From NCBI GenBank assembly GCA_003162415.1, contig PMOL01000011.1, positions 324,383-388,382 on the forward strand: a DNA stretch of 64,000 nucleotides, given 5' to 3'. The notes beneath the pieces are model-generated. The model made no database searches, had not been told where the DNA came from, and saw nothing but the letters and a program-made list of their open reading frames with translations. A program made the translations under genes and the position numbers. Every line of letters begins with the position of its first letter. Position 1 is the stretch's first letter. Source of the stretch: Candidatus Dormiibacterota bacterium. Lineage in GTDB: Bacteria > Chloroflexota > Dormibacteria > Aeolococcales > Aeolococcaceae. Below are positions 1-64,000 of this stretch, piece by piece.

Positions 1-494
1 CCGATCGGGATCATCGAGTCGATCGCCTTGAGGCCGGTCTGCATCGGCGTGTCGACGTTCTCGCGCTGGATGACGCCCGGCGCCACACGTTCGGTGGGAA
101 GTGTCTGGGCGGTCTCGATCGGGCCGCGGTCGTCGAGCTGCTCGCCGAGCGCGTTGACGACGCGGCCGACCAGCTCGTCGCCGACCGGCACCTCGGCGAT
201 GCGACCGGTGGTGCGCACGTTGTCGCCTTCCTGGAGGTGCTCGTACGGGCCGAGGATGACCGCACCGACACCGTCCTCGCGAAGGTCGAGCGCGAGCGCG
301 AGGACGACTCCCTTGCCACCCGGCCCCGGCATCTCGAGCAGCTCGCCGGCCATCGCACGTTCGAGGCCGTAGATGCGCGCGATGCCATCGCTGACCGATG
401 TGATGACGCCCTCGTTGGCGTCCACCACGGGCGCCTCGAAGCTCGCGATCCGTTGTTTGAGAATCTCTCCGATCTCGTCGCTGCGTATGGCCAT
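1..494 (-). CDS. atpA: F1Fo ATP synthase alpha subunit, N-terminal part (cut by window edge)
   Basis: The alpha subunit is part of the F1 catalytic hexamer on the cytoplasmic face. About 164 codons are visible, beginning MAIRSDEIGEILKQRI at an ATG. The segment shows the N-terminal beta-barrel signature VSDGIARIYGL and then VGRVVNALGE and TGLKAIDSMIPIG, all typical of alpha subunits just before the Walker A region, which lies outside the window. It follows atpH by 24 nt in the order a-c-b-delta-alpha, so it is the last visible gene of the atp operon. The gene runs off the left edge and is not a natural truncation. Confidence 0.96.
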   Translation of the reverse strand, partial: MAIRSDEIGEILKQRIASFEAPVVDANEGVITSVSDGIARIYGLERAMAGELLEMPGPGGKGVVLALALDLREDGVGAVILGPYEHLQEGDNVRTTGRIAEVPVGDELVGRVVNALGEQLDDRGPIETAQTLPTERVAPGVIQRENVDTPMQTGLKAIDSMIPI

Positions 495-518
495 CAGTCA
501 GTCATTCCTCTCTCTCGA

Positions 519-1049
519 TCAGGCAAGTGCTGCCTGGAGCTGTTGAAGATGAGTCCGCAGGCTGTCATCGATGACCCGGTCGCCGATGCGGATCACGAGT
601 CCGCCGACGATCGACGGATCGCTGCGCACGGTGGTCTGAACGTCACTGCCGAGCTGCTTGCTCAACGCGTCACGGATGTGCTTCTCGAGCGTCGCGTCCG
701 CGGGCACCGCGGTCGTGACCTCGACACGCACGACGCCCGACGCCTTGTCTGCCAGGGCGTCGTAGTGACTGAGGATCTCGCGAGCGATGCCGACACGGCG
801 ACGCTCGATGAGCAGCCGCGCCAGGTTGCGTGCCTCCGGTGAGGCGCCCTTGAGCAGGTTCATCCCCTGGCGGACGCGCTCGGCGAGACTGGTCCTTGGA
901 TTCGCGAGTGCCTCGCTCACCGCTGCATCGCTGAGCGCCTCGACCACCGCGGCGAGCTGCTCGCGCCAGCCGGTGATGTCGTCCGCCTCCTGGGCGAGCG
1001 CGAAGTACGCCTCGGCGTAGCGTCGGGCGAGGATGCTCGCGCGTTCCAC
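519..1049 (-). CDS. atpH: ATP synthase delta subunit
   Basis: This 176-residue protein of the peripheral stalk links the F1 alpha subunits to the b subunit. The N-terminus (ERASILARRYAEAYFALAQE) is the usual delta helical domain, and the C-terminal GGLVIRIGDRVIDDSLRTHL is the conserved delta motif. Length is normal for the family. The start is GTG, one base after the atpF stop codon, so translation is probably coupled. No anomaly seen. Confidence 0.95.
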   Translation of the reverse strand: MERASILARRYAEAYFALAQEADDITGWREQLAAVVEALSDAAVSEALANPRTSLAERVRQGMNLLKGASPEARNLARLLIERRRVGIAREILSHYDALADKASGVVRVEVTTAVPADATLEKHIRDALSKQLGSDVQTTVRSDPSIVGGLVIRIGDRVIDDSLRTHLQQLQAALA

Positions 1050-1050
1050 G

Positions 1051-1596
1051 TCAGTTCTGCTCGGCTTTCCCGGACGGGTTGTCCGTGACCTTCGTCAGTG
1101 CCTCGTCGATGAGGCGCTGGTGCGCCTTGGCGTCAAGGGTTTCACCGAGCAGGCGCTGGGTCGTGGCGACCACGAGGCCGGCGACCTCGTTGCGCAGGTC
1201 CTGGATGGCGCGATCACGCTCGCCACCGATCTCGGTGCGCGCACGCTCGATCAACGCCTCCGCATCCGCTCTCGCTTTGGCGATGACCTCTTTCGCTTCG
1301 GTGGTGGCCTCGCCGTGCGAGCGGTTGAGGATCTCGCGAGCCTGGGCGCGCGCCTCCTCGAGCGTTTTCTCGACCTGCTCCTGGACCTTGGCGAGGCGCT
1401 CCTCGGACTCCTGCGCGGCGCGCAGTCCAGCCTCGATCTTCTTCTCGCGATCGGTGGCGGCCGCGATGATGCGCGGATACGCGTATTTCCCGAGGATGAG
1501 GATCATCAGGATGAACGCGATCAGCTCGGCGACGAACGTCCCGTTGGGGGTGAGGAGTCCGGCCGGCTGCGGAGCGGCGGCAATCACCGTGGTCAC
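1051..1596 (-). CDS. atpF: ATP synthase b subunit
   Basis: This 181-residue peripheral-stalk subunit has one N-terminal membrane segment (about residues 20-40, FVAELIAFILMILILGKYAY). A long charged coiled coil rich in Ala, Glu, Lys and Arg follows, up to about residue 160. The start is GTG, 9 nt downstream of atpE. Only one b-type gene is present between atpE and atpH, so the stalk is probably a homodimer of this protein. Confidence 0.95.
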   Translation of the reverse strand: MTTVIAAAPQPAGLLTPNGTFVAELIAFILMILILGKYAYPRIIAAATDREKKIEAGLRAAQESEERLAKVQEQVEKTLEEARAQAREILNRSHGEATTEAKEVIAKARADAEALIERARTEIGGERDRAIQDLRNEVAGLVVATTQRLLGETLDAKAHQRLIDEALTKVTDNPSGKAEQN

Positions 1597-1605
1597 GACC
1601 TCGTC

Positions 1606-1851
1606 TTATTTGGCGATGACGTAGATGAAGAAGAACCCGAGCGCGAGGTTGATGAAGTACATCCCCTCGACGAGGCCGATGATCAGGAACATGGTGACCT
1701 GAAGTCGCCCTTGCGCCTCGGGCTGGCGGGCGGTGCCGGCGATGGTCGCGTTACCGGCCAGGCCGTCACCGATGGCGGCACCGATTGCACCGCCACCAAG
1801 CGCGAGGCCGGCAGCGATCAACGCCCCCATCAGGATCAGTGCGTGGGTCAT
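1606..1851 (-). CDS. atpE: ATP synthase c subunit (proteolipid)
   Basis: This 81-residue hairpin of two membrane helices forms the rotor ring of Fo. The polar loop contains R42-Q43-P44, and the ion-binding carboxylate is Glu62 in [12 protein letters not shown]. The Gly-rich first helix ([12 protein letters not shown]) is the standard packing motif. There is no obvious extended Na+-binding signature, so proton coupling is likely, though this is an inference. The start overlaps the atpB stop by 4 bp. Confidence 0.97.
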
Positions 1852-2675
1852 GTCGTCTCTCTCCTCAACTCGTTCGCAGGTGAAGCTGCCCCGTGGTGCT
1901 CCTCGAGACCTTCACGGGCCATGCCGAAATAAATAATGGTCAGTAGCATGAAGATGAACGCCTGGATCGTGCCGATGAGGAAGACGTCGAACAGCTTCCA
2001 TGCGACCAGCAGGATGATCCAGATTGGTGACAGCGCCGTCTGAATCAGCGACGAGCCGGCGAAAGCGGTGTACCCAAGGGTGAGCAGATACACCATGACG
2101 AGCCCGCCGAAGATGTTGCCGAACAACCGTAGCCCGAGGCTCAGTGGCTTCTGAATCTCCTCGATGATGTTGAGCGGCGTGAAGGCGACCCGTGCCAGCA
2201 GCGGCAGCTCGAACGGCTTGGTGAAACGCCGCAGATAGCCGCGAAACCCGAGCACGTGGATGCTGTACCACTGGACGATCACGATCACGACGATGGCCAT
2301 CGCGAGGGTGAGGTTGATGTCTGCGGCGGCCGGTTCGACCGGAGCGGTGAGCGGAAAGAAGTCCAGCCAGTTGGCGAGCAGGACGAAGATGAAGATGGTC
2401 GCCGCGATCGGGATGATGAAGTCGGTGCCCTCGTCCGACACCATGTCCCTGGTGAGATTGCGGATGTAGCTCAGCAGGAGCTCGAGCACCGATTGCAGCT
2501 TGCCGGGCTTTCCGTGGCCCAGACGATAGGCGACGCCCAGCCCGAGCGCGAGCGTGAGCACGATCGCGATGCCGCTGGAGATGAGCGTGTCGTAGTTGAA
2601 CACGCACAGGAATGCATTCCCGCAGACCTGGATGACCGGATGCTGGCCCGGCGGTTGATCGGCGGCGATGATCAT
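1848..2675 (-). CDS. atpB: ATP synthase a subunit
   Basis: This 275-residue Fo stator subunit forms the proton half-channels. The essential arginine lies in [15 protein letters not shown], and further conserved stretches are [12 protein letters not shown]-like and [15 protein letters not shown]. At least five membrane segments are visible. It overlaps atpE by 4 bp downstream and the atpI-like gene by 4 bp upstream, indicating one tightly coupled operon. Confidence 0.96.
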
Positions 2676-3067
2676 GTGATGCGCATCGACTCACGGAGCG
2701 CGGCGACGGCCAGGACCACCTGCGAGATCCCCAGGCCGAGGATGACCAGCCAGACGTTGGCGAGCCCGAAGGCGAGGCCGATGGCGATCCCGATCGTGCT
2801 CAGGGTGATGATTCGCAGCAGGCTGGTGGCGAGAAACGGGATCGGCAACGCGATCAACCGCGCCGCCAGCGCGCCGTTGATCGATCCGATGGCGAGACCC
2901 GTGGCCAGCGCACCGCCAGGTCCGGCATGGCCAAGCACGATCCCGACCAGAGCAGCGACGACCGCTGCACCGGCGCAGAAGATCGCCGCATTGCGGACCA
3001 GGCGCAGCGCATTTGCCGATGGCGCCGGGCGTGGAGACGTGCCTTCCGAGATCACCTCGACCACCAC
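2672..3067 (-). CDS. atpI: AtpI-like membrane protein
   Basis: This 131-residue protein has four predicted membrane helices (about residues 25-45, 52-70, 75-100 and 103-122) and sits directly before atpB with a 4-bp overlap. That position and the fold match the ATP synthase I family, proposed to help c-ring assembly or Mg2+ supply. Sequence conservation in this family is low, so the call rests mainly on topology and context. The short C-terminal tail RESMRIT carries no known motif. Confidence 0.75.
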   Translation of the reverse strand: MVVEVISEGTSPRPAPSANALRLVRNAAIFCAGAAVVAALVGIVLGHAGPGGALATGLAIGSINGALAARLIALPIPFLATSLLRIITLSTIGIAIGLAFGLANVWLVILGLGISQVVLAVAALRESMRIT

Positions 3068-3136
3068 TGCCTATCTTGGACTGTCAAACCAAGGCAACGA
3101 TATCAACTGGACCTCGCGAGACGGACCAGCAATCAG

Positions 3137-3349
3137 TCAGAGGAAGGGTCGGAACCGGGCGTAGGCCGTGTAGCACGAGGCGACGATGCCGGCCAGCAGT
3201 CCAATCAGCACCCCGAGCGGGGTGGTGTGCAGCAGTGCGTCGACGCCGACACCGAGCAGGAGCGGCACGATCAGCGCAACCGCGATGGACACTCCCATCC
3301 CCGCGAGCTGGCCGCCGGACGGGGGGCGCGGCCCGGGGGCGCTGCTCAG
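3137..3349 (-). CDS. atpZ: AtpZ/Gene-1-like small membrane protein, probable non-canonical start
   Basis: A short frame contains the AtpZ signature: GGQLAGMGVSIAVALIVPL, a second segment around LGVLIGLLAGIVASCYTAY, and a C-terminal FRPFL. AtpZ proteins accompany Fo assembly and often pair with AtpI. Only an internal ATG at 3298 (53 residues) is canonical, but homology-like sequence extends upstream of it. A CTG at 3349 overlaps the wecA stop (CTGA) and would give about 70 residues, the usual AtpZ length. The exact start is uncertain, but the reading frame is convincing. Confidence 0.7.
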   Translation of the reverse strand: MSSAPGPRPPSGGQLAGMGVSIAVALIVPLLLGVGVDALLHTTPLGVLIGLLAGIVASCYTAYARFRPFL

Positions 3350-4506
3350 TCGGCCTCACCCCGGTGATGGATGTGCGACGGCAGCGCCCGGCGACCATCG
3401 ACCTGCACCTCGGCCTCCTCAATGGCCGCGACGAAAGGGAGCTTCGGAACCCTGCGCCGGTTTCGCCAGATGAGCACGATCAGCGCCACGACGAGCAGCC
3501 CGAGCGCGAGGTCGATGATCCGGCGGTGCCCGTAGATGGTCAGCGCCAGGCACCCGAGGATCCCGGTGACCAGGTAGAAGGTCACCGCCGTCTCGATCGG
3601 GTTCAACCCCACCGCTCGGAGGCGGTGGTGCAGGTGCCCCGCGTCGGCCTTCGCGGGGTTCCGACCGGAAAGGGCGCGACGAACGATCGCGAACAGGGTG
3701 TCGCCGATCGGCAGGCCGAGAGCGATCAACGGCACGAGGATCGAGAGCCCGACGACCACCTTGGCGACGCCGAGGATGGTGATGGCTCCCAGAGCGATGC
3801 CGAGGAAGTGCGAGCCCGAATCCCCCATGAAGACCCGGGCCGGCGGCAGGTTGAAGACGAGAAAGCCGAGGCAGCAGCCCATCACCGCCCCGCTGAGGAT
3901 CACCACCCCGCTCTGGACGTCGTTGGCCGACTGGATGCGGTTGATGGCGGCGAGCAGGCAGACCGCCGCCACGATCGCCACGACGCCGGCCGCGACCCCG
4001 TCGGCGCCGTCGAGCAGGTTCACGGAGACCTGCATCCCCACCAGCCAGACGACCGTCACCGGCGCGGCCAGCAACCCGAGTTCCCAGACCGACGGGGTGT
4101 GGGAGCCGGGAATCGCGATCGACGTGATCGCGATGCCGAGCACCACCGCGAGGATGCCCACGCCGACCTCGATGCCGAGCTTGCTCAGCCAGTTGAGATC
4201 GAGGATGTCGTCGATGGCCATGGCGATCGTGATGACGCCGGTGACCGCGACGATCTGCCACCGGTAGGTGATCGCCGACCCGAAGATGGCGATCGCGACC
4301 GCGAACCCCGCGAACATGGCGAGGCCGCCGAGCCGCGGGGTCGCGCGCGGGTGGAGGTGGCGGTCATCGTCGGGCTCCGCCATCGCCCCGGTGCGCTTTG
4401 CCAGCCACATCGACCCGGGCACCGCGGCGATGCATACCGCACTCGCGATGAGGAACGGCGGCAGCGCGCTCAGCCAGGGCGACCCGCTGACGGCGGCGGC
4501 GATCAC
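3346..4506 (-). CDS. wecA: Undecaprenyl-phosphate GlcNAc-1-phosphate transferase (WecA/TagO type)
   Basis: This 386-residue polytopic enzyme transfers a sugar-1-phosphate to undecaprenyl phosphate, starting cell-surface glycan synthesis at the cytoplasmic membrane face. Family motifs are visible: AIDDILDLNWLSKLG, NLLDGADGVAAG, the catalytic FMGDSGSHFLG and the substrate-binding AGHLHHRL. About ten membrane helices are predicted. It starts at GTG, overlapping the glyA stop (GTGA). Its place just upstream of atp genes matches the rfe-atp order of actinobacteria. The sugar specificity cannot be read from sequence. Confidence 0.92.
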   Translation of the reverse strand: MIAAAVSGSPWLSALPPFLIASAVCIAAVPGSMWLAKRTGAMAEPDDDRHLHPRATPRLGGLAMFAGFAVAIAIFGSAITYRWQIVAVTGVITIAMAIDDILDLNWLSKLGIEVGVGILAVVLGIAITSIAIPGSHTPSVWELGLLAAPVTVVWLVGMQVSVNLLDGADGVAAGVVAIVAAVCLLAAINRIQSANDVQSGVVILSGAVMGCCLGFLVFNLPPARVFMGDSGSHFLGIALGAITILGVAKVVVGLSILVPLIALGLPIGDTLFAIVRRALSGRNPAKADAGHLHHRLRAVGLNPIETAVTFYLVTGILGCLALTIYGHRRIIDLALGLLVVALIVLIWRNRRRVPKLPFVAAIEEAEVQVDGRRALPSHIHHRGEAD

Positions 4507-5813
4507 GCGGTCGATGCACCTCGATATGGCAGGGGGAATCGGCGGCAGAGCGCACGGCTTGCTTCCTGGACCTCGGCGCGGACGGCCGGATCGTCGAAGC
4601 CGCCAAGCATGCGGGCGACGAGCCCGGCGATCTCGTCCATCTCCGCCTCACCCATGCCCCGGGAGGTCACCGATGGCGACCCGAGCCGGATGCCGTTCGG
4701 GTTGTACGGCGTCCCGCCGTGCCCGGGGAAGGCGTTGGCGTTGACGGTCACACCGACCTCGTCGAACGCCGCCTGGACCTGGCGTCCGCGCAGACCGGCC
4801 GGCCGGAGGTCGATCACCATGAGGTGGTTGTCGGTGCCGCCGGTGGTCAACTCCAGCCCCCGGCGCATCAGGCCGGCGGCCATCGCCTTGGCGTTGGTCA
4901 CCACCGCTTGTGCGTAATCCCGGAATTCCGGCTGAGCACACTGCTTGAACATCACCGCCTTGGCGGCGATGGCGTGCATCTGCGGGCCGCCCTGGACGTT
5001 CGGGCAGACGGCCTTGTCGACCTTGTCGGCATTCTCGGCGCGGCAGAGGATGGCCCCGCCCCACGGTCCGCGCATCGTCTTGTGGGTCGTGAAGGTGACG
5101 AAGTCGGCGTGAGGAACCGGGCTCGGGTGCGCACCGCCGGCCACCAGCCCCGCGAAATGGGCCATGTCCACCATGAGGTAGGCATCCACCTCACGCGCGA
5201 TCTCCGCAAATGCCGCGAAGTCGAGGATGCGCGGGTACGAGCTGTAGCCCGCGACGATCATCTTGGGACGGAACTCCAGGGCGCGCTCGCGCACCGAGTC
5301 CATATCGAGGATGCCGGTGGTCTCGTCGACGAAATACGGCTCGAAGTGATAGATCTTCCCGCTGAAGCTCACCGGCGACCCGTGACTGAGGTGACCGCCC
5401 TGGTCGAGCGCCATGCCAAGCACCTTGTCGCCGGGCGTGAGCACGCTCGCGTACACCGCCATGTTCGCCTCGGTGCCGGAATGAGGCTGGACGTTGGCGT
5501 GCTCGGCGCCGAAGAGCGCTTTGGCACGGTCGCGGGCGAGGTTCTCGACCTTGTCGACGACCTCGCAGCCACCGTAGTAGCGCTTGCCCGGCACCCCCTC
5601 GGCGTACTTGTTGTTCAGCCAGGAGCCCAGCGCCTCGAGCACCGCGACCGAGGCGAGGTTCTCCGACGGGATCAGCTCGAGGGTGTCCTCCTGGCGCTCC
5701 AGCTCCTCGTCGAGGAGGGCGGCGACATCGGGATCGGTGGCGCGCAGGGCGGGTTTGGCCGTGAAATCGCCCGCCTGGACGCTCGGACGGGTATCCATAT
5801 GAATGCCGGTCAC
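4503..5813 (-). CDS. glyA: Serine hydroxymethyltransferase
   Basis: This PLP enzyme interconverts serine and glycine with tetrahydrofolate, the main one-carbon source. Its 436 residues include the PLP lysine in FVTFTTHKTMRGPWGGA, the YAEGVPGKRYYGGCE motif and the VDMAHFAGLVA motif. The GTG at 5813 overlaps the upstream gene by 4 bp; an ATG five codons later is an alternative. The N-terminus carries about 20 residues before the usual family start. It is the one gene inserted into the otherwise actinobacterial sua5-wecA order. Confidence 0.97.
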   Translation of the reverse strand: MTGIHMDTRPSVQAGDFTAKPALRATDPDVAALLDEELERQEDTLELIPSENLASVAVLEALGSWLNNKYAEGVPGKRYYGGCEVVDKVENLARDRAKALFGAEHANVQPHSGTEANMAVYASVLTPGDKVLGMALDQGGHLSHGSPVSFSGKIYHFEPYFVDETTGILDMDSVRERALEFRPKMIVAGYSSYPRILDFAAFAEIAREVDAYLMVDMAHFAGLVAGGAHPSPVPHADFVTFTTHKTMRGPWGGAILCRAENADKVDKAVCPNVQGGPQMHAIAAKAVMFKQCAQPEFRDYAQAVVTNAKAMAAGLMRRGLELTTGGTDNHLMVIDLRPAGLRGRQVQAAFDEVGVTVNANAFPGHGGTPYNPNGIRLGSPSVTSRGMGEAEMDEIAGLVARMLGGFDDPAVRAEVQEASRALCRRFPLPYRGASTA

Positions 5814-6427
5814 TGCGATCTCTGCCCCTCCGTGGTGGTTGCTGGAAAGCCCCCAAGATGCGAGAACAACGCGCTGGCGCTGATCGGGCCGTCGCGGAGC
5901 ACGCGAGGGTTCGTCGTGGTGCAGTCGATGATAGTCGAGGCAAGTCCAGCCGAGGGACCGCCGTCGAGAACCAGATCGACCTCGGCGCCGAGCGCCGCCG
6001 CAATCCCGGCGGCGGTGTCCGCGGCGGGCTCGCCGTGGCGGTTGGCGCTGGTCGTCGCGAGCGGACCGGTGCGCCGGAGGAGCTCGAGAGCGATCGGGTG
6101 GTCCGGCACGCGGACGCTGAGCGTCGATCCCTGGCGCGGGACCGCCCAGCGGTGGCCGCGCAGCGGGCTCACGATCGAGAGCGCTCCCGGCCAGTACGCG
6201 GCAGCCAGGATCCGCGCCTCCGCGCTGAACTCGACGTCGCCCTCGACGTCGGCGATCGACGCCGCCAGGATGGTCAGCTCGAGCCGGTCGGGCCTGCGCT
6301 TGATGGCGTAGATGCGGCTCACTGAGGCGGTGTTCGCCGGGTCGCAGGCGAGTCCGTAGACGGTGTCGGTCGGGATGACGATCACGCCGCCGGCCTTGAT
6401 CGCCTTCACCGCGGCGTCGACGCTCAC
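5810..6427 (-). CDS. ywlC: L-threonylcarbamoyladenylate synthase (Sua5/YwlC/TsaC family)
   Basis: This 205-residue protein makes threonylcarbamoyl-AMP from threonine, bicarbonate and ATP, the first step of tRNA t6A37 formation. The YrdC-domain motifs GGVIVIPTDTVYGLACD and PGALSIVSP are present, along with PLATTSANRHGEPA and the late STIIDCT segment. It lacks the extra C-terminal Sua5 domain, so it is a YrdC-only (TsaC-like) form. GTG start, with 4-bp overlaps to both neighbours. Confidence 0.93.
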   Translation of the reverse strand: MSVDAAVKAIKAGGVIVIPTDTVYGLACDPANTASVSRIYAIKRRPDRLELTILAASIADVEGDVEFSAEARILAAAYWPGALSIVSPLRGHRWAVPRQGSTLSVRVPDHPIALELLRRTGPLATTSANRHGEPAADTAAGIAAALGAEVDLVLDGGPSAGLASTIIDCTTTNPRVLRDGPISASALFSHLGGFPATTTEGQRSQ

Positions 6428-7282
6428 TGCAGCTCGACGTCGAGGACGCGGGTTCGCCCGGTCAGGTCGGGAACCGGGGTCGTGATCGCGCCGGGGAAGG
6501 TCTCAGAGGCCAAAGCGGCGACGGCGTTGGCGTGGCGCGGGTCGACCTCGAGCATCAGCCGCGCCGCTGTGACGTGACCACGGAGCGAGCTGAGCAGCGA
6601 CCGATAGGCATCGAGCCCGTCGGCGCCGCCGAGCAATGCCCCGCGGGGCTCGAAGTCGCGCACATCGCGGTCGACGGCCTCGAGCTCCTCGGTGGTGACG
6701 TAGGGCGGGTTGCTGACAACGAGGTCGAAGGCGCCCTCGAGCCGATCGGCCCACGAGCACTCGACGAACTCGACATCGGCGCCGAGCGCGGTCGCATTGG
6801 CGCGGGCCACCTCGAGCGCGGCAGGGCTGACGTCGGTCGCGACCACGCGCGCCGCGGGAACCTCGGCGCCGAGCGTGACGGCGATGCAGCCGCTGCCGGT
6901 GCCGAGGTCGGCGACCCGCAGCTCGGCGCCCGGCCGGTCGCGCAGGTAGGCCACCGCACATTGCACCAGCGTCTCGGTGTCGGGCCGGGGCACGAGCACG
7001 TCGGGCGTGACGCGAAAGGGGCGCCCGTAGAACTCGCGCGTCCCGGTGATGTACGCCACCGGTTCGCCCTTGCCACGGCGCCGGATCAGCTCGCGGATCG
7101 ACGTCAGCTCCTGCTCGTCGAGCGGACGGTCGAACTGCAGGTAGAGGTCGATGCGGCGCAGCCCGAGCGCCTGCGCGCAGAGCAGCTCGGAATCGAGGCG
7201 TGCCGACGAGCTCCCGTGGTCCCCGAGGTACGTGGTGCTGAGCCGGAGCACGTCGATGAGCGTTGGCGCCGTCGACGCCACC

Positions 7283-7311
<29 letters not shown>
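6424..7311 (-). CDS. prmC: Release factor glutamine N5-methyltransferase
   Basis: This SAM-dependent enzyme methylates the glutamine of the GGQ motif of release factors. Its 295 residues contain the N-terminal helical domain, the SAM motif [16 protein letters not shown] and the catalytic NPPY in [13 protein letters not shown]. It directly follows its substrate gene prfA, overlapping it by 29 bp from the ATG at 7311. A second ATG at 7293 would shorten the overlap to 11 bp. This prfA-prmC-sua5 order is widely conserved. Confidence 0.95.
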
Positions 7312-8398
<1,087 letters not shown>

Positions 8399-8408
8399 GC
8401 CCAGTCTC

Positions 8409-9374
8409 TCAACGCGTCCCGGACGCCTCGAAGACGATCGTGTCGCCGGAGCGAGCAGCGTCCAGGGCGGCGATGGCGACCTCGATCTGCGCATCAACCG
8501 GCCGCCGAGTGCTGAGCAACTGGGTGCCGAGCACCGGCGCAAGCGCAATGCGGCCCGGGAGCGTGTGCCGGATCCGGACGAGCGCGCGGATGATCTCGTA
8601 CGACACCGCGGCGACGACCGGGACGAGCACGATCTGACAGACCAGGCGCACCGCGGTCGGCAGCAGTCCGAGCGGCGCGAAGACGCCGATGCTCACCAGC
8701 GCCACCACCACGAGGAAACCGGTGCCGCAGCGGGGATGCAAGCGGCTGCGCGCACGCACGTGCGCGACGTCGATGGCATCAGCGGACTCGAGCGCGTTGA
8801 TCGCCATGTGCTCGGCGCCGTGATATTGAAAGAGCCGTCGCACATTGGGAATCAGGCTGATGAGTAGCAGGTAGACGATCAGGACCGCTGCGCGGATCAC
8901 GCCCTCGATGAGCACGGCGCTGATCGACTGCGACGAGCCATGGTGCAGCAGTCCTCCGAGCAGCAGTGGCGCACCGATGAACAGCGCGAGCGCGAAGACA
9001 AGCGACGCGATCATCGCGCCGCGGAGCGCACCCTCACCGATCTCGGCATCCTGCCCAAGCTGCACGAGCGCCGACCACTGCAAGGCGCGCATGCCCAGGT
9101 GGATGGTCTCGTAGAGCCCGGCGACGCCGCGAAGGAACGGACGCCGCCACACGCCTGCGGTGTACACCCGTGAACGCAACACGTCGGTGCAGACCGCGAT
9201 CTCTCCGTTGGGCCGGCGGGCGGCGACGGCATAGCGATCCTTGCCGCGCATGAGCACACCCTCGATGACGGCCTGGCCGCCATAGAAGAAGGTGGCGGGT
9301 GGCGCGCTGACGGCATTGACCGCAACCGTGAGCAGGAGATCGCGGCAACGCTGGGCTCTGGGCATGATCGGCAT
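8409..9374 (-). CDS. DUF1385 membrane protein (YqhQ-like)
   Basis: This roughly 320-residue protein belongs to the uncharacterised DUF1385 family. The family signature [21 protein letters not shown] lies near the N-terminus, followed by several hydrophobic segments. The conserved polar stretch [18 protein letters not shown] and [14 protein letters not shown] suggest a metal- or redox-linked active site. Such genes commonly neighbour rpmE and prfA, as here. The function is unknown. The start is uncertain: ATG codons at 9374 and 9365 and a GTG at 9425 are all possible, and none has a clear ribosome binding site. Confidence 0.85.
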
Positions 9375-9443
9375 GCTAGTCGAGCGTGACCGAGACGGCT
9401 CGATCGGAACTTCCCATTGCAGCACCGCCCGGCGCTGCGGGAG

Positions 9444-9656
9444 TCAGGCCTTTTTCGCCTGCTCCTGGCGGCGCCGGAAGCGCTCGACCTGGCCGCCGGT
9501 GTCGACGATGCGCTGCGTCCCGGTGAAGAACGGATGGCACACGGAGCACACCTCGGTCTTCAACTCCGTCAGCGTGGAGCCGGTGGTAAAGGTGTTGCCG
9601 CAGAGGCAATGCACTTCAGCGTCGACGTGGTAGACGGGATGGATCGCAGTTTTCAT
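9444..9656 (-). CDS. rpmE: 50S ribosomal protein bL31, zinc-binding form
   Basis: This 70-residue large-subunit protein carries the four cysteines of the zinc-binding (C+) form at residues 17, 19, 37 and 40 (HCLCGN and EVCSVCHPF), followed by the conserved [18 protein letters not shown]. The presence of the zinc form suggests that a C-minus paralogue, if any, lies elsewhere for zinc-poor conditions. It precedes DUF1385-prfA, as in the rpmE-prfA arrangement of actinobacteria. Confidence 0.96.
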
Positions 9657-9713
9657 GGGGCGCCTTGGTTCACGCGGAAGGGACGAAGTGACGATACCAC
9701 GCCCGCCTCGCGC

Positions 9714-10970
9714 TCAATCCAGGGCCATCGCGACCGGCCGGGTGAAGTTGCCATGGGTCACGCCGGGAAGCCGCTCCACGAAATGCTGATATGCCGCCGC
9801 GAGGCCGATGCCGTCCTCGGGAAGCAGCCCGCGAGCCGTCAGCACATCGACGAGCCAGTCGTGGTCGCAATTGAGTGAGCGCCACTGAATCTGATGGGCG
9901 CCCATTTCGACCACTGCGGCTGCGGTGCGGTCGAGTTCCTCGCTCGAGTCGGTGAGGCCCGGGAAGGTGAGCAGGTTGAGGCACACCTGGCCGCCCGAGC
10001 GGGACATCACCCGCCCGCACTCGAGCACGTCATCGATCGAGTAGCCGACCGGGCGGTAGTACGCGCGGAACACCGGGTCGGTGAAGGAGATGGCACTGAT
10101 CCGCACGCTGTTGCAGCCGGCGTCGATGAGGCGCTGGAGCACCTGCGGCCGGCTCCCGTTGGTGTTGACGTGGATGGTCGCCTCGGGGTGGTCCTTGCGG
10201 ATGAGGGCGACGGCGCGGGCAAGAACGTCGTCGCGGGTCAGCGGCTCGCCCTCGCACCCCTGCCCGAAGGACACGATCCCCGCGTCGGATCCGCCGAGGT
10301 GGAACGACGCCATGCCGGCCAGCTCGGCCTCCGTCGGCGCGAAGCGCATCCTCGGCTGGGGTGCCGGCGCCTGGCCGTCGGTCTGCAACGAGATGCAGCC
10401 GAGGCAGTCCGCGTTGCACGCGGGTGAGGCGGGCAGCGCTCCCTCGTATCGGCGCAGGAAGGTGTTCTGCGCCGTATAGCAGCGGAGGTCGGTGGCGCAG
10501 ATCGCGAGATGGTCGACGAGGCGGTTGCCCGGCAGTGCGAGGCGGGCGTCCTCGATCGCGGCGTCGAGGCCACCACCCGCGTACCGGCGCGGCTCCCACC
10601 ATCCGAAGGCGTCGGTGCTCAGGGCGGCAACCAACAGCTCGTCGTGGTGCTCGACCACCGCCGCATATCCATACAATGGAAGCCGCCTGCTCCCCGGGAG
10701 CGGGCGCGACGCGGGCAGCAGCGTGCGCAGGTGGCCGACCGGCAGCACCGCGGCCACGGGCAGAAGGTCCGCCTCGACATCGACTGGGCGGTCCTTGGAG
10801 TCGAGGGCCAGCGCCCGCCGTCCGGGGAGGTGCATCAGCGTGGTGCCCTCGGGCAGCGGGATCATCTGAGAGGCGTCGAGCTTCACCAGGCGGCCGCCTG
10901 AGCGGGCAGCGGGACGGAATCCGCCGAGGACTTCGATCTCGCCGTCGAGGCGAGCGACGATGGGGCGCAT
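9714..10970 (-). CDS. Uncharacterised radical SAM protein
   Basis: This protein of about 418 residues contains a radical-SAM CxxxCxxC cluster motif (CNADCLGC). The motif lies unusually far into the chain, near residues 185-192, after a large N-terminal domain of unknown fold. Downstream motifs include IVSFGQGCEGEPL (a GGE-like strand-2 motif), IHVNTNGSRPQVL and RISAISFTDPVFRAYYRP, all consistent with a SAM-binding TIM barrel. No substrate protein, small peptide or partner enzyme is adjacent. The start is taken at the ATG (MRPIVARLDG); an upstream start at 10994 is possible. Substrate unknown. Confidence 0.8.
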   Translation of the reverse strand: MRPIVARLDGEIEVLGGFRPAARSGGRLVKLDASQMIPLPEGTTLMHLPGRRALALDSKDRPVDVEADLLPVAAVLPVGHLRTLLPASRPLPGSRRLPLYGYAAVVEHHDELLVAALSTDAFGWWEPRRYAGGGLDAAIEDARLALPGNRLVDHLAICATDLRCYTAQNTFLRRYEGALPASPACNADCLGCISLQTDGQAPAPQPRMRFAPTEAELAGMASFHLGGSDAGIVSFGQGCEGEPLTRDDVLARAVALIRKDHPEATIHVNTNGSRPQVLQRLIDAGCNSVRISAISFTDPVFRAYYRPVGYSIDDVLECGRVMSRSGGQVCLNLLTFPGLTDSSEELDRTAAAVVEMGAHQIQWRSLNCDHDWLVDVLTARGLLPEDGIGLAAAYQHFVERLPGVTHGNFTRPVAMALD

Positions 10971-11038
10971 CCCCCGATTCTCCCCCAGCGCCACTCAGGT
11001 CAATCTGCGGTCGCTACCTGACGAGGCCGAGGCGCGAG

Positions 11039-11371
11039 TCAAACGGAGCGGCGCTGGCACCCACCAACGACGGCGACGGAACCGGCGCCAATCGCGAACA
11101 GGAAGCAGATCACCACGCCGACAAGTGAGATCGTAGTGACGCTGCCGATGAGACCCGAGAGCAGCAGCCCTGCGATGACCACCGCGCCGAGGAAGGTCGC
11201 GAGCGTCATCCAGTACGTGGAGGGCGTGACCCAGGTGGTCCGCAGGGTTCCGCTCGGCGGCTTGGAGAACATCGCGATCATGAAGGCGTCGGCCACGGGG
11301 ATGACCGCGGAGCCAAAGCGTCCTGGCGGCGGCACTGACGAATCGGGAACGCGCGTGAAGGCGTTGGGCAT
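11039..11371 (-). CDS. Small two-helix membrane protein of unknown function
   Basis: This frame encodes about 110 residues from the ATG at 11371. Two long hydrophobic segments are visible (WMTLATFLGAVVIAGLLLSG and ISLVGVVICFLFAIGAGSVA) after a polar N-terminal half. I do not recognise a family. Codon use fits the neighbourhood (strong third-position G/C), but no clear ribosome binding site precedes the ATG and longer starts exist up to 11476. It is probably a real inner-membrane protein. Confidence 0.5.
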   Translation of the reverse strand: MPNAFTRVPDSSVPPPGRFGSAVIPVADAFMIAMFSKPPSGTLRTTWVTPSTYWMTLATFLGAVVIAGLLLSGLIGSVTTISLVGVVICFLFAIGAGSVAVVGGCQRRSV

Positions 11372-11559
11372 CGACCCAGGGTAGTACGCGGCCGGGAGTT
11401 CATCCGCGACTGCGTCCATACCGTCACGGGCCGGCGTCGAGAGGCCGCCGGTGCCAAGGCAGGACGCAGACCGCACCGCCGAGCCGTTGAACCCGATCGT
11501 CTACCATTCCCGAACGGATCAGCCATCCAGTCAACTTTGGGAATTGGGGGAGCCAAGTC

Positions 11560-12681
11560 ATGTTGAAAGGCGCCAAATATGCGATCCCGGCCGGGGTTGC
11601 ATTGCTTGCCTTCGGAACATCAGCCGGCGCCGTAGGCGCAGCCGGTTCGGCGAGACAGGCAGGGGCGACGACCCAGGCTCCTCGCCCGCTCTTCGCTGTC
11701 CTGCACAGCCCTCAGAGTCGGACGATTAATACGACGGGCGCGCCGACGTGGAACTTCAGCTACAGCTATCTCGCCACAACGTACACCGACACCTTTGTCG
11801 GCACCAACCCGACCCTCGGAACCCCCACGACGGTTCCCACCTACATCATCCCGATCAAGATGTCTCTGAGTGGTTTCGCGCCCAGCCCGAACAAGAAGCT
11901 CAGCAACGGCAAGACGGTGGTCGCGAACACCGTCGCGAGCCCGATCTTTCAAAACCTCGACTACAAGCAGGGTGGCACCGACGTCGGGACCACGCAGTAC
12001 ATCGACGCCTTCCAGCGAGCCGCGCTCTGGGGGACGGTCAGCACGAAAACCGGCTATCACGTGCTCCTGGGCACGCCGACCGTGAAGCCCCTGCAGACCT
12101 TCGCGGTGCCTTCTGGGGAGGGCGTCGTGGCGAAGGCATTTGGCGTCAAGGTGATCGTCGCAAACATTAACTGGTTCGATGCCAAGGCGCAGTCGCTGAT
12201 CACGACCCTCGGGATCCCCTCGGGGGCGCTGCCGATCTTCCTCACCACCCAGACATTCCTGTCCGATGATGGGACCATCAACACGTGCTGCATCGGCGGG
12301 TACCACACCGTTTCCGGTGGCGGACTTCCCTACTCGATGTTCACGTACATCCAGAAGAGCGGGGCCTTCTCGCAGGACGTCTCGGCGCTGTCCCATGAGA
12401 TCGGCGAGTACGTCGATGATCCGAACACGAACAACAGCGACACGCCGGCCGCCTGCTCGGCCCTCGGCAACCGCAACAGCCTCTACGAGGTCGGTGACCC
12501 GATCGAAGTCGACACCAGCCCGAAATACGGCGACTACGCGTACGCCCTGGGTGGCTTCACATACCACCTGCAGGATCTGGTGACCCCGGTGTACTTCGGG
12601 GCGCCAACGAGCACGAGCGTCAACGGCTGGCAGTCGTTCCAAGGCCAGAAATTCACCACAGTCTGCCAGAACGGCGGTTAG
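11560..12681 (+). CDS. Secreted protein with HExxE zincin-like motif
   Basis: This 373-residue exported protein has an N-terminal signal peptide (basic MLKGAK, then PAGVALLAFGTSAGAVGAAG) and Thr/Gly/Ser-rich extracellular sequence. Near residue 279 it carries SALSHEIGEYVDDPN, a His-Glu-x-x-Glu variant of the zincin helix in which the third ligand region is acidic (EYVDDP). Four cysteines (CC near 243, two near the C-terminus) could form disulfides. The start is supported by GGGGGAG seven to eight bases before the ATG. A metalloprotease-like fold is an inference; catalytic activity is not established. It is monocistronic and converges on the downstream protease gene. Confidence 0.7.
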   Translation: MLKGAKYAIPAGVALLAFGTSAGAVGAAGSARQAGATTQAPRPLFAVLHSPQSRTINTTGAPTWNFSYSYLATTYTDTFVGTNPTLGTPTTVPTYIIPIKMSLSGFAPSPNKKLSNGKTVVANTVASPIFQNLDYKQGGTDVGTTQYIDAFQRAALWGTVSTKTGYHVLLGTPTVKPLQTFAVPSGEGVVAKAFGVKVIVANINWFDAKAQSLITTLGIPSGALPIFLTTQTFLSDDGTINTCCIGGYHTVSGGGLPYSMFTYIQKSGAFSQDVSALSHEIGEYVDDPNTNNSDTPAACSALGNRNSLYEVGDPIEVDTSPKYGDYAYALGGFTYHLQDLVTPVYFGAPTSTSVNGWQSFQGQKFTTVCQNGG

Positions 12682-12692
12682 AGCTTCCGGCT

Positions 12693-12728
12693 GCAGGAGT
12701 CCGGTGTTTGCTCGCGCCGGATCCCTGC
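12693..12728. terminator. Imperfect hairpin between convergent genes
   Basis: GCAGG and TCCGG arms at 12693-12704 pair with CCGGA and CCTGC at 12717-12728 around a two-base mismatch and a 12-base loop. It sits between the stop codons of the secreted protein (+) and the PDZ protease (-). It probably serves both strands, though it lacks a T tract. Confidence 0.4.
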
Positions 12729-12735
12729 GGACCGC

Positions 12736-13689
12736 TCAGGCCGCGAGCTCGTCCGGGATCGCGGTTACCACGTAGCTCGCTCCCGCGCGCAGCACCCGGA
12801 TAACCAGGAAGCGCTCGATCGGGCCGTCGACCATCAGGCGCTGCACGTCGCGCGGGCTCTCGACCGGCCTGCCGTCAACGTCGATGATGATGTCGCCGCG
12901 CCGGAGGCCGGCGGATTCCGCCGGGCTTCCCTTGATGACCTCGACGACCTCGAGCCCCTTGCTGCGGCCGATCTTCGCGGCCCAGCGAGGCGGGATGGGA
13001 CGCGAGCCACCGGCGACTCCGAGGTGCGCCCGCCGCACCCGTCCGTCGCGGACCAGGGCGCCGATGATGCGCTCGGTGGTCGCGTTGACTGGAACCGCGA
13101 GCCCGAGACCGACGCCCGCGAGGGCTGTGTTGATCCCGACGACGCGTCCGGCCGAGTCGGCGAGCGCGCCACCCGAGTTGCCGGGATTGAGGGCCGCGTC
13201 GGTCTGGATGACGTCGTCGATGACCTGGACCTGGGCACCGGATCGCGTTGGGAGCGAGCGTCCGAGGGCACTCACCACGCCGGCGGTGACGCTGCCGGCG
13301 AGGCCGAGGGGATTGCCGATTGCCACCACCAGCTGGCCGACCCGGAGTGCCGACGCATCGCCGAGCCGTGCCGGCTGGAGATCGCCGTGCTCCGCCACCA
13401 GGACCGCCAGATCGGAGAGCGGATCCCGCCCCCGAACGCGAAAGCGGAGCTGGCGGCCGTCGGCGAGGTCGAGCCTGCCCCCGTCACCACCGGCGACCAC
13501 GTGGGCCGAGGTGATCAGGTACCCGTCGGAACTGAGCGCGACCGCTGAGCCGCTTCCGAGCGGGGAGCGTCCCCCGCTGGAAGTGACCTGCACCGCCGCG
13601 ACCGACGGTGCGAGTGCCGCGGCTACCTGGGTGAGCGTGCGCGAGTACGCGTCAAGCAGCTCGCCGTCACCGCTCGGGTCAGCCGACAT
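12736..13689 (-). CDS. Trypsin-like serine protease with PDZ domain (HtrA/DegP family), no export signal
   Basis: The 317-residue protein has an intact chymotrypsin-type triad: His63 in ITSAHVVAG, Asp93 in LSDLAVL and Ser172 in NPGNSGGAL. A C-terminal PDZ domain follows (about 222-312, with GLRRGDIIIDVDGRPV). From the ATG at 13689 there is no signal peptide or membrane anchor, unlike most HtrA proteins, so it may act in the cytoplasm or use a start not recognised here. It overlaps the upstream unknown gene by 11 bp, suggesting co-transcription and a functional link. Confidence 0.85.
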   Translation of the reverse strand: MSADPSGDGELLDAYSRTLTQVAAALAPSVAAVQVTSSGGRSPLGSGSAVALSSDGYLITSAHVVAGGDGGRLDLADGRQLRFRVRGRDPLSDLAVLVAEHGDLQPARLGDASALRVGQLVVAIGNPLGLAGSVTAGVVSALGRSLPTRSGAQVQVIDDVIQTDAALNPGNSGGALADSAGRVVGINTALAGVGLGLAVPVNATTERIIGALVRDGRVRRAHLGVAGGSRPIPPRWAAKIGRSKGLEVVEVIKGSPAESAGLRRGDIIIDVDGRPVESPRDVQRLMVDGPIERFLVIRVLRAGASYVVTAIPDELAA

Positions 13690-14218
13690 CGGGACCTTCG
13701 GCCCGCGCCTTCTGAACCGCGGTGAGTGCTCCGCGGAGGCTCTCGATCCACTCGGACTGATGCTGGCCGACCAGTCGGACGCACCAGGCGAGTGCCTCGC
13801 TGCGGCTGCGGGCCACACCGGACTCGATGAGCGTGTCGAGCACGCGGCGGTCCTGGAGCCGGAGCCGGGTCATCACCGGGACTCCGAGGGTGGTGAACAG
13901 CTCCTCGACGCCACCGCAGCGGGCTCCCCAGGAGACCTTGCGGCCGAAGAGGCGCTCGGCGTCGCGAGCGACCTTGACGCGTGCATCACGGGTGTCGATG
14001 CGGAATCGGGAGATCCGGGCGCTGCGACCTGCGGCACGGGCGCCTTCGGCGGCGTCTGCCGGGAGCTCGGGCTCGTCGATCTCGCCGACGATCAGGATCT
14101 CGTCGGGATCGGCGGTGATGGTTGGGGCAGACTTGTATAGCCCCTCAGGCAGGCGGCCGGCGAACCAGCCGGAGACTTCGTCGTCGGTGAGCGGGTCGGG
14201 AGTGCTGTGTCCTTTCAT
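13679..14218 (-). CDS. Uncharacterised protein, possible regulator
   Basis: This soluble 179-residue protein is of no family I can name. The C-terminal third (RRVLDTLIESGVARSRSEAL) resembles a short helix-turn-helix or ribbon-helix-helix segment followed by a conserved-looking LAWCVRLVGQHQSEWIESLR. The middle is charged and rich in Arg and Asp. The start ATG is preceded by an AT-rich patch with direct TGTAAT repeats, striking in this GC-rich region. It overlaps the downstream PDZ protease gene, so the two are probably expressed together. A DNA-binding role is only a guess. Confidence 0.6.
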   Translation of the reverse strand: MKGHSTPDPLTDDEVSGWFAGRLPEGLYKSAPTITADPDEILIVGEIDEPELPADAAEGARAAGRSARISRFRIDTRDARVKVARDAERLFGRKVSWGARCGGVEELFTTLGVPVMTRLRLQDRRVLDTLIESGVARSRSEALAWCVRLVGQHQSEWIESLRGALTAVQKARAEGPDVG

Positions 14219-14220
14219 GG

Positions 14221-14234
14221 ATTACATAATTACA
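14221..14234 (-). promoter_or_regulatory. AT-rich TGTAAT direct repeats before an unknown gene
   Basis: On the minus strand, two copies of TGTAAT separated by TA lie immediately upstream of the ATG at 14218. This could be a -10 element giving a nearly leaderless mRNA, an operator, or both. It is one of the few AT-rich patches in the window. Confidence 0.3.
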
Positions 14235-14316
14235 CAGACAGCCAACCAGAGCTACTCGGACATCTCCTCAGGGGTTCGGCGTTCCCGCGGGAGCCTTCCT
14301 TCGGCCGTGAGATCCG

Positions 14317-15390
14317 CTACGGCCCCGCTCCGACGACCTCCTCCGCCCGCGGCATCTCGAACCGGAACAGCGAGGCACCCGTCAGGTTGTAACGCCGCCG
14401 GGCGAAGAGGTAGCAGACCCACCCGATGACCGTGTTCAGCCCCTTGTCGGCGAGCCGCTGTATCACGGTGATCGCGGTCGCGATGTCGAAGCTGATGCCG
14501 AGGAGGACGAGCAGGCCGGCGGTACTCGCCTCCACCGCGCCAAGGCCACCCGGCGCGAGGCTCAACCACGCCGCCCCCTGGGTCACCGCGTAGACAAACC
14601 CCGCGCTCGTCCAGCTGAGCTTGCCGGGGTCGACCGCCTGCGCCACTGCCCAGAGCAGGCTTACCGCCATCATCGCCTGGGCGACGCTCAAGGGCAGGTA
14701 TCGATACGTGTCGGCGTGGCGGAAGAGCACCCGGGTGTCGCGATGCAGCTCATCGATCGCGGGTCGGAGGCGTTTCAGCACGGGCACCCGCCCGATGATC
14801 CGGCGCACGCGCGCATACAACCGCTCGACGGTGAGGATGGCGACGATCACCACCACGAAGATCATCGGCACGATCACGGCGATGGCGATGAGGTGGAGGC
14901 TCAGCGCATACGGGAGCGCGAGCACGAAGAGCATGAACACGAAGAGCAACTCCTGCACCGTCTCACTCGCGACCACGCTGCCGAGGTGCACGGCTGCGGC
15001 CTTTGACAGAAGCAGTGCGCGGGTCAATTCTCCGAGCGGCAGCATTGCGGTCGCCTGACCGGTCTCGGTGAGAAACACCGTGTCGAGTAAGGGAAATTTG
15101 ATGCCGAGCGCACGATTCAGTGTCCACCAGCGGACACCCTGGACGAGGTAGAAGCCGACCGCGAGCACGATGACAATCGGTATGTAGACGAGGTTGAAGT
15201 GCTGGAACGCGATACCGATCTTGTGTGGATCCGCATACACCAAGAGCGCGGCGATTGCTCCCAGCGCAAACAGCACCGGCAGGAATGTCAGCCACCGCCG
15301 GCGCGGGCGGCGCGCCACATCGTCCGACTCCTCCTGGTCCTGCCCGCCCCTGGAGCGTTGCTCGCCACCAGCGGCTGCCTCCGTCACCAC
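14317..15390 (-). CDS. Lysylphosphatidylglycerol synthase TM-domain / UPF0104 flippase-like membrane protein
   Basis: This 357-residue polytopic protein of about eight helices follows a basic cytoplasmic N-terminus (RRPRRRW). The family hallmarks are the QGVRWWTLNRALGI segment, ETGQATAMLPLGELTRALLL and the late SLAPGGLGAVEASTAGLLVL (PGGLGxxE signature). Such proteins occur as the flippase half of MprF and as stand-alone membrane glycolipid factors. No synthase domain is attached, so lysyl transfer is not implied. It lies beside other lipid genes, consistent with a membrane-lipid role. Confidence 0.8.
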   Translation of the reverse strand: MVTEAAAGGEQRSRGGQDQEESDDVARRPRRRWLTFLPVLFALGAIAALLVYADPHKIGIAFQHFNLVYIPIVIVLAVGFYLVQGVRWWTLNRALGIKFPLLDTVFLTETGQATAMLPLGELTRALLLSKAAAVHLGSVVASETVQELLFVFMLFVLALPYALSLHLIAIAVIVPMIFVVVIVAILTVERLYARVRRIIGRVPVLKRLRPAIDELHRDTRVLFRHADTYRYLPLSVAQAMMAVSLLWAVAQAVDPGKLSWTSAGFVYAVTQGAAWLSLAPGGLGAVEASTAGLLVLLGISFDIATAITVIQRLADKGLNTVIGWVCYLFARRRYNLTGASLFRFEMPRAEEVVGAGP

Positions 15391-15442
15391 GGGTCGATGG
15401 TATGCCCCAGGCCCCGCGCGGAGCGCTCGGCCTGGCGCGGCG

Positions 15443-16309
15443 TCAGTCCGGTGGTGTGCCCCCGGGCCAGGGAAGCGCAGCGAATCCGATGGTCCCGGGT
15501 CCCGTGTGCGCGCCGAACATCGGGCTCAGGACCAGGGTCTCGGTACGGACTATGCGTACGGCCCCGGCGAGGTGCGCGGCCAGCTCGGCGGCTTCATCGG
15601 GAGCGTCGGCGTGGAACACCATCAGCCACTGCGGGTCGGTGCCGAGCTCGTCGACGGCGACTCGCTCCAGCTGACGGATCGCGCCCCCCGAGGTGCGGGT
15701 GAGGCCGACCCTGCCGGTGTTGCCACCCTCGACCAGCCGGAAGACGGGGCGGACCCGCAACGTGTTGGAGATGCCTGCGAGGAGCACGGGCACCCGGCCG
15801 GTGCGGGCGACGTAGGTGAGGGTCGCCAGCGCTCCATACACCCGGATCCGTTCGCAGGCGGCGCGAACCGCTTCCTCCCACGAGTCGGCCTCGGGAGTCG
15901 TCTCCGCCAGGTAGCCGGCGCAGCGCGCGATCAGCGAGAACCCTGCGACTGCGGTCCCGGTATCGATGACCGTGACCCTGCGTCGCCCCTCCTCCGCCCC
16001 GAGCATGCCCGCGGCGAGCATGGCCGTCGAGTGCATGGCGCTCCAGTGTTCCGGGATCGTGAGGCAGATGATCGTCTCGGCGTCGGTGCGCCGGAACGCT
16101 TCGAGGTACGACCCGGGGGACGGCGTCGAGGTCGCCGTCACTCCCCCACCGCGGAGCAGCGCGTAGAACTCAGGGTAGGTCTCGATGTTCCCGTCATCGA
16201 CGAACTCCCTGCCCCCAACGGTGATGCGCTGCGGGACGACGACGAGACCCCGCTCCAGGTTCTCCTGCAACGCGGCGCCGCCGTCGACCACGAGGGCGCG
16301 ATCCCTCAA
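15443..16309 (-). CDS. DegV-family fatty-acid-binding protein
   Basis: This 288-residue protein has the two-domain DegV fold. Conserved features include an N-terminal VVDGGAALQENLERGLVVVP, VTATSTPSPGSYLEAFRR (lipid head-group contact), VIDTGTAVAGFSLIA and the C-terminal SPMFGAHTGPGTIGFA. DegV/FakB proteins present fatty acids to a kinase or acyltransferase; no FakA kinase is visible in the window. It is divergent from plsY, 24 bp away, which fits a role in delivering acyl groups to phospholipid synthesis. Confidence 0.88.
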   Translation of the reverse strand: MRDRALVVDGGAALQENLERGLVVVPQRITVGGREFVDDGNIETYPEFYALLRGGGVTATSTPSPGSYLEAFRRTDAETIICLTIPEHWSAMHSTAMLAAGMLGAEEGRRRVTVIDTGTAVAGFSLIARCAGYLAETTPEADSWEEAVRAACERIRVYGALATLTYVARTGRVPVLLAGISNTLRVRPVFRLVEGGNTGRVGLTRTSGGAIRQLERVAVDELGTDPQWLMVFHADAPDEAAELAAHLAGAVRIVRTETLVLSPMFGAHTGPGTIGFAALPWPGGTPPD

Positions 16310-16333
16310 TGTCCTCTACCTCACCCAAGCCGC

Positions 16334-17038
16334 ATGATTGCCAGCATCATGATCTCCCCGTGGGTCGTGGCGGGTTGGTGCCTCGCCGCCTACCTCATCG
16401 GCGGGCTGCCGGTCGGCTGGCTGCTGGTCCGGCGCAAGCGATACGGGCTCGACCTGCGCAAGTTCGGCACCGGCAACATCGGCACGAGCAACGTGTACCG
16501 GCACGCCGGGATCGACATCGCGGTGATCGTCGGCCCGCTCCAGTTCCTGCAGGGATTCGCGCCGGTGCTGGCGTCGCGATTGGCGGGATTGCCGCTGAGT
16601 GCGAGTATGCTGATCGGGGTCTGCACGGTGGCCGGCAACGGCTGGTCCGTGTACATGAAATTCAATGGCGGGCGCGGCGTTGCGGTGGCCACCGGAGCGG
16701 TGGCCGGGCTCTCCATCGCGGGGCTGATCGCGCTCCTGATGTGCTTCGCCGGGGGCGCGATTCGCGGCCGGATCGCGCTGGCCGTGCTGGTCGCTTTCGT
16801 GCTGCTTCCGGGCGTGGCGTTTGTCTTCGGCGGCACCAGCGGCTGGATCCTCGGGAGCGGCTGCCTGGCGATCCTGGTGCTGCTCCTGCTCCGCCGCCTC
16901 GAGGGGCTGCCTCGCGACGCTCGGGTGTACGGCCATTTCTGGCGGCGCGTGTATCAGCGACTGGTGTTCGACGAGCGTCCGGGCCGTCCGCTCATGGGCC
17001 CCCGCACCGACCAGAACGCCGACTCGCTACCCCAGTGA
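16334..17038 (+). CDS. plsY: Glycerol-3-phosphate acyltransferase, PlsY family
   Basis: This 234-residue membrane enzyme adds the first acyl chain, from acyl phosphate, to glycerol-3-phosphate. Family motifs are FGTGNIGTSNVYRHAG and FNGGRGVAVATGAV. The residue that is usually His before the GGKGVA motif (GH) is Asn here (AGNGWSVYMKFNGG), which may mark a divergent subfamily. At least five membrane segments are seen. The ATG at 16334 is chosen because the family N-terminus begins there; a second ATG lies 15 nt later. It converges on the acyltransferase gene downstream. Confidence 0.85.
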   Translation: MIASIMISPWVVAGWCLAAYLIGGLPVGWLLVRRKRYGLDLRKFGTGNIGTSNVYRHAGIDIAVIVGPLQFLQGFAPVLASRLAGLPLSASMLIGVCTVAGNGWSVYMKFNGGRGVAVATGAVAGLSIAGLIALLMCFAGGAIRGRIALAVLVAFVLLPGVAFVFGGTSGWILGSGCLAILVLLLLRRLEGLPRDARVYGHFWRRVYQRLVFDERPGRPLMGPRTDQNADSLPQ

Positions 17039-17051
17039 GCGGGCGCGCCCG

Positions 17052-17939
17052 TCAGTGCTGGTAGATCTCGCCGAACGGGTACCACCACTCCGGGTTGCGC
17101 CGGATCGCCGCCTCTAGCCCCGTCGCGATCCGTTGGGTGACCTCCGCGTCGGTTTCGCCCGGCTCGATCACCACCGGCGCATGCACCACCAGCCGGTACT
17201 TCCCCTTATGCCGCCAGCAGTTGACCGGCATCACCGGCACCTTGCCCACGCGCGCGAGCCACGCGGCCGCGGTGCTGAACTCGACCTTGCCGCCGCAGAA
17301 GTCGACGATCACCGTCTCGCCACGGTCGGGGATGTCGCTGAGGATCGCGGCGAACCTTTCCCTGCGCACCGCGCGGATGAGGCCGCGCGCCGCCTCCGAT
17401 GACACCAGCACCTCGAGGTCCTGTTTCCGCCTTGACCATGCGGCGATCCGGGTTACCAGGTCGGGACCGACCGGCGCCATCACAGCGGTCACCCGAAGTC
17501 CTGACGCGTACCCGCAGGAGGCGGCGACGTCCCAACTGCCGAAGTGGGCGAGCGCGAAGACTCCCCCGCGGTGCTCCTCGATAGCCGCGTGGGCGTGCTC
17601 GAGGCCATACGCCCGGAAGTGGCGATGCATCGCATACGCCGGCACCCCGTACTGCCAGACGAAGTCCACCGACGTCCGCGCGTAGTTGCGGAACGATGCG
17701 AGGGCGCGGCGCCGGGCACCCCGCCGGTCGAGGGTGGGTTCGAGCACCCGGTGATTCGCCGCGCACCGGCGCCGGCTCGAGGGTGAGCCGGCGTAGATGC
17801 AGGTGCCGATGAGGTCGCCGAGCGCGTATCGCCCCGAGCCGAGCGCCCGGAGCCCGAGGCTCGCGGTCCACATGCCGGCGCGCAGCGCCCTCGAGGGGGG
17901 CTCGAGCAGGGCCGCCGACCTCGACGCTGCCGGCGTCAA
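17052..17939 (-). CDS. LpxL/HtrB-like lysophospholipid acyltransferase
   Basis: This protein of about 295 residues belongs to the LpxL/HtrB acyltransferase superfamily, which in high-GC Gram-positives includes phosphatidylinositol mannoside acyltransferases. The HxxxxD/E-type active-site motif is LAHFGSWDVAAS, with supporting segments ILSDIPDRGETVIVDFCGGK and PVMPVNCWRHKGKYRLVV. A TTG at 17939 overlaps the glpX stop (TTGA) and gives the expected length; an ATG at 17876 is the next option. The long upstream open frame to 18218 is a shadow of glpX. Substrate unknown. Confidence 0.82.
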   Translation of the reverse strand: MTPAASRSAALLEPPSRALRAGMWTASLGLRALGSGRYALGDLIGTCIYAGSPSSRRRCAANHRVLEPTLDRRGARRRALASFRNYARTSVDFVWQYGVPAYAMHRHFRAYGLEHAHAAIEEHRGGVFALAHFGSWDVAASCGYASGLRVTAVMAPVGPDLVTRIAAWSRRKQDLEVLVSSEAARGLIRAVRRERFAAILSDIPDRGETVIVDFCGGKVEFSTAAAWLARVGKVPVMPVNCWRHKGKYRLVVHAPVVIEPGETDAEVTQRIATGLEAAIRRNPEWWYPFGEIYQH

Positions 17940-18949
17940 GTGACCTTGCTGGCCTGGTCCGGCGGGAGTGCGATGTGGTGCTTGGCGATGATCTCGCGCA
18001 CCGTGCCGCTCTGGGCGCGCATCACCAGGCTGTGGGTCTCCGCCCACCAGTTGTGGTAGCGAACGCCACGGAGCAGGCCACCTCCGCTGATGCCGGTCAC
18101 GGCGACCGACACCTCGCGGCCGGGCACGAGTTGCTCCATGTTGAGGAGCGCCTCCGGGTCGTAGCCGGCCTCGCGCATCGCCGCGGCCTCGTCCTCGTGG
18201 CGCACCCAGGGACGGCATTGCAGCTCGCCACCGAGGCAGCGCATCGCGCAGGCGGCGACGATCGCCTCGCGGGTGCCGCCCGATCCGATCATCACGTCGA
18301 TGCCGGACCCCGGCCAGGCGGCCATCATGGCAAGTCCGACATCGCCGTCACTGACGATGGCGACCCGCGCACCGAGCGTCCGGATCCGCTCGAGCAGCGC
18401 CAGGTGGCGGGGCCGGTCGAGCAGGACGACGGTGAGGTCCTGCACCTGAACGTTCATCGCGAAGGCGACGCGGCGGAGGTTGTTCTCCGGCGTGTCGCTG
18501 ATGTCCACGGCACCGCGCGCCTGCGGGCCGACCGCGATCTTGTGCATGTATGCGACCGGCGGTGGGAGCAGGATGCCGCCGGTCTCGGCGACGGCGGCGA
18601 CGCTGAGCGCCTGGCTGAGCCCGCCGGCCACGAGGCTGATCCCGTCGACCGGGAGGACGGCGAGGTCGACCCGGTCCCGCCCGGCGCCGATGGTTCTCCC
18701 CGCGAGCAACCGGTTGTTGGAGCCCTCGGGGCCGATGACGATGCGCCCCTCGAAGGGCATGCCCATCAGGGCCTCCTCCATCACCCCGTGGCCGGCGTCG
18801 CGGGTCCCGGCCTTGTCACCTCGTCCCAGCCACCGTCCCACGGACAGCGCAGCGGCCTCGGTTGCGCGAAGCAACTCGAGGCCGCGGTTCCGGCCGCGGA
18901 TCATCCGCTCCGCCGCCGGGACGCCACGCGTTGCCGTGCTCATCGGCAA
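17936..18949 (-). CDS. glpX: Class II fructose-1,6-bisphosphatase
   Basis: This 337-residue metal-dependent gluconeogenic enzyme hydrolyses fructose-1,6-bisphosphate. The family sequence is clear: ELLRATEAAALSVGRWLGRG, KAGTRDAGHGVMEEAL, VDLAVLPVDGISLVAGGLSQ, ISDTPENNLRR and MIGSGGTREAIVAACAMRCL. It is translationally coupled (4-bp overlap) to the acyltransferase gene downstream. The N-terminus carries about 20 residues before the conserved region; an internal ATG (MIRGRNRGLEL) is an alternative start. Confidence 0.95.
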   Translation of the reverse strand: MPMSTATRGVPAAERMIRGRNRGLELLRATEAAALSVGRWLGRGDKAGTRDAGHGVMEEALMGMPFEGRIVIGPEGSNNRLLAGRTIGAGRDRVDLAVLPVDGISLVAGGLSQALSVAAVAETGGILLPPPVAYMHKIAVGPQARGAVDISDTPENNLRRVAFAMNVQVQDLTVVLLDRPRHLALLERIRTLGARVAIVSDGDVGLAMMAAWPGSGIDVMIGSGGTREAIVAACAMRCLGGELQCRPWVRHEDEAAAMREAGYDPEALLNMEQLVPGREVSVAVTGISGGGLLRGVRYHNWWAETHSLVMRAQSGTVREIIAKHHIALPPDQASKVT

Positions 18950-18962
18950 CCAGCGTACCCCG

Positions 18963-20165
18963 CTAGATGATCCCGACGAACTGCTGGCCGGTGATGGCCG
19001 GGCTGACCTGGGTGACCGCGAGGGTCGCCGGGTTGACCGCCACCACCGAGGCCACCGAGTCGTTCTGGGTCGCGATCGAGCCGTAGAGGAGACCGTCGGC
19101 GCCCCAAACCGCCGGCGAGAACTGGCCGAGAGTCCGAGTGACGGCCGCGCCGGTGGCGAGGTTGAGGATGCGCAGGGTGGCGTTCCAGGTCGCGCCGCAG
19201 GTGGCCTCGGCGGCGGGGACCGTCACGTAGGCAAGCTCGGTGCCGGCCGGGGAGAAGACCGCGTCACCGCCGACGTTGACGCCCGACATCGCGAAGTTGT
19301 GGCGAAGCACGCCGCCGCTGGTGATGCGCAGGCCGGTGGTGTTGCCGTTCGTATCCGAGAGGAAGCACGCGGTCTGCATGCCGAGTCCGACGGCGCTGAG
19401 CGGGCACGAGCCGTTGTCGGTCAGGGGCGTCACGACCTCGGTGACCGGGTTGATGGTCGCCGAGTCTGCGGACTGCATCTGCATGTCGAAGGAGCCGCAG
19501 CCGCAGCCACCGGTCATCACCCGGGCGAACGCGATGCCCGAGGAGGTCCAGCTGATGAGGTAGTAGTCCCAGCTTTGAGGCGCGTCGGCGGATGGCACAT
19601 TCGGATTGTTGAAGCGGTCGGCGATGGTCGTGGTCGAGCCACCGGGGTGCACCACCACGATCCGGTTGAGATTCCCGGTGCTGGACTGGTCGCTGGTCGC
19701 GTATGCGTAGGAGGTGCCGTCGGGTGCGATGACGACGCCGTTCGCATCACCGGGCACGGCCCCGAGCCTGCGCACCGTGCCGGACGTGGTCAGCTCGTAC
19801 TCGCTGCCGCTCGTGCTCCAGTACGCGCCGCCCGGGCCGGCGTTGACCATCCACCCGAGGAGGGGGTCGATCGTGGTCTTGGCGACCAGGGCACCGGTGT
19901 GCGAGCGGATCTCCAGATACTGCGTGGCGCCGGCGGTGAGCACCGAGACGACGTCGCTCGGTGCGGGGGCCGGGACCGGCGCGGCGGTGGGCACGACCAC
20001 CGGCTTTGGGATGGCGTACAAGTGAGGCGACGCGTCGGCGGTCGCTCCATTCGGATTGAGGTCGGACACAGTTGTCGTCCGCACCGTGACTGCTGCGGCG
20101 ACCCCGCAGCCCGAGAGCATCACCAAAGCCGCTGGGATGGCCAGTGCGGCGCGATTCCGAGTCAT
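18963..20165 (-). CDS. Lipoprotein with TolB/WD40-like beta-propeller repeats
   Basis: From the ATG at 20165 the protein has 400 residues and a lipobox (PAALVMLSGCG, Cys20), so it is probably a lipid-anchored extracellular protein. A Pro/Ala-rich linker follows. Repeated motifs then appear, such as VIAPDGTSYAYATSD, VFSPAGTELAYVTVP and ILNLATGAAVTRTLG, typical of TolB-like propeller blades. Several cysteines (GGCGCGSF) lie mid-chain. No enzymatic motif is seen. It lies downstream of pyrG behind two hairpins, so it is likely transcribed separately. Confidence 0.75.
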   Translation of the reverse strand: MTRNRAALAIPAALVMLSGCGVAAAVTVRTTTVSDLNPNGATADASPHLYAIPKPVVVPTAAPVPAPAPSDVVSVLTAGATQYLEIRSHTGALVAKTTIDPLLGWMVNAGPGGAYWSTSGSEYELTTSGTVRRLGAVPGDANGVVIAPDGTSYAYATSDQSSTGNLNRIVVVHPGGSTTTIADRFNNPNVPSADAPQSWDYYLISWTSSGIAFARVMTGGCGCGSFDMQMQSADSATINPVTEVVTPLTDNGSCPLSAVGLGMQTACFLSDTNGNTTGLRITSGGVLRHNFAMSGVNVGGDAVFSPAGTELAYVTVPAAEATCGATWNATLRILNLATGAAVTRTLGQFSPAVWGADGLLYGSIATQNDSVASVVAVNPATLAVTQVSPAITGQQFVGII

Positions 20166-20223
20166 CGATTGTGCCTCCGTCAAACCGATCAAGTTGACGG
20201 TGGAACGAGGCATCGCACGGCGG

Positions 20224-20240
20224 GTTTCGCGTAACGAAAC
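20224..20240 (-). terminator. Second hairpin downstream of pyrG
   Basis: GTTTCG and CGAAAC arms flank a five-base loop just after the first pyrG hairpin. It lies before the lipoprotein start and may add to termination. Confidence 0.4.
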
Positions 20241-20244
20241 TCGC

Positions 20245-20264
20245 AGCCGCGCGTTGCGCGCGGC

Positions 20265-20265
<1 letters not shown>
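20245..20265 (-). terminator. Hairpin at pyrG stop codon
   Basis: A perfect 9-bp stem (AGCCGCGCG with CGCGCGGCT) and 3-base loop begins at the pyrG stop codon. It is a strong structure but lacks a T tract, so termination may depend on other factors. Confidence 0.55.
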
Positions 20266-22626
<2,361 letters not shown>

Positions 22627-22654
22627 GTGAGTCCAGTGTGCCGCCTCAGCGCCA

Positions 22655-23731
22655 TCAGCCGCTTCCGACCGTCAGCTGAACGGTTTTGGCCTTGCCGTTC
22701 GAGAAGACCGTCAGCGTGACCTGCTGTCCGGGCGCGAGCCCCAGCACGGTCGGGTCCAGCGGGTGGGTCGCATCGAGCACGGTGGTCCCGACGGCGGTGA
22801 CGATGTCACCCGGCAGCAGGCCGGCGGCGGCGGCCGGGCCGGCCGGGGTGACCGACAGCACCAGCGCGCCCACCGGCAGACTTGCCGCGGCGGCGGTGGC
22901 GGGATCGATCACCTGCGACTGGACGCCGAGGATCGGCGCGAGTGTTGTGCCCCCGCCGCCGGTCGCGGCGACCACGAGGTTCGCCGCCGCGGTCATGGAG
23001 AGGGCGACCACGCCCGGCGCCGCGCTGCCCGCGGCGACCACGACGCCGATGACGTTGCCGTTGCCGTCGAGCAGCGGGCCGCCGTCCTGGCGCGGATCGG
23101 GGACGGCGTCAACCGTGAGCACGTCGAGCAGTGGCGTTGCGGTGCCGGAGAGATCGACGGTGTTGCCGGTCGAGCTGACCGTCCCGGTGGAGAGGGTCAC
23201 CGGCGCGAACGGGATGTGCGCCACGGCGATCGCCAGGTCGCCGACCCTCGCCGTCACCGACGCGAAGATGAGCGGCGTCAGGCCCTGCGCTCCGACCGCC
23301 TGGAGCAGGACGATGCCGTGGGTCGGGTCGGCGCGGACGATGGTGGCCGGGTAGCTGTGCCCGTCGGCGGTCGCGATCACCAGCGTGGCCGCGCCCTGGA
23401 TGGCGTGGATGCTGGACACCACCAGGCCGCTGGCGGAGACCACGAAGCCGTCCACGATGCCGGTCGTTCCAGTGAGGAGGGAATTGGCGGTCACCGGCTT
23501 GGTGATCACCTCGACCACCGACACCGACTTCGTCTGCGCGATCGAGCCGGCGGTGAGCGCGCCGCCGGTGCCGCCGGACCCGCCGACGATGGTCTGCTGG
23601 GTGACCCGCTCGACCGGTCCGTAGCGCGCGTAGATCCCCCAGGCTGCGAGCCCGCCGCCCACCAGGCCGATCACCGCGCTCAGGACTACCGCGGCGATGA
23701 GCCGGTCGCGCGGCCGGGCGGCCGTGGTCAT
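22655..23731 (-). CDS. Membrane-anchored HtrA-fold pseudoprotease with PDZ domain
   Basis: The 358-residue protein has a single N-terminal membrane helix (residues 11-33), a trypsin-like domain (about 65-255) and a PDZ domain (about 265-355, with GLLPGDIVTAVGTTVLD). His109 sits in SSIHAIQGA. The Asp loop reads ADPTHGIVLLQ instead of the usual DLAVL pattern. Where active enzymes have GNSGGPL, this protein has RQDGGPLLDGNG, so the nucleophilic Ser is Asp216. It is therefore likely proteolytically inactive and may serve as an extracytoplasmic binding or sensing protein. It overlaps the upstream MBL gene by 4 bp. Confidence 0.85.
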   Translation of the reverse strand: MTTAARPRDRLIAAVVLSAVIGLVGGGLAAWGIYARYGPVERVTQQTIVGGSGGTGGALTAGSIAQTKSVSVVEVITKPVTANSLLTGTTGIVDGFVVSASGLVVSSIHAIQGAATLVIATADGHSYPATIVRADPTHGIVLLQAVGAQGLTPLIFASVTARVGDLAIAVAHIPFAPVTLSTGTVSSTGNTVDLSGTATPLLDVLTVDAVPDPRQDGGPLLDGNGNVIGVVVAAGSAAPGVVALSMTAAANLVVAATGGGGTTLAPILGVQSQVIDPATAAAASLPVGALVLSVTPAGPAAAAGLLPGDIVTAVGTTVLDATHPLDPTVLGLAPGQQVTLTVFSNGKAKTVQLTVGSG

Positions 23732-24666
23732 TCGACCGGTGCCGCTGCCCGCTGTCTCAGGTAGCGAACGATGCCTGCCGCGTTGCTGTGCACGCCGTTG
23801 AGCACCTCGGCCTTCTCGCGGATGGCTTCGGGCAGCGTCTCCGGGTCGAGTGCGAACGCCTCGGCGAGCGCCGCGGCGACGTCATCGATGCCCGCGTCCG
23901 CCGCGTTCTCGATCACACGCTCGGCGACCTCGACCCAGCCGTGGAGCATGTCCTCGGCCTCGGCGAGGGTGGCCTGCGCATCGGCCACCGGGCCGTAGTG
24001 GGTGAGCACCATGCGCTCCGGGCGCAGCTCGGCGAAGCGCCGCAGGCTGTGCACCGCCTGCTCGAGGTCGAAATCGGGCGGCGGGGTCGCCGGGCGGAGC
24101 ACACCGAGGTCGGGCAGGAGCACGCCGACCGCGTCCCCCACCAGCAGCGTCCCGGTCTGCTCGTCCAGGACCGCGTGGTGGTGCTTGGCGTGGCCTGGGG
24201 AATCGACGAGCACTAGCTCGCGGCCGTTGCCCACATCAACCCGGTACCCGTCACCCGCCGCGATGAGGCGGTCCTCCGGGACGGCCGTCATCCGCCCGTA
24301 GAGGCTGTCGAGCAGCGGGCCGTAGACGCGCGACGCACTGTCGATGAGCCGGCTCGGGTCGACGAGGTGGCGCGCGCCGCGCTCGTGGACGACCACGGTG
24401 GCATTGGGAAAGTCGTTGGCGATGTCCCCGACGGCACCGGCGTGATCGAGGTGGATGTGGGTCACGATGATCCAGCGCAGGTCGCGCGGGCCGAGCCCGA
24501 GAGCGTTGAGCGCCGCATGCACGGCGGGAACGCTCGACTGCGAACCGGTCTCGACGAGCGCGGGCATAGGCCCGTCGATCAGGAACCCGGCGGTGAGCTG
24601 GTCCATGCCGCCCAGCAGCGTGTCGAGTTGATGGATCCCGGGTGCGATGTCAACCGCGTCGCTCAT
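23728..24666 (-). CDS. Metallo-beta-lactamase-fold hydrolase with complete metal motif
   Basis: This 312-residue enzyme carries the classic binuclear site: THIHLDHAG (His70, His72, Asp74, His75), the later VDSPGHAKHHHAVL, LLVGDAVGVLLPD and VLTHYGPV. This arrangement fits glyoxalase II-like or other thioester/lactone hydrolases; the C-terminal helical extension (about residues 225-312) may shape the substrate pocket. The substrate is not evident. It is translationally coupled (4-bp overlap) to the HtrA-like pseudoprotease. Confidence 0.88.
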   Translation of the reverse strand: MSDAVDIAPGIHQLDTLLGGMDQLTAGFLIDGPMPALVETGSQSSVPAVHAALNALGLGPRDLRWIIVTHIHLDHAGAVGDIANDFPNATVVVHERGARHLVDPSRLIDSASRVYGPLLDSLYGRMTAVPEDRLIAAGDGYRVDVGNGRELVLVDSPGHAKHHHAVLDEQTGTLLVGDAVGVLLPDLGVLRPATPPPDFDLEQAVHSLRRFAELRPERMVLTHYGPVADAQATLAEAEDMLHGWVEVAERVIENAADAGIDDVAAALAEAFALDPETLPEAIREKAEVLNGVHSNAAGIVRYLRQRAAAPVE

Positions 24667-24685
24667 GGTTCCAGCGGACCCCCGC

Positions 24686-27600
24686 CTATGGACTCGGGGT
24701 CGCCGCCGCCTGTTGGGCGAGCAGCGTCTGCAACGCCTTCAGGTCCGCCTGCACCTTCGCCTCATCAGCGCCGTATGCGGTGAAGTTGCCGGCCATGAGC
24801 GCTGTCTCTGCAGCCGAGTTGTCGGCGATGAGCTTGCTGTCCAGCGCGAGGATCTGCTGCTGAATCGTGCCGGTCGCGATGCTCGTCGGCGTCGGCGATG
24901 CGCCCGGGCTCGGCGACGCTGATGGCGATGTCGACGGTGATGGCGAGGGTGAGGGCGTGCTTGTACCCGTGCCAGGGAGCGGCAGGCCGGGGACCGGCGC
25001 GCCGTTGTTGAGCAATGCCGAGACTGCGGCGGCGAACGACGTCCCCTGCTGCACGTTGCTCTGGTCGCCCACGATCACGTACTGCAACTGCGGGAACGCG
25101 GTGCCGCCGTTGGCGCCGGCGGTGACGTACAGCGGCCGCACGTAGAGGAACGAGTCGTTGTTGAACGGCAGGATGATCACGTTGCCGAGGGTGACCGTTG
25201 ACCCGTGCTGATCGAGCAAGCTGATCTCCGAGCTGATCACCTGGTTGGTGTTGATGTTGTTGTCGAACTGCAGCGGCCCCAGCACGTTGTCCGCATTGTT
25301 GAGACGCACCGAGACGAGCTTCGGCTCATTGGTACCCGTGTAGTCGCACTCAGCTGCGAGCCAGGCCGTCATGTTGTTCGCGGTAGCGCCTCCCCCGCTG
25401 GCTCCCGGAGAAAAGGTCTGCAGCAGCACGAACTGGGGGCTGCTGGTGTCAGGAAGCGTTGCCTCGACGTAGTACGCGGTTGTGGCCTGATTGGTCCCGT
25501 TGAGGGACTGTTGCGCGATGTTGAACAGGTCGCTGCCGTTGTAGAAGACCGTCGGGCTGGTGATGTGCACCTGCGCGTAGGCCTGCGCCTGGTCGTTGAA
25601 CAGGTCTTCCGGGTAGCGCAGATGCGAGCGGAGGTACGTCGACATGTCGCCGAGCGGGGTGAGCAGCCCGGGGTAGATCCCGTTCCACGCAGCGGTGATC
25701 GGCTCGTTCATGTTGACCGCGTACAGCTTGATCGCGCAGGTCTTGGCGTCGATCACCGCCTTGACGGCGTTGCGCATGTACGAGGTGCCGTCACTCTGCT
25801 GATACGACTCGGGAAAGACCGAGCTCTTGACGTACGCGTCGGCAATCCACATCAGATGACCGGTCCCGGGGTCCACAACGATGTACGGATCCCCGTCGAC
25901 GGTGAGGAACGGTGCCAGCGACGTGATGCGGGTCGCGATCTGGCGGTTGACCAGCGCACGGCTGTCGGCGGTCAGCGAGTTGTTGAGGAAGAGGTTGAAG
26001 CCACCGAAATCCTCGAGCGAGATCGCCAGCTTGTCGATCGGGTTGGTGATCGGGATCCCAACCTCGCTGGTGGTGCCGTGCACGGTGTTGTCGCCGCTGC
26101 CCGACGGATAGTTGAACTCCGGCTGCGTGGTCCCGGAGATGACGCTCTGGGTGGTGTCCAGCCCGCAGTAGATCGCCGGATCCGCGGTCGTCGAGTTGTC
26201 GAACGACAGGTCCGGTGGCGAGCCCGGGGTGACCTGAGTCATCGGCTGCTGCCCGACGAGGACCTGCGGTTTGCCCTCGCCGGCCACCGCATTCACCGAC
26301 ACCGCGGTGACGCCGTAGCCGTGGGTGTAGGTGAGCGAGGTGTTCACAAACGATGCGTTGGGGACATCCGCCTCGGCGATCTCTCGCGGTCCGAGCATCA
26401 CCTCGGTGTCGGCCCCGGTGGTGGGGTTCGGATAGCGATCCACGGTGATCGTCGAGTAGGTCTGATAGCTGCGGCTGCGGTCGATCTGCGCCAGGGTATC
26501 CGGCAGCTGCGTGGGGTCCTGGATGCGCACGTTCTGGAGCGTGCCGAGGTCGGATTCGAGATCGCTGAGCGTCGGGGCGTGGGGCGTCCCGAAGCTCCGG
26601 CTCTGCACCTGCGGATCCGATCCCGTGCTCTGGATCCCCCACGCGTAGCGGCTGGTGGTGAGGTAGTCGCCGATCGTGGGCGTCTGCGCCGTCTGCTCGT
26701 TGGGGCCGACGCTCGCCCCCTGGTACACGGCCGCCGGGATGCCCTGGGTCAGGCCGGCGACGAGCAGCCATCCGCCGAGCATCGAGCCGAACGCGATCGC
26801 GGTCCCCGTCGACGCCCGCCGCCAACGGATGGCCACGAGGACCAGGGTCACCACCGCCAGGACGGCGGCGAGGACCTGGAGGAACCCGAGGACCGGCTGG
26901 ATCACCGCGCGCTGGGTCGCATCAAGCCCGACGTAGGGGGTTCCGTTGGACCCGTTGCCGGTTGCGTGGGTGCTCGTGGCCAGGTGGTAGACGCCGAAGT
27001 GAGCCCCGAACGCGGCAAGGATGAAGATGGCGGCCAGCCCGATCCCGCCGGTGATGATGGCGGCCCGGAGCGCGTCCTCCGGGGAGCGACCGGGCGGCGG
27101 CTCGAGCGGCAGGGGCAGCTCCTCGGGGGCATTCATCACCGTGATCGAGATGACGGCAACCGCGATCGCGGCGAGCATCCCGAGGATCACGCCGCCCCAG
27201 AGCAGCCCCATGAGGTCGTCGATCGCCGGCAGGGTGAAGACGAAGAAGGAGTAGTCGGTGTGGAAGACCGGGTCAGTGGCCCCGAAGGGCACCGAGTGCA
27301 GCCAGAGCAGGATGTCCTGCCACTCGCCGGACAGGGTCGAGCCGCCTGCGATCCCGGCGAGGACGGCGATCACCGCTCCGGCCCAGAGCACGATGCGGCG
27401 CCCGCGCCGGTCGAGGTTTGCCGCCGCCATTGAACAGCCGACAACCGCCGCGCCGAAGATCACCGCGATGATCGCGAACCCGACAAAGAACAGGATGATG
27501 TGCGCGATCAGCGGCGTCCAGAAGACGTTGGTGTGGTTGACGCTCTGGTAATAGAGGTACTCGGCGCGCAGTCCCAGCAGCCATCGGGCAACGATGAGCA

Positions 27601-27730
27601 GCACGATGATGACCGCGATAACGCCGAAGACGACGATCCGGCGCCGGAGCTGTCCTGGCGGTCGAACGATCCTTGGACGGGACCGACGCCGAGCAAAAAT
27701 CTGCTCGGGATCGAAGCCAAAGGCACTCAT
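24686..27730 (-). CDS. UPF0182 family large membrane protein
   Basis: This 1014-residue protein matches the UPF0182/COG1615 family common in actinobacteria and some other Terrabacteria. The N-terminal third holds about seven membrane helices (first at RRIVVFGVIAVIIVLLIVAR). The remainder is a large extracytoplasmic domain with family stretches such as YLTTSRYAWGI, RYPNPTTGADTEVMLGPREI, YTHGYGVTAVSVNAV and RYPEDLFNDQAQAYAQVHI. A Pro/Ser/Thr repeat linker (TPSPSPSPS type) near residues 925-965 leads to a short charged coiled-coil tail. The function of the family is unknown. Confidence 0.93.
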   Translation of the reverse strand: MSAFGFDPEQIFARRRSRPRIVRPPGQLRRRIVVFGVIAVIIVLLIVARWLLGLRAEYLYYQSVNHTNVFWTPLIAHIILFFVGFAIIAVIFGAAVVGCSMAAANLDRRGRRIVLWAGAVIAVLAGIAGGSTLSGEWQDILLWLHSVPFGATDPVFHTDYSFFVFTLPAIDDLMGLLWGGVILGMLAAIAVAVISITVMNAPEELPLPLEPPPGRSPEDALRAAIITGGIGLAAIFILAAFGAHFGVYHLATSTHATGNGSNGTPYVGLDATQRAVIQPVLGFLQVLAAVLAVVTLVLVAIRWRRASTGTAIAFGSMLGGWLLVAGLTQGIPAAVYQGASVGPNEQTAQTPTIGDYLTTSRYAWGIQSTGSDPQVQSRSFGTPHAPTLSDLESDLGTLQNVRIQDPTQLPDTLAQIDRSRSYQTYSTITVDRYPNPTTGADTEVMLGPREIAEADVPNASFVNTSLTYTHGYGVTAVSVNAVAGEGKPQVLVGQQPMTQVTPGSPPDLSFDNSTTADPAIYCGLDTTQSVISGTTQPEFNYPSGSGDNTVHGTTSEVGIPITNPIDKLAISLEDFGGFNLFLNNSLTADSRALVNRQIATRITSLAPFLTVDGDPYIVVDPGTGHLMWIADAYVKSSVFPESYQQSDGTSYMRNAVKAVIDAKTCAIKLYAVNMNEPITAAWNGIYPGLLTPLGDMSTYLRSHLRYPEDLFNDQAQAYAQVHITSPTVFYNGSDLFNIAQQSLNGTNQATTAYYVEATLPDTSSPQFVLLQTFSPGASGGGATANNMTAWLAAECDYTGTNEPKLVSVRLNNADNVLGPLQFDNNINTNQVISSEISLLDQHGSTVTLGNVIILPFNNDSFLYVRPLYVTAGANGGTAFPQLQYVIVGDQSNVQQGTSFAAAVSALLNNGAPVPGLPLPGTGTSTPSPSPSPSTSPSASPSPGASPTPTSIATGTIQQQILALDSKLIADNSAAETALMAGNFTAYGADEAKVQADLKALQTLLAQQAAATPSP

Positions 27731-27776
27731 GGGCTGGACGAGTGTACCTGCGGGAGGTCCGCCGAAAGCTTCAGGG

Positions 27777-28070
27777 TCAGCGGCGTTGGAGCAGCAGCCT
27801 CACGTCGAACGGGTCGCGGCGGCGCCGAACCCTGCGTGAAACCTCGGGGCGGATCTGCACCATGTACGGCTCCTGCTGACGCAAGACCTCCTCGATTGCG
27901 TCGGCGATGAGCATCCCGGTATGGACGGTCGGGACCCTCTCGCCCAAAGCCTCGGCCATGCGCTCGCTGACCTCGGTCAGGTTGAGCTCGTGCGCCTGTT
28001 CGAGCACGTCGAGGCAGTCGTCGAGTCGCCTGAGCCGCAGGCGTCTGTCCTCGCCGTCCGTGGAGGTCAT
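27777..28070 (-). CDS. Small conserved-looking hypothetical protein
   Basis: The 97-residue soluble protein is not assignable to a family by eye. It is strongly charged, with a predicted helical N-terminal half (RLRRLDDCLDVLEQAHELNL), a short GERVPTVHTGMLIADAIEEV segment and a basic C-terminus (VSRRVRRRRDPFDVRLLLQR). Codon use is typical of the window. It lies between uvrA and the UPF0182 gene on the same strand and may be co-transcribed with either. Confidence 0.55.
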   Translation of the reverse strand: MTSTDGEDRRLRLRRLDDCLDVLEQAHELNLTEVSERMAEALGERVPTVHTGMLIADAIEEVLRQQEPYMVQIRPEVSRRVRRRRDPFDVRLLLQRR

Positions 28071-28113
28071 CGTGGCACCAATTTAGCGCACCGACAGTGA
28101 GTTGGGGAACACG

Positions 28114-31032
<2,919 letters not shown>

Positions 31033-31191
31033 TGACGCTCTAGCGTACCCAAGTGGCGTCGATGACCAACACGCGCCTCTGGGCACGGAGTCGCCTGGTC
31101 AGGACGGATGCCATGGGCCGCACAGCATACCAAACGTATGTTCGCGTTGCGGGGGTTGGGTAGCCGCCGCGATGCGTGGGATGATCGTGGC

Positions 31192-31410
31192 ATGCCTTGG
31201 GTAATGAGGCGCCGATGCTGGGTCCTCTCGGCCGGCTTAGTGCTCTTGCTTCTCGCCTTTGTGTCGCGTGGCCCGGTAACCGACGTCCGCTCTGTCCTTG
31301 GCGGGGTGGGGTTCGTTCTGGTCTTCTTAGCGACGCTGGCGATTCTTCTTGCGATTCCCATGGCCCTGAAAGCCCGCCATGAGGCGCGTCGACCTTCCGA
31401 TTCACACTGA
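31192..31410 (+). CDS. Possible small membrane protein
   Basis: The 72-codon frame from the ATG at 31192 encodes two hydrophobic segments (WVLSAGLVLLLLAFVS and VGFVLVFLATLAILLAIPM) with a basic start and charged end. No family is recognised and no good ribosome binding site is seen. The longer frame from 31108 lacks coding character at its start. This is a low-confidence call. Confidence 0.35.
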   Translation: MPWVMRRRCWVLSAGLVLLLLAFVSRGPVTDVRSVLGGVGFVLVFLATLAILLAIPMALKARHEARRPSDSH

Positions 31411-31466
31411 CCTACCGCCGGGCAACTCAAACTGAGGCGCTACCCGACCCCTGCGATGGCCGTTCG

Positions 31467-31640
31467 GTGACAGTGAAAGCACCGGACTCAGGTCCCTGCA
31501 CCGCCGACCTCGCCCCGACTACGAGCGTTATCGAGGTTCCCAAAGCGCTCGATGTCACCCAGGGCGTGACCGTCACCATCATCGATGGCAGCTATGGCGC
31601 AACGGTTGCCCTCCCGCCTCGGACGGGCACTGGCAACTAG
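31467..31640 (+). other. Short open frame of uncertain status, possible gene remnant
   Basis: A 57-codon frame from a GTG encodes a hydrophilic, Thr/Val-rich peptide (for example ALDVTQGVTVTIIDGSYGAT) with the look of an extracellular beta-strand domain. It is open upstream without a good start and has no ribosome binding site. It may be the end of a decayed secreted-protein gene. The rest of 31411-31661 holds nothing recognisable. Confidence 0.25.
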
Positions 31641-31661
31641 CTCCATCGATCCGTAGGCTGG

Positions 31662-34205
31662 CTACTCCGTGGGAGGTGCGCTCGGCGGACCCGACGCGGC
31701 GGTTGCGACCGCCTCGGCCTTTTCCTTCTTCTCCCGGCGGGGGCCCTTGGGCACTAGGCGCATCTTCACCTCGCCCTCGACGACCTCGACGATCACCGCG
31801 TCGCCCGGACCGTGCTTGAGGCGGAGCAACTCCTCGCTCAACGGGTCCTCGATGACGCGCTGGATCACGCGCCGCAGCGGGCGTGCTCCGTAGATCTTGT
31901 CGAAACCTTCGATGACGAGCTTCTCCTTGGCATCGTCCGACACCGTGAAGGTCAGCTCCTGGGCTGCGAGGTGCATTGCCACCTTGGCGAGCAGCAGGTC
32001 CACGATCTGGCGCATCTGCGGATGGTCGAGACGCTGGAAGACGACGACCGCGTCGACACGGTTGAGGAACTCGGGACGGAACTGCTTCTTGAGCTCGTCC
32101 ATGATGCTGTCGCGCATCTTCCCGTGCTCTGACGATGACGCCCGCTCATCCGGCACGGCCGGCTGGAACCCGAGCGACATGTTGAGCTTCAACCCGTGCA
32201 CGCCGAGGTTGCTGGTCATGATGATGATCGTGTTGGCGAAGTTGACCGCCTTGCCCTTGGCGTCGCTGAGCCGGCCGTCCTCGAGAATCTGCAACAGCAT
32301 GTTGAAGACCTCTGGGTGCGCCTTCTCGATCTCGTCGAAGAGCACCACGGAGTACGGGCGACGTCGCACCGCCTCGGTGAGCTGCCCGCCCTCGTCGTAG
32401 CCGACGTAGCCTGGCGGCGATCCGACCAGACGCGCGGTCGAATGGCGCTCCATGAACTCGCTCATGTCGAGCCGGATGATCGCGTCCTCGTTGTCGAAAA
32501 GGAACGCAGCGAGCGCACGCGACAGCTCGGTCTTGCCGACGCCGGTCGGGCCGAGGAACATGAACGATCCGATCGGCCGCTTGGCATCCTTGAGTCCGGC
32601 GCGCGCACGGCGCACCGCCTGGGAGATGACCTTCACCGCATCGTCCTGGCCGATGAGGCGCTTGTGGATCTCCTCCTCCATGCGCAGCAGGCGTGAGGTC
32701 TCCTCCTCCACCAGGCGCGAGACCGGGACGCCGGTCCACGACGAGATGATCTCGGCGATGTGCTCCTCGGTCACCTCCGGAACGGTCGCGCCGAGCTCGT
32801 CACGCCACTTGGTCTCCTGGGAGACGTACTTGTCCTTGAGCTTCTTTTCCTTGTCGCGGAAGTTGGCCGCGGTCTCGTAGTCCTGCGCCGCGATCGCCTC
32901 TTCCTTCTGCGTCTGCAGCTCGCGAATCTCGCGCTGCATGGCGCGCAGCTCTTCCGGCGTGGTGGTGAGCTTCATGCGCACACGTGCGCTCGCCTCATCG
33001 ATGAGGTCGATCGCCTTGTCCGGAAGCGAGCGGTCACTGACGTAGCGCACCGACAGCTCGGCAGCGGCCTTGAGCGCGTCGTCGGTGATGGTCACCCGAT
33101 GGTGCTTGTCGTACAGCGGACGGATGCCGTGCAGAATCTCGATGGTCTCGGCAAGCGACGGCTCGTCGACGAACACCGGCTGGAAACGGCGCTCGAGCGC
33201 TGCGTCCTTCTCGATGTACTTGCGGTACTCGTTGAGCGTGGTCGCACCGATGCACTGAATCTCACCGCGCGCAAGTGCGGGCTTGAGAATGTTCGCTGCG
33301 TCGATGGCACCTTCCGCGGCGCCGGCGCCCACAAGCGTGTGCAGCTCGTCGATGAACAGGATCACCTCGCGCGATGCGCGGATCTCGTCAAGGATCTTCT
33401 TGAGACGCTCCTCGAACTCGCCGCGGTACTTGGTACCCGCAACCAGCGCGCCCATGTCGAGCGTGAGCACGCGCTTGCCCATCAGCGACTCGGGAATGTT
33501 GCCGAGGATGATCTGCTGCGCGAGCCCTTCCGCGATGGCGGTCTTGCCCACGCCGGGCTCACCGATCAGTGCGGGGTTGTTCTTGGTGCGCCGGCTGAGG
33601 ATCTGCACGACACGCTCGATCTCCATGGCGCGCCCGATCACGGGGTCGAGCGAGTTCTTGATCGCCAGGTCGGTGAGGTCGCGGCAGAACTGGTCGAGCA
33701 GTGGCGTCTTGGAAGGCTTCTTCTGCGCCTCCTTGGACTCCTCGTCGATGCCCGACTCGTGGAGCAGCTTGTCGATCTCGCCGCGAACCTTCTCGAGGTT
33801 GGCGCCGAGGTCCTCGAGGACGTGGGCGGCGATGCCCTCACCCTCGATGAGCAGCCCGAGCAGGAGATGTTCGGTGCCCACATAGTTGTTGCCCATGCGG
33901 CGCGCCTCTTCAAAGGAGATCTCGATGACCTTCTTGACACGCGACGTCGGGATGATCTGCTGGATGATGATCCGCTCGTTGCGACCGAGCACCGACTCGA
34001 TCGTGCTGCGAACCTTGTTTATCTCGACACCGAGATTGTTGAGGACCTTGGCCGCAAGCCCCTCCCCTTCACGGAGCAACCCCAGCAGCAGGTGCTCTGT
34101 GCCGATGTACGAGTGGTGCGAACGCTCAGCCTCTTCCTGGGCAAGCGTGAGCACCTTCTTCGCCCTTTCGGTGAAGCGCTCGAACGGGTACAAAACCGCC
34201 TCCAT
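31662..34205 (-). CDS. clpC: ATP-dependent Clp protease ATPase subunit ClpC
   Basis: The 847-residue AAA+ unfoldase has two N-terminal Clp repeats (residues 1-150), Walker A GEPGVGKTAIAEG near 215-222, and a mid-domain. A UVR-like segment (MQREIREL then AIAAQDYETAANFRDKE) is characteristic of ClpC rather than ClpA. The second Walker A is GPTGVGKTELSRA near 560. The C-terminal tail is Ala/Pro-rich. ClpS is encoded 2.3 kb away on the other strand. No mcsA/mcsB/ctsR genes are adjacent, so the Firmicutes-type operon is absent. Confidence 0.97.
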   Translation of the reverse strand: MEAVLYPFERFTERAKKVLTLAQEEAERSHHSYIGTEHLLLGLLREGEGLAAKVLNNLGVEINKVRSTIESVLGRNERIIIQQIIPTSRVKKVIEISFEEARRMGNNYVGTEHLLLGLLIEGEGIAAHVLEDLGANLEKVRGEIDKLLHESGIDEESKEAQKKPSKTPLLDQFCRDLTDLAIKNSLDPVIGRAMEIERVVQILSRRTKNNPALIGEPGVGKTAIAEGLAQQIILGNIPESLMGKRVLTLDMGALVAGTKYRGEFEERLKKILDEIRASREVILFIDELHTLVGAGAAEGAIDAANILKPALARGEIQCIGATTLNEYRKYIEKDAALERRFQPVFVDEPSLAETIEILHGIRPLYDKHHRVTITDDALKAAAELSVRYVSDRSLPDKAIDLIDEASARVRMKLTTTPEELRAMQREIRELQTQKEEAIAAQDYETAANFRDKEKKLKDKYVSQETKWRDELGATVPEVTEEHIAEIISSWTGVPVSRLVEEETSRLLRMEEEIHKRLIGQDDAVKVISQAVRRARAGLKDAKRPIGSFMFLGPTGVGKTELSRALAAFLFDNEDAIIRLDMSEFMERHSTARLVGSPPGYVGYDEGGQLTEAVRRRPYSVVLFDEIEKAHPEVFNMLLQILEDGRLSDAKGKAVNFANTIIIMTSNLGVHGLKLNMSLGFQPAVPDERASSSEHGKMRDSIMDELKKQFRPEFLNRVDAVVVFQRLDHPQMRQIVDLLLAKVAMHLAAQELTFTVSDDAKEKLVIEGFDKIYGARPLRRVIQRVIEDPLSEELLRLKHGPGDAVIVEVVEGEVKMRLVPKGPRREKKEKAEAVATAASGPPSAPPTE

Positions 34206-34339
34206 TGCCCTTCCGGCCCCCCCGTGGATGGAAAGGGTCAGACCCCGGGCACTGCTGTAACGCCCCTCATAGTACCCGGGTCGGCGGACAGCTAAGCAAC
34301 TTTGTAAATACGGGCTGGTAGCCCCGTCGAAACGGCCTC

Positions 34340-34378
34340 GTCGCTACGCACAACAGCGACGGTCACTCTCTTGGTGAC
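34340..34378 (-). terminator. Two tandem hairpins downstream of rpsA
   Basis: GTCGCT/AGCGAC (34340-34360) and GTCAC/GTGAC (34362-34378) form two short stems just after the rpsA stop codon. Neither is followed by a T tract. They could separate rpsA from clpC transcription. Confidence 0.35.
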
Positions 34379-34384
34379 GCCGCC

Positions 34385-35914
34385 CTAGGCTTTGGGTTCT
34401 GCAGCCTCGATATCGGCACCGGCGCCGGCCTCGTCCGCCGCAGGTTCCAGTGCGGCTTCCGTGGCCGCATCGGCCGCGGTTGTCGCTGCCGCCGACTCGT
34501 CGCCGGTCGCGCCGGCGTCGGTTGCCTCGGTGGCCTCTTCGACCTCTGCCTCGAGCTCGGACTCGGACTCGCCGGCGCCATCGTCCAGCCTGTCGGCCGC
34601 GGCGGCATCGTCGGCCTCCGCGTTGTCTTCGGCAATCTCCTCAGCCGTGGCGGTGCCGGCCGCGACTGCATCGTTGACGGCTGCGCGTGTGGTCCCCTCG
34701 ACGCCGGCGTCGGTGAGCGCGGTGGCCATCGGCGTCACGGCCGTGTCCGCAGTGTCGCTCTCGTCGTCGTCATCTTCGGGGTAGTCATATGACGGTGGAG
34801 TGATCTCGTCGCCCTCGCCGGTCGGACCGCCGCCGTGCAGCTGGCGCAGGGAGAGGCTGATGCGACGGCGGACCTTGTCCGCGCTGAGCACCATGACCTC
34901 GACCTCCTCGCCGACCTTGAGGACGTCTTCGGTACGTTCGACGTGATCCCACGAGAGCTCGCTGATGTGGAGCAGACCCTCGACACCGTCGGCGATCTGC
35001 AGGAACGCGCCGTACTTCTTGGTCTTGGTGACGATGCCGGGCACCGCCTTGCCGGGCGGGAACTGCTGCTCGATGGTGTCCCAGGGATCCTGTGACATCT
35101 GGCGCAGCGAGAGGCTGATGCGCGAGAGGTCGGGGTCGAGCTTGATGACCTTGACGGACACCTCATCGCCGACGGTGAGCACGTCGCTGACATTATTGAT
35201 GCGATCCCAAGACAGCTCGCTGATGTGGATGAGGCCGTCGGCGCCGCCGAGGTTGACGAAGGCGCCGTAGGACGTGACGCCGCTCACCTTGCCGGTGATG
35301 ACGTCGCCGACCTTGAGCTTCTCGAAGAGCTCCTCGCGCTGGCGCGCGCGATCCTCATCCTGCGCCGCGCGCTGCGACACGATGAGGCGGTTGCGCTTGC
35401 GGTTGACCTCGAGGATCTTGACCGGGATCTTGGTGCCGACCAGCTCCATGAGGTTGCCGCTGAACTGGCGCGCCACCTGGCTGCTGGGCAGGAATCCGCG
35501 CAGGCCCATGATGTTGACGATGAGCCCGCCCTTGTTCTGCTCGCGAACCTCGGCGTCGAGGATCTCGCCCTCGGACTCCTTCTCTGCGACGGCCTGCCAG
35601 ATGCCTTCGGCGCGCGCCTTGCGCAGGCTGAGGACGACGTTGCCGTGCTCATCCTCGGGCTGGATGATGTAGACCTTGACCTGGTCGCCGGAGTTGAGCA
35701 CGACCGTCTGCTCACCGCGTGCCGACAGCTCGCGGTTCGAGATGATCCCTTCACTCTTGGCGCCGATGTCGACGAGGACCTCGTCGGGATCGACACGGAC
35801 GACGACACCATCGACGATGTCACCGTGGGCCAGGGCCCTGATCGAATTCTGGTCCTCCCGCAGGAGGTCCTCCATGGTGAGCGTCTCGGGCTCCTGGGCC
35901 GTCGTCGGGGTCAA
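34385..35914 (-). CDS. rpsA: 30S ribosomal protein bS1
   Basis: This 509-residue protein has four S1 RNA-binding domains between about residues 28 and 370; the third and fourth contain GAFVNLGGADGLIHISELSW and GAFLQIADGVEGLLHISELSW. A long acidic, Ala/Glu/Asp-rich tail (about 380-509) follows, with low complexity. Four-domain S1 is typical of high-GC Gram-positives and relatives. The start is TTG (35914), supported by AAAGGAG just upstream. The region 35915-36165 before it should hold divergent promoters, but no clear consensus was found. Confidence 0.93.
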   Translation of the reverse strand: MTPTTAQEPETLTMEDLLREDQNSIRALAHGDIVDGVVVRVDPDEVLVDIGAKSEGIISNRELSARGEQTVVLNSGDQVKVYIIQPEDEHGNVVLSLRKARAEGIWQAVAEKESEGEILDAEVREQNKGGLIVNIMGLRGFLPSSQVARQFSGNLMELVGTKIPVKILEVNRKRNRLIVSQRAAQDEDRARQREELFEKLKVGDVITGKVSGVTSYGAFVNLGGADGLIHISELSWDRINNVSDVLTVGDEVSVKVIKLDPDLSRISLSLRQMSQDPWDTIEQQFPPGKAVPGIVTKTKKYGAFLQIADGVEGLLHISELSWDHVERTEDVLKVGEEVEVMVLSADKVRRRISLSLRQLHGGGPTGEGDEITPPSYDYPEDDDDESDTADTAVTPMATALTDAGVEGTTRAAVNDAVAAGTATAEEIAEDNAEADDAAAADRLDDGAGESESELEAEVEEATEATDAGATGDESAAATTAADAATEAALEPAADEAGAGADIEAAEPKA

Positions 35915-36165
35915 TGCACTCCTTTGCTCGTTACTCCTGCCTTCAGAACAATCCTTCTCGCCGGTCAGGGTCGCGGGCTTTCGCCTTCAAATGATCGTAT
36001 TTGGGGCTTGAATGGCGCGTTTGCACCAATGCCATAGCGATCTCGCCGAGTGTATCACCCGCGGCAGATCGGCCCTCTTTCGCCAATTCGTTGCACACCG
36101 TTGGCGCGGCCGCGACAGTGCCATCAGCGAGGCGTCGCAACCGCCATGCGACGCTGCGCCACGAA

Positions 36166-36384
36166 ATGCGAGTAACCATCACCTGCGAGGAATGCGGCGA
36201 GCGACATCGTCTCGAAAGGCGCGTCAGCGAGCCGGGTCCCATCTGGATTGTGTGCCACAACTGCGAGCTTCCGCTGCAAGCGGTGCTCGACGGAGTGACC
36301 ACCACCACGACAACGGCTCCTGCAGCCCAGCCCTCACGGACTCCGTCCGCGTGGGCGGGCGTCGTCGACTTCCGCGCAGTCTGA
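36166..36384 (+). CDS. Small zinc-ribbon protein
   Basis: The 72-residue protein has two CxxC knuckles: CEECGERHRLER and VCHNCELPLQAV, the pattern of a single zinc ribbon. A Thr-rich linker (GVTTTTTTAPA) and a short C-terminal tail (AWAGVVDFRAV) follow. The ATG at 36166 begins MRVTITCEEC; upstream extension of the frame lacks coding character. It is divergent from rpsA and precedes clpS by about 100 bp. The role is unknown; nucleic-acid or protein binding is possible. Confidence 0.6.
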   Translation: MRVTITCEECGERHRLERRVSEPGPIWIVCHNCELPLQAVLDGVTTTTTTAPAAQPSRTPSAWAGVVDFRAV

Positions 36385-36491
36385 GCGACGTCGCTCCTTC
36401 GGGAGCCCCGTCACCGGGCAGCTCGAGGAGGGGGCGGACGGGAACCGTTGGCGGTGGTGTTGTTGACGGGACCTGAGCTACGCTAGCTGCC

Positions 36492-36803
36492 ATGGCGACC
36501 ACCTCCGCGCCGACGCCGACCAAGGCGCCGGCCCCGGCGAAGGCCCCCGGACGCGAGGAGCGCGACCAGCGAGAGTTCGGCTGGAACGTGATGGTCTGGA
36601 ATGACCCGATCACCCTCATGTCATATGTGGTGCTCGTCCTCCGCAAACTGTTCGGCTACGACCATGCGACGGCCACCCGCCTGATGCTCCAGGTGCACAA
36701 CGAGGGTCGCGCCGTGGTCGCGACCCAGCCACGCGAGCAGGCCGAGGTTTCGGTCGCGCAGCTCCACTCCTTTGGACTCCAGGCGACCCTGGGTCGTCCC
36801 TGA
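36492..36803 (+). CDS. clpS: ATP-dependent Clp protease adaptor ClpS
   Basis: This 103-residue adaptor delivers N-degron substrates to ClpA/ClpC. After a flexible Pro/Ala/Thr-rich N-terminus comes the core VMVWNDPITLMSYVVLVLRK, in which the Asn-Asp pair and the Met-rich helix form the N-end binding pocket. VHNEGRAVVATQPREQAE (ClpC-contact region) and SFGLQATL complete the fold. It pairs with a DUF2017 gene 20 bp downstream, an arrangement typical of actinobacteria. Confidence 0.93.
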   Translation: MATTSAPTPTKAPAPAKAPGREERDQREFGWNVMVWNDPITLMSYVVLVLRKLFGYDHATATRLMLQVHNEGRAVVATQPREQAEVSVAQLHSFGLQATLGRP

Positions 36804-36823
36804 GACGCCGGAAGCCCCGCCGG

Positions 36824-37273
36824 ATGGCCCAGGTGCTCCGTCGCCGCGGGCGGATCCAGGTGAAGGTCGACAAGCGCGAGCGTGAGGCGCTGATCGGGAT
36901 CATCGATTCGCTCAGCCCCCGTCTCGCCGCACCCCTGGCGTCGGCGCCGCGCGCGTATGACGACGCCAAGCTCCAGGCCGAGTACGACCGCTGGGTGCGG
37001 CCCGATATCGAGAAGGGGCGCGAGGTGGATCTCACGATGGTGCGCAATGCGCTCAGCGCCGGCGAGGACACGCTCCCGCTCACCGAGGCGCAGACGCTGG
37101 CCTGGCTGCGGGCCTTCAATCACCTGCGCGTCGCAGCGGGCGAGATCCTCGGCATCGAGGGTGACGGCTGGGAGGACACCGCGAGTGAAGCGACCAAGCA
37201 GAAGCCGGAGTACGGCGTGCTTATCGCGCTGGGGTATCTCCAGGAGGAGTTGGTCGCGGCGCTCGACTCGTAG
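36824..37273 (+). CDS. DUF2017 protein
   Basis: This 149-residue alpha-helical protein belongs to the DUF2017 family, which is nearly always encoded next to clpS in actinobacteria and relatives. Visible features are VKVDKREREALIGIIDSL, RPDIEKGREVDLTMVRNAL and the WLRAFNHLRVAAGEILGI helix. Its biochemical role is unknown; the context suggests a link to ClpS/ClpC proteolysis. The 3' end overlaps the convergent gene at 37221-38072 by 53 bp. Confidence 0.85.
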   Translation: MAQVLRRRGRIQVKVDKREREALIGIIDSLSPRLAAPLASAPRAYDDAKLQAEYDRWVRPDIEKGREVDLTMVRNALSAGEDTLPLTEAQTLAWLRAFNHLRVAAGEILGIEGDGWEDTASEATKQKPEYGVLIALGYLQEELVAALDS

Positions 37274-38072
37274 CCATCACGCGGCCCGGTCGCGGGCGGC
37301 GCCATGAACGGTGCGGTTTGAGTGATGGCGATGGCGGCGGCTCGGGGGTCGGGTTGATCGTATCGCTCTGCCAGTGGATCGTCTGGTCGACCGTCACGGG
37401 GTAGGCCTCCAGGTGCTGATCCGCAAGCACAGCAGCGATGCAATCGGCGCTGCCGCCGATGTAGGTGCTCATCAGGTCGATGTCCGTGGCCACGCGCCAG
37501 CTTCGATCGTCCGGCCACCACAGGCTCGCACTATGCGGCCACCCGGTGCCGGCAAAGGCCGTGCCCGCCGCATGGACCGGGCCTCGAAGCAGCGCCATGT
37601 TGCGCTGCGGCATTGCGATGAGCGGGACCGTGCCCGGCTGGAACGGCGCGTCCCCGTATCCCTCCCAGACTCCGAACCAGCACTCGGATGGCGTGCTGGT
37701 GAAGCGGGCGAGCACGCCGGCAAGGCTCGCGGCGGTGCGCGGCGGCAGTGAACCCGTTGACGGCGGTTGATCCCAGATACCGGGCTGAACATCGTTCTGC
37801 TCGAATTTCCAATCGCCTGTGATGGCGACCCATTCCATGGCGGCGTGAGCGATGCGGCCGTTCGCCACTGCCACCGCCGACCATGCAACCTCGACCGTGT
37901 CACCCGAGCTGCCGCGGGACGCCGAATGGAGGACCCGCGCGTAGGCCTCGCACGTGACCGGCAGCAGCGAGCCGACGTCGTATTGGAAGTTGCGCACGCT
38001 CGCCACAATCCAGTTCGCGGCGCTCACGTCGTCGACGAGGTGCAGGTCGCCGAAGGCGGCGACATCGGCCAC
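37221..38072 (-). CDS. Uncharacterised WWPxDR-family protein (actinobacterial type)
   Basis: The protein has about 283 residues from a GTG at 38072. It shows a pattern I recognise from uncharacterised actinobacterial proteins: NWIVASV and EAYARVLH near the N-terminus, CWFGVWEGYGD, MALLRGPVHAA, SLWWPDDRSWRVATDIDL and STYIGGSADCIAAVLAD. No catalytic or binding function is known to me. The basic Pro/Arg-rich tail (last ~40 residues) overlaps DUF2017 on the other strand and may be non-conserved. The upstream extension to 38489 is a shadow. It follows the propeller-protein gene by 23 bp, suggesting one transcript. Confidence 0.65.
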   Translation of the reverse strand: MADVAAFGDLHLVDDVSAANWIVASVRNFQYDVGSLLPVTCEAYARVLHSASRGSSGDTVEVAWSAVAVANGRIAHAAMEWVAITGDWKFEQNDVQPGIWDQPPSTGSLPPRTAASLAGVLARFTSTPSECWFGVWEGYGDAPFQPGTVPLIAMPQRNMALLRGPVHAAGTAFAGTGWPHSASLWWPDDRSWRVATDIDLMSTYIGGSADCIAAVLADQHLEAYPVTVDQTIHWQSDTINPTPEPPPSPSLKPHRSWRRPRPGRVMATSRAPRPTPPGDTPAR

Positions 38073-38095
38073 CGGCGAATTATGTGACCTGCCGG

Positions 38096-39325
38096 CTACC
38101 TGCTCGGGTTTGTGTAGACGTGGACGCCGCCACCGCCATCGACCCTCACGCAGAAGCGCGCGCTGGGGCACGAGAGACCGGTCATCGCCTTTGTCCCGCT
38201 GGGGATCACGCGCGTGCTGGTCCACGCTCCCGCCCCGCCGGTCGGGTCGTCGCTGACGAACACGGATTCCGAAAGGCCACCCGCGACGCAGAACCCTGCG
38301 CTGGGGCAGGACACGCTTTCGAACCTCACTGAGCCGTCGAGCGTTGTGATCGTCCAGGCATCGGAGCCGCCGGTGGGGTCGGTGGACGTGACCACCTGCC
38401 CGTTGCCGTCGACGGCCGCACAAAAATGGACGGTCGGGCAGCTGATGGCCGTGAACGATTTGGTACCGATCACCTTGGTCACGTGCCACGCGCCGATGCC
38501 GCCCGAAGGATTGGTCGAGGTGATGACGTTGCCAACCTCGTCGGTGGCGACGCAGAGCTTCACTGCCGGGCAGGAGATCGCGGTCAACTCGTGGGTGGAG
38601 TCAATTTCGGTGGGAGTCCAGGTATGCAGGGGGAGGGCCAGGGACGTGTCGGTGAGCACCATGCCGGCCGGTTTGGAGGACGGCGAGAAGGCACCGACCG
38701 CGACGCAGAGTGTTGGTGCTGGGCAAGAGATCCCGGTGAAGGCCACCGGGCGGTTGACGATGAGCGCCAGGTACCGCTGAGTCAGTCCCCCGTTTAGATT
38801 CGCCGAGATGACGGCCAAACCACGCTGATCACTCTGATCGACGGAGACGCAGAGCGACCGGCCGGCGCAAGACACGCCGTTCACCACACCGTTCATCGCG
38901 TCGCCGGACGGCACCGTCGTCAGCGGGGACCGCGCGAACCGCAACACGAGCGACCAGGCTTGTGCGCCGCCGCCCGGATCGGTTGAGATGTACCAGTCCC
39001 CTCCGCGGTCCACCGCGAGGCAGTAATCGGCATTAGGGCAGGAGATGGCGGTGGGGCTGCTTGGCATCCGGGGAAGCTGGAACGACCTCCAGTGCCCGAG
39101 AGGGCTTGCAGGGGTCGGTTTGACAACAGGCCCACTCCGCAACGCGACAGACGCCCCCACAACTGCGCCACTGATCACGACCACCGTCGCTGCGAAGACC
39201 GCGACCGCCTTCCACGGCGCCGACGTGACGCGCTCGCGCGGCAATCTCGACGGGACGCGCGCGGCGTCGGTCAGCAGGGAGTGCGTGAGCTGGCGAGCGC
39301 GATCGTCGAAGCGGACGGGCGTCAT
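38096..39325 (-). CDS. Membrane-anchored seven-repeat protein, probable sigma-linked beta-propeller sensor
   Basis: The 409-residue protein has a short cytoplasmic N-terminus (about 1-37), one membrane helix (about 38-60) and seven ~44-residue repeats outside. Each repeat begins like ISCPxxxxCVAVD and continues with STDPxGGxxAWxxxx. Every repeat has a C-x5-C pair, so each blade may be disulfide-locked; seven repeats suggest a seven-bladed propeller. The ATG at 39325 overlaps the sigma factor stop (ATGA), so it is in the position of an anti-sigma factor, although no zinc anti-sigma motif is seen. The N-terminal frame extension to 39658 is a shadow. Confidence 0.75.
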   Translation of the reverse strand: MTPVRFDDRARQLTHSLLTDAARVPSRLPRERVTSAPWKAVAVFAATVVVISGAVVGASVALRSGPVVKPTPASPLGHWRSFQLPRMPSSPTAISCPNADYCLAVDRGGDWYISTDPGGGAQAWSLVLRFARSPLTTVPSGDAMNGVVNGVSCAGRSLCVSVDQSDQRGLAVISANLNGGLTQRYLALIVNRPVAFTGISCPAPTLCVAVGAFSPSSKPAGMVLTDTSLALPLHTWTPTEIDSTHELTAISCPAVKLCVATDEVGNVITSTNPSGGIGAWHVTKVIGTKSFTAISCPTVHFCAAVDGNGQVVTSTDPTGGSDAWTITTLDGSVRFESVSCPSAGFCVAGGLSESVFVSDDPTGGAGAWTSTRVIPSGTKAMTGLSCPSARFCVRVDGGGGVHVYTNPSR

Positions 39326-39924
39326 GGTGCTGTCTCCTCGGTGTCTTCCCACTTCATCTGTGTCGAGAGGCGCTGCCGCGCTGCCCGGAGCTGGATCTCG
39401 ACCGTGCGAGGGGAACACCCGAGCGCCGAGGCCGTCTGCGCCGTGCTGAGATCCTCGCTGTAGAAGAGCACCACGGTTGCGCGCATCCGGGGTGGAAGGC
39501 TCTGGAGCGCGGTGTGCCAGTCGAGCGTCGTGACGCTCGGTTCCCACCCCTCGCTCGGGGCGGGCTGCCAGGCCCGTGCGAGACGGCGGAGTTCGCGTGC
39601 CCACGCCCGCCGTCGCTGCAGCGCGAGGCGCACGACCATCGTGCGGAGCAGCGGCCACGCTGGTCCGTGCAGCTAGCCGGGTTCGCGCTTCATACGCTCG
39701 GCGAGCTGGAGAAATGCGTCATGGGCGAGGTCCTCGCCGGCGGCACCGTCTCCGGCGAGCGCGGTTCCCAAACCGACCAGCCGGTGGATCTCGGCGGCAT
39801 AGATGTCATCGAGCGACGCCGCGCTCTCGCGCACTGCCTCGCCACGCATCGCCTCGCCTGCCGATTGGGCCGCCATCGCTTTCCTCACCCGAGCCAGGGC
39901 GAACGTCGCGGCGTCGCTCATCAC
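39322..39924 (-). pseudogene. ECF-type sigma factor interrupted by an in-frame amber codon
   Basis: Two open frames are collinear and in the same phase. The first (39673-39924, 83 codons) carries a region-2-like sequence, ENLAHDAFLQL-like in GEDLAHDAFLQLAERMKREPG. The second (39322-39639) carries region 4 with LPPRMRATVVLFYSEDLS and the TASALGCSPRTVEIQLRAAR helix-turn-helix. A single TAG at 39673-39675 separates them, with coding-like sequence continuing directly after it (LHGPAWPLLRT). A Tyr codon mutated to amber would explain this. It may be a recent pseudogene, a sequencing error or a read-through gene. Confidence 0.7.
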
Positions 39925-40039
39925 GACCTATATATGCCGCCCGGAGTGTCTACCCCTTAGATGCAGGCGAACTCAGTCCGCGAGCAATGACGACCCCGTG
40001 ATGGACGGGATCGCTCAGCGGGCCAACCAGTCCGGCAGC

Positions 40040-40699
40040 CTAAATCCGTTTGATGGTCGCCAGCCAGGCTGGTGCGCCGTCGTCGTGGTATCTCGTCTGA
40101 ACCCGGTCCGGTTCGATGCCTGCGACATCCCATCCGCTGCTGGGATTGAACGCCGCTCTCAGCTCTTCCTGACTGACGGGGTGCGGGCCGATCTCAGGGC
40201 CATCGTCACTGAAGCTCAACACATGCAGGGTTCCGCCGTGCTCGGTCACCGACGCCAGACTCGCCACGTATCCAGGTCGCTCGTCGCGGTCGAAGCTGTG
40301 GAACAGCCCGCAGTCCAGCACCGTCTCAAAGGTGCGACCCAAGCGCTCCAACTGGAATGCGTCAGCCGCGGCGAACTCAACCTCGATCCCGCGGGCGCCA
40401 GCCTTCGCACGGGCGATCGCCAGTGCCGTCTCAGCCACGTCAACGCCCAGAACCGACAATCCCAGCGAGGCGATGTGAATGGCGTTCTCGCCGGTCCCGC
40501 AGCCTGCATCGAGCACCGCTCCCGCGAATCCGCCTTCGGATGCCAGACGCACGATTGCCGGCTGTGGCCGGCCGAGATCCCAGGGCGCAGGGCCATCGCG
40601 GTACGACGCATCCCAGGGCAGTCCCGTCATCCGTTCGTGACTGGTTGGGTGCCGACCATTGAATGGATCGTCAGCCAGGGTTCCTGATCGCTCCGACAA
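40040..40699 (-). CDS. Class I SAM-dependent methyltransferase
   Basis: This 219-residue Rossmann-fold methyltransferase has motif I VLDAGCGTGENAIHIASLG, an acidic residue after strand 2 (VLGVDVAE), and motif IV-like TVLDCGLFHSFDRDER. It resembles the small UbiE/Tehb-like group that methylates small molecules or metalloids (thiopurine methyltransferase-like), but the substrate is not clear. The start may be the internal ATG at 40630 (MTGLPWDASYRDG), which matches the usual family N-terminus. It appears to be a single-gene unit. Confidence 0.82.
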   Translation of the reverse strand: MSERSGTLADDPFNGRHPTSHERMTGLPWDASYRDGPAPWDLGRPQPAIVRLASEGGFAGAVLDAGCGTGENAIHIASLGLSVLGVDVAETALAIARAKAGARGIEVEFAAADAFQLERLGRTFETVLDCGLFHSFDRDERPGYVASLASVTEHGGTLHVLSFSDDGPEIGPHPVSQEELRAAFNPSSGWDVAGIEPDRVQTRYHDDGAPAWLATIKRI

Positions 40700-40808
40700 C
40701 GTCGTCTCCTTACGGCAACCGGTCTTGCCACCTCATCGTGGCACGCGAAACTACAGGTCTCGAACGTGCGCAGTCGCCACGAGTCGTACGCGACGACAAC
40801 GGGGATCC

Positions 40809-41126
40809 TCAGTGACAGGCGGCCGGAAACCCACCCTTGGGCGGACGGTAGTGCGAGGCGTCGATCACCTGGTGGTGGATGTCCCCGTCGGTGTGGCCCA
40901 CCGGAGGCCAGCGCGCCCAGATCTCGGCGGTGACGTCGTCGACCCCATCGACGAGCACCTGAGCCCACACCTGCCCGAGATAGGCCTCGACCTCGACCGG
41001 GGTTGGGAACATGCGCCAGCCGCCGCCTCTCGGCGTGGTGGTCAGATGCGCCTGCCGCTCCTCGTTCGAGCTCTGCGGGCCGGGAGCCGGATCGGCATGA
41101 TCCGGGTGAACCGCATCGTCCGACAT
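40809..41126 (-). CDS. Small hypothetical soluble protein
   Basis: The 105-residue protein from the ATG at 41126 (MSDDAVHPDHADPAPG) has a polar, disordered N-terminus. A more ordered part follows: WRMFPTPVEVEAYLGQVWAQ and a His-rich end (GHTDGDIHHQVIDASHY). No family recognised. It is divergent from the lipoprotein gene and may share its promoter region. Codon usage is consistent with a real gene. Confidence 0.45.
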   Translation of the reverse strand: MSDDAVHPDHADPAPGPQSSNEERQAHLTTTPRGGGWRMFPTPVEVEAYLGQVWAQVLVDGVDDVTAEIWARWPPVGHTDGDIHHQVIDASHYRPPKGGFPAACH

Positions 41127-41215
41127 CCTGATGGCCTCCTCGAAATGGCAGCGGGATGGTTCATAGTGCACCACTGAGAGGCTCAGAACGGGTCCGATTG
41201 ACGGAGGCGTCCCCA

Positions 41216-41782
41216 GTGACACGCAACCAATTGCGCTGGATTCCTATGACCGCTATCGGGCTCGGGGCGATCCTTGCCGCGTGCGGGAGTTCGAGCACGC
41301 CGACGTCGCCGACTGCCGCAGGGTCCACGTCAGCCGCGACCGCCGCACCCACCCCGACGGTCGCGGCACCAGTCACAACCGCGGCAGCCCCTTCGTGCCC
41401 CTCCGCGGGCACTGTCGGATCCGCACTAGGGGTCACGCTCCCGAATCCCACCGGTATCACCAGTCCAGGGACCACAACGCTGCCAGCCGGTGCGACCGAT
41501 ATCAACTGCCTGTACCACGCAACGGCCTATAACGTGATCATCTCGGTCCTCACAAACATCCCTGCGTCTTACATATCGAAGTTCAGCGACCAATTCCCGG
41601 TGGCGTTCAAGCCGGTGTCTGGAGTCGGCGATGAGGCTCGGTCTTTCGACGTAGCTCTCGGCGGAGGCAAGGACAACGAGGGGCTGGTCGCGGCCAAGGG
41701 CTCGACTGTCGTGGCGATCGTCGCAACAGCCACCCCGGCGACCCTGAGCCAGATCGAGGCGTTCGTCAACTCGCTGCTGTAG
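41216..41782 (+). CDS. Secreted lipoprotein of unknown function
   Basis: The GTG at 41216 is preceded by GGAGG about nine bases upstream. The 188-residue product has a lipoprotein signal (MTAIGLGAILAACGSSS, lipid-modified Cys at residue 23) followed by a Thr/Ala/Pro-rich linker. A small domain with two conserved-looking cysteines follows (SCPSAGTVGSALG and INCLYHATAY). The domain resembles the DUF3558-like extracytoplasmic lipoproteins of actinobacteria, although I cannot confirm this. It converges on the PAP2 gene with a 17-bp overlap. Confidence 0.7.
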   Translation: MTRNQLRWIPMTAIGLGAILAACGSSSTPTSPTAAGSTSAATAAPTPTVAAPVTTAAAPSCPSAGTVGSALGVTLPNPTGITSPGTTTLPAGATDINCLYHATAYNVIISVLTNIPASYISKFSDQFPVAFKPVSGVGDEARSFDVALGGGKDNEGLVAAKGSTVVAIVATATPATLSQIEAFVNSLL

Positions 41783-42362
41783 CCGCCGCCCGCCCCGCTC
41801 TCTGGTACCGGCGCCCCGGCGGAAGGCGGCGCTCCAGCGCACCCAGCGCCCGTGCGACCGGCGGCAATCCGGCAATCAGCCAAGTGATCGAACCGCACAC
41901 AGCGCCGAGCGCCGCCCCGGCGATCACATCGCTCGCGTAGTGCACTCCCACATACACGCACCCGAATCCCACCACAACCATCCCCACGACGAACACAAGC
42001 CCCAGACGCCCCCACGCCAGCACCCCGACCACCGCCGCCACCGCCGCAAACGAAGTGAGGCTGGAAGGAAACGAGTTGTTGGGCGCGTGCGGATACAGCG
42101 GCACGAAATGCAGAGCAACAAACGGCCGGGGCCGATACGTCAGCTGCTCCGCCTCATGACACACCCACTGAGCAACCCCCAACCCCACCAGCGCCGCCAC
42201 CCCCGGCCGAAGCCGCCCATCCCAGATCCACAAACCAAAGAACCCAACCGGGCACACGATGATGAACCCCGCCGTCCCCCAAACCACAAGCGGCGCCACC
42301 CAAGGATGTGCCACTGCAAACGCATGCAGCGCAGCCGAGGACCCATCAATAAACGTCTGCAT
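41766..42362 (-). CDS. PAP2-superfamily membrane phosphatase with altered motif 2
   Basis: This 198-residue protein has five to six membrane helices. Motif 1 is present as EAEQLTYRPRPF, and motif 3 as VYVGVHYASDVIAGA with its His and Asp. In motif 2, where active PAP2 enzymes have PSGH or PSDH, this protein reads NSFPSSLTSF, so the catalytic His is Leu. The nearest functional relatives would be undecaprenyl-pyrophosphate phosphatases of the BcrC type. Activity is doubtful unless another His substitutes. Confidence 0.8.
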   Translation of the reverse strand: MQTFIDGSSAALHAFAVAHPWVAPLVVWGTAGFIIVCPVGFFGLWIWDGRLRPGVAALVGLGVAQWVCHEAEQLTYRPRPFVALHFVPLYPHAPNNSFPSSLTSFAAVAAVVGVLAWGRLGLVFVVGMVVVGFGCVYVGVHYASDVIAGAALGAVCGSITWLIAGLPPVARALGALERRLPPGRRYQRAGRAAATAAS

Positions 42363-42363
42363 C

Positions 42364-42390
42364 AGCTAGTCAATCATGCGTGGACTAGCT
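42364..42390 (-). repeat. Inverted repeat before the PAP2 gene
   Basis: AGCTAGTC and GACTAGCT (8 bp each, 11-base loop) form a perfect inverted repeat immediately upstream of the PAP2 ATG. It could be an operator or part of the 5' leader. Confidence 0.4.
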
Positions 42391-42401
42391 GCGCGCCAGA
42401 C

Positions 42402-42422
42402 AGGCCAGTAGGCCCCTGGCCT
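42402..42422 (-). terminator. Hairpin downstream of nadC
   Basis: AGGCCAG and CTGGCCT (7 bp, loop of 7) sit about 55 bp after the nadC stop. There is no T tract. It plausibly ends the pan-nad operon. Confidence 0.4.
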
Positions 42423-42477
42423 AACGAGCCCTAGCACCAAGCGTCCTGCGGGTGGCCCCGCGCACCACGACGCAGTG

Positions 42478-43344
42478 CTAGTAGCGAGTGACCTTCATTG
42501 AGAAATCCAACGCCACCGCCGAATGCGTCAACGCACCGACGCTGATGTAATCCGCCCCGGCCAGCGCGTACGCGCGGGCGTTGGTCACCTGGACTCCACC
42601 GCTCACCTCGACCGTCGCACGGCCGCGGATCAACTGCATCGCCTCGCGTACCTGTCCGCAGGAGAAGTTGTCGAGCAGGATGTGCGACGCCTTGTCGGTG
42701 AGCGCCTGCTCCAGCTCCTGCAGGTTGCTGACCTCGACGTGAATCTCCATCTCGGGATAGGCCTTGCGTGCGGCCCGCAGCGCCGGGGTGATCCCGCCGA
42801 CGAGCGCGAGATGCGTGTCCTTGATCAGCACCGCGTCGTAGAGCCCCATCCGATGGTTGACGGCGCCACCCATGCGGGTCGCGTACTTCTCGATGGCGCG
42901 CAGCCCTGGCGTGGTTTTGCGGGTGTCGAGGATCTGGGCTTTGGTGCCGTCGACCGCCTTCACATACTTCGCGGTCATGGTCGCGATCCCGCTCAGATGC
43001 TGGAGGAAGTTGAGGCCGACACGCTCCGCGGTCATCATGCCGCGCGCCGGTCCGAAGAGCCGCGCAACGATCTGATCCGCCTGCACCTTCTCGCCGTCCT
43101 TGGTCTTGGCGTCGAACTGGATGCGCTCGTCGACACGCTGGAACACGCGCTGCGCGATGCTGAGGCCGGCAATCACGCCGTCCTGCTTGCAAACGATCTT
43201 GCCGCGACAGGTCATATCCATGGGAATGACGGCCTGGGTGGTGACATCGCCAGCTCCGACGTCCTCGGCGAGCGCAGACTCGATGAGCAAGTCGATGCTC
43301 TCCGACGAAAGCGCCTCGGTGATGGGTCTAAAGGTGACGGTCAA
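42478..43344 (-). CDS. nadC: Nicotinate-nucleotide pyrophosphorylase (quinolinate phosphoribosyltransferase)
   Basis: This 288-residue enzyme converts quinolinate and PRPP to nicotinate mononucleotide in de novo NAD synthesis. Family sequence is clear: EDVGAGDVTTQAVIP, ERVGLNFLQHLSGIATMTAKYV, ILDTRKTTPGLRAIEKYA (active-site Arg/Lys), GGAVNHRMGLYDAVLIKDTH and the late VEVSGGVQV. The start is a TTG with GAGGAG nine bases upstream; no ATG fits. It overlaps nadB by 17 bp. Together with NadB it supplies two steps; nadA is not in the window. Confidence 0.95.
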   Translation of the reverse strand: MTVTFRPITEALSSESIDLLIESALAEDVGAGDVTTQAVIPMDMTCRGKIVCKQDGVIAGLSIAQRVFQRVDERIQFDAKTKDGEKVQADQIVARLFGPARGMMTAERVGLNFLQHLSGIATMTAKYVKAVDGTKAQILDTRKTTPGLRAIEKYATRMGGAVNHRMGLYDAVLIKDTHLALVGGITPALRAARKAYPEMEIHVEVSNLQELEQALTDKASHILLDNFSCGQVREAMQLIRGRATVEVSGGVQVTNARAYALAGADYISVGALTHSAVALDFSMKVTRY

Positions 43345-44911
43345 AGCGTGCTCCTCTGTCCTTGTGCATGACGAGATCGCCATGCCATTGATCGCTTGCT
43401 TGGGGGAGATCAGAACGGAGGTGGCACCCACGGCTCTCCTCGCGAGCCAGGGCTGCTTCGCACACCAGTGTGGCGGTGGATGCGGCTGAGTGCAGCTGCA
43501 TCGCCGGCAGCGCAGTGGCGCCCGCTGTCGCTGCCGCAACGCGCTCGCACTCACGAGCCGCCGCGCGCAGACCGGATTCGTCTCGCACCACGCCGGCTCC
43601 AGTCCAGAGCACGTCGCGGAGCGTGTTCCATCCCTCGCGAGGATCGACCTTTGAGGCACGCGTGCTGGTTGCCCGCTGCACCGGTGCTGCCTGCGGCGGA
43701 GGCGATTCCGCCGCCCAACCCAGCGCCGACTGCACGGCGCGCCGCGAGAAGACCACCGACTCGAGCAGGCTGTTGCTCGCCAGACGGTTCGCCCCGTGGA
43801 CGCCGGTGTACGCAACCTCACCGCAGGCATAGAGGCCGGGGACGCTGGTCGCGCCGTCGAGGTCGGTCCTGACCCCGCCGATCATGTAATGCGCCGCAGG
43901 CGAAACCGGGATCGGATGGCGCGCGATGTCGAGACCGTAACGAGCACACGTCGCCGCGATCGTTGGGAAGCGCACCGCCGCACGCGCTCCGAGCGGCGAG
44001 CAGTCGAGGAATACGCAGGACTCACCGGTGCGCTGCAGCTCTTCCCAGATGGCCCGGGCGACGACGTCCCGGCCGGCCAGCTCGCCGCGCGGATCGGCGT
44101 CGAGCACGAAGCGCTTGCCGTCGCGATTGACGATCCACGCGCCCTCGCCACGGACCGCCTCGCTGATGAGGAACCGGGGCGCGCCATCGACGGCGAGCGC
44201 GGTGGGATGGAACTGAGCGAATTCCATCCCCGCGACATCGGCGCCCGCGGCATAGCCGAGCGCGACGCCGTCGCCGGTTGCGGATTCGGGATTGGTGCTG
44301 TTCCGCCAGAGCCGGCTTGCACCGCCGCTGGCCAGAACCACCGCCCCAGCCGACAGCGTTGTCGTGTGCGACTCGGCGGGATTGGTCGTGATCGACACAC
44401 CGCAGCCCGCGCCGTCGGCAGTGGTGAGGATGCCGGTGACATCCGCATGTTCGATGACCCGCGCACCACTTGCGCGCAGACGCCGGATCAGGGCGGTTTC
44501 CACCTCGAGCCCGGTCGCGTCGCCACGCGCATGGAGAATGCGCGGGCGCGAGTGTGCCGCCTCCTGGGCGAGCAACGGCTCACCGTCCTGGCTGTCGAAT
44601 GCGACGCCCCATTCAATCAACTGGCGAATGCGCGCCGGGGCTTCCTCGACGAGAACGCGCACCGCCTCCGGATGGCAGAGCCCGCGGCCCGCGGCAACGG
44701 TGTCCTGGTAATGCAATTCCGGTGAGTCATCCTCGCCAACCGCGGCTGCGATACCGCCCTGCGCGAAGCGGCTGCAGCCGTCATCGAGCGCGCCCTTGGT
44801 GACCACCGCAACTCGTGCCCGAGGCGCGGCCGTAAGAGCAGCCGATAAGCCTGCTATGCCACTCCCGACCACGACCACGTCGTAATCCGTCGGTGCGGCC
44901 CCGTTGATCAC
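43328..44911 (-). CDS. nadB: L-aspartate oxidase
   Basis: This 527-residue flavoenzyme oxidises aspartate to iminoaspartate for quinolinate synthesis. The FAD dinucleotide motif VVVVGSGIAGLSAAL begins the chain. Also visible are DDGCSRFAQGGIAAAVGEDDSPELH, the FAQFHPTALAV active-site region, RGEGAWIVN and CGEVAYTGVHGANRLASNSL. GTG start overlapping the upstream short panD frame (GTGA). The C-terminal tail overlaps the nadC start. Confidence 0.95.
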   Translation of the reverse strand: MINGAAPTDYDVVVVGSGIAGLSAALTAAPRARVAVVTKGALDDGCSRFAQGGIAAAVGEDDSPELHYQDTVAAGRGLCHPEAVRVLVEEAPARIRQLIEWGVAFDSQDGEPLLAQEAAHSRPRILHARGDATGLEVETALIRRLRASGARVIEHADVTGILTTADGAGCGVSITTNPAESHTTTLSAGAVVLASGGASRLWRNSTNPESATGDGVALGYAAGADVAGMEFAQFHPTALAVDGAPRFLISEAVRGEGAWIVNRDGKRFVLDADPRGELAGRDVVARAIWEELQRTGESCVFLDCSPLGARAAVRFPTIAATCARYGLDIARHPIPVSPAAHYMIGGVRTDLDGATSVPGLYACGEVAYTGVHGANRLASNSLLESVVFSRRAVQSALGWAAESPPPQAAPVQRATSTRASKVDPREGWNTLRDVLWTGAGVVRDESGLRAAARECERVAAATAGATALPAMQLHSAASTATLVCEAALAREESRGCHLRSDLPQASDQWHGDLVMHKDRGARFDRHL

Positions 44912-45075
44912 GCGGTCGCCGCCTGCTCATGTACGCGGTTGCCGGCGTCGACATGCACGATCATCGGAATGACATCGATATCGGCGTCCCACAGCAAAGC
45001 GGGCGCACTGCCATACGACCTTTCGAAGTCGACCGTGGCGCGGTGCATTTCCGACCTCATGATGACCCGCTGCAT
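44908..45075 (-). pseudogene. panD: Truncated aspartate 1-decarboxylase (PanD) remnant or minimal form
   Basis: Only 55 residues remain of a protein normally about 115-130 long. The start MQRVIMRSEMHRATV matches the PanD N-terminus. YGSAP retains the Gly-Ser autocleavage site (Gly22-Ser23), and the end VHVDAGNRV resembles the VDxxNGxR segment. The C-terminal half, including the catalytic Tyr and Asn regions, is missing because the stop overlaps the nadB start (GTGA). A ribosome binding site (GGGGAG) and the panC-panD-nadB context show this is the panD locus. Beta-alanine must come from elsewhere if the pathway works. Confidence 0.6.
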
Positions 45076-45083
45076 GATCTCCC

Positions 45084-45983
45084 CTAGACGCCACGAACAA
45101 CGGGCGCTGTGTCGACCCCCAGCCGAACGACATCAATCAACCGTGTGCTCCCTATTCTAGCAGCCAGTACGATTTGGTTTGTGGGGGCTGCCTTTTCGAC
45201 CTCGGTGAAGTCTTCCGCCTTTACCACGGCAACGTAGTCCACGTCCAGTCCGGCGTTCTCCAAGCAGGACCGAACAGTTGTTGCCAGCGCTGTCGCGTCC
45301 TGCTCCCCGGCATCGAATTGTCCGATCGCGGTGGCCAGGCTTGATGGAATGGCCCTTGCCCGCACTCGTTCTTCGGGGCTGAGATACACGTTGCGGCTGG
45401 AGATGGCGAGCCCGTCGGTGTCCCGAACCGTAGGGCACACAACGATTTCGACGCCGATGTCGAGGTCGCGGACCAGGCGGCGGACCACGGCGCACTGCTG
45501 CGCGTCCTTCTGCCCGAAGTAGGCGCGGTCGGGGAGCCCGGCAACGAGCAATTTGGTGACGACCAGCGCGACCCCGTTGAAATGGCCCGGGCGGCTGGCA
45601 CCCTCGAGGCGCTCACCGAGCGGACCCGTGATGTCTAGCCGGGTCACCTGGCCGGGCGGGTACATGGTCTCGACGCTCGGGACGAAAGCGGCGTGCACCC
45701 CCGCGGTCGCGAGCATGGCGAGGTCGGCGTCCATGCTTCGGGGGTAGCGGGCGAAGTCCTCATGCGGGCCGAACTGCGCCGGGTTCACGAAGATGGTCAC
45801 GACCACACGGTCGTTCTCCGCGACGGAGCGTTCGATCAGCGCGCGATGACCGGCATGCAGGGCGCCCATGGTCGGCACCATCCCGACCGAGAGGCCCGCG
45901 GCGCGGCAGGCCAGGGACCACCGCCGGAGGTCGTGTGGGGTCGAGAGGAGCTCCGGGGTGCTAGTGGAAGGAGTGGGCATCAT
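45084..45983 (-). CDS. panC: Pantothenate synthetase
   Basis: This 299-residue enzyme joins pantoate and beta-alanine using ATP. The nucleotidyltransferase motif is MVPTMGALHAGHRALIERS (HxGH type). VTIFVNPAQFGPHEDFARYP, GASRPGHFNGVALVV, RAYFGQKDAQQCAVVRRLV and LAISSRNVYLSPEER follow. The start is taken at the ATG at 45983, which overlaps panB by 23 bp; an ATG one codon later is possible. An open frame extending to 46058 is a shadow of panB. Confidence 0.95.
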   Translation of the reverse strand: MMPTPSTSTPELLSTPHDLRRWSLACRAAGLSVGMVPTMGALHAGHRALIERSVAENDRVVVTIFVNPAQFGPHEDFARYPRSMDADLAMLATAGVHAAFVPSVETMYPPGQVTRLDITGPLGERLEGASRPGHFNGVALVVTKLLVAGLPDRAYFGQKDAQQCAVVRRLVRDLDIGVEIVVCPTVRDTDGLAISSRNVYLSPEERVRARAIPSSLATAIGQFDAGEQDATALATTVRSCLENAGLDVDYVAVVKAEDFTEVEKAAPTNQIVLAARIGSTRLIDVVRLGVDTAPVVRGV

Positions 45984-46764
45984 CAGGGAACCGGCCCTCG
46001 CGGACATCGTCGGCATACGCGCGCGCCGCGCTGACGATGGTGTCGCCGAGGTCGGCATACGTCTTCACGAATTTCGGTGCGACGCCGCGGATGTGACCGG
46101 TGATGCCGAGCAGGTCGTGGATGACCAGCACCTGCGCGTCGCAATCGGGGCCGGCGCCGATGCCGATGGTGGGAATCGTCAATTCGCGGCTCACCTGTGC
46201 CGCCAGGTCCCGCGGTATCCCCTCGAGGACGAGCGAGAAGGCGCCGGCGGCCTGAAGAGCATGCGCATCGGCGAGGAGGCGCTCGCGGTCGCTCGCACTT
46301 CTTGCCTGGACTCTCATACCACCGAATGCGTTGACCGACTGCGGGGTGAGGCCGAGGTGGCCCATCACCGGTATGCCCCGCTGGGTCAGGTGCGCGACCG
46401 TGTCCACCACCCACCCGCCACCCTCGAGCTTCACGGCGTGCATGCCCGCCTTCAGGTAGAGGACGGCATTGTCGACGGCGTCGGCGCAAGAGCGTTGGTA
46501 GGCGCCAAAGGGAAGGTCGCCGACCAGCAGCTGGTCGGGGGCGCCGCGCGCCACCGCGCGGGCGTGGTGGAGCATCTCGGTCATGGTCACCGGGAGCGTG
46601 TTGGGGTAGCCGAGCACGTTGTCCGCGAGCGTGTCCCCGACCAGGAGCACCGGCACCTCCGCCTCGGCGAGGAGGCGCGCGGTCGGGTAGTCGTAAGCGG
46701 TGAGCATGATGAAGCGCGTTCCCGCCGCCTTCCAGGCCGCGAGGTCCCGGATGGTGATGGCCAC
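45961..46764 (-). CDS. panB: 3-methyl-2-oxobutanoate hydroxymethyltransferase
   Basis: This 267-residue TIM-barrel enzyme makes ketopantoate from alpha-ketoisovalerate and 5,10-methylene-THF. Key segments are MLTAYDYPTARLLAEAEVPV, LVGDTLADNVLGYPNTLPVT (Mg2+-binding Asp), AVKLEGGGWVVDTVAHL, GHLGLTPQSVNAFGGM and IGIGAGPDCDAQVLVIHDLL. It overlaps panC by 23 bp. The one-carbon donor connects it with glyA in the first operon. Confidence 0.96.
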   Translation of the reverse strand: MAITIRDLAAWKAAGTRFIMLTAYDYPTARLLAEAEVPVLLVGDTLADNVLGYPNTLPVTMTEMLHHARAVARGAPDQLLVGDLPFGAYQRSCADAVDNAVLYLKAGMHAVKLEGGGWVVDTVAHLTQRGIPVMGHLGLTPQSVNAFGGMRVQARSASDRERLLADAHALQAAGAFSLVLEGIPRDLAAQVSRELTIPTIGIGAGPDCDAQVLVIHDLLGITGHIRGVAPKFVKTYADLGDTIVSAARAYADDVREGRFPDDAHSFH

Positions 46765-46766
46765 GG

Positions 46767-47639
46767 TCAGGCGACCTGGGCGCTGCCGTCGCCTGCGACC
46801 GGCCGGCTCGCGTCGGGCCGGGTCGCGACCAGCGACTCCATCGCGCGGGTGAGGTGGAGGTAGAGATCCCGCGCGTCGGGGTAGTTGGCGAGCGCGTCGA
46901 GGTGGGCGGCGATGGCGTCGGTATCGCCGCGTGCGACCGGCCCGGTGAGGGCTGCGGCCGGCCCGGCACGGCGGGCGTTGTGCGCCGCGCCCTCGAGCAG
47001 TGCCGACAGCGCGGCGTGCGCGGTCTCGGCGCTCAGCCCGGTCGCCTCGAGCAGCCGCGTGGCCTCAGCGAGCAATGCCAGGGGAGCGTTGCCCGCGAGA
47101 ACCGCGGCCGCGTGATAGAGCGGCGCGCTGGCCGGGTCGATCTCGAGCGGTGTGGCGCGAAGCGCCGCGACCAGACCCAGCAGACGCACGCGCAGGAGTC
47201 CGCTCGCATCCACACGGAAGTAGGCCCCATCCATGAGGGACGCGCTGTCCGGTCCGGCCAGCGCCTGGAGCGGATGGAGCACGCCGACCTCGGCGCCGGT
47301 GACGCGCAGCGACGCGATCAGCTCGGGGCCGAAACGCGCACCCAGGTGGACGACGCCACGACCGTCGAGCGAGATCCCGGAATCCGCGATCGATGCCGCG
47401 ACGGTCGCGATTGCGCTATCCGGGACCGCCAGCAGGGTGAGGTCGGCAACGGACGCGGCTTCGAGCGGCGTAGCCACGGCCTGGGCTCTGACCGTGTGCG
47501 CGAGCCGAGCTGCCATCTCGCCTCGGCGACTGGCGACGGCCGCCACGCGATACCCGGCGTCATGTGCGGCGATCGCCAGCGCGGAGCCGGCCCGGCCCGC
47601 ACCGATGATCGCCAGCGACGGCGTGCCTACTCCGTCCAC
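46767..47639 (-). CDS. Rossmann-like DUF2520 protein, candidate ketopantoate reductase
   Basis: This 290-residue protein has an N-terminal NAD(P)-binding motif (LAIIGAGRAGSALAIAAHDAG), and a conserved LLAVPDSAIATVAASI. A C-terminal helical DUF2520 domain (from about residue 150) includes PLYHAAAVLAGNAPLALLAEA. DUF2520 proteins commonly lie beside panB/panC in genomes lacking panE, so a role as the missing ketopantoate reductase is a reasonable inference, not proven. It is separated from panB by only 2 bp. Confidence 0.85.
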   Translation of the reverse strand: MDGVGTPSLAIIGAGRAGSALAIAAHDAGYRVAAVASRRGEMAARLAHTVRAQAVATPLEAASVADLTLLAVPDSAIATVAASIADSGISLDGRGVVHLGARFGPELIASLRVTGAEVGVLHPLQALAGPDSASLMDGAYFRVDASGLLRVRLLGLVAALRATPLEIDPASAPLYHAAAVLAGNAPLALLAEATRLLEATGLSAETAHAALSALLEGAAHNARRAGPAAALTGPVARGDTDAIAAHLDALANYPDARDLYLHLTRAMESLVATRPDASRPVAGDGSAQVA

Positions 47640-47787
47640 GTCTCGGTCCTCCTAGCTGGATCCAAGCGCTCTTCAGCAAGCAGGACACCGACCCGTCAGC
47701 GGCAGCGATCCTCGAGGCGCGGGACGCGTCCCCGGGTCGCGTTGGAGCCGTCGACGGCCACGGTGGCCCGTCGGCCAGAGTGTACCC

Positions 47788-49740
47788 CTACGCTCCGGCT
47801 GCTGCCTCAGCGGGCGGCACGAGGTCCGGCGGGGCGGGAGGCGCTGTCTCGGGCGGCGGCCCGCTGCCATTCAGTGGCGCGACGCCGTTGCGCGACTCGG
47901 CTTCCTTGATGATCCGCTCCATCTCGGGAGCGTCCATGGTCTCGACCTCGACCAGCCGCGACGCCAGCGCCCGAAGCACGTGCTCACGCTCGCGCAGGAC
48001 CTTCTTGGCGCGCTGGAAGGCATCGGCGACGAGCTGGTGCACTTCCTGGTCGATCTCGGAGGCGATGCCCTCGGAATAGTTGCGCTGCTCGCCGAGATCC
48101 CTGCCGAGGAAGACCATCTCCGGGCGCTCGCCGAAGGTCAGCGGGCCGAGCTTGTCGCTCATCCCCCACTCGGTGACCATCTTGCGGGCGAGGTTGGTCG
48201 CCTTGCGGATGTCGTCCGACGCGCCGGTCGTGATGTTCTCCTCGCCAAGGATCAGGTCCTCGGCACAGCGGCCGCCCAGGATCTGGGCGAGCTGGTCAGC
48301 GAGCTCGGCCTTGCTGACGAGGTATCGATCCTCGATGGGGAGGCTCATCGTCCAGCCGAGCGCCTGGCCGCGGCTGACGATCGTGACCTTGTGCACAGGG
48401 TCGGTGTGCTCGAGCGTAGTGCCGACCAGCGCGTGTCCCATCTCGTGGAAGGCGATGGTCAGCTTCTCCTTTTCGCTGATCATCCGGCTCTTGCGCTCGG
48501 GGCCGGCGATCACCCGCGCGATCGACTCCTCGAGGTCGTTCATGACGATGACCTTGCGGTTGCCACGCGCGGCGAGGATCGCCGCCTCGTTGATGAGGTT
48601 GGACAGGTCGGCACCGCTGAAGCCGGGGGTCTGCTTGGCGAGCACCTCAAGGTCGACGCCTGGATCGAGGGGCTTGTTGCGCGAGTGCACCTCAAGGATC
48701 GCGCGGCGCCCGCGGATGTCCGGGCGGTCGAGCATCACGTGCCGGTCGAACCGGCCGGGGCGGAGCAGCGCGGGGTCGAGGACGTCGGGCCGGTTGGTGG
48801 CCGCGATCACGATGACGTGCTGGTTGGTCTCGAACCCGTCCATCTCGACGAGGAGCTGGTTGAGGGTCTGCTCGCGCTCGTCGTGACCACCGCCGAGGCC
48901 CGCGCCACGCTGGCGGCCGACGGCGTCGATCTCGTCGACGAAGACGATGCAGGGCGAATTCTTCTTGGCCTGGTCGAAGAGATCGCGGACGCGGCTCGCG
49001 CCGACGCCGACGAACATCTCGACGAATTCCGAGCCGCTGATGCTGAAGAAGGGCACGCCGGCCTCGCCGGCGACGGCCTTGCTCAGCAACGTCTTGCCGG
49101 TGCCGGGGGGGCCGACGAGCAGCACGCCCTTGGGGATGCGAGCGCCGACGGCGACGAACTTGTCCGGGTACTTGAGGAACTCGACGATCTCGTTCAGCTC
49201 CTGCTTGGCCTCATCGACGCCGGCGACATCGACGAACGTGATCGCCGGCTTGTCACCGGCGAGCAGGCGCGCGCGACTCCGCCCAAAGGACATCGCCTGG
49301 TTGTTCCCGCTCTGGGTCTGGCGGAAGATCCACAGCAGGATCAGCGCCATCAGCCCGAAGAGGATCAGGTTGGGAAGGATGACGCTCAGCAAGAAATTCC
49401 CCCCGCCGGCCGTATCGACCTTGTAGTTGTAGTACTTGGCACTTTGGAACTCCTTGGAGACCGCATCTGCGGACGACTCTACGGTCGTGTATTGCGACGA
49501 GCTACCTTCGGCGTACCAGGTAACGGTCTGCCCGTCGCTCTGGATCTCAGCCGGTTGAGTCGGATCCGAGCTGATGACAGGAGTCCGGGAGGTCCCGAGG
49601 TTCGCGATGGCCTGGTCGAGTTGTCCCGCGGTCTGGCTCGTGGCATTGGTGCTCGGGAAGGTCTTGTACAGGACCGCTGCCAGCACGATCACAGCGAGGG
49701 CGATGACGATATAGGTGACGCTGCGGCGAGACGTGGGCAC
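47788..49740 (-). CDS. ftsH: ATP-dependent zinc metalloprotease FtsH
   Basis: This 650-residue membrane-anchored AAA+ protease has two membrane helices (about 10-26 and 117-139), Walker A GPPGTGKT (210-217), Walker B and a zinc site HEMGH (432-436) in which the usual Ala is Met. The second region of homology ends [17 protein letters not shown]. The C-terminus is Pro/Ala-rich. FtsH next to tilS is a common arrangement. No hpt gene lies between them here. Confidence 0.97.
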
Positions 49741-49749
49741 GAATTCAGT

Positions 49750-50448
49750 CTACCAGGGGTCTACGATCTCAACCCTGGAACTCAGCAGGCGGCGCTGCCG
49801 CTCGGCGAGCACCACCAGCCGGCGCCGCGCTCCGGGGAAGACCGCCTCGAGCGCGGGGATCACCTCATGACGGACGCGGCTGCGAAGAAACCGCGGGTCC
49901 GAGTTGCTCGGGTCCTCGAGTGGCTCGATGCCGAGCGCTGCGCAGTAGGCGACGGTGGCGTCGCGCCAGACGCGGAGCAGAGGACGGACCAATCCTCGCT
50001 CGCGCTCGGCCATCGCGGGGAGTCCTCGCGGCGACGCCCCGGCGAGGGCGCGCATCAGCACCGTCTCCGCCTGGTCGTCGGCCGTATGGCCGAGCGCGAT
50101 CGCTCCTGCCCCGACCCTGGCCGCTTCGCTTCGCAGCGCTGCATGCCGTGCATTGCGAGCGTGGTCCTGCAGCGATCCGCCCGGAGCAACCTCAACGGCG
50201 ATGGCCCGGAAGGCGATCCCTCGGTCCGCCGCAAGAGCCGCGACGAGGTCCGCCTCGACCGCCGATTCGGGACGCAGCCCATGGTCGACGTGAACCGCGG
50301 AGAGTCGCCAACGCCGCGGTGGCGCGAGGCGGGCGAGCGCATCCAGCAGTGCCGTCGAGTCCGGTCCTCCGCTGCACGCGATGAGCACGTGCTCGCCGGG
50401 GACGATCACCCCGCGGCGATCAACCGCCGTCGCAATCGCACGCCGCAC
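49750..50448 (-). CDS. tilS: tRNA(Ile)-lysidine synthase, short form
   Basis: TilS modifies the CAU anticodon of tRNA-Ile2 so that it reads AUA. The PP-loop motif is HVLIACSGGPDSTALLDAL, with LSAVHVDHGLR, LGHTADDQAETVLMRAL and PLLRVWRDATVAYCAALGI following. The GTG at 50448 gives 232 residues, so the protein has the catalytic domain but lacks the C-terminal substrate-binding domain found in longer TilS. The frame continues upstream through the tRNA-Met gene and cannot be coding there. A tRNA-Ile2 gene is not in the window. Confidence 0.88.
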   Translation of the reverse strand: MRRAIATAVDRRGVIVPGEHVLIACSGGPDSTALLDALARLAPPRRWRLSAVHVDHGLRPESAVEADLVAALAADRGIAFRAIAVEVAPGGSLQDHARNARHAALRSEAARVGAGAIALGHTADDQAETVLMRALAGASPRGLPAMAERERGLVRPLLRVWRDATVAYCAALGIEPLEDPSNSDPRFLRSRVRHEVIPALEAVFPGARRRLVVLAERQRRLLSSRVEIVDPW

Positions 50449-50504
50449 CCGCGCAACCGCTGCGGTGCGCTCACGCGGCGCCAGGCCGCCCGGGGTTGCC
50501 GGAG

Positions 50505-50580
50505 TGGTGGCGGTTCCTGGATTCGAACCAGGGACATACCGGGTATGAACCGGCTGCTCTACCACCTGAGCTAAACCGCC
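50505..50580 (-). tRNA. tRNA-Met (CAT), elongator type
   Basis: A full cloverleaf folds on the minus strand: 7-bp acceptor GGCGGTT/AACCGCC with discriminator A and an encoded CCA end. The D stem is GCTC/GAGC, the anticodon stem closes around TTCATAC with anticodon CAT, and the T arm is CCTGG-TTCGAAT-CCAGG. The G1-C72 pair and the absence of three stacked G-C pairs argue against initiator. Acceptor and stem bases do not match the tRNA-Ile2 pattern. It lies just upstream of tilS. Confidence 0.9.
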
Positions 50581-50690
50581 GAGCAACGAGCTGGGGAGGG
50601 AAGGCGCGGAGACGCCCTGATGTGCGAGCTCCACATTGGTCATCGTACCCGTCGAGTGATCCCCGAGCGCATCGGCCCTCGTTGACAAGA

Positions 50691-50716
50691 AGAGGGCCGC
50701 CCGAAGGCGGCCCTCT
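50691..50716 (-). terminator. Strong UUCG-loop hairpin terminator
   Basis: A perfect 11-bp stem (AGAGGGCCGCC / GGCGGCCCTCT) with a TTCG loop on the minus strand is followed by TCTTGTC. It lies about 25 bp after the stop codon of the secreted protein and before the tRNA gene. Confidence 0.8.
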
Positions 50717-50740
50717 CGATTCACGGTCGAACGCTGAAAC

Positions 50741-52417
50741 TCAGCAGGGATTCGTCGACAGGATCTTGCGGAACGTGTTGAATCGGGTGACGCTCACGCC
50801 GCCACCGCCGAAGAGAATGTAGTTGGCGTTCAGCAAGGTCCCGTACTGCGCGTTCTGACCGAAGTCATTTGCCGAGCCAGGGATGTGATTACCGAATTGC
50901 CAGCGGCAACCGGCACCCCTGCTGCTGGTGCTGAAGAACGGATAGAACGCAACCGGCTGGCCGTCGTCCGTCAGCGGGAAGAGCGTGCAGTTCGCGCCGG
51001 TCGACCGATTGCACGGGTTGACAGCCGCTGTCGACTCGATGTCGGGCAGATCGACCTCGAAGACTGCGCGGCTGTACCGAACGTTGTACCCGCTCCCCGT
51101 CAGTGGGCTGCTGAACTGCCACGACGTCGGATGGAGGGCGGTGTTTCCGTCCGGCCATACCGGTTCATACGTCTGGCCATCGAAGCCCGTGTTGGTGTCC
51201 GTGCACATGCTCACGTGGATCAGTGGTGCCTCTGACCCGGGGAAGCAGAAGTCGTCGTCGGAGTCGGTCGGCTCGGAATTGAGGGCTGCCTCCTCAAAGT
51301 CGCCGGCCGGGCAGGTGATCGGGTTTCCGCTGCTGTCCAGGCCGAACTGGCTGGCCGGAACGGCGGTCGGACCGTGGCAGAGTTGCGCGTGACCGATCTC
51401 ATCGGTGAACGCGATGTTGTCCTGATCAGCTCCCCAAGGAAGGATCGTCTTCTCCGACGAGGTGCTGTACATCGGGTGGAAGGCGTAGGGGATGGCGTTG
51501 CAGGTCGTTCCCGTCGGGTCGTACTGAATGTGCGCAAACCCGTTTGCCTTGCTCGCCGTCATGAGCCCGGTCTGGCCGCTCGTCTTGTCGTTGATGATGG
51601 TCTGCAGGCCGCTCGGTGTGTCGTGAACCGTGACGGCGAGATTGTCACCAGAGTTCATGAAGAGATCCCGTGCGGGATCGGGGGTGAACGTGGCGAGCGT
51701 CGAATCAACCGGATTCGCCGGTCCGGTTGCCTTGCCGTTGAGCGTCAGGAACGCGAAGTTGATGGTCTCGATGCCCACCTTGGCGGCGCATGTCCCGTTC
51801 TGCGTCGTTCCCGCGACAGGATCCTCGAGCAGGCTGTCGATGTTCAAGGCCGCACACCACTTGGTGGGATCGCAGGAACCGGTACCGACGGCCACCTGCC
51901 ACGCCGGCCATTGAATCCATCCCGGCGGGTAGAACTGGAGCTCCAGGAATGCTGCGCCGGGGTGCTTCGGGGACACCGTCGGATCGACGATGTTGGTGTC
52001 GCTGTCGGGCTTGCAGGTCGACACCTGCTCCGGGTACGACGTTGTGTCGCACAGCGTCATGCCGTACCAGGACCCGCTGTTCAGTTCAAATGTATAGGCC
52101 TTGCCGGGCTGGTTCGGCTTGCTGACCGGCGGATTGGTCGGGAGGGTGAGCTGAGACTGGAACTGGTTTCCAGCCCCGGGCTGGTCGGAAAAGAAGTGCA
52201 CCCCGGGCTCGTCGTGGCCGACATAGTGGTCGTAGCCGAAGACCTCGGCTGAGTTGCCCACCTCGGTACAGAGTCCGGCGCTGTTGTAGCAGCTGATGTT
52301 CGCGTGCTGTGGGGTTGCGGCCTGAACGCTGGCGGGCAAGACACTCATGCCCGCCACCGGAAGCCCTGCAGCCAATACGAGCGCTCCCAACAAAGCTCTC
52401 GATTTCACCTGACCCAT
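50741..52417 (-). CDS. Large secreted protein of unknown function
   Basis: The 558-residue protein starts at the ATG at 52417 with a signal peptide (QVKSRALLGALVLAAGLPVA ending SVQA). It is rich in Asn, Gly, Pro, Ser, Thr and Trp, with many cysteines (at least ten, several as paired CxxxxC), typical of an exported disulfide-bonded protein. The sequence FTDEIGHAQLCHGP recalls a protease-like loop but is not a recognised motif. The gene is single, bounded by a strong terminator downstream and an initiator tRNA upstream. Family not recognised. Confidence 0.75.
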   Translation of the reverse strand: MGQVKSRALLGALVLAAGLPVAGMSVLPASVQAATPQHANISCYNSAGLCTEVGNSAEVFGYDHYVGHDEPGVHFFSDQPGAGNQFQSQLTLPTNPPVSKPNQPGKAYTFELNSGSWYGMTLCDTTSYPEQVSTCKPDSDTNIVDPTVSPKHPGAAFLELQFYPPGWIQWPAWQVAVGTGSCDPTKWCAALNIDSLLEDPVAGTTQNGTCAAKVGIETINFAFLTLNGKATGPANPVDSTLATFTPDPARDLFMNSGDNLAVTVHDTPSGLQTIINDKTSGQTGLMTASKANGFAHIQYDPTGTTCNAIPYAFHPMYSTSSEKTILPWGADQDNIAFTDEIGHAQLCHGPTAVPASQFGLDSSGNPITCPAGDFEEAALNSEPTDSDDDFCFPGSEAPLIHVSMCTDTNTGFDGQTYEPVWPDGNTALHPTSWQFSSPLTGSGYNVRYSRAVFEVDLPDIESTAAVNPCNRSTGANCTLFPLTDDGQPVAFYPFFSTSSRGAGCRWQFGNHIPGSANDFGQNAQYGTLLNANYILFGGGGVSVTRFNTFRKILSTNPC

Positions 52418-52602
52418 TCGGAGCCCTCCAATGGAACCCCCGATATTCACGCCATCTGGACTCGATGGCCGGGCGGTCCCGCCTAGTGAGGCGCCAAACA
52501 GTAACACCGGCGCACCCCCCTTATGGGGCACAAGCCTTACCCCTCGGCACCTCGCCAGCCGACCGTGGAGGCGCCGCAACGCCTCGATCACTCAGGGGAG
52601 GG

Positions 52603-52677
52603 TGGTTGCGGCGGTCGGATTCGAACCGACGACCTTCGGGTTATGAGCCCGACGAGCTTCCACTGCTCCACGCCGCT
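52603..52677 (-). tRNA. Initiator tRNA-fMet (CAT) with A1:A72 mismatch
   Basis: A complete 75-nt cloverleaf is readable on the minus strand. The anticodon stem TCGGG-CTCATAA-CCCGA has the three consecutive G-C pairs of initiator tRNAs, and the anticodon is CAT. Acceptor positions 2-7 pair perfectly, but position 1 is A opposite A72, a non-Watson-Crick pair, whereas most bacteria have C1:A72. CCA is encoded. The T arm is GTCGG-TTCGAAT-CCGAC. Confidence 0.88.
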
Positions 52678-52724
52678 CTCAGAGGATACCGCACGTGGCA
52701 CCGCCTCCCCGGCGCCGCCGGCCG

Positions 52725-53207
52725 TCAGTGGGGGGTCGGCGTCGGGGTCGGCCTGGGCGTCGGAGTGGCTGCAGGACTGTGACTCGGGCTGGGGCTCGGC
52801 GACCCGGTCGGCTTGGCTGTCGGCGACGCTTTGACGGTCGGCGACGCCGGCGGTCTGAACGTCGGTATGGGCACCAACACACCGCCGGCCGAGGGGTAGG
52901 CTCCCCCCGGCTTCACGATGATGTAGAGCTGCTCGCCCGGGAAGATGTAGCCGAACTTGCGTGCCTCCTGTTCGAGCCAGCCGACGGTTTGAGCATCGGC
53001 GATCTCCCGTTCCCGATCCGCGATCTGCTGGGTCAGCGCCACGTTCTGGGCGGAGAGGGCGCTCACCTGGGCGTCGAGATGACGGGTCTGGGCGACCTGT
53101 CCATACACCGCAAATGCAACCAGGCCGCAGACGCCCGCGATGAGCACGACTGCAATCCGGCGCAGCGTGATCGGGCTGTCGGTGCTTGGACGTGGAGTGG
53201 AACGGAT
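52725..53207 (-). CDS. FtsB/DivIC-like septum-formation initiator, uncertain start
   Basis: The protein has about 160 residues: one membrane helix (ITLRRIAVVLIAGVCGLVAF) and then a coiled coil with conserved LDAQVSALSAQNVALTQQIAD and WLEQEARKFGYIFPGEQLYI. This is the FtsB/DivIC pattern ending in an (E)xxAR(E)xxYxxPGE motif. A long Pro/Ser/Thr-rich tail (TPRPTPTPTPH end) follows. The start is uncertain: no ATG/GTG fits and an ATC at 53207 with AAGAAGGA upstream is a possible rare start. It lies next to mazG, as divIC often does. Confidence 0.7.
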   Translation of the reverse strand: MRSTPRPSTDSPITLRRIAVVLIAGVCGLVAFAVYGQVAQTRHLDAQVSALSAQNVALTQQIADREREIADAQTVGWLEQEARKFGYIFPGEQLYIIVKPGGAYPSAGGVLVPIPTFRPPASPTVKASPTAKPTGSPSPSPSHSPAATPTPRPTPTPTPH

Positions 53208-53319
53208 GGCACGATCCTTCTTCCCGGCGCTGGTGAGACGAATTGCAGCGATGTGACGCCGGGGTGCCGGGATAGGATGCGGCCGCGGGCCCGTTTTGAC
53301 AAGGGACCTACGGTCTAAA

Positions 53320-54135
53320 TCAGGACTCGGTCGCCGCCCAGCGTGCCTGCCAGTCCGAATCGTCGAGGTCGTGCAGGTCGACGCCGTCCTCCCGGGCTCG
53401 AGCCTCGAGCTGACGGAACCTCGACGCGAAGCCCATCGCTCGCCCCCGCAGCGCCTCCTCGGGATTGACGCGCAGCCGTCGAGCCAGTGCCACCACCGCG
53501 AAGAGCAGGTCGCCGATCGCAGCCTCCGGATCCCCTGCCTCGGCGGCCCAGTCCTCACCGCGCTCCGCCTCGGCCAGGCCTCCCGCAACATGGTCCACTC
53601 GTTCGAGCGCGCTCCGAACGGCGTCGAGTGCGACCGGGACGGTCGGTGTCTCGTCGAAACCGACACGCGCCGGACGCTTCTGGACTCCCTGCGCGTGCGC
53701 CAACGCCGGCATCGCCGCGGGCACACCGTCGAGCAGCGACAGACGCTCGCGCTTTTCGGCGGTCTTGAGCTTCTCCCAGTTGACGACGACGCTCGCCGGC
53801 CCGTCGACGGTGACATCGCCGAACACGTGCGGATGACGGTGGATCATCTTGGCGCGCACCTCGTCGGCGACATCGCCGACGTCGAAGCCACCCTGCTCCT
53901 CCATCGCGATCGCGCTGTGCATGAGCACCTGGAGGAGCAGGTCACCGAGCTCCTCGCGAAGTGTTCCCGGTTCGTTCTTGTCGATGGCCTCGAGGACCTC
54001 ATAGGTCTCCTCGAGGAGATACGGGCGAAGGCTGCGATGCGTCTGCTCGCGGTCCCACGGGCATCCACCCGGTGCCCGGAGACGCTCGACCACCTCGTTG
54101 AGCGCGCGCAGCGACTGCACGGCCTCGTCACGCAT
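53320..54135 (-). CDS. mazG: Nucleoside triphosphate pyrophosphohydrolase MazG
   Basis: This 271-residue house-cleaning enzyme hydrolyses NTPs to NMP and PPi. The Mg2+-binding EExxE-type motif lies in LLEETYEVLEAID and ELGDLLLQVLMHS, followed by VRAKMIHRHPHVFGDV. A second MazG domain occupies the C-terminal half (about 180-271, RVDHVAGGLAEAE). The ATG at 54135 fits the conserved N-terminus (VVERLRAPGGCPWDREQTHRSL). It overlaps mfd by 8 bp. Confidence 0.93.
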   Translation of the reverse strand: MRDEAVQSLRALNEVVERLRAPGGCPWDREQTHRSLRPYLLEETYEVLEAIDKNEPGTLREELGDLLLQVLMHSAIAMEEQGGFDVGDVADEVRAKMIHRHPHVFGDVTVDGPASVVVNWEKLKTAEKRERLSLLDGVPAAMPALAHAQGVQKRPARVGFDETPTVPVALDAVRSALERVDHVAGGLAEAERGEDWAAEAGDPEAAIGDLLFAVVALARRLRVNPEEALRGRAMGFASRFRQLEARAREDGVDLHDLDDSDWQARWAATES

Positions 54136-57100
54136 GGGCGTTCTGCGCTCCAACCGGTACGCGACTCTGCGCGCGCAGCAGCCGGCCCAGCTCGCGGAGC
54201 ACCGGCGTGAGAGTCGTCTGCCACGCATCGCCAACATGCAGTTGCGACGGCGTGGCGGTGATCCCGCGGAACTGTGCGGCAACGCTCTGCAGGTCGAGCC
54301 CGTGGTCGAGGGTGAGACGGATGACCACCCCGCGACCGCGCTCGGTCTCGACGCCGAGCGCGCCTGCGGCGGCTGCGAGCAGCCGGACTCGCAGCGAGTC
54401 GATCAGCGCCGAGGTCGGCGCGGGCATCGGGCCGAATCGATCGACGAGCCCGCGTGCGCGCTGATCCAGCTCCTGCTCGCTGACGCACGCGGCGAGCTCC
54501 TGGTAGCACCGCAGGCGGAGGCGTTCGTCGGACACGTAGTCGGCGGGAAGGAATGCTGCAACGGGCAGCGTCACGGTCACCTGCGCAGGCGATTCCACTA
54601 GCGGCTTGCCCTGCAGGGAGGTCACCGCGTCGGCGAGCAAGTGGTTGTACAGCTCGAGCCCGACGGCCGCGATCTCGCCATGCTGCTCCTCACCGAGCAG
54701 GTTGCCCGCTCCGCGGATCTCCAGGTCGCGCATGGCCAGCTTGAACCCCGCGCCGAGGTCCTGCAGGTCGCCGATGACGTCGAGCCGTTTGTCGGCCTTC
54801 TCGGTGAGCGACCGTGCGGGCGGGTACATCATGTAGGAGTACGCGCGCTGGCCAGCACGCCCGACACGGCCGCGCAACTGATACAGCTGCGCGAGGCCCA
54901 ATCGGTGCGCGTCATCGATCACGATGGTATTCGCGTTGGGGATATCGAGCCCGGACTCGATGATGGTCGTGCACAGCAGCACATCGATCTCGCCGTCGCC
55001 GAAGCGGCGCATCACCGACGCCAGCATCCCCTCGGGCATCTGACCATGCGCGACCTCAATACGCGCCTCGGGCACCAGTGCGCGAAGCCGGTCCGCGACC
55101 GCCTCGATGCCCGCAACCCGGTTGTGCAGGAAGAAGCACTGGCCGCCACGCGCAAGCTCGCGGGTGATCACCTCGCGGATCAGTGAGTCCTCGCGCGCGG
55201 TGACGTACGTCTTGATCGGCTGGCGCTCCTCGGGCGGCGTCTGGATGACCGAGAGATCGCGGATTCCCGCAAGCGACATGTGCAGCGTGCGCGGGATCGG
55301 CGTCGCCGAGAGCGAAAGCACATCCACGGCAACGCGGAGCTCCTTGAACCGCTCCTTCTGGAGCACGCCGAATCGCTGCTCCTCATCGATCACCACGAGC
55401 CCCAGATTCTTGAACTCCACGTCCTTCTGGAGCAGCCGGTGCGTGCCGACCACGATGTCGACGGCGCCGCTGCGCAGCCCCGCGAGGGTGCGCGCGATCT
55501 CCTCGTCGCTGACGAATCTCGAGAGCTGGCGCACCGTGATCGGGAATGCCGCCAGCCGTTCCGTGAAGGTGATGAAGTGCTGCTGGCAGAGCACCGTGGT
55601 GGGCACGAGCATTGCCACCTGGCGGCCTTCGATCGCTGCCTTGAACGCCGCGCGAATCGCGAGCTCGGTCTTGCCGAATCCGACGTCGCCGCACACCACG
55701 CGGTCCATGGGTCGCGACGCCTCCATGTCGCGCTTGATCTCCTCGAGCACGAGCACCTGGTCGGGCGTTTCCTGGTACGGGAATGACCCTTCCAGCTCCT
55801 GCTGCCAGGCGCCGTCGGGTGCGTAGGCATGGCCCTGCGCCTGCTCGCGGCGCGAGTAGAGGCCGAGCAGCTCGCGCGCGACCTCCTCGGTGCGCTCCTT
55901 GACTCGGCGTCGCGTGCGCTCCCACTCGCCGCTTCCGAGTCGTGAGAGCTTGGGGTGGGACTCGGCGCCGCCGACATAACGGTCAACGCGGTCGAGATGC
56001 TGGGTGGGAACGAAGAGTCGATCGCCCTCCGCGTACTCCAGGAGCATGTACTCGTGCACCGCGCCGCCGTCGTCGGTGACCGCGCGCATCTCGACGAATC
56101 GCGAGATCCCGTGGTCGCGATGCACCACCAGGTCGCCGGGTGCGAACTGGAGCACGAAGGCTTCGCGCGCGGCGTTGCCGCTGGCAGCATGTCGTGAGCC
56201 GCGCGCCGACGTCGAGACAGCACGGCGCGAGCCTCTCGCCAGCACGGAACGGCGTCGCTTGAGGGCGCCGAACAGCTCGGCATCGGTGTACACGTGCACC
56301 GACCCGTCGGCAACCGCGAATCCCTGGGTGAGGTCGGCGGATGCGACCACGATCGCGCTCGCGGGAAGTGCGGTCGTCGCAGCCGCGAAGTCGCTCGCAT
56401 CGACGGTGTCAGCGCCATGCTCTGCCGCCAGCTCCTCGACGCGATGCTGCTGACGGGACACGACCAGCACGCTGCCCTGCTCGTCGCGCTCGTGGAGCGC
56501 CTCGCGCACGAAGGCGTCGAAGCGACCGACATAGCTGTCCACCCCGCGCCACCCGAGATCCGCGGCGGGCACGGCACCGTTGGGTGCCTCGCGCACCAGC
56601 TCGAATGATGTATGACGATCCAACGCCTTGAACAGGGTGTCGACGTCGAACAGGCCCGCCGATGCACCGTGGGGCAGCTCGCCCCGGGCCTCCTCCTGGA
56701 GACGCAGACCCTCGATCTCCTCAGCGTGGCGCTCGGCCGCGGCGATCAGACGCTCACGGCCACCATCGAGCAGGACGATCGGGTTGTCGAGATGGTCGAG
56801 CAGCGTCGATGGCGGCTCGTCACCGAGGTATGGAAAGAAGAGGTCGAGCCCCTCCTCGTACACGCCCGACGCGAGCAACTCGCGATCGCTCTCCCACTGC
56901 TCACGCACGTCATCGCGGAGCGCGGTGGAGTCGAGGCGGCCTACGGACTCCAGCGCACGGGCCACCGAATCACGGCTGAGGTCGAGCTCGCGCGCCGGCC
57001 AGACCTGTGCCGTTTCGAGCTTCGCGATCGACTCCTGGGTCGCCGGGTCGAACGCGCGTAGATCCTCGACGTCATCCCCGAACCACTCGGCTCTCCAGGG

Positions 57101-57694
57101 TCGTGCCCGATCCACGCCGAACACGTCGACGATCCCGCCGCGCACGGCAAAGTCACCCGGGACGGAGACGGCGCTCTCGCGCCGGTAGCCGAGTTCGACG
57201 AGGCGCGCGATCAGCGCATCGCGAGGCAGACGCGCACCACGCTTCACCTCGGTGAGCCCCGCCTCGACGACGCCGCGCGACAGCGTCGGTCGGAGGAGGC
57301 CTCTAGGTGAGGCCACAACCAGGAGCGGCTCGGCGCCTGCGTGCAGCCGCATGAGCGTCGCCAGCCGCGCGCGCGTCACCTCTTCCGACGGTGGCACCCT
57401 GTCAAACGGCGGCGTGTCGCCGGCGGGAAAGATCGCGGCGCCGGTCCCACCGTCCCAGACGAGCGAGTCCGAATAGACGCGCTCGGACTCCGCGGCGACG
57501 ACGAGCACCGTCCGCGATGTCGTCTCGCGCAGCCACCACGCGAGCAGGCTGACCGCACCGGAGGGAACTCCCGCGACGATCCCGCCACGAGCCTTGCCGA
57601 GCTGGGCAAGCTCGGGCAGCCGGTCGAGGCGTTCTCGGAGCGTGGCCGCGGCCACGGCGGTCGAGGTGCGGCGGGAATCAGTCCGTGCCGGCAC
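54128..57694 (-). CDS. mfd: Transcription-repair coupling factor
   Basis: The 1188-residue protein removes stalled RNA polymerase and recruits UvrA. It has an N-terminal UvrB-homology module (from about residue 40), a CarD-like RNA polymerase-interaction domain (QFAPGDLVVHRDHGISRFVE), and a RecG-like translocase. Walker A is GDVGFGKTELAIRAAF and the DEExxH-box equivalent is DEEQRFGV. A C-terminal TRCF domain follows. GTG start overlapping pth by 17 bp. UvrA is encoded 23 kb away on the same strand. Confidence 0.97.
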   Translation of the reverse strand: MPARTDSRRTSTAVAAATLRERLDRLPELAQLGKARGGIVAGVPSGAVSLLAWWLRETTSRTVLVVAAESERVYSDSLVWDGGTGAAIFPAGDTPPFDRVPPSEEVTRARLATLMRLHAGAEPLLVVASPRGLLRPTLSRGVVEAGLTEVKRGARLPRDALIARLVELGYRRESAVSVPGDFAVRGGIVDVFGVDRARPWRAEWFGDDVEDLRAFDPATQESIAKLETAQVWPARELDLSRDSVARALESVGRLDSTALRDDVREQWESDRELLASGVYEEGLDLFFPYLGDEPPSTLLDHLDNPIVLLDGGRERLIAAAERHAEEIEGLRLQEEARGELPHGASAGLFDVDTLFKALDRHTSFELVREAPNGAVPAADLGWRGVDSYVGRFDAFVREALHERDEQGSVLVVSRQQHRVEELAAEHGADTVDASDFAAATTALPASAIVVASADLTQGFAVADGSVHVYTDAELFGALKRRRSVLARGSRRAVSTSARGSRHAASGNAAREAFVLQFAPGDLVVHRDHGISRFVEMRAVTDDGGAVHEYMLLEYAEGDRLFVPTQHLDRVDRYVGGAESHPKLSRLGSGEWERTRRRVKERTEEVARELLGLYSRREQAQGHAYAPDGAWQQELEGSFPYQETPDQVLVLEEIKRDMEASRPMDRVVCGDVGFGKTELAIRAAFKAAIEGRQVAMLVPTTVLCQQHFITFTERLAAFPITVRQLSRFVSDEEIARTLAGLRSGAVDIVVGTHRLLQKDVEFKNLGLVVIDEEQRFGVLQKERFKELRVAVDVLSLSATPIPRTLHMSLAGIRDLSVIQTPPEERQPIKTYVTAREDSLIREVITRELARGGQCFFLHNRVAGIEAVADRLRALVPEARIEVAHGQMPEGMLASVMRRFGDGEIDVLLCTTIIESGLDIPNANTIVIDDAHRLGLAQLYQLRGRVGRAGQRAYSYMMYPPARSLTEKADKRLDVIGDLQDLGAGFKLAMRDLEIRGAGNLLGEEQHGEIAAVGLELYNHLLADAVTSLQGKPLVESPAQVTVTLPVAAFLPADYVSDERLRLRCYQELAACVSEQELDQRARGLVDRFGPMPAPTSALIDSLRVRLLAAAAGALGVETERGRGVVIRLTLDHGLDLQSVAAQFRGITATPSQLHVGDAWQTTLTPVLRELGRLLRAQSRVPVGAQNAHA

Positions 57695-58253
57695 GGTTCC
57701 AGAAGTTCATGGCTGCCGCCACCCCGTCGCGCATGATCGCCACGGCCATGGTTGCGGCGCGCTCGACCGCAGCGTCTGCCGCGGGGCGCTCCTCGGGGAG
57801 GAACGGGTCGAGCACGTGCTCGATCAGGTCGTTGCTGTCGCCGGCCCTGCCGATCCCGATGCGGACTCGGGGAAAAGCGTCCGTCCGCCAGGAGTCGATG
57901 AGCGACTGCACGCCGCGATGGCCGGCAGCGCTGCCCCCGAGCTTGATCTTCACGCGGCCGAGCAGAAAGTCCGCCTCGTCGTGGATGACGATGACGTCCC
58001 CGGGAGGCGTGCCGTGCTTGCTGGTGAGCTGCGCGGCAGCCTTGCCACTGAGGTTCATGAAGGTATGCGGGCGAGCGGTGAGGACGTCATAGCCTTCGAT
58101 CGTTCCCTCTCTCACGCGTGCCAATCCTTGGCGCCGCTCGCGGCCGAATTTGCCGCGCCGCTCGAGCTCGTCAAGGCACATCCAGCCGACATTGTGCCGG
58201 GTTCGCGCGTATTCGCCTCCCGGGTTGCCGAGGCCGATGATCAGCTGGGTCAC
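57678..58253 (-). CDS. pth: Peptidyl-tRNA hydrolase
   Basis: This 191-residue enzyme recycles peptidyl-tRNAs released prematurely. The family start LIIGLGNPGGEYARTRHNVG holds the catalytic His, and RPHTFMNLSGKA follows. DVIVIHDEADFLLGRVKIKLGGSAAGHRGVQS gives the catalytic Asp and the conserved GGSxxGHxG. It overlaps ybeY by 4 bp and mfd by 17 bp, suggesting one transcript. Confidence 0.95.
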   Translation of the reverse strand: MTQLIIGLGNPGGEYARTRHNVGWMCLDELERRGKFGRERRQGLARVREGTIEGYDVLTARPHTFMNLSGKAAAQLTSKHGTPPGDVIVIHDEADFLLGRVKIKLGGSAAGHRGVQSLIDSWRTDAFPRVRIGIGRAGDSNDLIEHVLDPFLPEERPAADAAVERAATMAVAIMRDGVAAAMNFWNRAGTD

Positions 58254-58702
58254 GGGGATCCGGCATCGGCGGTCTGGAGATCGGGGATGTCGGCGTCGGG
58301 GAGCAGTGCGCGGGTGGCGGCGGTCATGGTGGCCGCCTGATGCGGGAGCGCATGGTCGTGCCCCAGGCAGTGGAGCAGTCCGTGCACGGCGAGCAGGCGG
58401 AGCTCGGCTACCCCGTCGGCAGCCTGGCCCATCGCGCGCTCCACGGAGATCGCCACGTCGCCGACTCGGGCCCGTTCGTCAGCGGGAAACGCGAGCACGT
58501 CGGTGGGGGCGTCGACGCCGAGGAAGCGCGCGTTGAGGTCCTGCAGCTCCGCGTCCCCGGTCAGGCGTACAGACAGGCTCGCCCGGGGTGGTACGTCGAG
58601 GCGGTCACCGCAGGCGCGCAGCAAGGATCCGAGACGTGCCTCCGCGACAACACGACGCTGCCGCGGGCTGAGGCACGAATCGCGGATGACGCTCACCCGC
58701 AT
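58250..58702 (-). CDS. ybeY: rRNA maturation endonuclease YbeY
   Basis: This 150-residue zinc RNase takes part in 16S rRNA 3'-end processing. The metal site is HGLLHCLGHDHALPH (the HGxLHLxGHDH motif), with LNARFLGVDAPTDVLAFPAD upstream. The ATG at 58702 is chosen because the conserved region begins there; the open frame to 58864 is a shadow. It lies between rpsU and pth. Confidence 0.93.
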   Translation of the reverse strand: MRVSVIRDSCLSPRQRRVVAEARLGSLLRACGDRLDVPPRASLSVRLTGDAELQDLNARFLGVDAPTDVLAFPADERARVGDVAISVERAMGQAADGVAELRLLAVHGLLHCLGHDHALPHQAATMTAATRALLPDADIPDLQTADAGSP

Positions 58703-58715
58703 GGGCGCAGATGCG

Positions 58716-58898
58716 TCAGGTGCTCTTGACGCGCCGCTTCCGCGCTGCAAGCAGCTTTCGCTTGCGGCGCACGGACGGCTTCTCGTAGTGCTCGCGTCTG
58801 CGAACCTCGGAGAGGATGCCGTTCTGCTTGATCTTCTTGTTGAACCGTCGTAGCGCGCTCTCAAAGGTCTCGCCTTCGCGGACCTTCACTTCCGACAC
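58716..58898 (-). CDS. rpsU: 30S ribosomal protein bS21
   Basis: This 60-residue protein begins with [19 protein letters not shown] from a GTG at 58898 and ends in the basic RRVKST. The conserved [27 protein letters not shown] is unmistakable. A longer frame to 58940 is unlikely because the perfect Shine-Dalgarno sequence (AGAAAGGAGG) lies inside it, nine bases before the GTG. Confidence 0.93.
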
Positions 58899-58903
58899 GG
58901 TCG

Positions 58904-58918
58904 GAATCACCTCCTTTC
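58904..58918 (-). promoter_or_regulatory. Near-perfect Shine-Dalgarno sequence of rpsU
   Basis: The minus strand reads AGAAAGGAGGTGATT, matching the anti-Shine-Dalgarno region of 16S rRNA almost completely. It is the strongest ribosome binding site seen in the window and fixes the start at the GTG at 58898. Confidence 0.8.
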
Positions 58919-58963
58919 TGCCTTTCGGCTGGACCCGCACCTCACTGGCGCGGACTTCGAATT

Positions 58964-59734
58964 CTACCTTGAGTCCTCGAAGCCAAGCAGTGCGACCGTC
59001 AGTTCGGTCATGACCGTGCCCGCGCGGCCCGAGAGGAGGAGGCTCGCCATGCCGTCCAGGTCAGTGATTCCTTCATTGATGATGACCAGCCTGCCGCCGT
59101 GCCGGACCGCCTCCACCGGGACGCTCGCCGCCGGCCAGACCGAGAGCGTCGAGCCGACCGCGAGACACACGTCGCACAGCCGCGCCTCCTCGAGGGCTCG
59201 ATCCATGTCCGCTTTCACCAGCGGCTGGCCGAAGCTGATCGTCGCCGTCTTGAGCAGGCCTCCGCAGAGCTCGCAATGGGGATCCTCATCCCCTTCGCGC
59301 ACCCGGTCGAGGGCGACGTCGATGGGCATGCGCCGGTCGCAGTCGAGGCACAGGGCCTCGGCCGACGTCCCGTGCAGCTCGATGACATTCACGGTGCCGG
59401 CCTTCTGATGGAGGCCATCGATGTTCTGGGTCACCACGACCGGCGCGAGCCCCGCCTGCTGGAGCCTCGTGACCGCCAGGTGCGCGGGGTTCGGCTCCGC
59501 GTTCGAGAATCGACCTTCCAGGCGGGCTTGCCAGCGCTCGACCCGCACCGATCGGTCGCGGACGTAGTTCTGGATCGTGTAGCGCTGCGGGTCGGTGGTT
59601 TTCCAGACCCCGTTTGGCCCGCGAAAGTCGGGGATGCCGGACTCGGTCGACAACCCGGCGCCCGAGAAGATCAGGATCCGCCGCGCGGGGCGAAGCCATG
59701 GCAGAGCGCCCGCAAGGCCGAGGGTGGGCTCCAT
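58964..59734 (-). CDS. cobB: Sir2-family NAD-dependent deacylase (CobB type)
   Basis: This 256-residue sirtuin removes acyl groups from lysines using NAD+. Motifs are complete: [33 protein letters not shown], the catalytic His in [11 protein letters not shown], two Cys pairs (CLDCDRRM and CELCGG) for zinc, and [14 protein letters not shown]. It is divergent from the helicase gene, 62 bp apart, so the two may share a promoter region. Confidence 0.93.
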
Positions 59735-59796
59735 ACCCGAATTGTCCGCCGAGCCCGACAGCCAGCTGTCGCCATCTCAGCCCAGAATCGACTCCG

Positions 59797-62676
59797 ATGA
59801 CCACCCTCGCCTTCCCGGACACCCCACGCGCGGCGGCGCTCGACGACGAGCAGCGCGTCGCCGTCGAGCATGGTGACGGCCCCTGCCTGGTGATCGCCGG
59901 GCCGGGTAGCGGGAAGACGCGGATCATCGTGGAGCGGTTCCACCGGCTTTCTGCCGACGGCGTCGGACCGGGCAGGCAACTGGTGCTCACCTACACGCGC
60001 AAGGCCGCAGACGAGATGCGGGCGCGTGTCGAGCGAGCGCACGGATCGTTCGGTGACGATGCGCCGCTCACCAACTACCACTCCTTCGGCCTCCGCGTGG
60101 TGCGCGAGTGGGGGTGGCTCCTCGGCATCTCGCCGGTGCTCCGGATTGCCGACGCGGCAGAACGCTGGCTCCACGTGGAGGCGGTGCTCGACGAGCTCCG
60201 TCCTCCGTTGCTGTGGAACCCGCTCCGGCCGCACGACCTCATGGACCCGCTCCTCGAGGTGATCGGCACCGCCAAACAGGAGTTGGTGACGCCGGACGCG
60301 TATGCGGCATGGGCGGTGACGCGCCTCGAGCGCTGCGAAGATCCGGCCGAGCGCATCGTCCTCGAACGCCATCAGGACGTTGCGCGTGTGTATGCGCGCC
60401 TCGACGAGCGATACCGCCGCGCGGGAGTCTTCGACTTCGACGACTGCATCCTCTACGCGGAGCGCCTCATCCGCGAACAGCCGGCGGTGCGCAGCGCGGT
60501 GGCGGATCGCATCAGCCACGTGATGGTCGACGAGTACCAGGACACCAACTACGCGCAGGCCAAACTCGTCGAGACGCTTGTCGCCGGCCACCGCAACCTC
60601 TTCGTGGTCGCCGACGATGACCAGTCGATCTACAAGTTCCGGGGCGCGAGCCGGGCGAATCTCGATCGATTCACCCGTGAGTATCCGGAGCATCGCCAGC
60701 TCGTGCTCACCCACAACTACCGGAGCACGGATCAGATCGTCGCCGCGTCCCGGGCGGTGATCGCGGTCGCCAGCCCCGCCACGCGCATCGAGAAGCAGTT
60801 GATCGCCGACCGCGGACCGGGAGCGGCTGTCGAGGTGTGGCGGGCTCCCGAAGAGCGCAGCGAGGCGATGGCGGTGGCGCGCGAATGCGCTCGCCTCATC
60901 GCCGCCGGGACGCGACCCGCGGATATTGCATGGCTGTTCCGTCAGCACATCGACATGCAGCCCGCGATGCGCGCGCTTCGCCAGTGCGGGGTGCCCTACC
61001 AGGTGGCCGGCGGCCGCGGCTTCTTCCAGGAGCGAGAGATCAAGGATGCGCTGGCGCTGCTTGCCGCCATCGAGGATCCCGACGACTCGCAGGCTGTGCT
61101 GCGCTGCCTCACCCTTCCCGGTTGGGGCGTCACCACCGCGGGTCGTGTTGCGCTCGTCCGCGCGGCCCATCAGCACGACGTGCCGCTGGTGACGCTCATC
61201 ACCGATGCGGCCGTCGAGGATCTCGACGATGTCGACCTGGCGGCTGCGCGGCACTGTGTCGAGGACATTCACGAGCTCCACGCGGCATCGCTGCGCGAGG
61301 ACGTGCGCGACCTCTTCCAGCTGGCGCTCGAGGCAAGCGGATTCCTCGGCATCGTCGATGAGCAGTCCGGCGTCGCACGGCTGCAGATGGGCGCGAACCT
61401 CAACAAGCTCGGTGAGCTGCTCGAGACTTTTGCCGACTGGAGTGACGACCGCCGCGTCAGCACCGCGCTTCGCTACCTCGGTGTGCTTCGTGACAGCCGC
61501 GAGGGAGGCGAGCTGCCGAGCATCGAGGCGATCGAGGACGGTGTCGTCCTGCTCACCGCACACGGCTCCAAGGGACTCGAGTGGCCGGTCGTCTTTCTGT
61601 CGCGATGCACGGAGCGTCGATGGCAGGGACGGACAACCTCGTCATCCGATCTGCAGCTCCCCGACGACCTGGTGCCGGAACCGCCGCCCCCGGGCGACGT
61701 GGCCGTCGATGAGGAACGCCGGCTCTTCTACGTGGCCTCGACGCGTGCCCGCGACCGGCTCGTGTACACGTGGGCACGCGCCTACCCGCAGCCGTCGAGC
61801 GAGGAGTCGTGTACGCCGTTTCTCACCATGGCGATGTCGCTCCGCAGCGGCTCCGTGCTTTCCAAGGAGATGCCGGCGGACAGCGCCGTCGCGGTGCGAG
61901 CTGCCCGCCCGACTGGATCCCCGGTGCTCCAGCGTCTCTCCATCGCCGTGTCGGACCTCGGCGTCTTCAGGAGCTGCCCGCGCCGGTACAACTACCTGAG
62001 GCGGTGGCACCTCCCGGTGCGCCCGGACGCGCGAAGCTGGTACGGGACCATGATCCACGAGGTGTTGCGGTCAGCGGCAACACGGCGCATGGCCGGCGAG
62101 GACGTGAGCGCCGACACCGTCGCGTCGATGTGGCTTGCGGCATGGGAGCAGTCGCGCGGGCCGAAAGGACGGCACGCCGAGCTCCGCGCTCACGGTGAGG
62201 AGCAGCTGCGCCGCTACCTCGAGTCACCCGGCTGGACCGACACCACCATCGACCAGGTTGAGGAGCCGGTGACGATCAGCCTTGATCATGCCGATGCCGC
62301 CGGCCGTTTCGACCGTGTCGACACCAGGATCGACGGGATTCCGACAGTCGTCGACTACAAGACCGGACGTCCCAAGGAGGAGCCGGCCCTGCGTTCGGAC
62401 CTGCAGCTGCGCGCGTACGCCGTGGGACTCGCGCAGCGCGAGCAGACCGATGCGGTTGCGGTCGAGTTCCACTACCTGCAGGGCGCGGTCACCCGTGTCA
62501 TTGCGGACAAGGCATTCCTGCGCAAGGCGCACGGCCATCTTTCGGCGACGGCGCGCGAGCTGGCACTGGCGTCGAGCACCGGATCGTTTCCACCGAAGCC
62601 ATCACGCTGGCAGTGCCAGCGATGCGATTTCCGGACCGTCTGCGATGAGGGACGCGCCGCTGCTCACGACGAGTAA
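59797..62676 (+). CDS. UvrD-type helicase fused to an AddB-like Fe-S nuclease
   Basis: This 959-residue protein has a superfamily 1A helicase (Walker A GPGSGKT at 35-41, DEYQDTNYAQAKLVETL, DDDQSIYKFRGA, LTHNYRSTDQI and the motif VVLLTAHGSKGLEWPVVFL). A C-terminal PD-(D/E)xK nuclease domain follows, with GRFDRVD...TVVDYKTG. Four cysteines, one in FRSCPRRYNY and three in WQCQRCDFRTVC, match the iron-sulfur cluster of AddB/AdnB nucleases. It is therefore a helicase-nuclease for double-strand break processing, similar to mycobacterial AdnA/AdnB subunits. No partner subunit is visible. Confidence 0.88.
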   Translation: MTTLAFPDTPRAAALDDEQRVAVEHGDGPCLVIAGPGSGKTRIIVERFHRLSADGVGPGRQLVLTYTRKAADEMRARVERAHGSFGDDAPLTNYHSFGLRVVREWGWLLGISPVLRIADAAERWLHVEAVLDELRPPLLWNPLRPHDLMDPLLEVIGTAKQELVTPDAYAAWAVTRLERCEDPAERIVLERHQDVARVYARLDERYRRAGVFDFDDCILYAERLIREQPAVRSAVADRISHVMVDEYQDTNYAQAKLVETLVAGHRNLFVVADDDQSIYKFRGASRANLDRFTREYPEHRQLVLTHNYRSTDQIVAASRAVIAVASPATRIEKQLIADRGPGAAVEVWRAPEERSEAMAVARECARLIAAGTRPADIAWLFRQHIDMQPAMRALRQCGVPYQVAGGRGFFQEREIKDALALLAAIEDPDDSQAVLRCLTLPGWGVTTAGRVALVRAAHQHDVPLVTLITDAAVEDLDDVDLAAARHCVEDIHELHAASLREDVRDLFQLALEASGFLGIVDEQSGVARLQMGANLNKLGELLETFADWSDDRRVSTALRYLGVLRDSREGGELPSIEAIEDGVVLLTAHGSKGLEWPVVFLSRCTERRWQGRTTSSSDLQLPDDLVPEPPPPGDVAVDEERRLFYVASTRARDRLVYTWARAYPQPSSEESCTPFLTMAMSLRSGSVLSKEMPADSAVAVRAARPTGSPVLQRLSIAVSDLGVFRSCPRRYNYLRRWHLPVRPDARSWYGTMIHEVLRSAATRRMAGEDVSADTVASMWLAAWEQSRGPKGRHAELRAHGEEQLRRYLESPGWTDTTIDQVEEPVTISLDHADAAGRFDRVDTRIDGIPTVVDYKTGRPKEEPALRSDLQLRAYAVGLAQREQTDAVAVEFHYLQGAVTRVIADKAFLRKAHGHLSATARELALASSTGSFPPKPSRWQCQRCDFRTVCDEGRAAAHDE

Positions 62677-62836
62677 TCCTCCAACCCGGCTGGTCGGTCG
62701 TTCGCGCAGGAGTGGGTAGAGTGCGTCGGCGTACCGTCCTCGCACCAGGGAGCGCGAAACTCGTCGACAGGAACCTGCTTGTGACAATTTCTTGAGAGGG
62801 GTCACGCGGGTCGCGAGGCAACAGCCGCGCCTTGCC

Positions 62837-64000
62837 ATGCTCCTTGTCTACGGGGTTGCTGCGGGTTGCCTCATCGCCCTCCACCTTGCGACCAACGGCA
62901 TCCTCGGGTTTCACATCGACGAGCTCTACTACCTGGCGAGCGGCCGCCACCCGGCCCTCGGGTATGTCGATTACCCGCCGATCGTCCCCCTGGTCGGCAG
63001 GCTTGAGACTACGGTCCTCGGGATCACGCCCTGGACACTGCGACTGATCCCGGCACTCCTCGGAGGCGTCAACGTCATCCTCTGCGGCGCCTACGTTCGC
63101 AAGCTCGGTGGGTCGCTGGGTTTCCAGACGCTCGCGATGCTCGCGGGGGTCACCGAGCCGCTCATCCTCGGCACGTATCTCTTCCAGACCGTGGTCTTCG
63201 ACCAGGTTGCGTGGATGCTCTCGCTCTACTGGTTCCTCTCGATCGTCATCGATCGGAAGCCTCGCACCTGGATCCTGCTCGGCATCACCCTCGGCATCGG
63301 CCTCGAGATCAAGTACCTCATCCTCCCGCTCATCGCCGGCATCGGACTTGCGGTCCTTCTCACGCCGTCACTCCGCAAGGATCTGAGGACGAGGTATCCG
63401 TGGATTGGGGCAGCACTCATGCTCCTCATCTGGATACCGAACGTGGTCTGGCAGATCGCCAACGGCTTCCCCACGCTCGTATACATCTCGAATCACACGG
63501 GAGCGATCCAGTCCGGTGGTGGCGTTGCTGACTTCATTGTCTTTTTCCTGGTCCTTCTCTTCCTGCTCACACCGCTCTGGATCGCCGGCTTCATCTCACT
63601 CTTCCGCAACCCGCGCATCCGCCCGATCGGGATCGCGTGCGCGACTCCCATGGTCGTCTACCTCCTGGTCGGGAAGTACTACTACCCCGGGCCGACCATC
63701 CCGATCGTCATGGCCGCCGGTCTCATCGCGCTTTCGAACGTCAAACGTCCACGGCTTCGGTCAGGGCTGGCAGTCGCGGTTGTGGTGGCGAGCCTGGTCG
63801 GACTGGTCAGCCTCGCGAAGATCACCATCCCACTGACGCCAGCGGATCAGTTCCACACGACCGGCCTCGACACCCTGGATACCGACCTCGCTTCCACTGT
63901 CGGCTGGCCCCAGATCACCAACCAGATGACGGCAATCTATGGGGCGCTGTCCTCGTCGCAGCGCGCTGCGACGGTCATCGTCTCGTCCGACTACGGCGTC
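62837..64000 (+). CDS. PMT/ArnT-like membrane glycosyltransferase (truncated by window edge)
   Basis: At least 388 residues of a polytopic protein are visible. Near the N-terminus is the loop GFHIDELYYLASGRHPALGY, with Asp and Glu typical of polyprenyl-phosphate-sugar transferases (GT-C fold), then VDYPPIVPLVGRLE. Eight or more membrane helices follow. The sequence fits the ArnT/PMT_2 family, which transfers sugars from lipid carriers at the outer membrane face. The start is taken at the ATG at 62837; an in-frame TTG at 62792 is possible. The gene continues past 64000. Confidence 0.85.
   Translation, partial: MLLVYGVAAGCLIALHLATNGILGFHIDELYYLASGRHPALGYVDYPPIVPLVGRLETTVLGITPWTLRLIPALLGGVNVILCGAYVRKLGGSLGFQTLAMLAGVTEPLILGTYLFQTVVFDQVAWMLSLYWFLSIVIDRKPRTWILLGITLGIGLEIKYLILPLIAGIGLAVLLTPSLRKDLRTRYPWIGAALMLLIWIPNVVWQIANGFPTLVYISNHTGAIQSGGGVADFIVFFLVLLFLLTPLWIAGFISLFRNPRIRPIGIACATPMVVYLLVGKYYYPGPTIPIVMAAGLIALSNVKRPRLRSGLAVAVVVASLVGLVSLAKITIPLTPADQFHTTGLDTLDTDLASTVGWPQITNQMTAIYGALSSSQRAATVIVSSDYGV

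Follow-up and report, generated by a model that had tools for sequence, protein, structure and literature searches.

The 55-codon frame between panC and nadB in this Candidatus Dormiibacterota genome is best explained, with a probability of about 0.7, as a decayed panD that has lost its enzymatic role and would have been kept as a leader frame coupling translation to nadB. The broader proposal, that this enzyme gene has repeatedly and in parallel been turned into an initiation device for nadB, such that the CTG start of most genera would work only via coupling, is held with slightly better than even confidence. The evidence read directly from the sequence comprises the anatomy of the remnant, its catalytic loss, the repeated reduction of the gene, the invariance of frame and overlap, the lack of constraint on the peptide and the conservation of a -10-like element. 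Under the proposed mechanism, ribosomes would start at the strong panD Shine-Dalgarno sequence and ATG and produce a short peptide that is itself unimportant. At the TGA, which overlaps the start of nadB (as GTGA in this genome and mostly as CTGA in other genera), they would terminate and then initiate again on nadB, a gene with a weak ribosome-binding site of its own. A promoter-like element in panC may give rise to an internal transcript covering panD, nadB and nadC, of which panD would be the first frame. With β-alanine presumably available otherwise, the enzyme would be dispensable whereas the open frame would still be required, such that only in-frame internal deletions would survive.

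Anatomy of the panD remnant

The window (the whole stretch of 64,000 nucleotides that was analysed) carries on its minus strand tilS and ftsH, both assigned by eye from their translations, followed by DUF2520, panB, panC, the 55-codon frame, nadB and nadC. The features discussed below are:

46767..47639, minus strand: DUF2520/Rossmann-like protein gene, upstream of panB
45961..46764, minus strand: panB, intact
45084..45986, minus strand: panC, intact
45154..45162, minus strand: extended -10-like element TGCTAGAAT, inside panC, preceding the start of the remnant by about 80 nt
45076..45084, minus strand: Shine-Dalgarno sequence of the remnant (GGGGAG) with its spacer, immediately at the panC stop; unchanged in 7/7 genomes of the genus
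44908..45075, minus strand: remnant panD frame, 55 codons; approximately residues 1-35 of PanD fused in frame to the last 20 or so; TGA overlaps the nadB GTG
44912..44930, minus strand: 3' end of the remnant (EQAATA codons), containing GGCGG, the weak Shine-Dalgarno-like sequence of nadB
43328..44911, minus strand: nadB (L-aspartate oxidase), GTG start within the GTGA overlap
42478..43350, minus strand: nadC, intact, start approximate (the mechanical ORF at 42478-43830 is too long for nadC, as it extends into nadB)

The 55-codon frame at 44908-45075, which lies between panC and nadB and is translated as MQRVIMRSEMHRATVDFERSYGSAPALLWDADIDVIPMIVHVDAGNRVHEQAATA, was confirmed, together with the good Shine-Dalgarno sequence (GGGGAG) and the stop overlapping the nadB start that the first-pass annotation had reported; the TGA of the remnant shares bases with the GTG of nadB to give GTGA. 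Neither Pfam PF02261 nor NCBIfam searches detected the frame, and its relation to PanD emerges only from nucleotide alignment and from a family-specific profile, built from the intact PanDs of the family and two PanDs of a second type. Comparison with PanD profiles, as had been suggested alongside the annotation, gave a divided answer: PF02261 is not matched, whereas the family-specific profile matches in two pieces, its positions 2-41 being covered by residues 1-35 and its positions 100-119 by residues 35-54. Alignment of the DNA with the intact panD of the congeners G002 and G005 reveals deletions of 15 nt and 177 nt, both in frame. Judged by these alignments, the remnant is a panD that retains both of its ends and has lost, by in-frame removal, the core containing the active site; it is not the C-terminal truncation previously described, in which half of the protein was thought to be missing from the end.

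The catalytic residues of PanD, which we take to be Lys9, Arg54, Thr57, Tyr58 and Asn72 in E. coli numbering, have all been affected. Position 9 is Glu in the remnant, Lys9 being changed in 9/10 of all the family remnants described below, and the region containing Arg54, Thr57, Tyr58 and Asn72 is deleted. Without Lys9 and the residues of the active-site core, the remnant cannot be an aspartate decarboxylase. The Gly-Ser autocleavage site noted in the original annotation is indeed present, but it is displaced by two residues (22-23 instead of 24-25) and has been lost in several other remnants. Profile searches found no full PanD or other PF02261 match elsewhere in the genome, which is 89.8% complete, and the search for a second panD proposed earlier was correspondingly negative; the claim that panD is defective and that PanD-based β-alanine synthesis has been lost here stands.

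Parallel reduction of panD across the family

At the panC-nadB junctions readable in the incomplete draft assemblies of this family, 10/26 contain a remnant of 24-59 codons and 16/26 a full PanD. Within the genus of the window genome, G002 and G005 encode a PanD of 119 amino acids, G003 has the same 55-codon remnant as the window genome, G001 and G006 have remnants of 58 and 59 codons with a breakpoint differing from that of the 55-codon form, and G004 has one of 50 codons. In other genera, remnants are found in G015 (32 codons), G024 (27), G020 (40), G008 (37) and G031 (approximately 24). As close relatives have the same kind of frame, it is not noise.

All ten remnants share the start of panD and run to an NTGA that overlaps the nadB start, and none is frameshifted, a pattern that could partly reflect recent deletions; later indels inside the remnants of the genus are multiples of three. 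The G008 and G020 remnants are highly diverged, yet remain open and end on the overlap; they are barely matched by the PanD profile, and their homology is based on position and on partial similarity of both ends. A tree of PanB, PanC and NadB implies at least seven independent reductions (G031, G020, G024, G008, G015, G004 and the clade of G000, G003, G001 and G006), with weak support (20-63) for some deep branches near G008 and G015, which belong to different genera and have different remnants. The differing retained pieces suggest that the clade of four itself underwent two reductions. If the frame were kept with a probability of 1/3 in each event, the probability of its being kept in 7/7 would be (1/3)^7 = 4.6e-4, the number of events being modest. 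Across 80 broader panC loci, no remnants were found, and 31 have a full PanD nearby.

Divergent PanD-like proteins in which Gly-Cys replaces Gly-Ser at the cleavage position are encoded at L019 and L020 (genus g14; G019 and G023), in genomes that gave no PanC match. A second, different type of PanD is present in G031, G022 and G030 (L216:118-528, L218:1821-2231 and L219:1965-2375), its genes adjoining a pair that, by eye, looks HigB/HigA-type.

Constraint on the peptide and on the frame

The dN/dS of the remnant is 0.55 for the pair G000/G003 and 0.92 for G001/G006. For the same two pairs, the values are 0.10 and 0.13 for panB, 0.17 and 0.29 for panC, and 0.07 and 0.05 for nadB, while that of the intact panD (G005/G002) is 0.12. 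Compared with nadB, the remnants show more nonsynonymous change (Fisher p = 8e-7 for the first pair and 1.5e-5 for the second); when the remnants are pooled, synonymous and nonsynonymous rates are no different (p = 0.53). By these rates the remnant peptides are evolving almost without amino acid constraint, and the purifying selection on protein that a member of PanD would show is not seen. The features that are conserved, as far as the aligned remnants reveal, are the start, the overlap with nadB and an uninterrupted frame between them. The earlier impression of a junction shaped by selection and not by chance was in this respect correct.

Probable coupling of nadB to the upstream frame

In 26/26 loci, an NTGA overlap is found at a distance of 10-19 codons upstream of the NadB FAD-binding motif, and in 17/26 the overlapping codon is CTG. 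Apparent CTG starts overlapping the upstream stop are a feature of nadB in most family genomes (e.g. L038, L040 and L041), and in several genomes (G009, G014, G015, G008, G021 and G025) the open frame ahead of the FAD-binding motif contains no ATG, GTG or TTG. Because CTG is generally a poor start codon, it is plausible that nadB depends on terminating ribosomes. The Shine-Dalgarno-like sequences of nadB are mostly weak; in the genus of the window, GGCGG is weak but present (about -5.8 kcal/mol), so coupling may be partial there. Two properties expected of a coupling leader ORF are found here: a stop/start overlap at 26/26 loci and a frame kept in 10/10 remnants while the peptide varies. Among panD-less relatives from the neighbouring family f2, nadB directly overlaps the panC stop in two of three readable cases (TGATG at L208 and GTGA at L210), with a near-adjacent GTG at L209.

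A promoter-like element within panC

In 23/25 aligned family genomes, the panC codons for A-[AG]-R are GCT-GCT/GGT-AGA, giving TG[CG]TAGAAT; the two exceptions have TACAAT and TACCAT. The element is conserved through synonymous codon choice, and AGA is seldom used elsewhere in these genes. The f2-f4 relatives that were readable at this panC site do not have the nucleotide motif. Genome-wide, there are 16 occurrences of TGNTANAAT and 6 of the reversed pattern, and 8/16 of the TGNTANAAT sites are just upstream of long frames, compared with 24% of random positions (p = 0.024, which is marginal). This enrichment near ORF starts lends modest support to a promoter role for the panC element. A scan for conventional -35/-10 consensus sequences found nothing, with no recognisable -35.

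Within the genus, conservation of the DNA is higher between the -10-like element and approximately the eighth codon of the remnant than over the remainder of panC; about 120-150 nt at 45043-45200 of the window are nearly invariant in seven congeners, beyond the coding needs of PanC. RNA structure in the leader was considered as the cause of this conservation and rejected, there being no Rfam match, a fold z-score of 0.24 and only a weak consensus structure. Separately, at L237, L238, L239 and L242, TGNTANAAT is followed by an ATG 15 nt on, possibly giving leaderless transcripts, and the sequences upstream of it (GAAC..GTTTG) presumably resemble LexA operators.

Alternative explanations

An ordinary pseudogene, in which panD is decaying and the frame is still open by chance through recent deletions in GC-rich DNA with few stops, would account for the near-neutral evolution of the peptide and the lost catalytic residues, and high GC does make stop-free frames common. 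It would not readily explain why each of at least seven independent reductions preserved the frame up to one and the same nadB overlap (p about 5e-4), why the strongly diverged G008 and G020 remnants stay open to that overlap, or why no broken intermediate occurs among 26 loci, and it is considered unlikely. The possibility that the deletions represent an assembly artefact collapsing a full panD arises because all of the genomes are draft assemblies; however, several genomes have different breakpoints, two pairs share theirs, the flanks are clean and intact PanD was assembled in sister genomes, such that this explanation can be given very little credence.

A functional short peptide, either a mini-decarboxylase working with a partner or a regulatory leader peptide, would be consistent with the conserved frame and start and with the unusually high conservation, in the genus, of the DNA between the -10 element and roughly codon 8. 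Against this, Lys9 is changed in 9/10 remnants, Gly-Ser is unconserved, the core is missing, dN/dS is near neutral, lengths range from 24 to 59 codons with differing breakpoints, and no significant RNA structure (z 0.24) or Rfam family was identified in the leader. Such a role therefore seems improbable, and the short PanD working with a partner that had been envisaged in the first-pass annotation is unsupported, given the loss of Lys9 and the active-site core from a nearly unconstrained peptide. Retention of the decayed gene as a coupling leader for nadB remains the favoured reading.

Supply of β-alanine

PanC is present in 88/110 genomes of the class, and searches of genomes from f2, f3 and f4 gave no convincing PF02261 match; hence panC without panD is not peculiar to the window genome. 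Loss of panD with another β-alanine route in place has been described, for example the beta-alanine synthase of R. etli (PMC7142369). Of the alternative routes whose presence had been proposed as a check, decarboxylases do occur, but with and without PanD alike: PLP decarboxylases (PF00282) are found in most family members and all genus members. The three in the window genome look like an aromatic amino acid decarboxylase, a GADL1/CSAD-like and an MfnA-like protein, none scoring above an equivalog cut-off, and the MfnA-like decarboxylase is found in only 6/61 relatives. A TIGR02033 hydantoinase is present in 3/7 genus members. The TIGR01879 amidohydrolase, which could finish pyrimidine degradation in f2-f4, where it is common, is nearly absent from the family of the window and matched in 1/10 remnant genomes. 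A single replacing route was rejected on the basis of these distributions.

Uptake of β-alanine from soil is possible for the window organism. G031 has a reduced operon panD and other PanD copies elsewhere in its genome, which look like a replacement of the operon copy. A PF00282 decarboxylase gene lies directly upstream of another PanD copy in this genome (L217:593-1951 and 2030-2467).

Implications and comparison with known systems

These loci would represent a natural experiment, replicated at least seven times, in gene death inside an operon without silencing of the neighbour, and would make translational coupling visible from sequence alone. They also serve as a warning that short 'truncated' operon frames may be leftovers of expression, rather than enzymes or errors, and raise the question of how β-alanine is supplied in these bacteria and, apparently, in much of the class. 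The limited library of literature searched held no clear precedent for decayed genes being kept for coupling; the kind of mechanism is already known, and what lacks a clear precedent in that library is that it should apparently have arisen again and again through an enzyme gene shrinking in frame.

The remnant shares with PanD (PF02261, a pyruvoyl enzyme) its operon position, its start signal and the first 35 and last 20 or so residues, but differs in lacking the active-site core, in the replacement of Lys9, in being silent to Pfam and NCBIfam and in the absence of constraint on its peptide. As in the R. etli case (PMC7142369), panB and panC are kept without PanD; there the replacing route is beta-alanine synthase, whereas here TIGR01879 matches only 1/10 remnant genomes. 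Four-nucleotide overlaps are the usual architecture of termination-reinitiation, as at ATGA and GTGA (PMC6728339, PMC10666635), and the panD-nadB junction likewise combines such an overlap with a weak downstream initiation site; by contrast, the upstream frame here is a decayed enzyme gene, and the overlapping start would in most of the family be CTG rather than the usual ATG or GTG. A review describes short upstream frames whose sole task is to hand ribosomes on to the next gene (PMC12548453). The remnants agree with these in being short and in the unimportance of their peptide sequence, and differ from them in their source, an enzyme gene that was repeatedly shortened by internal deletions in frame.
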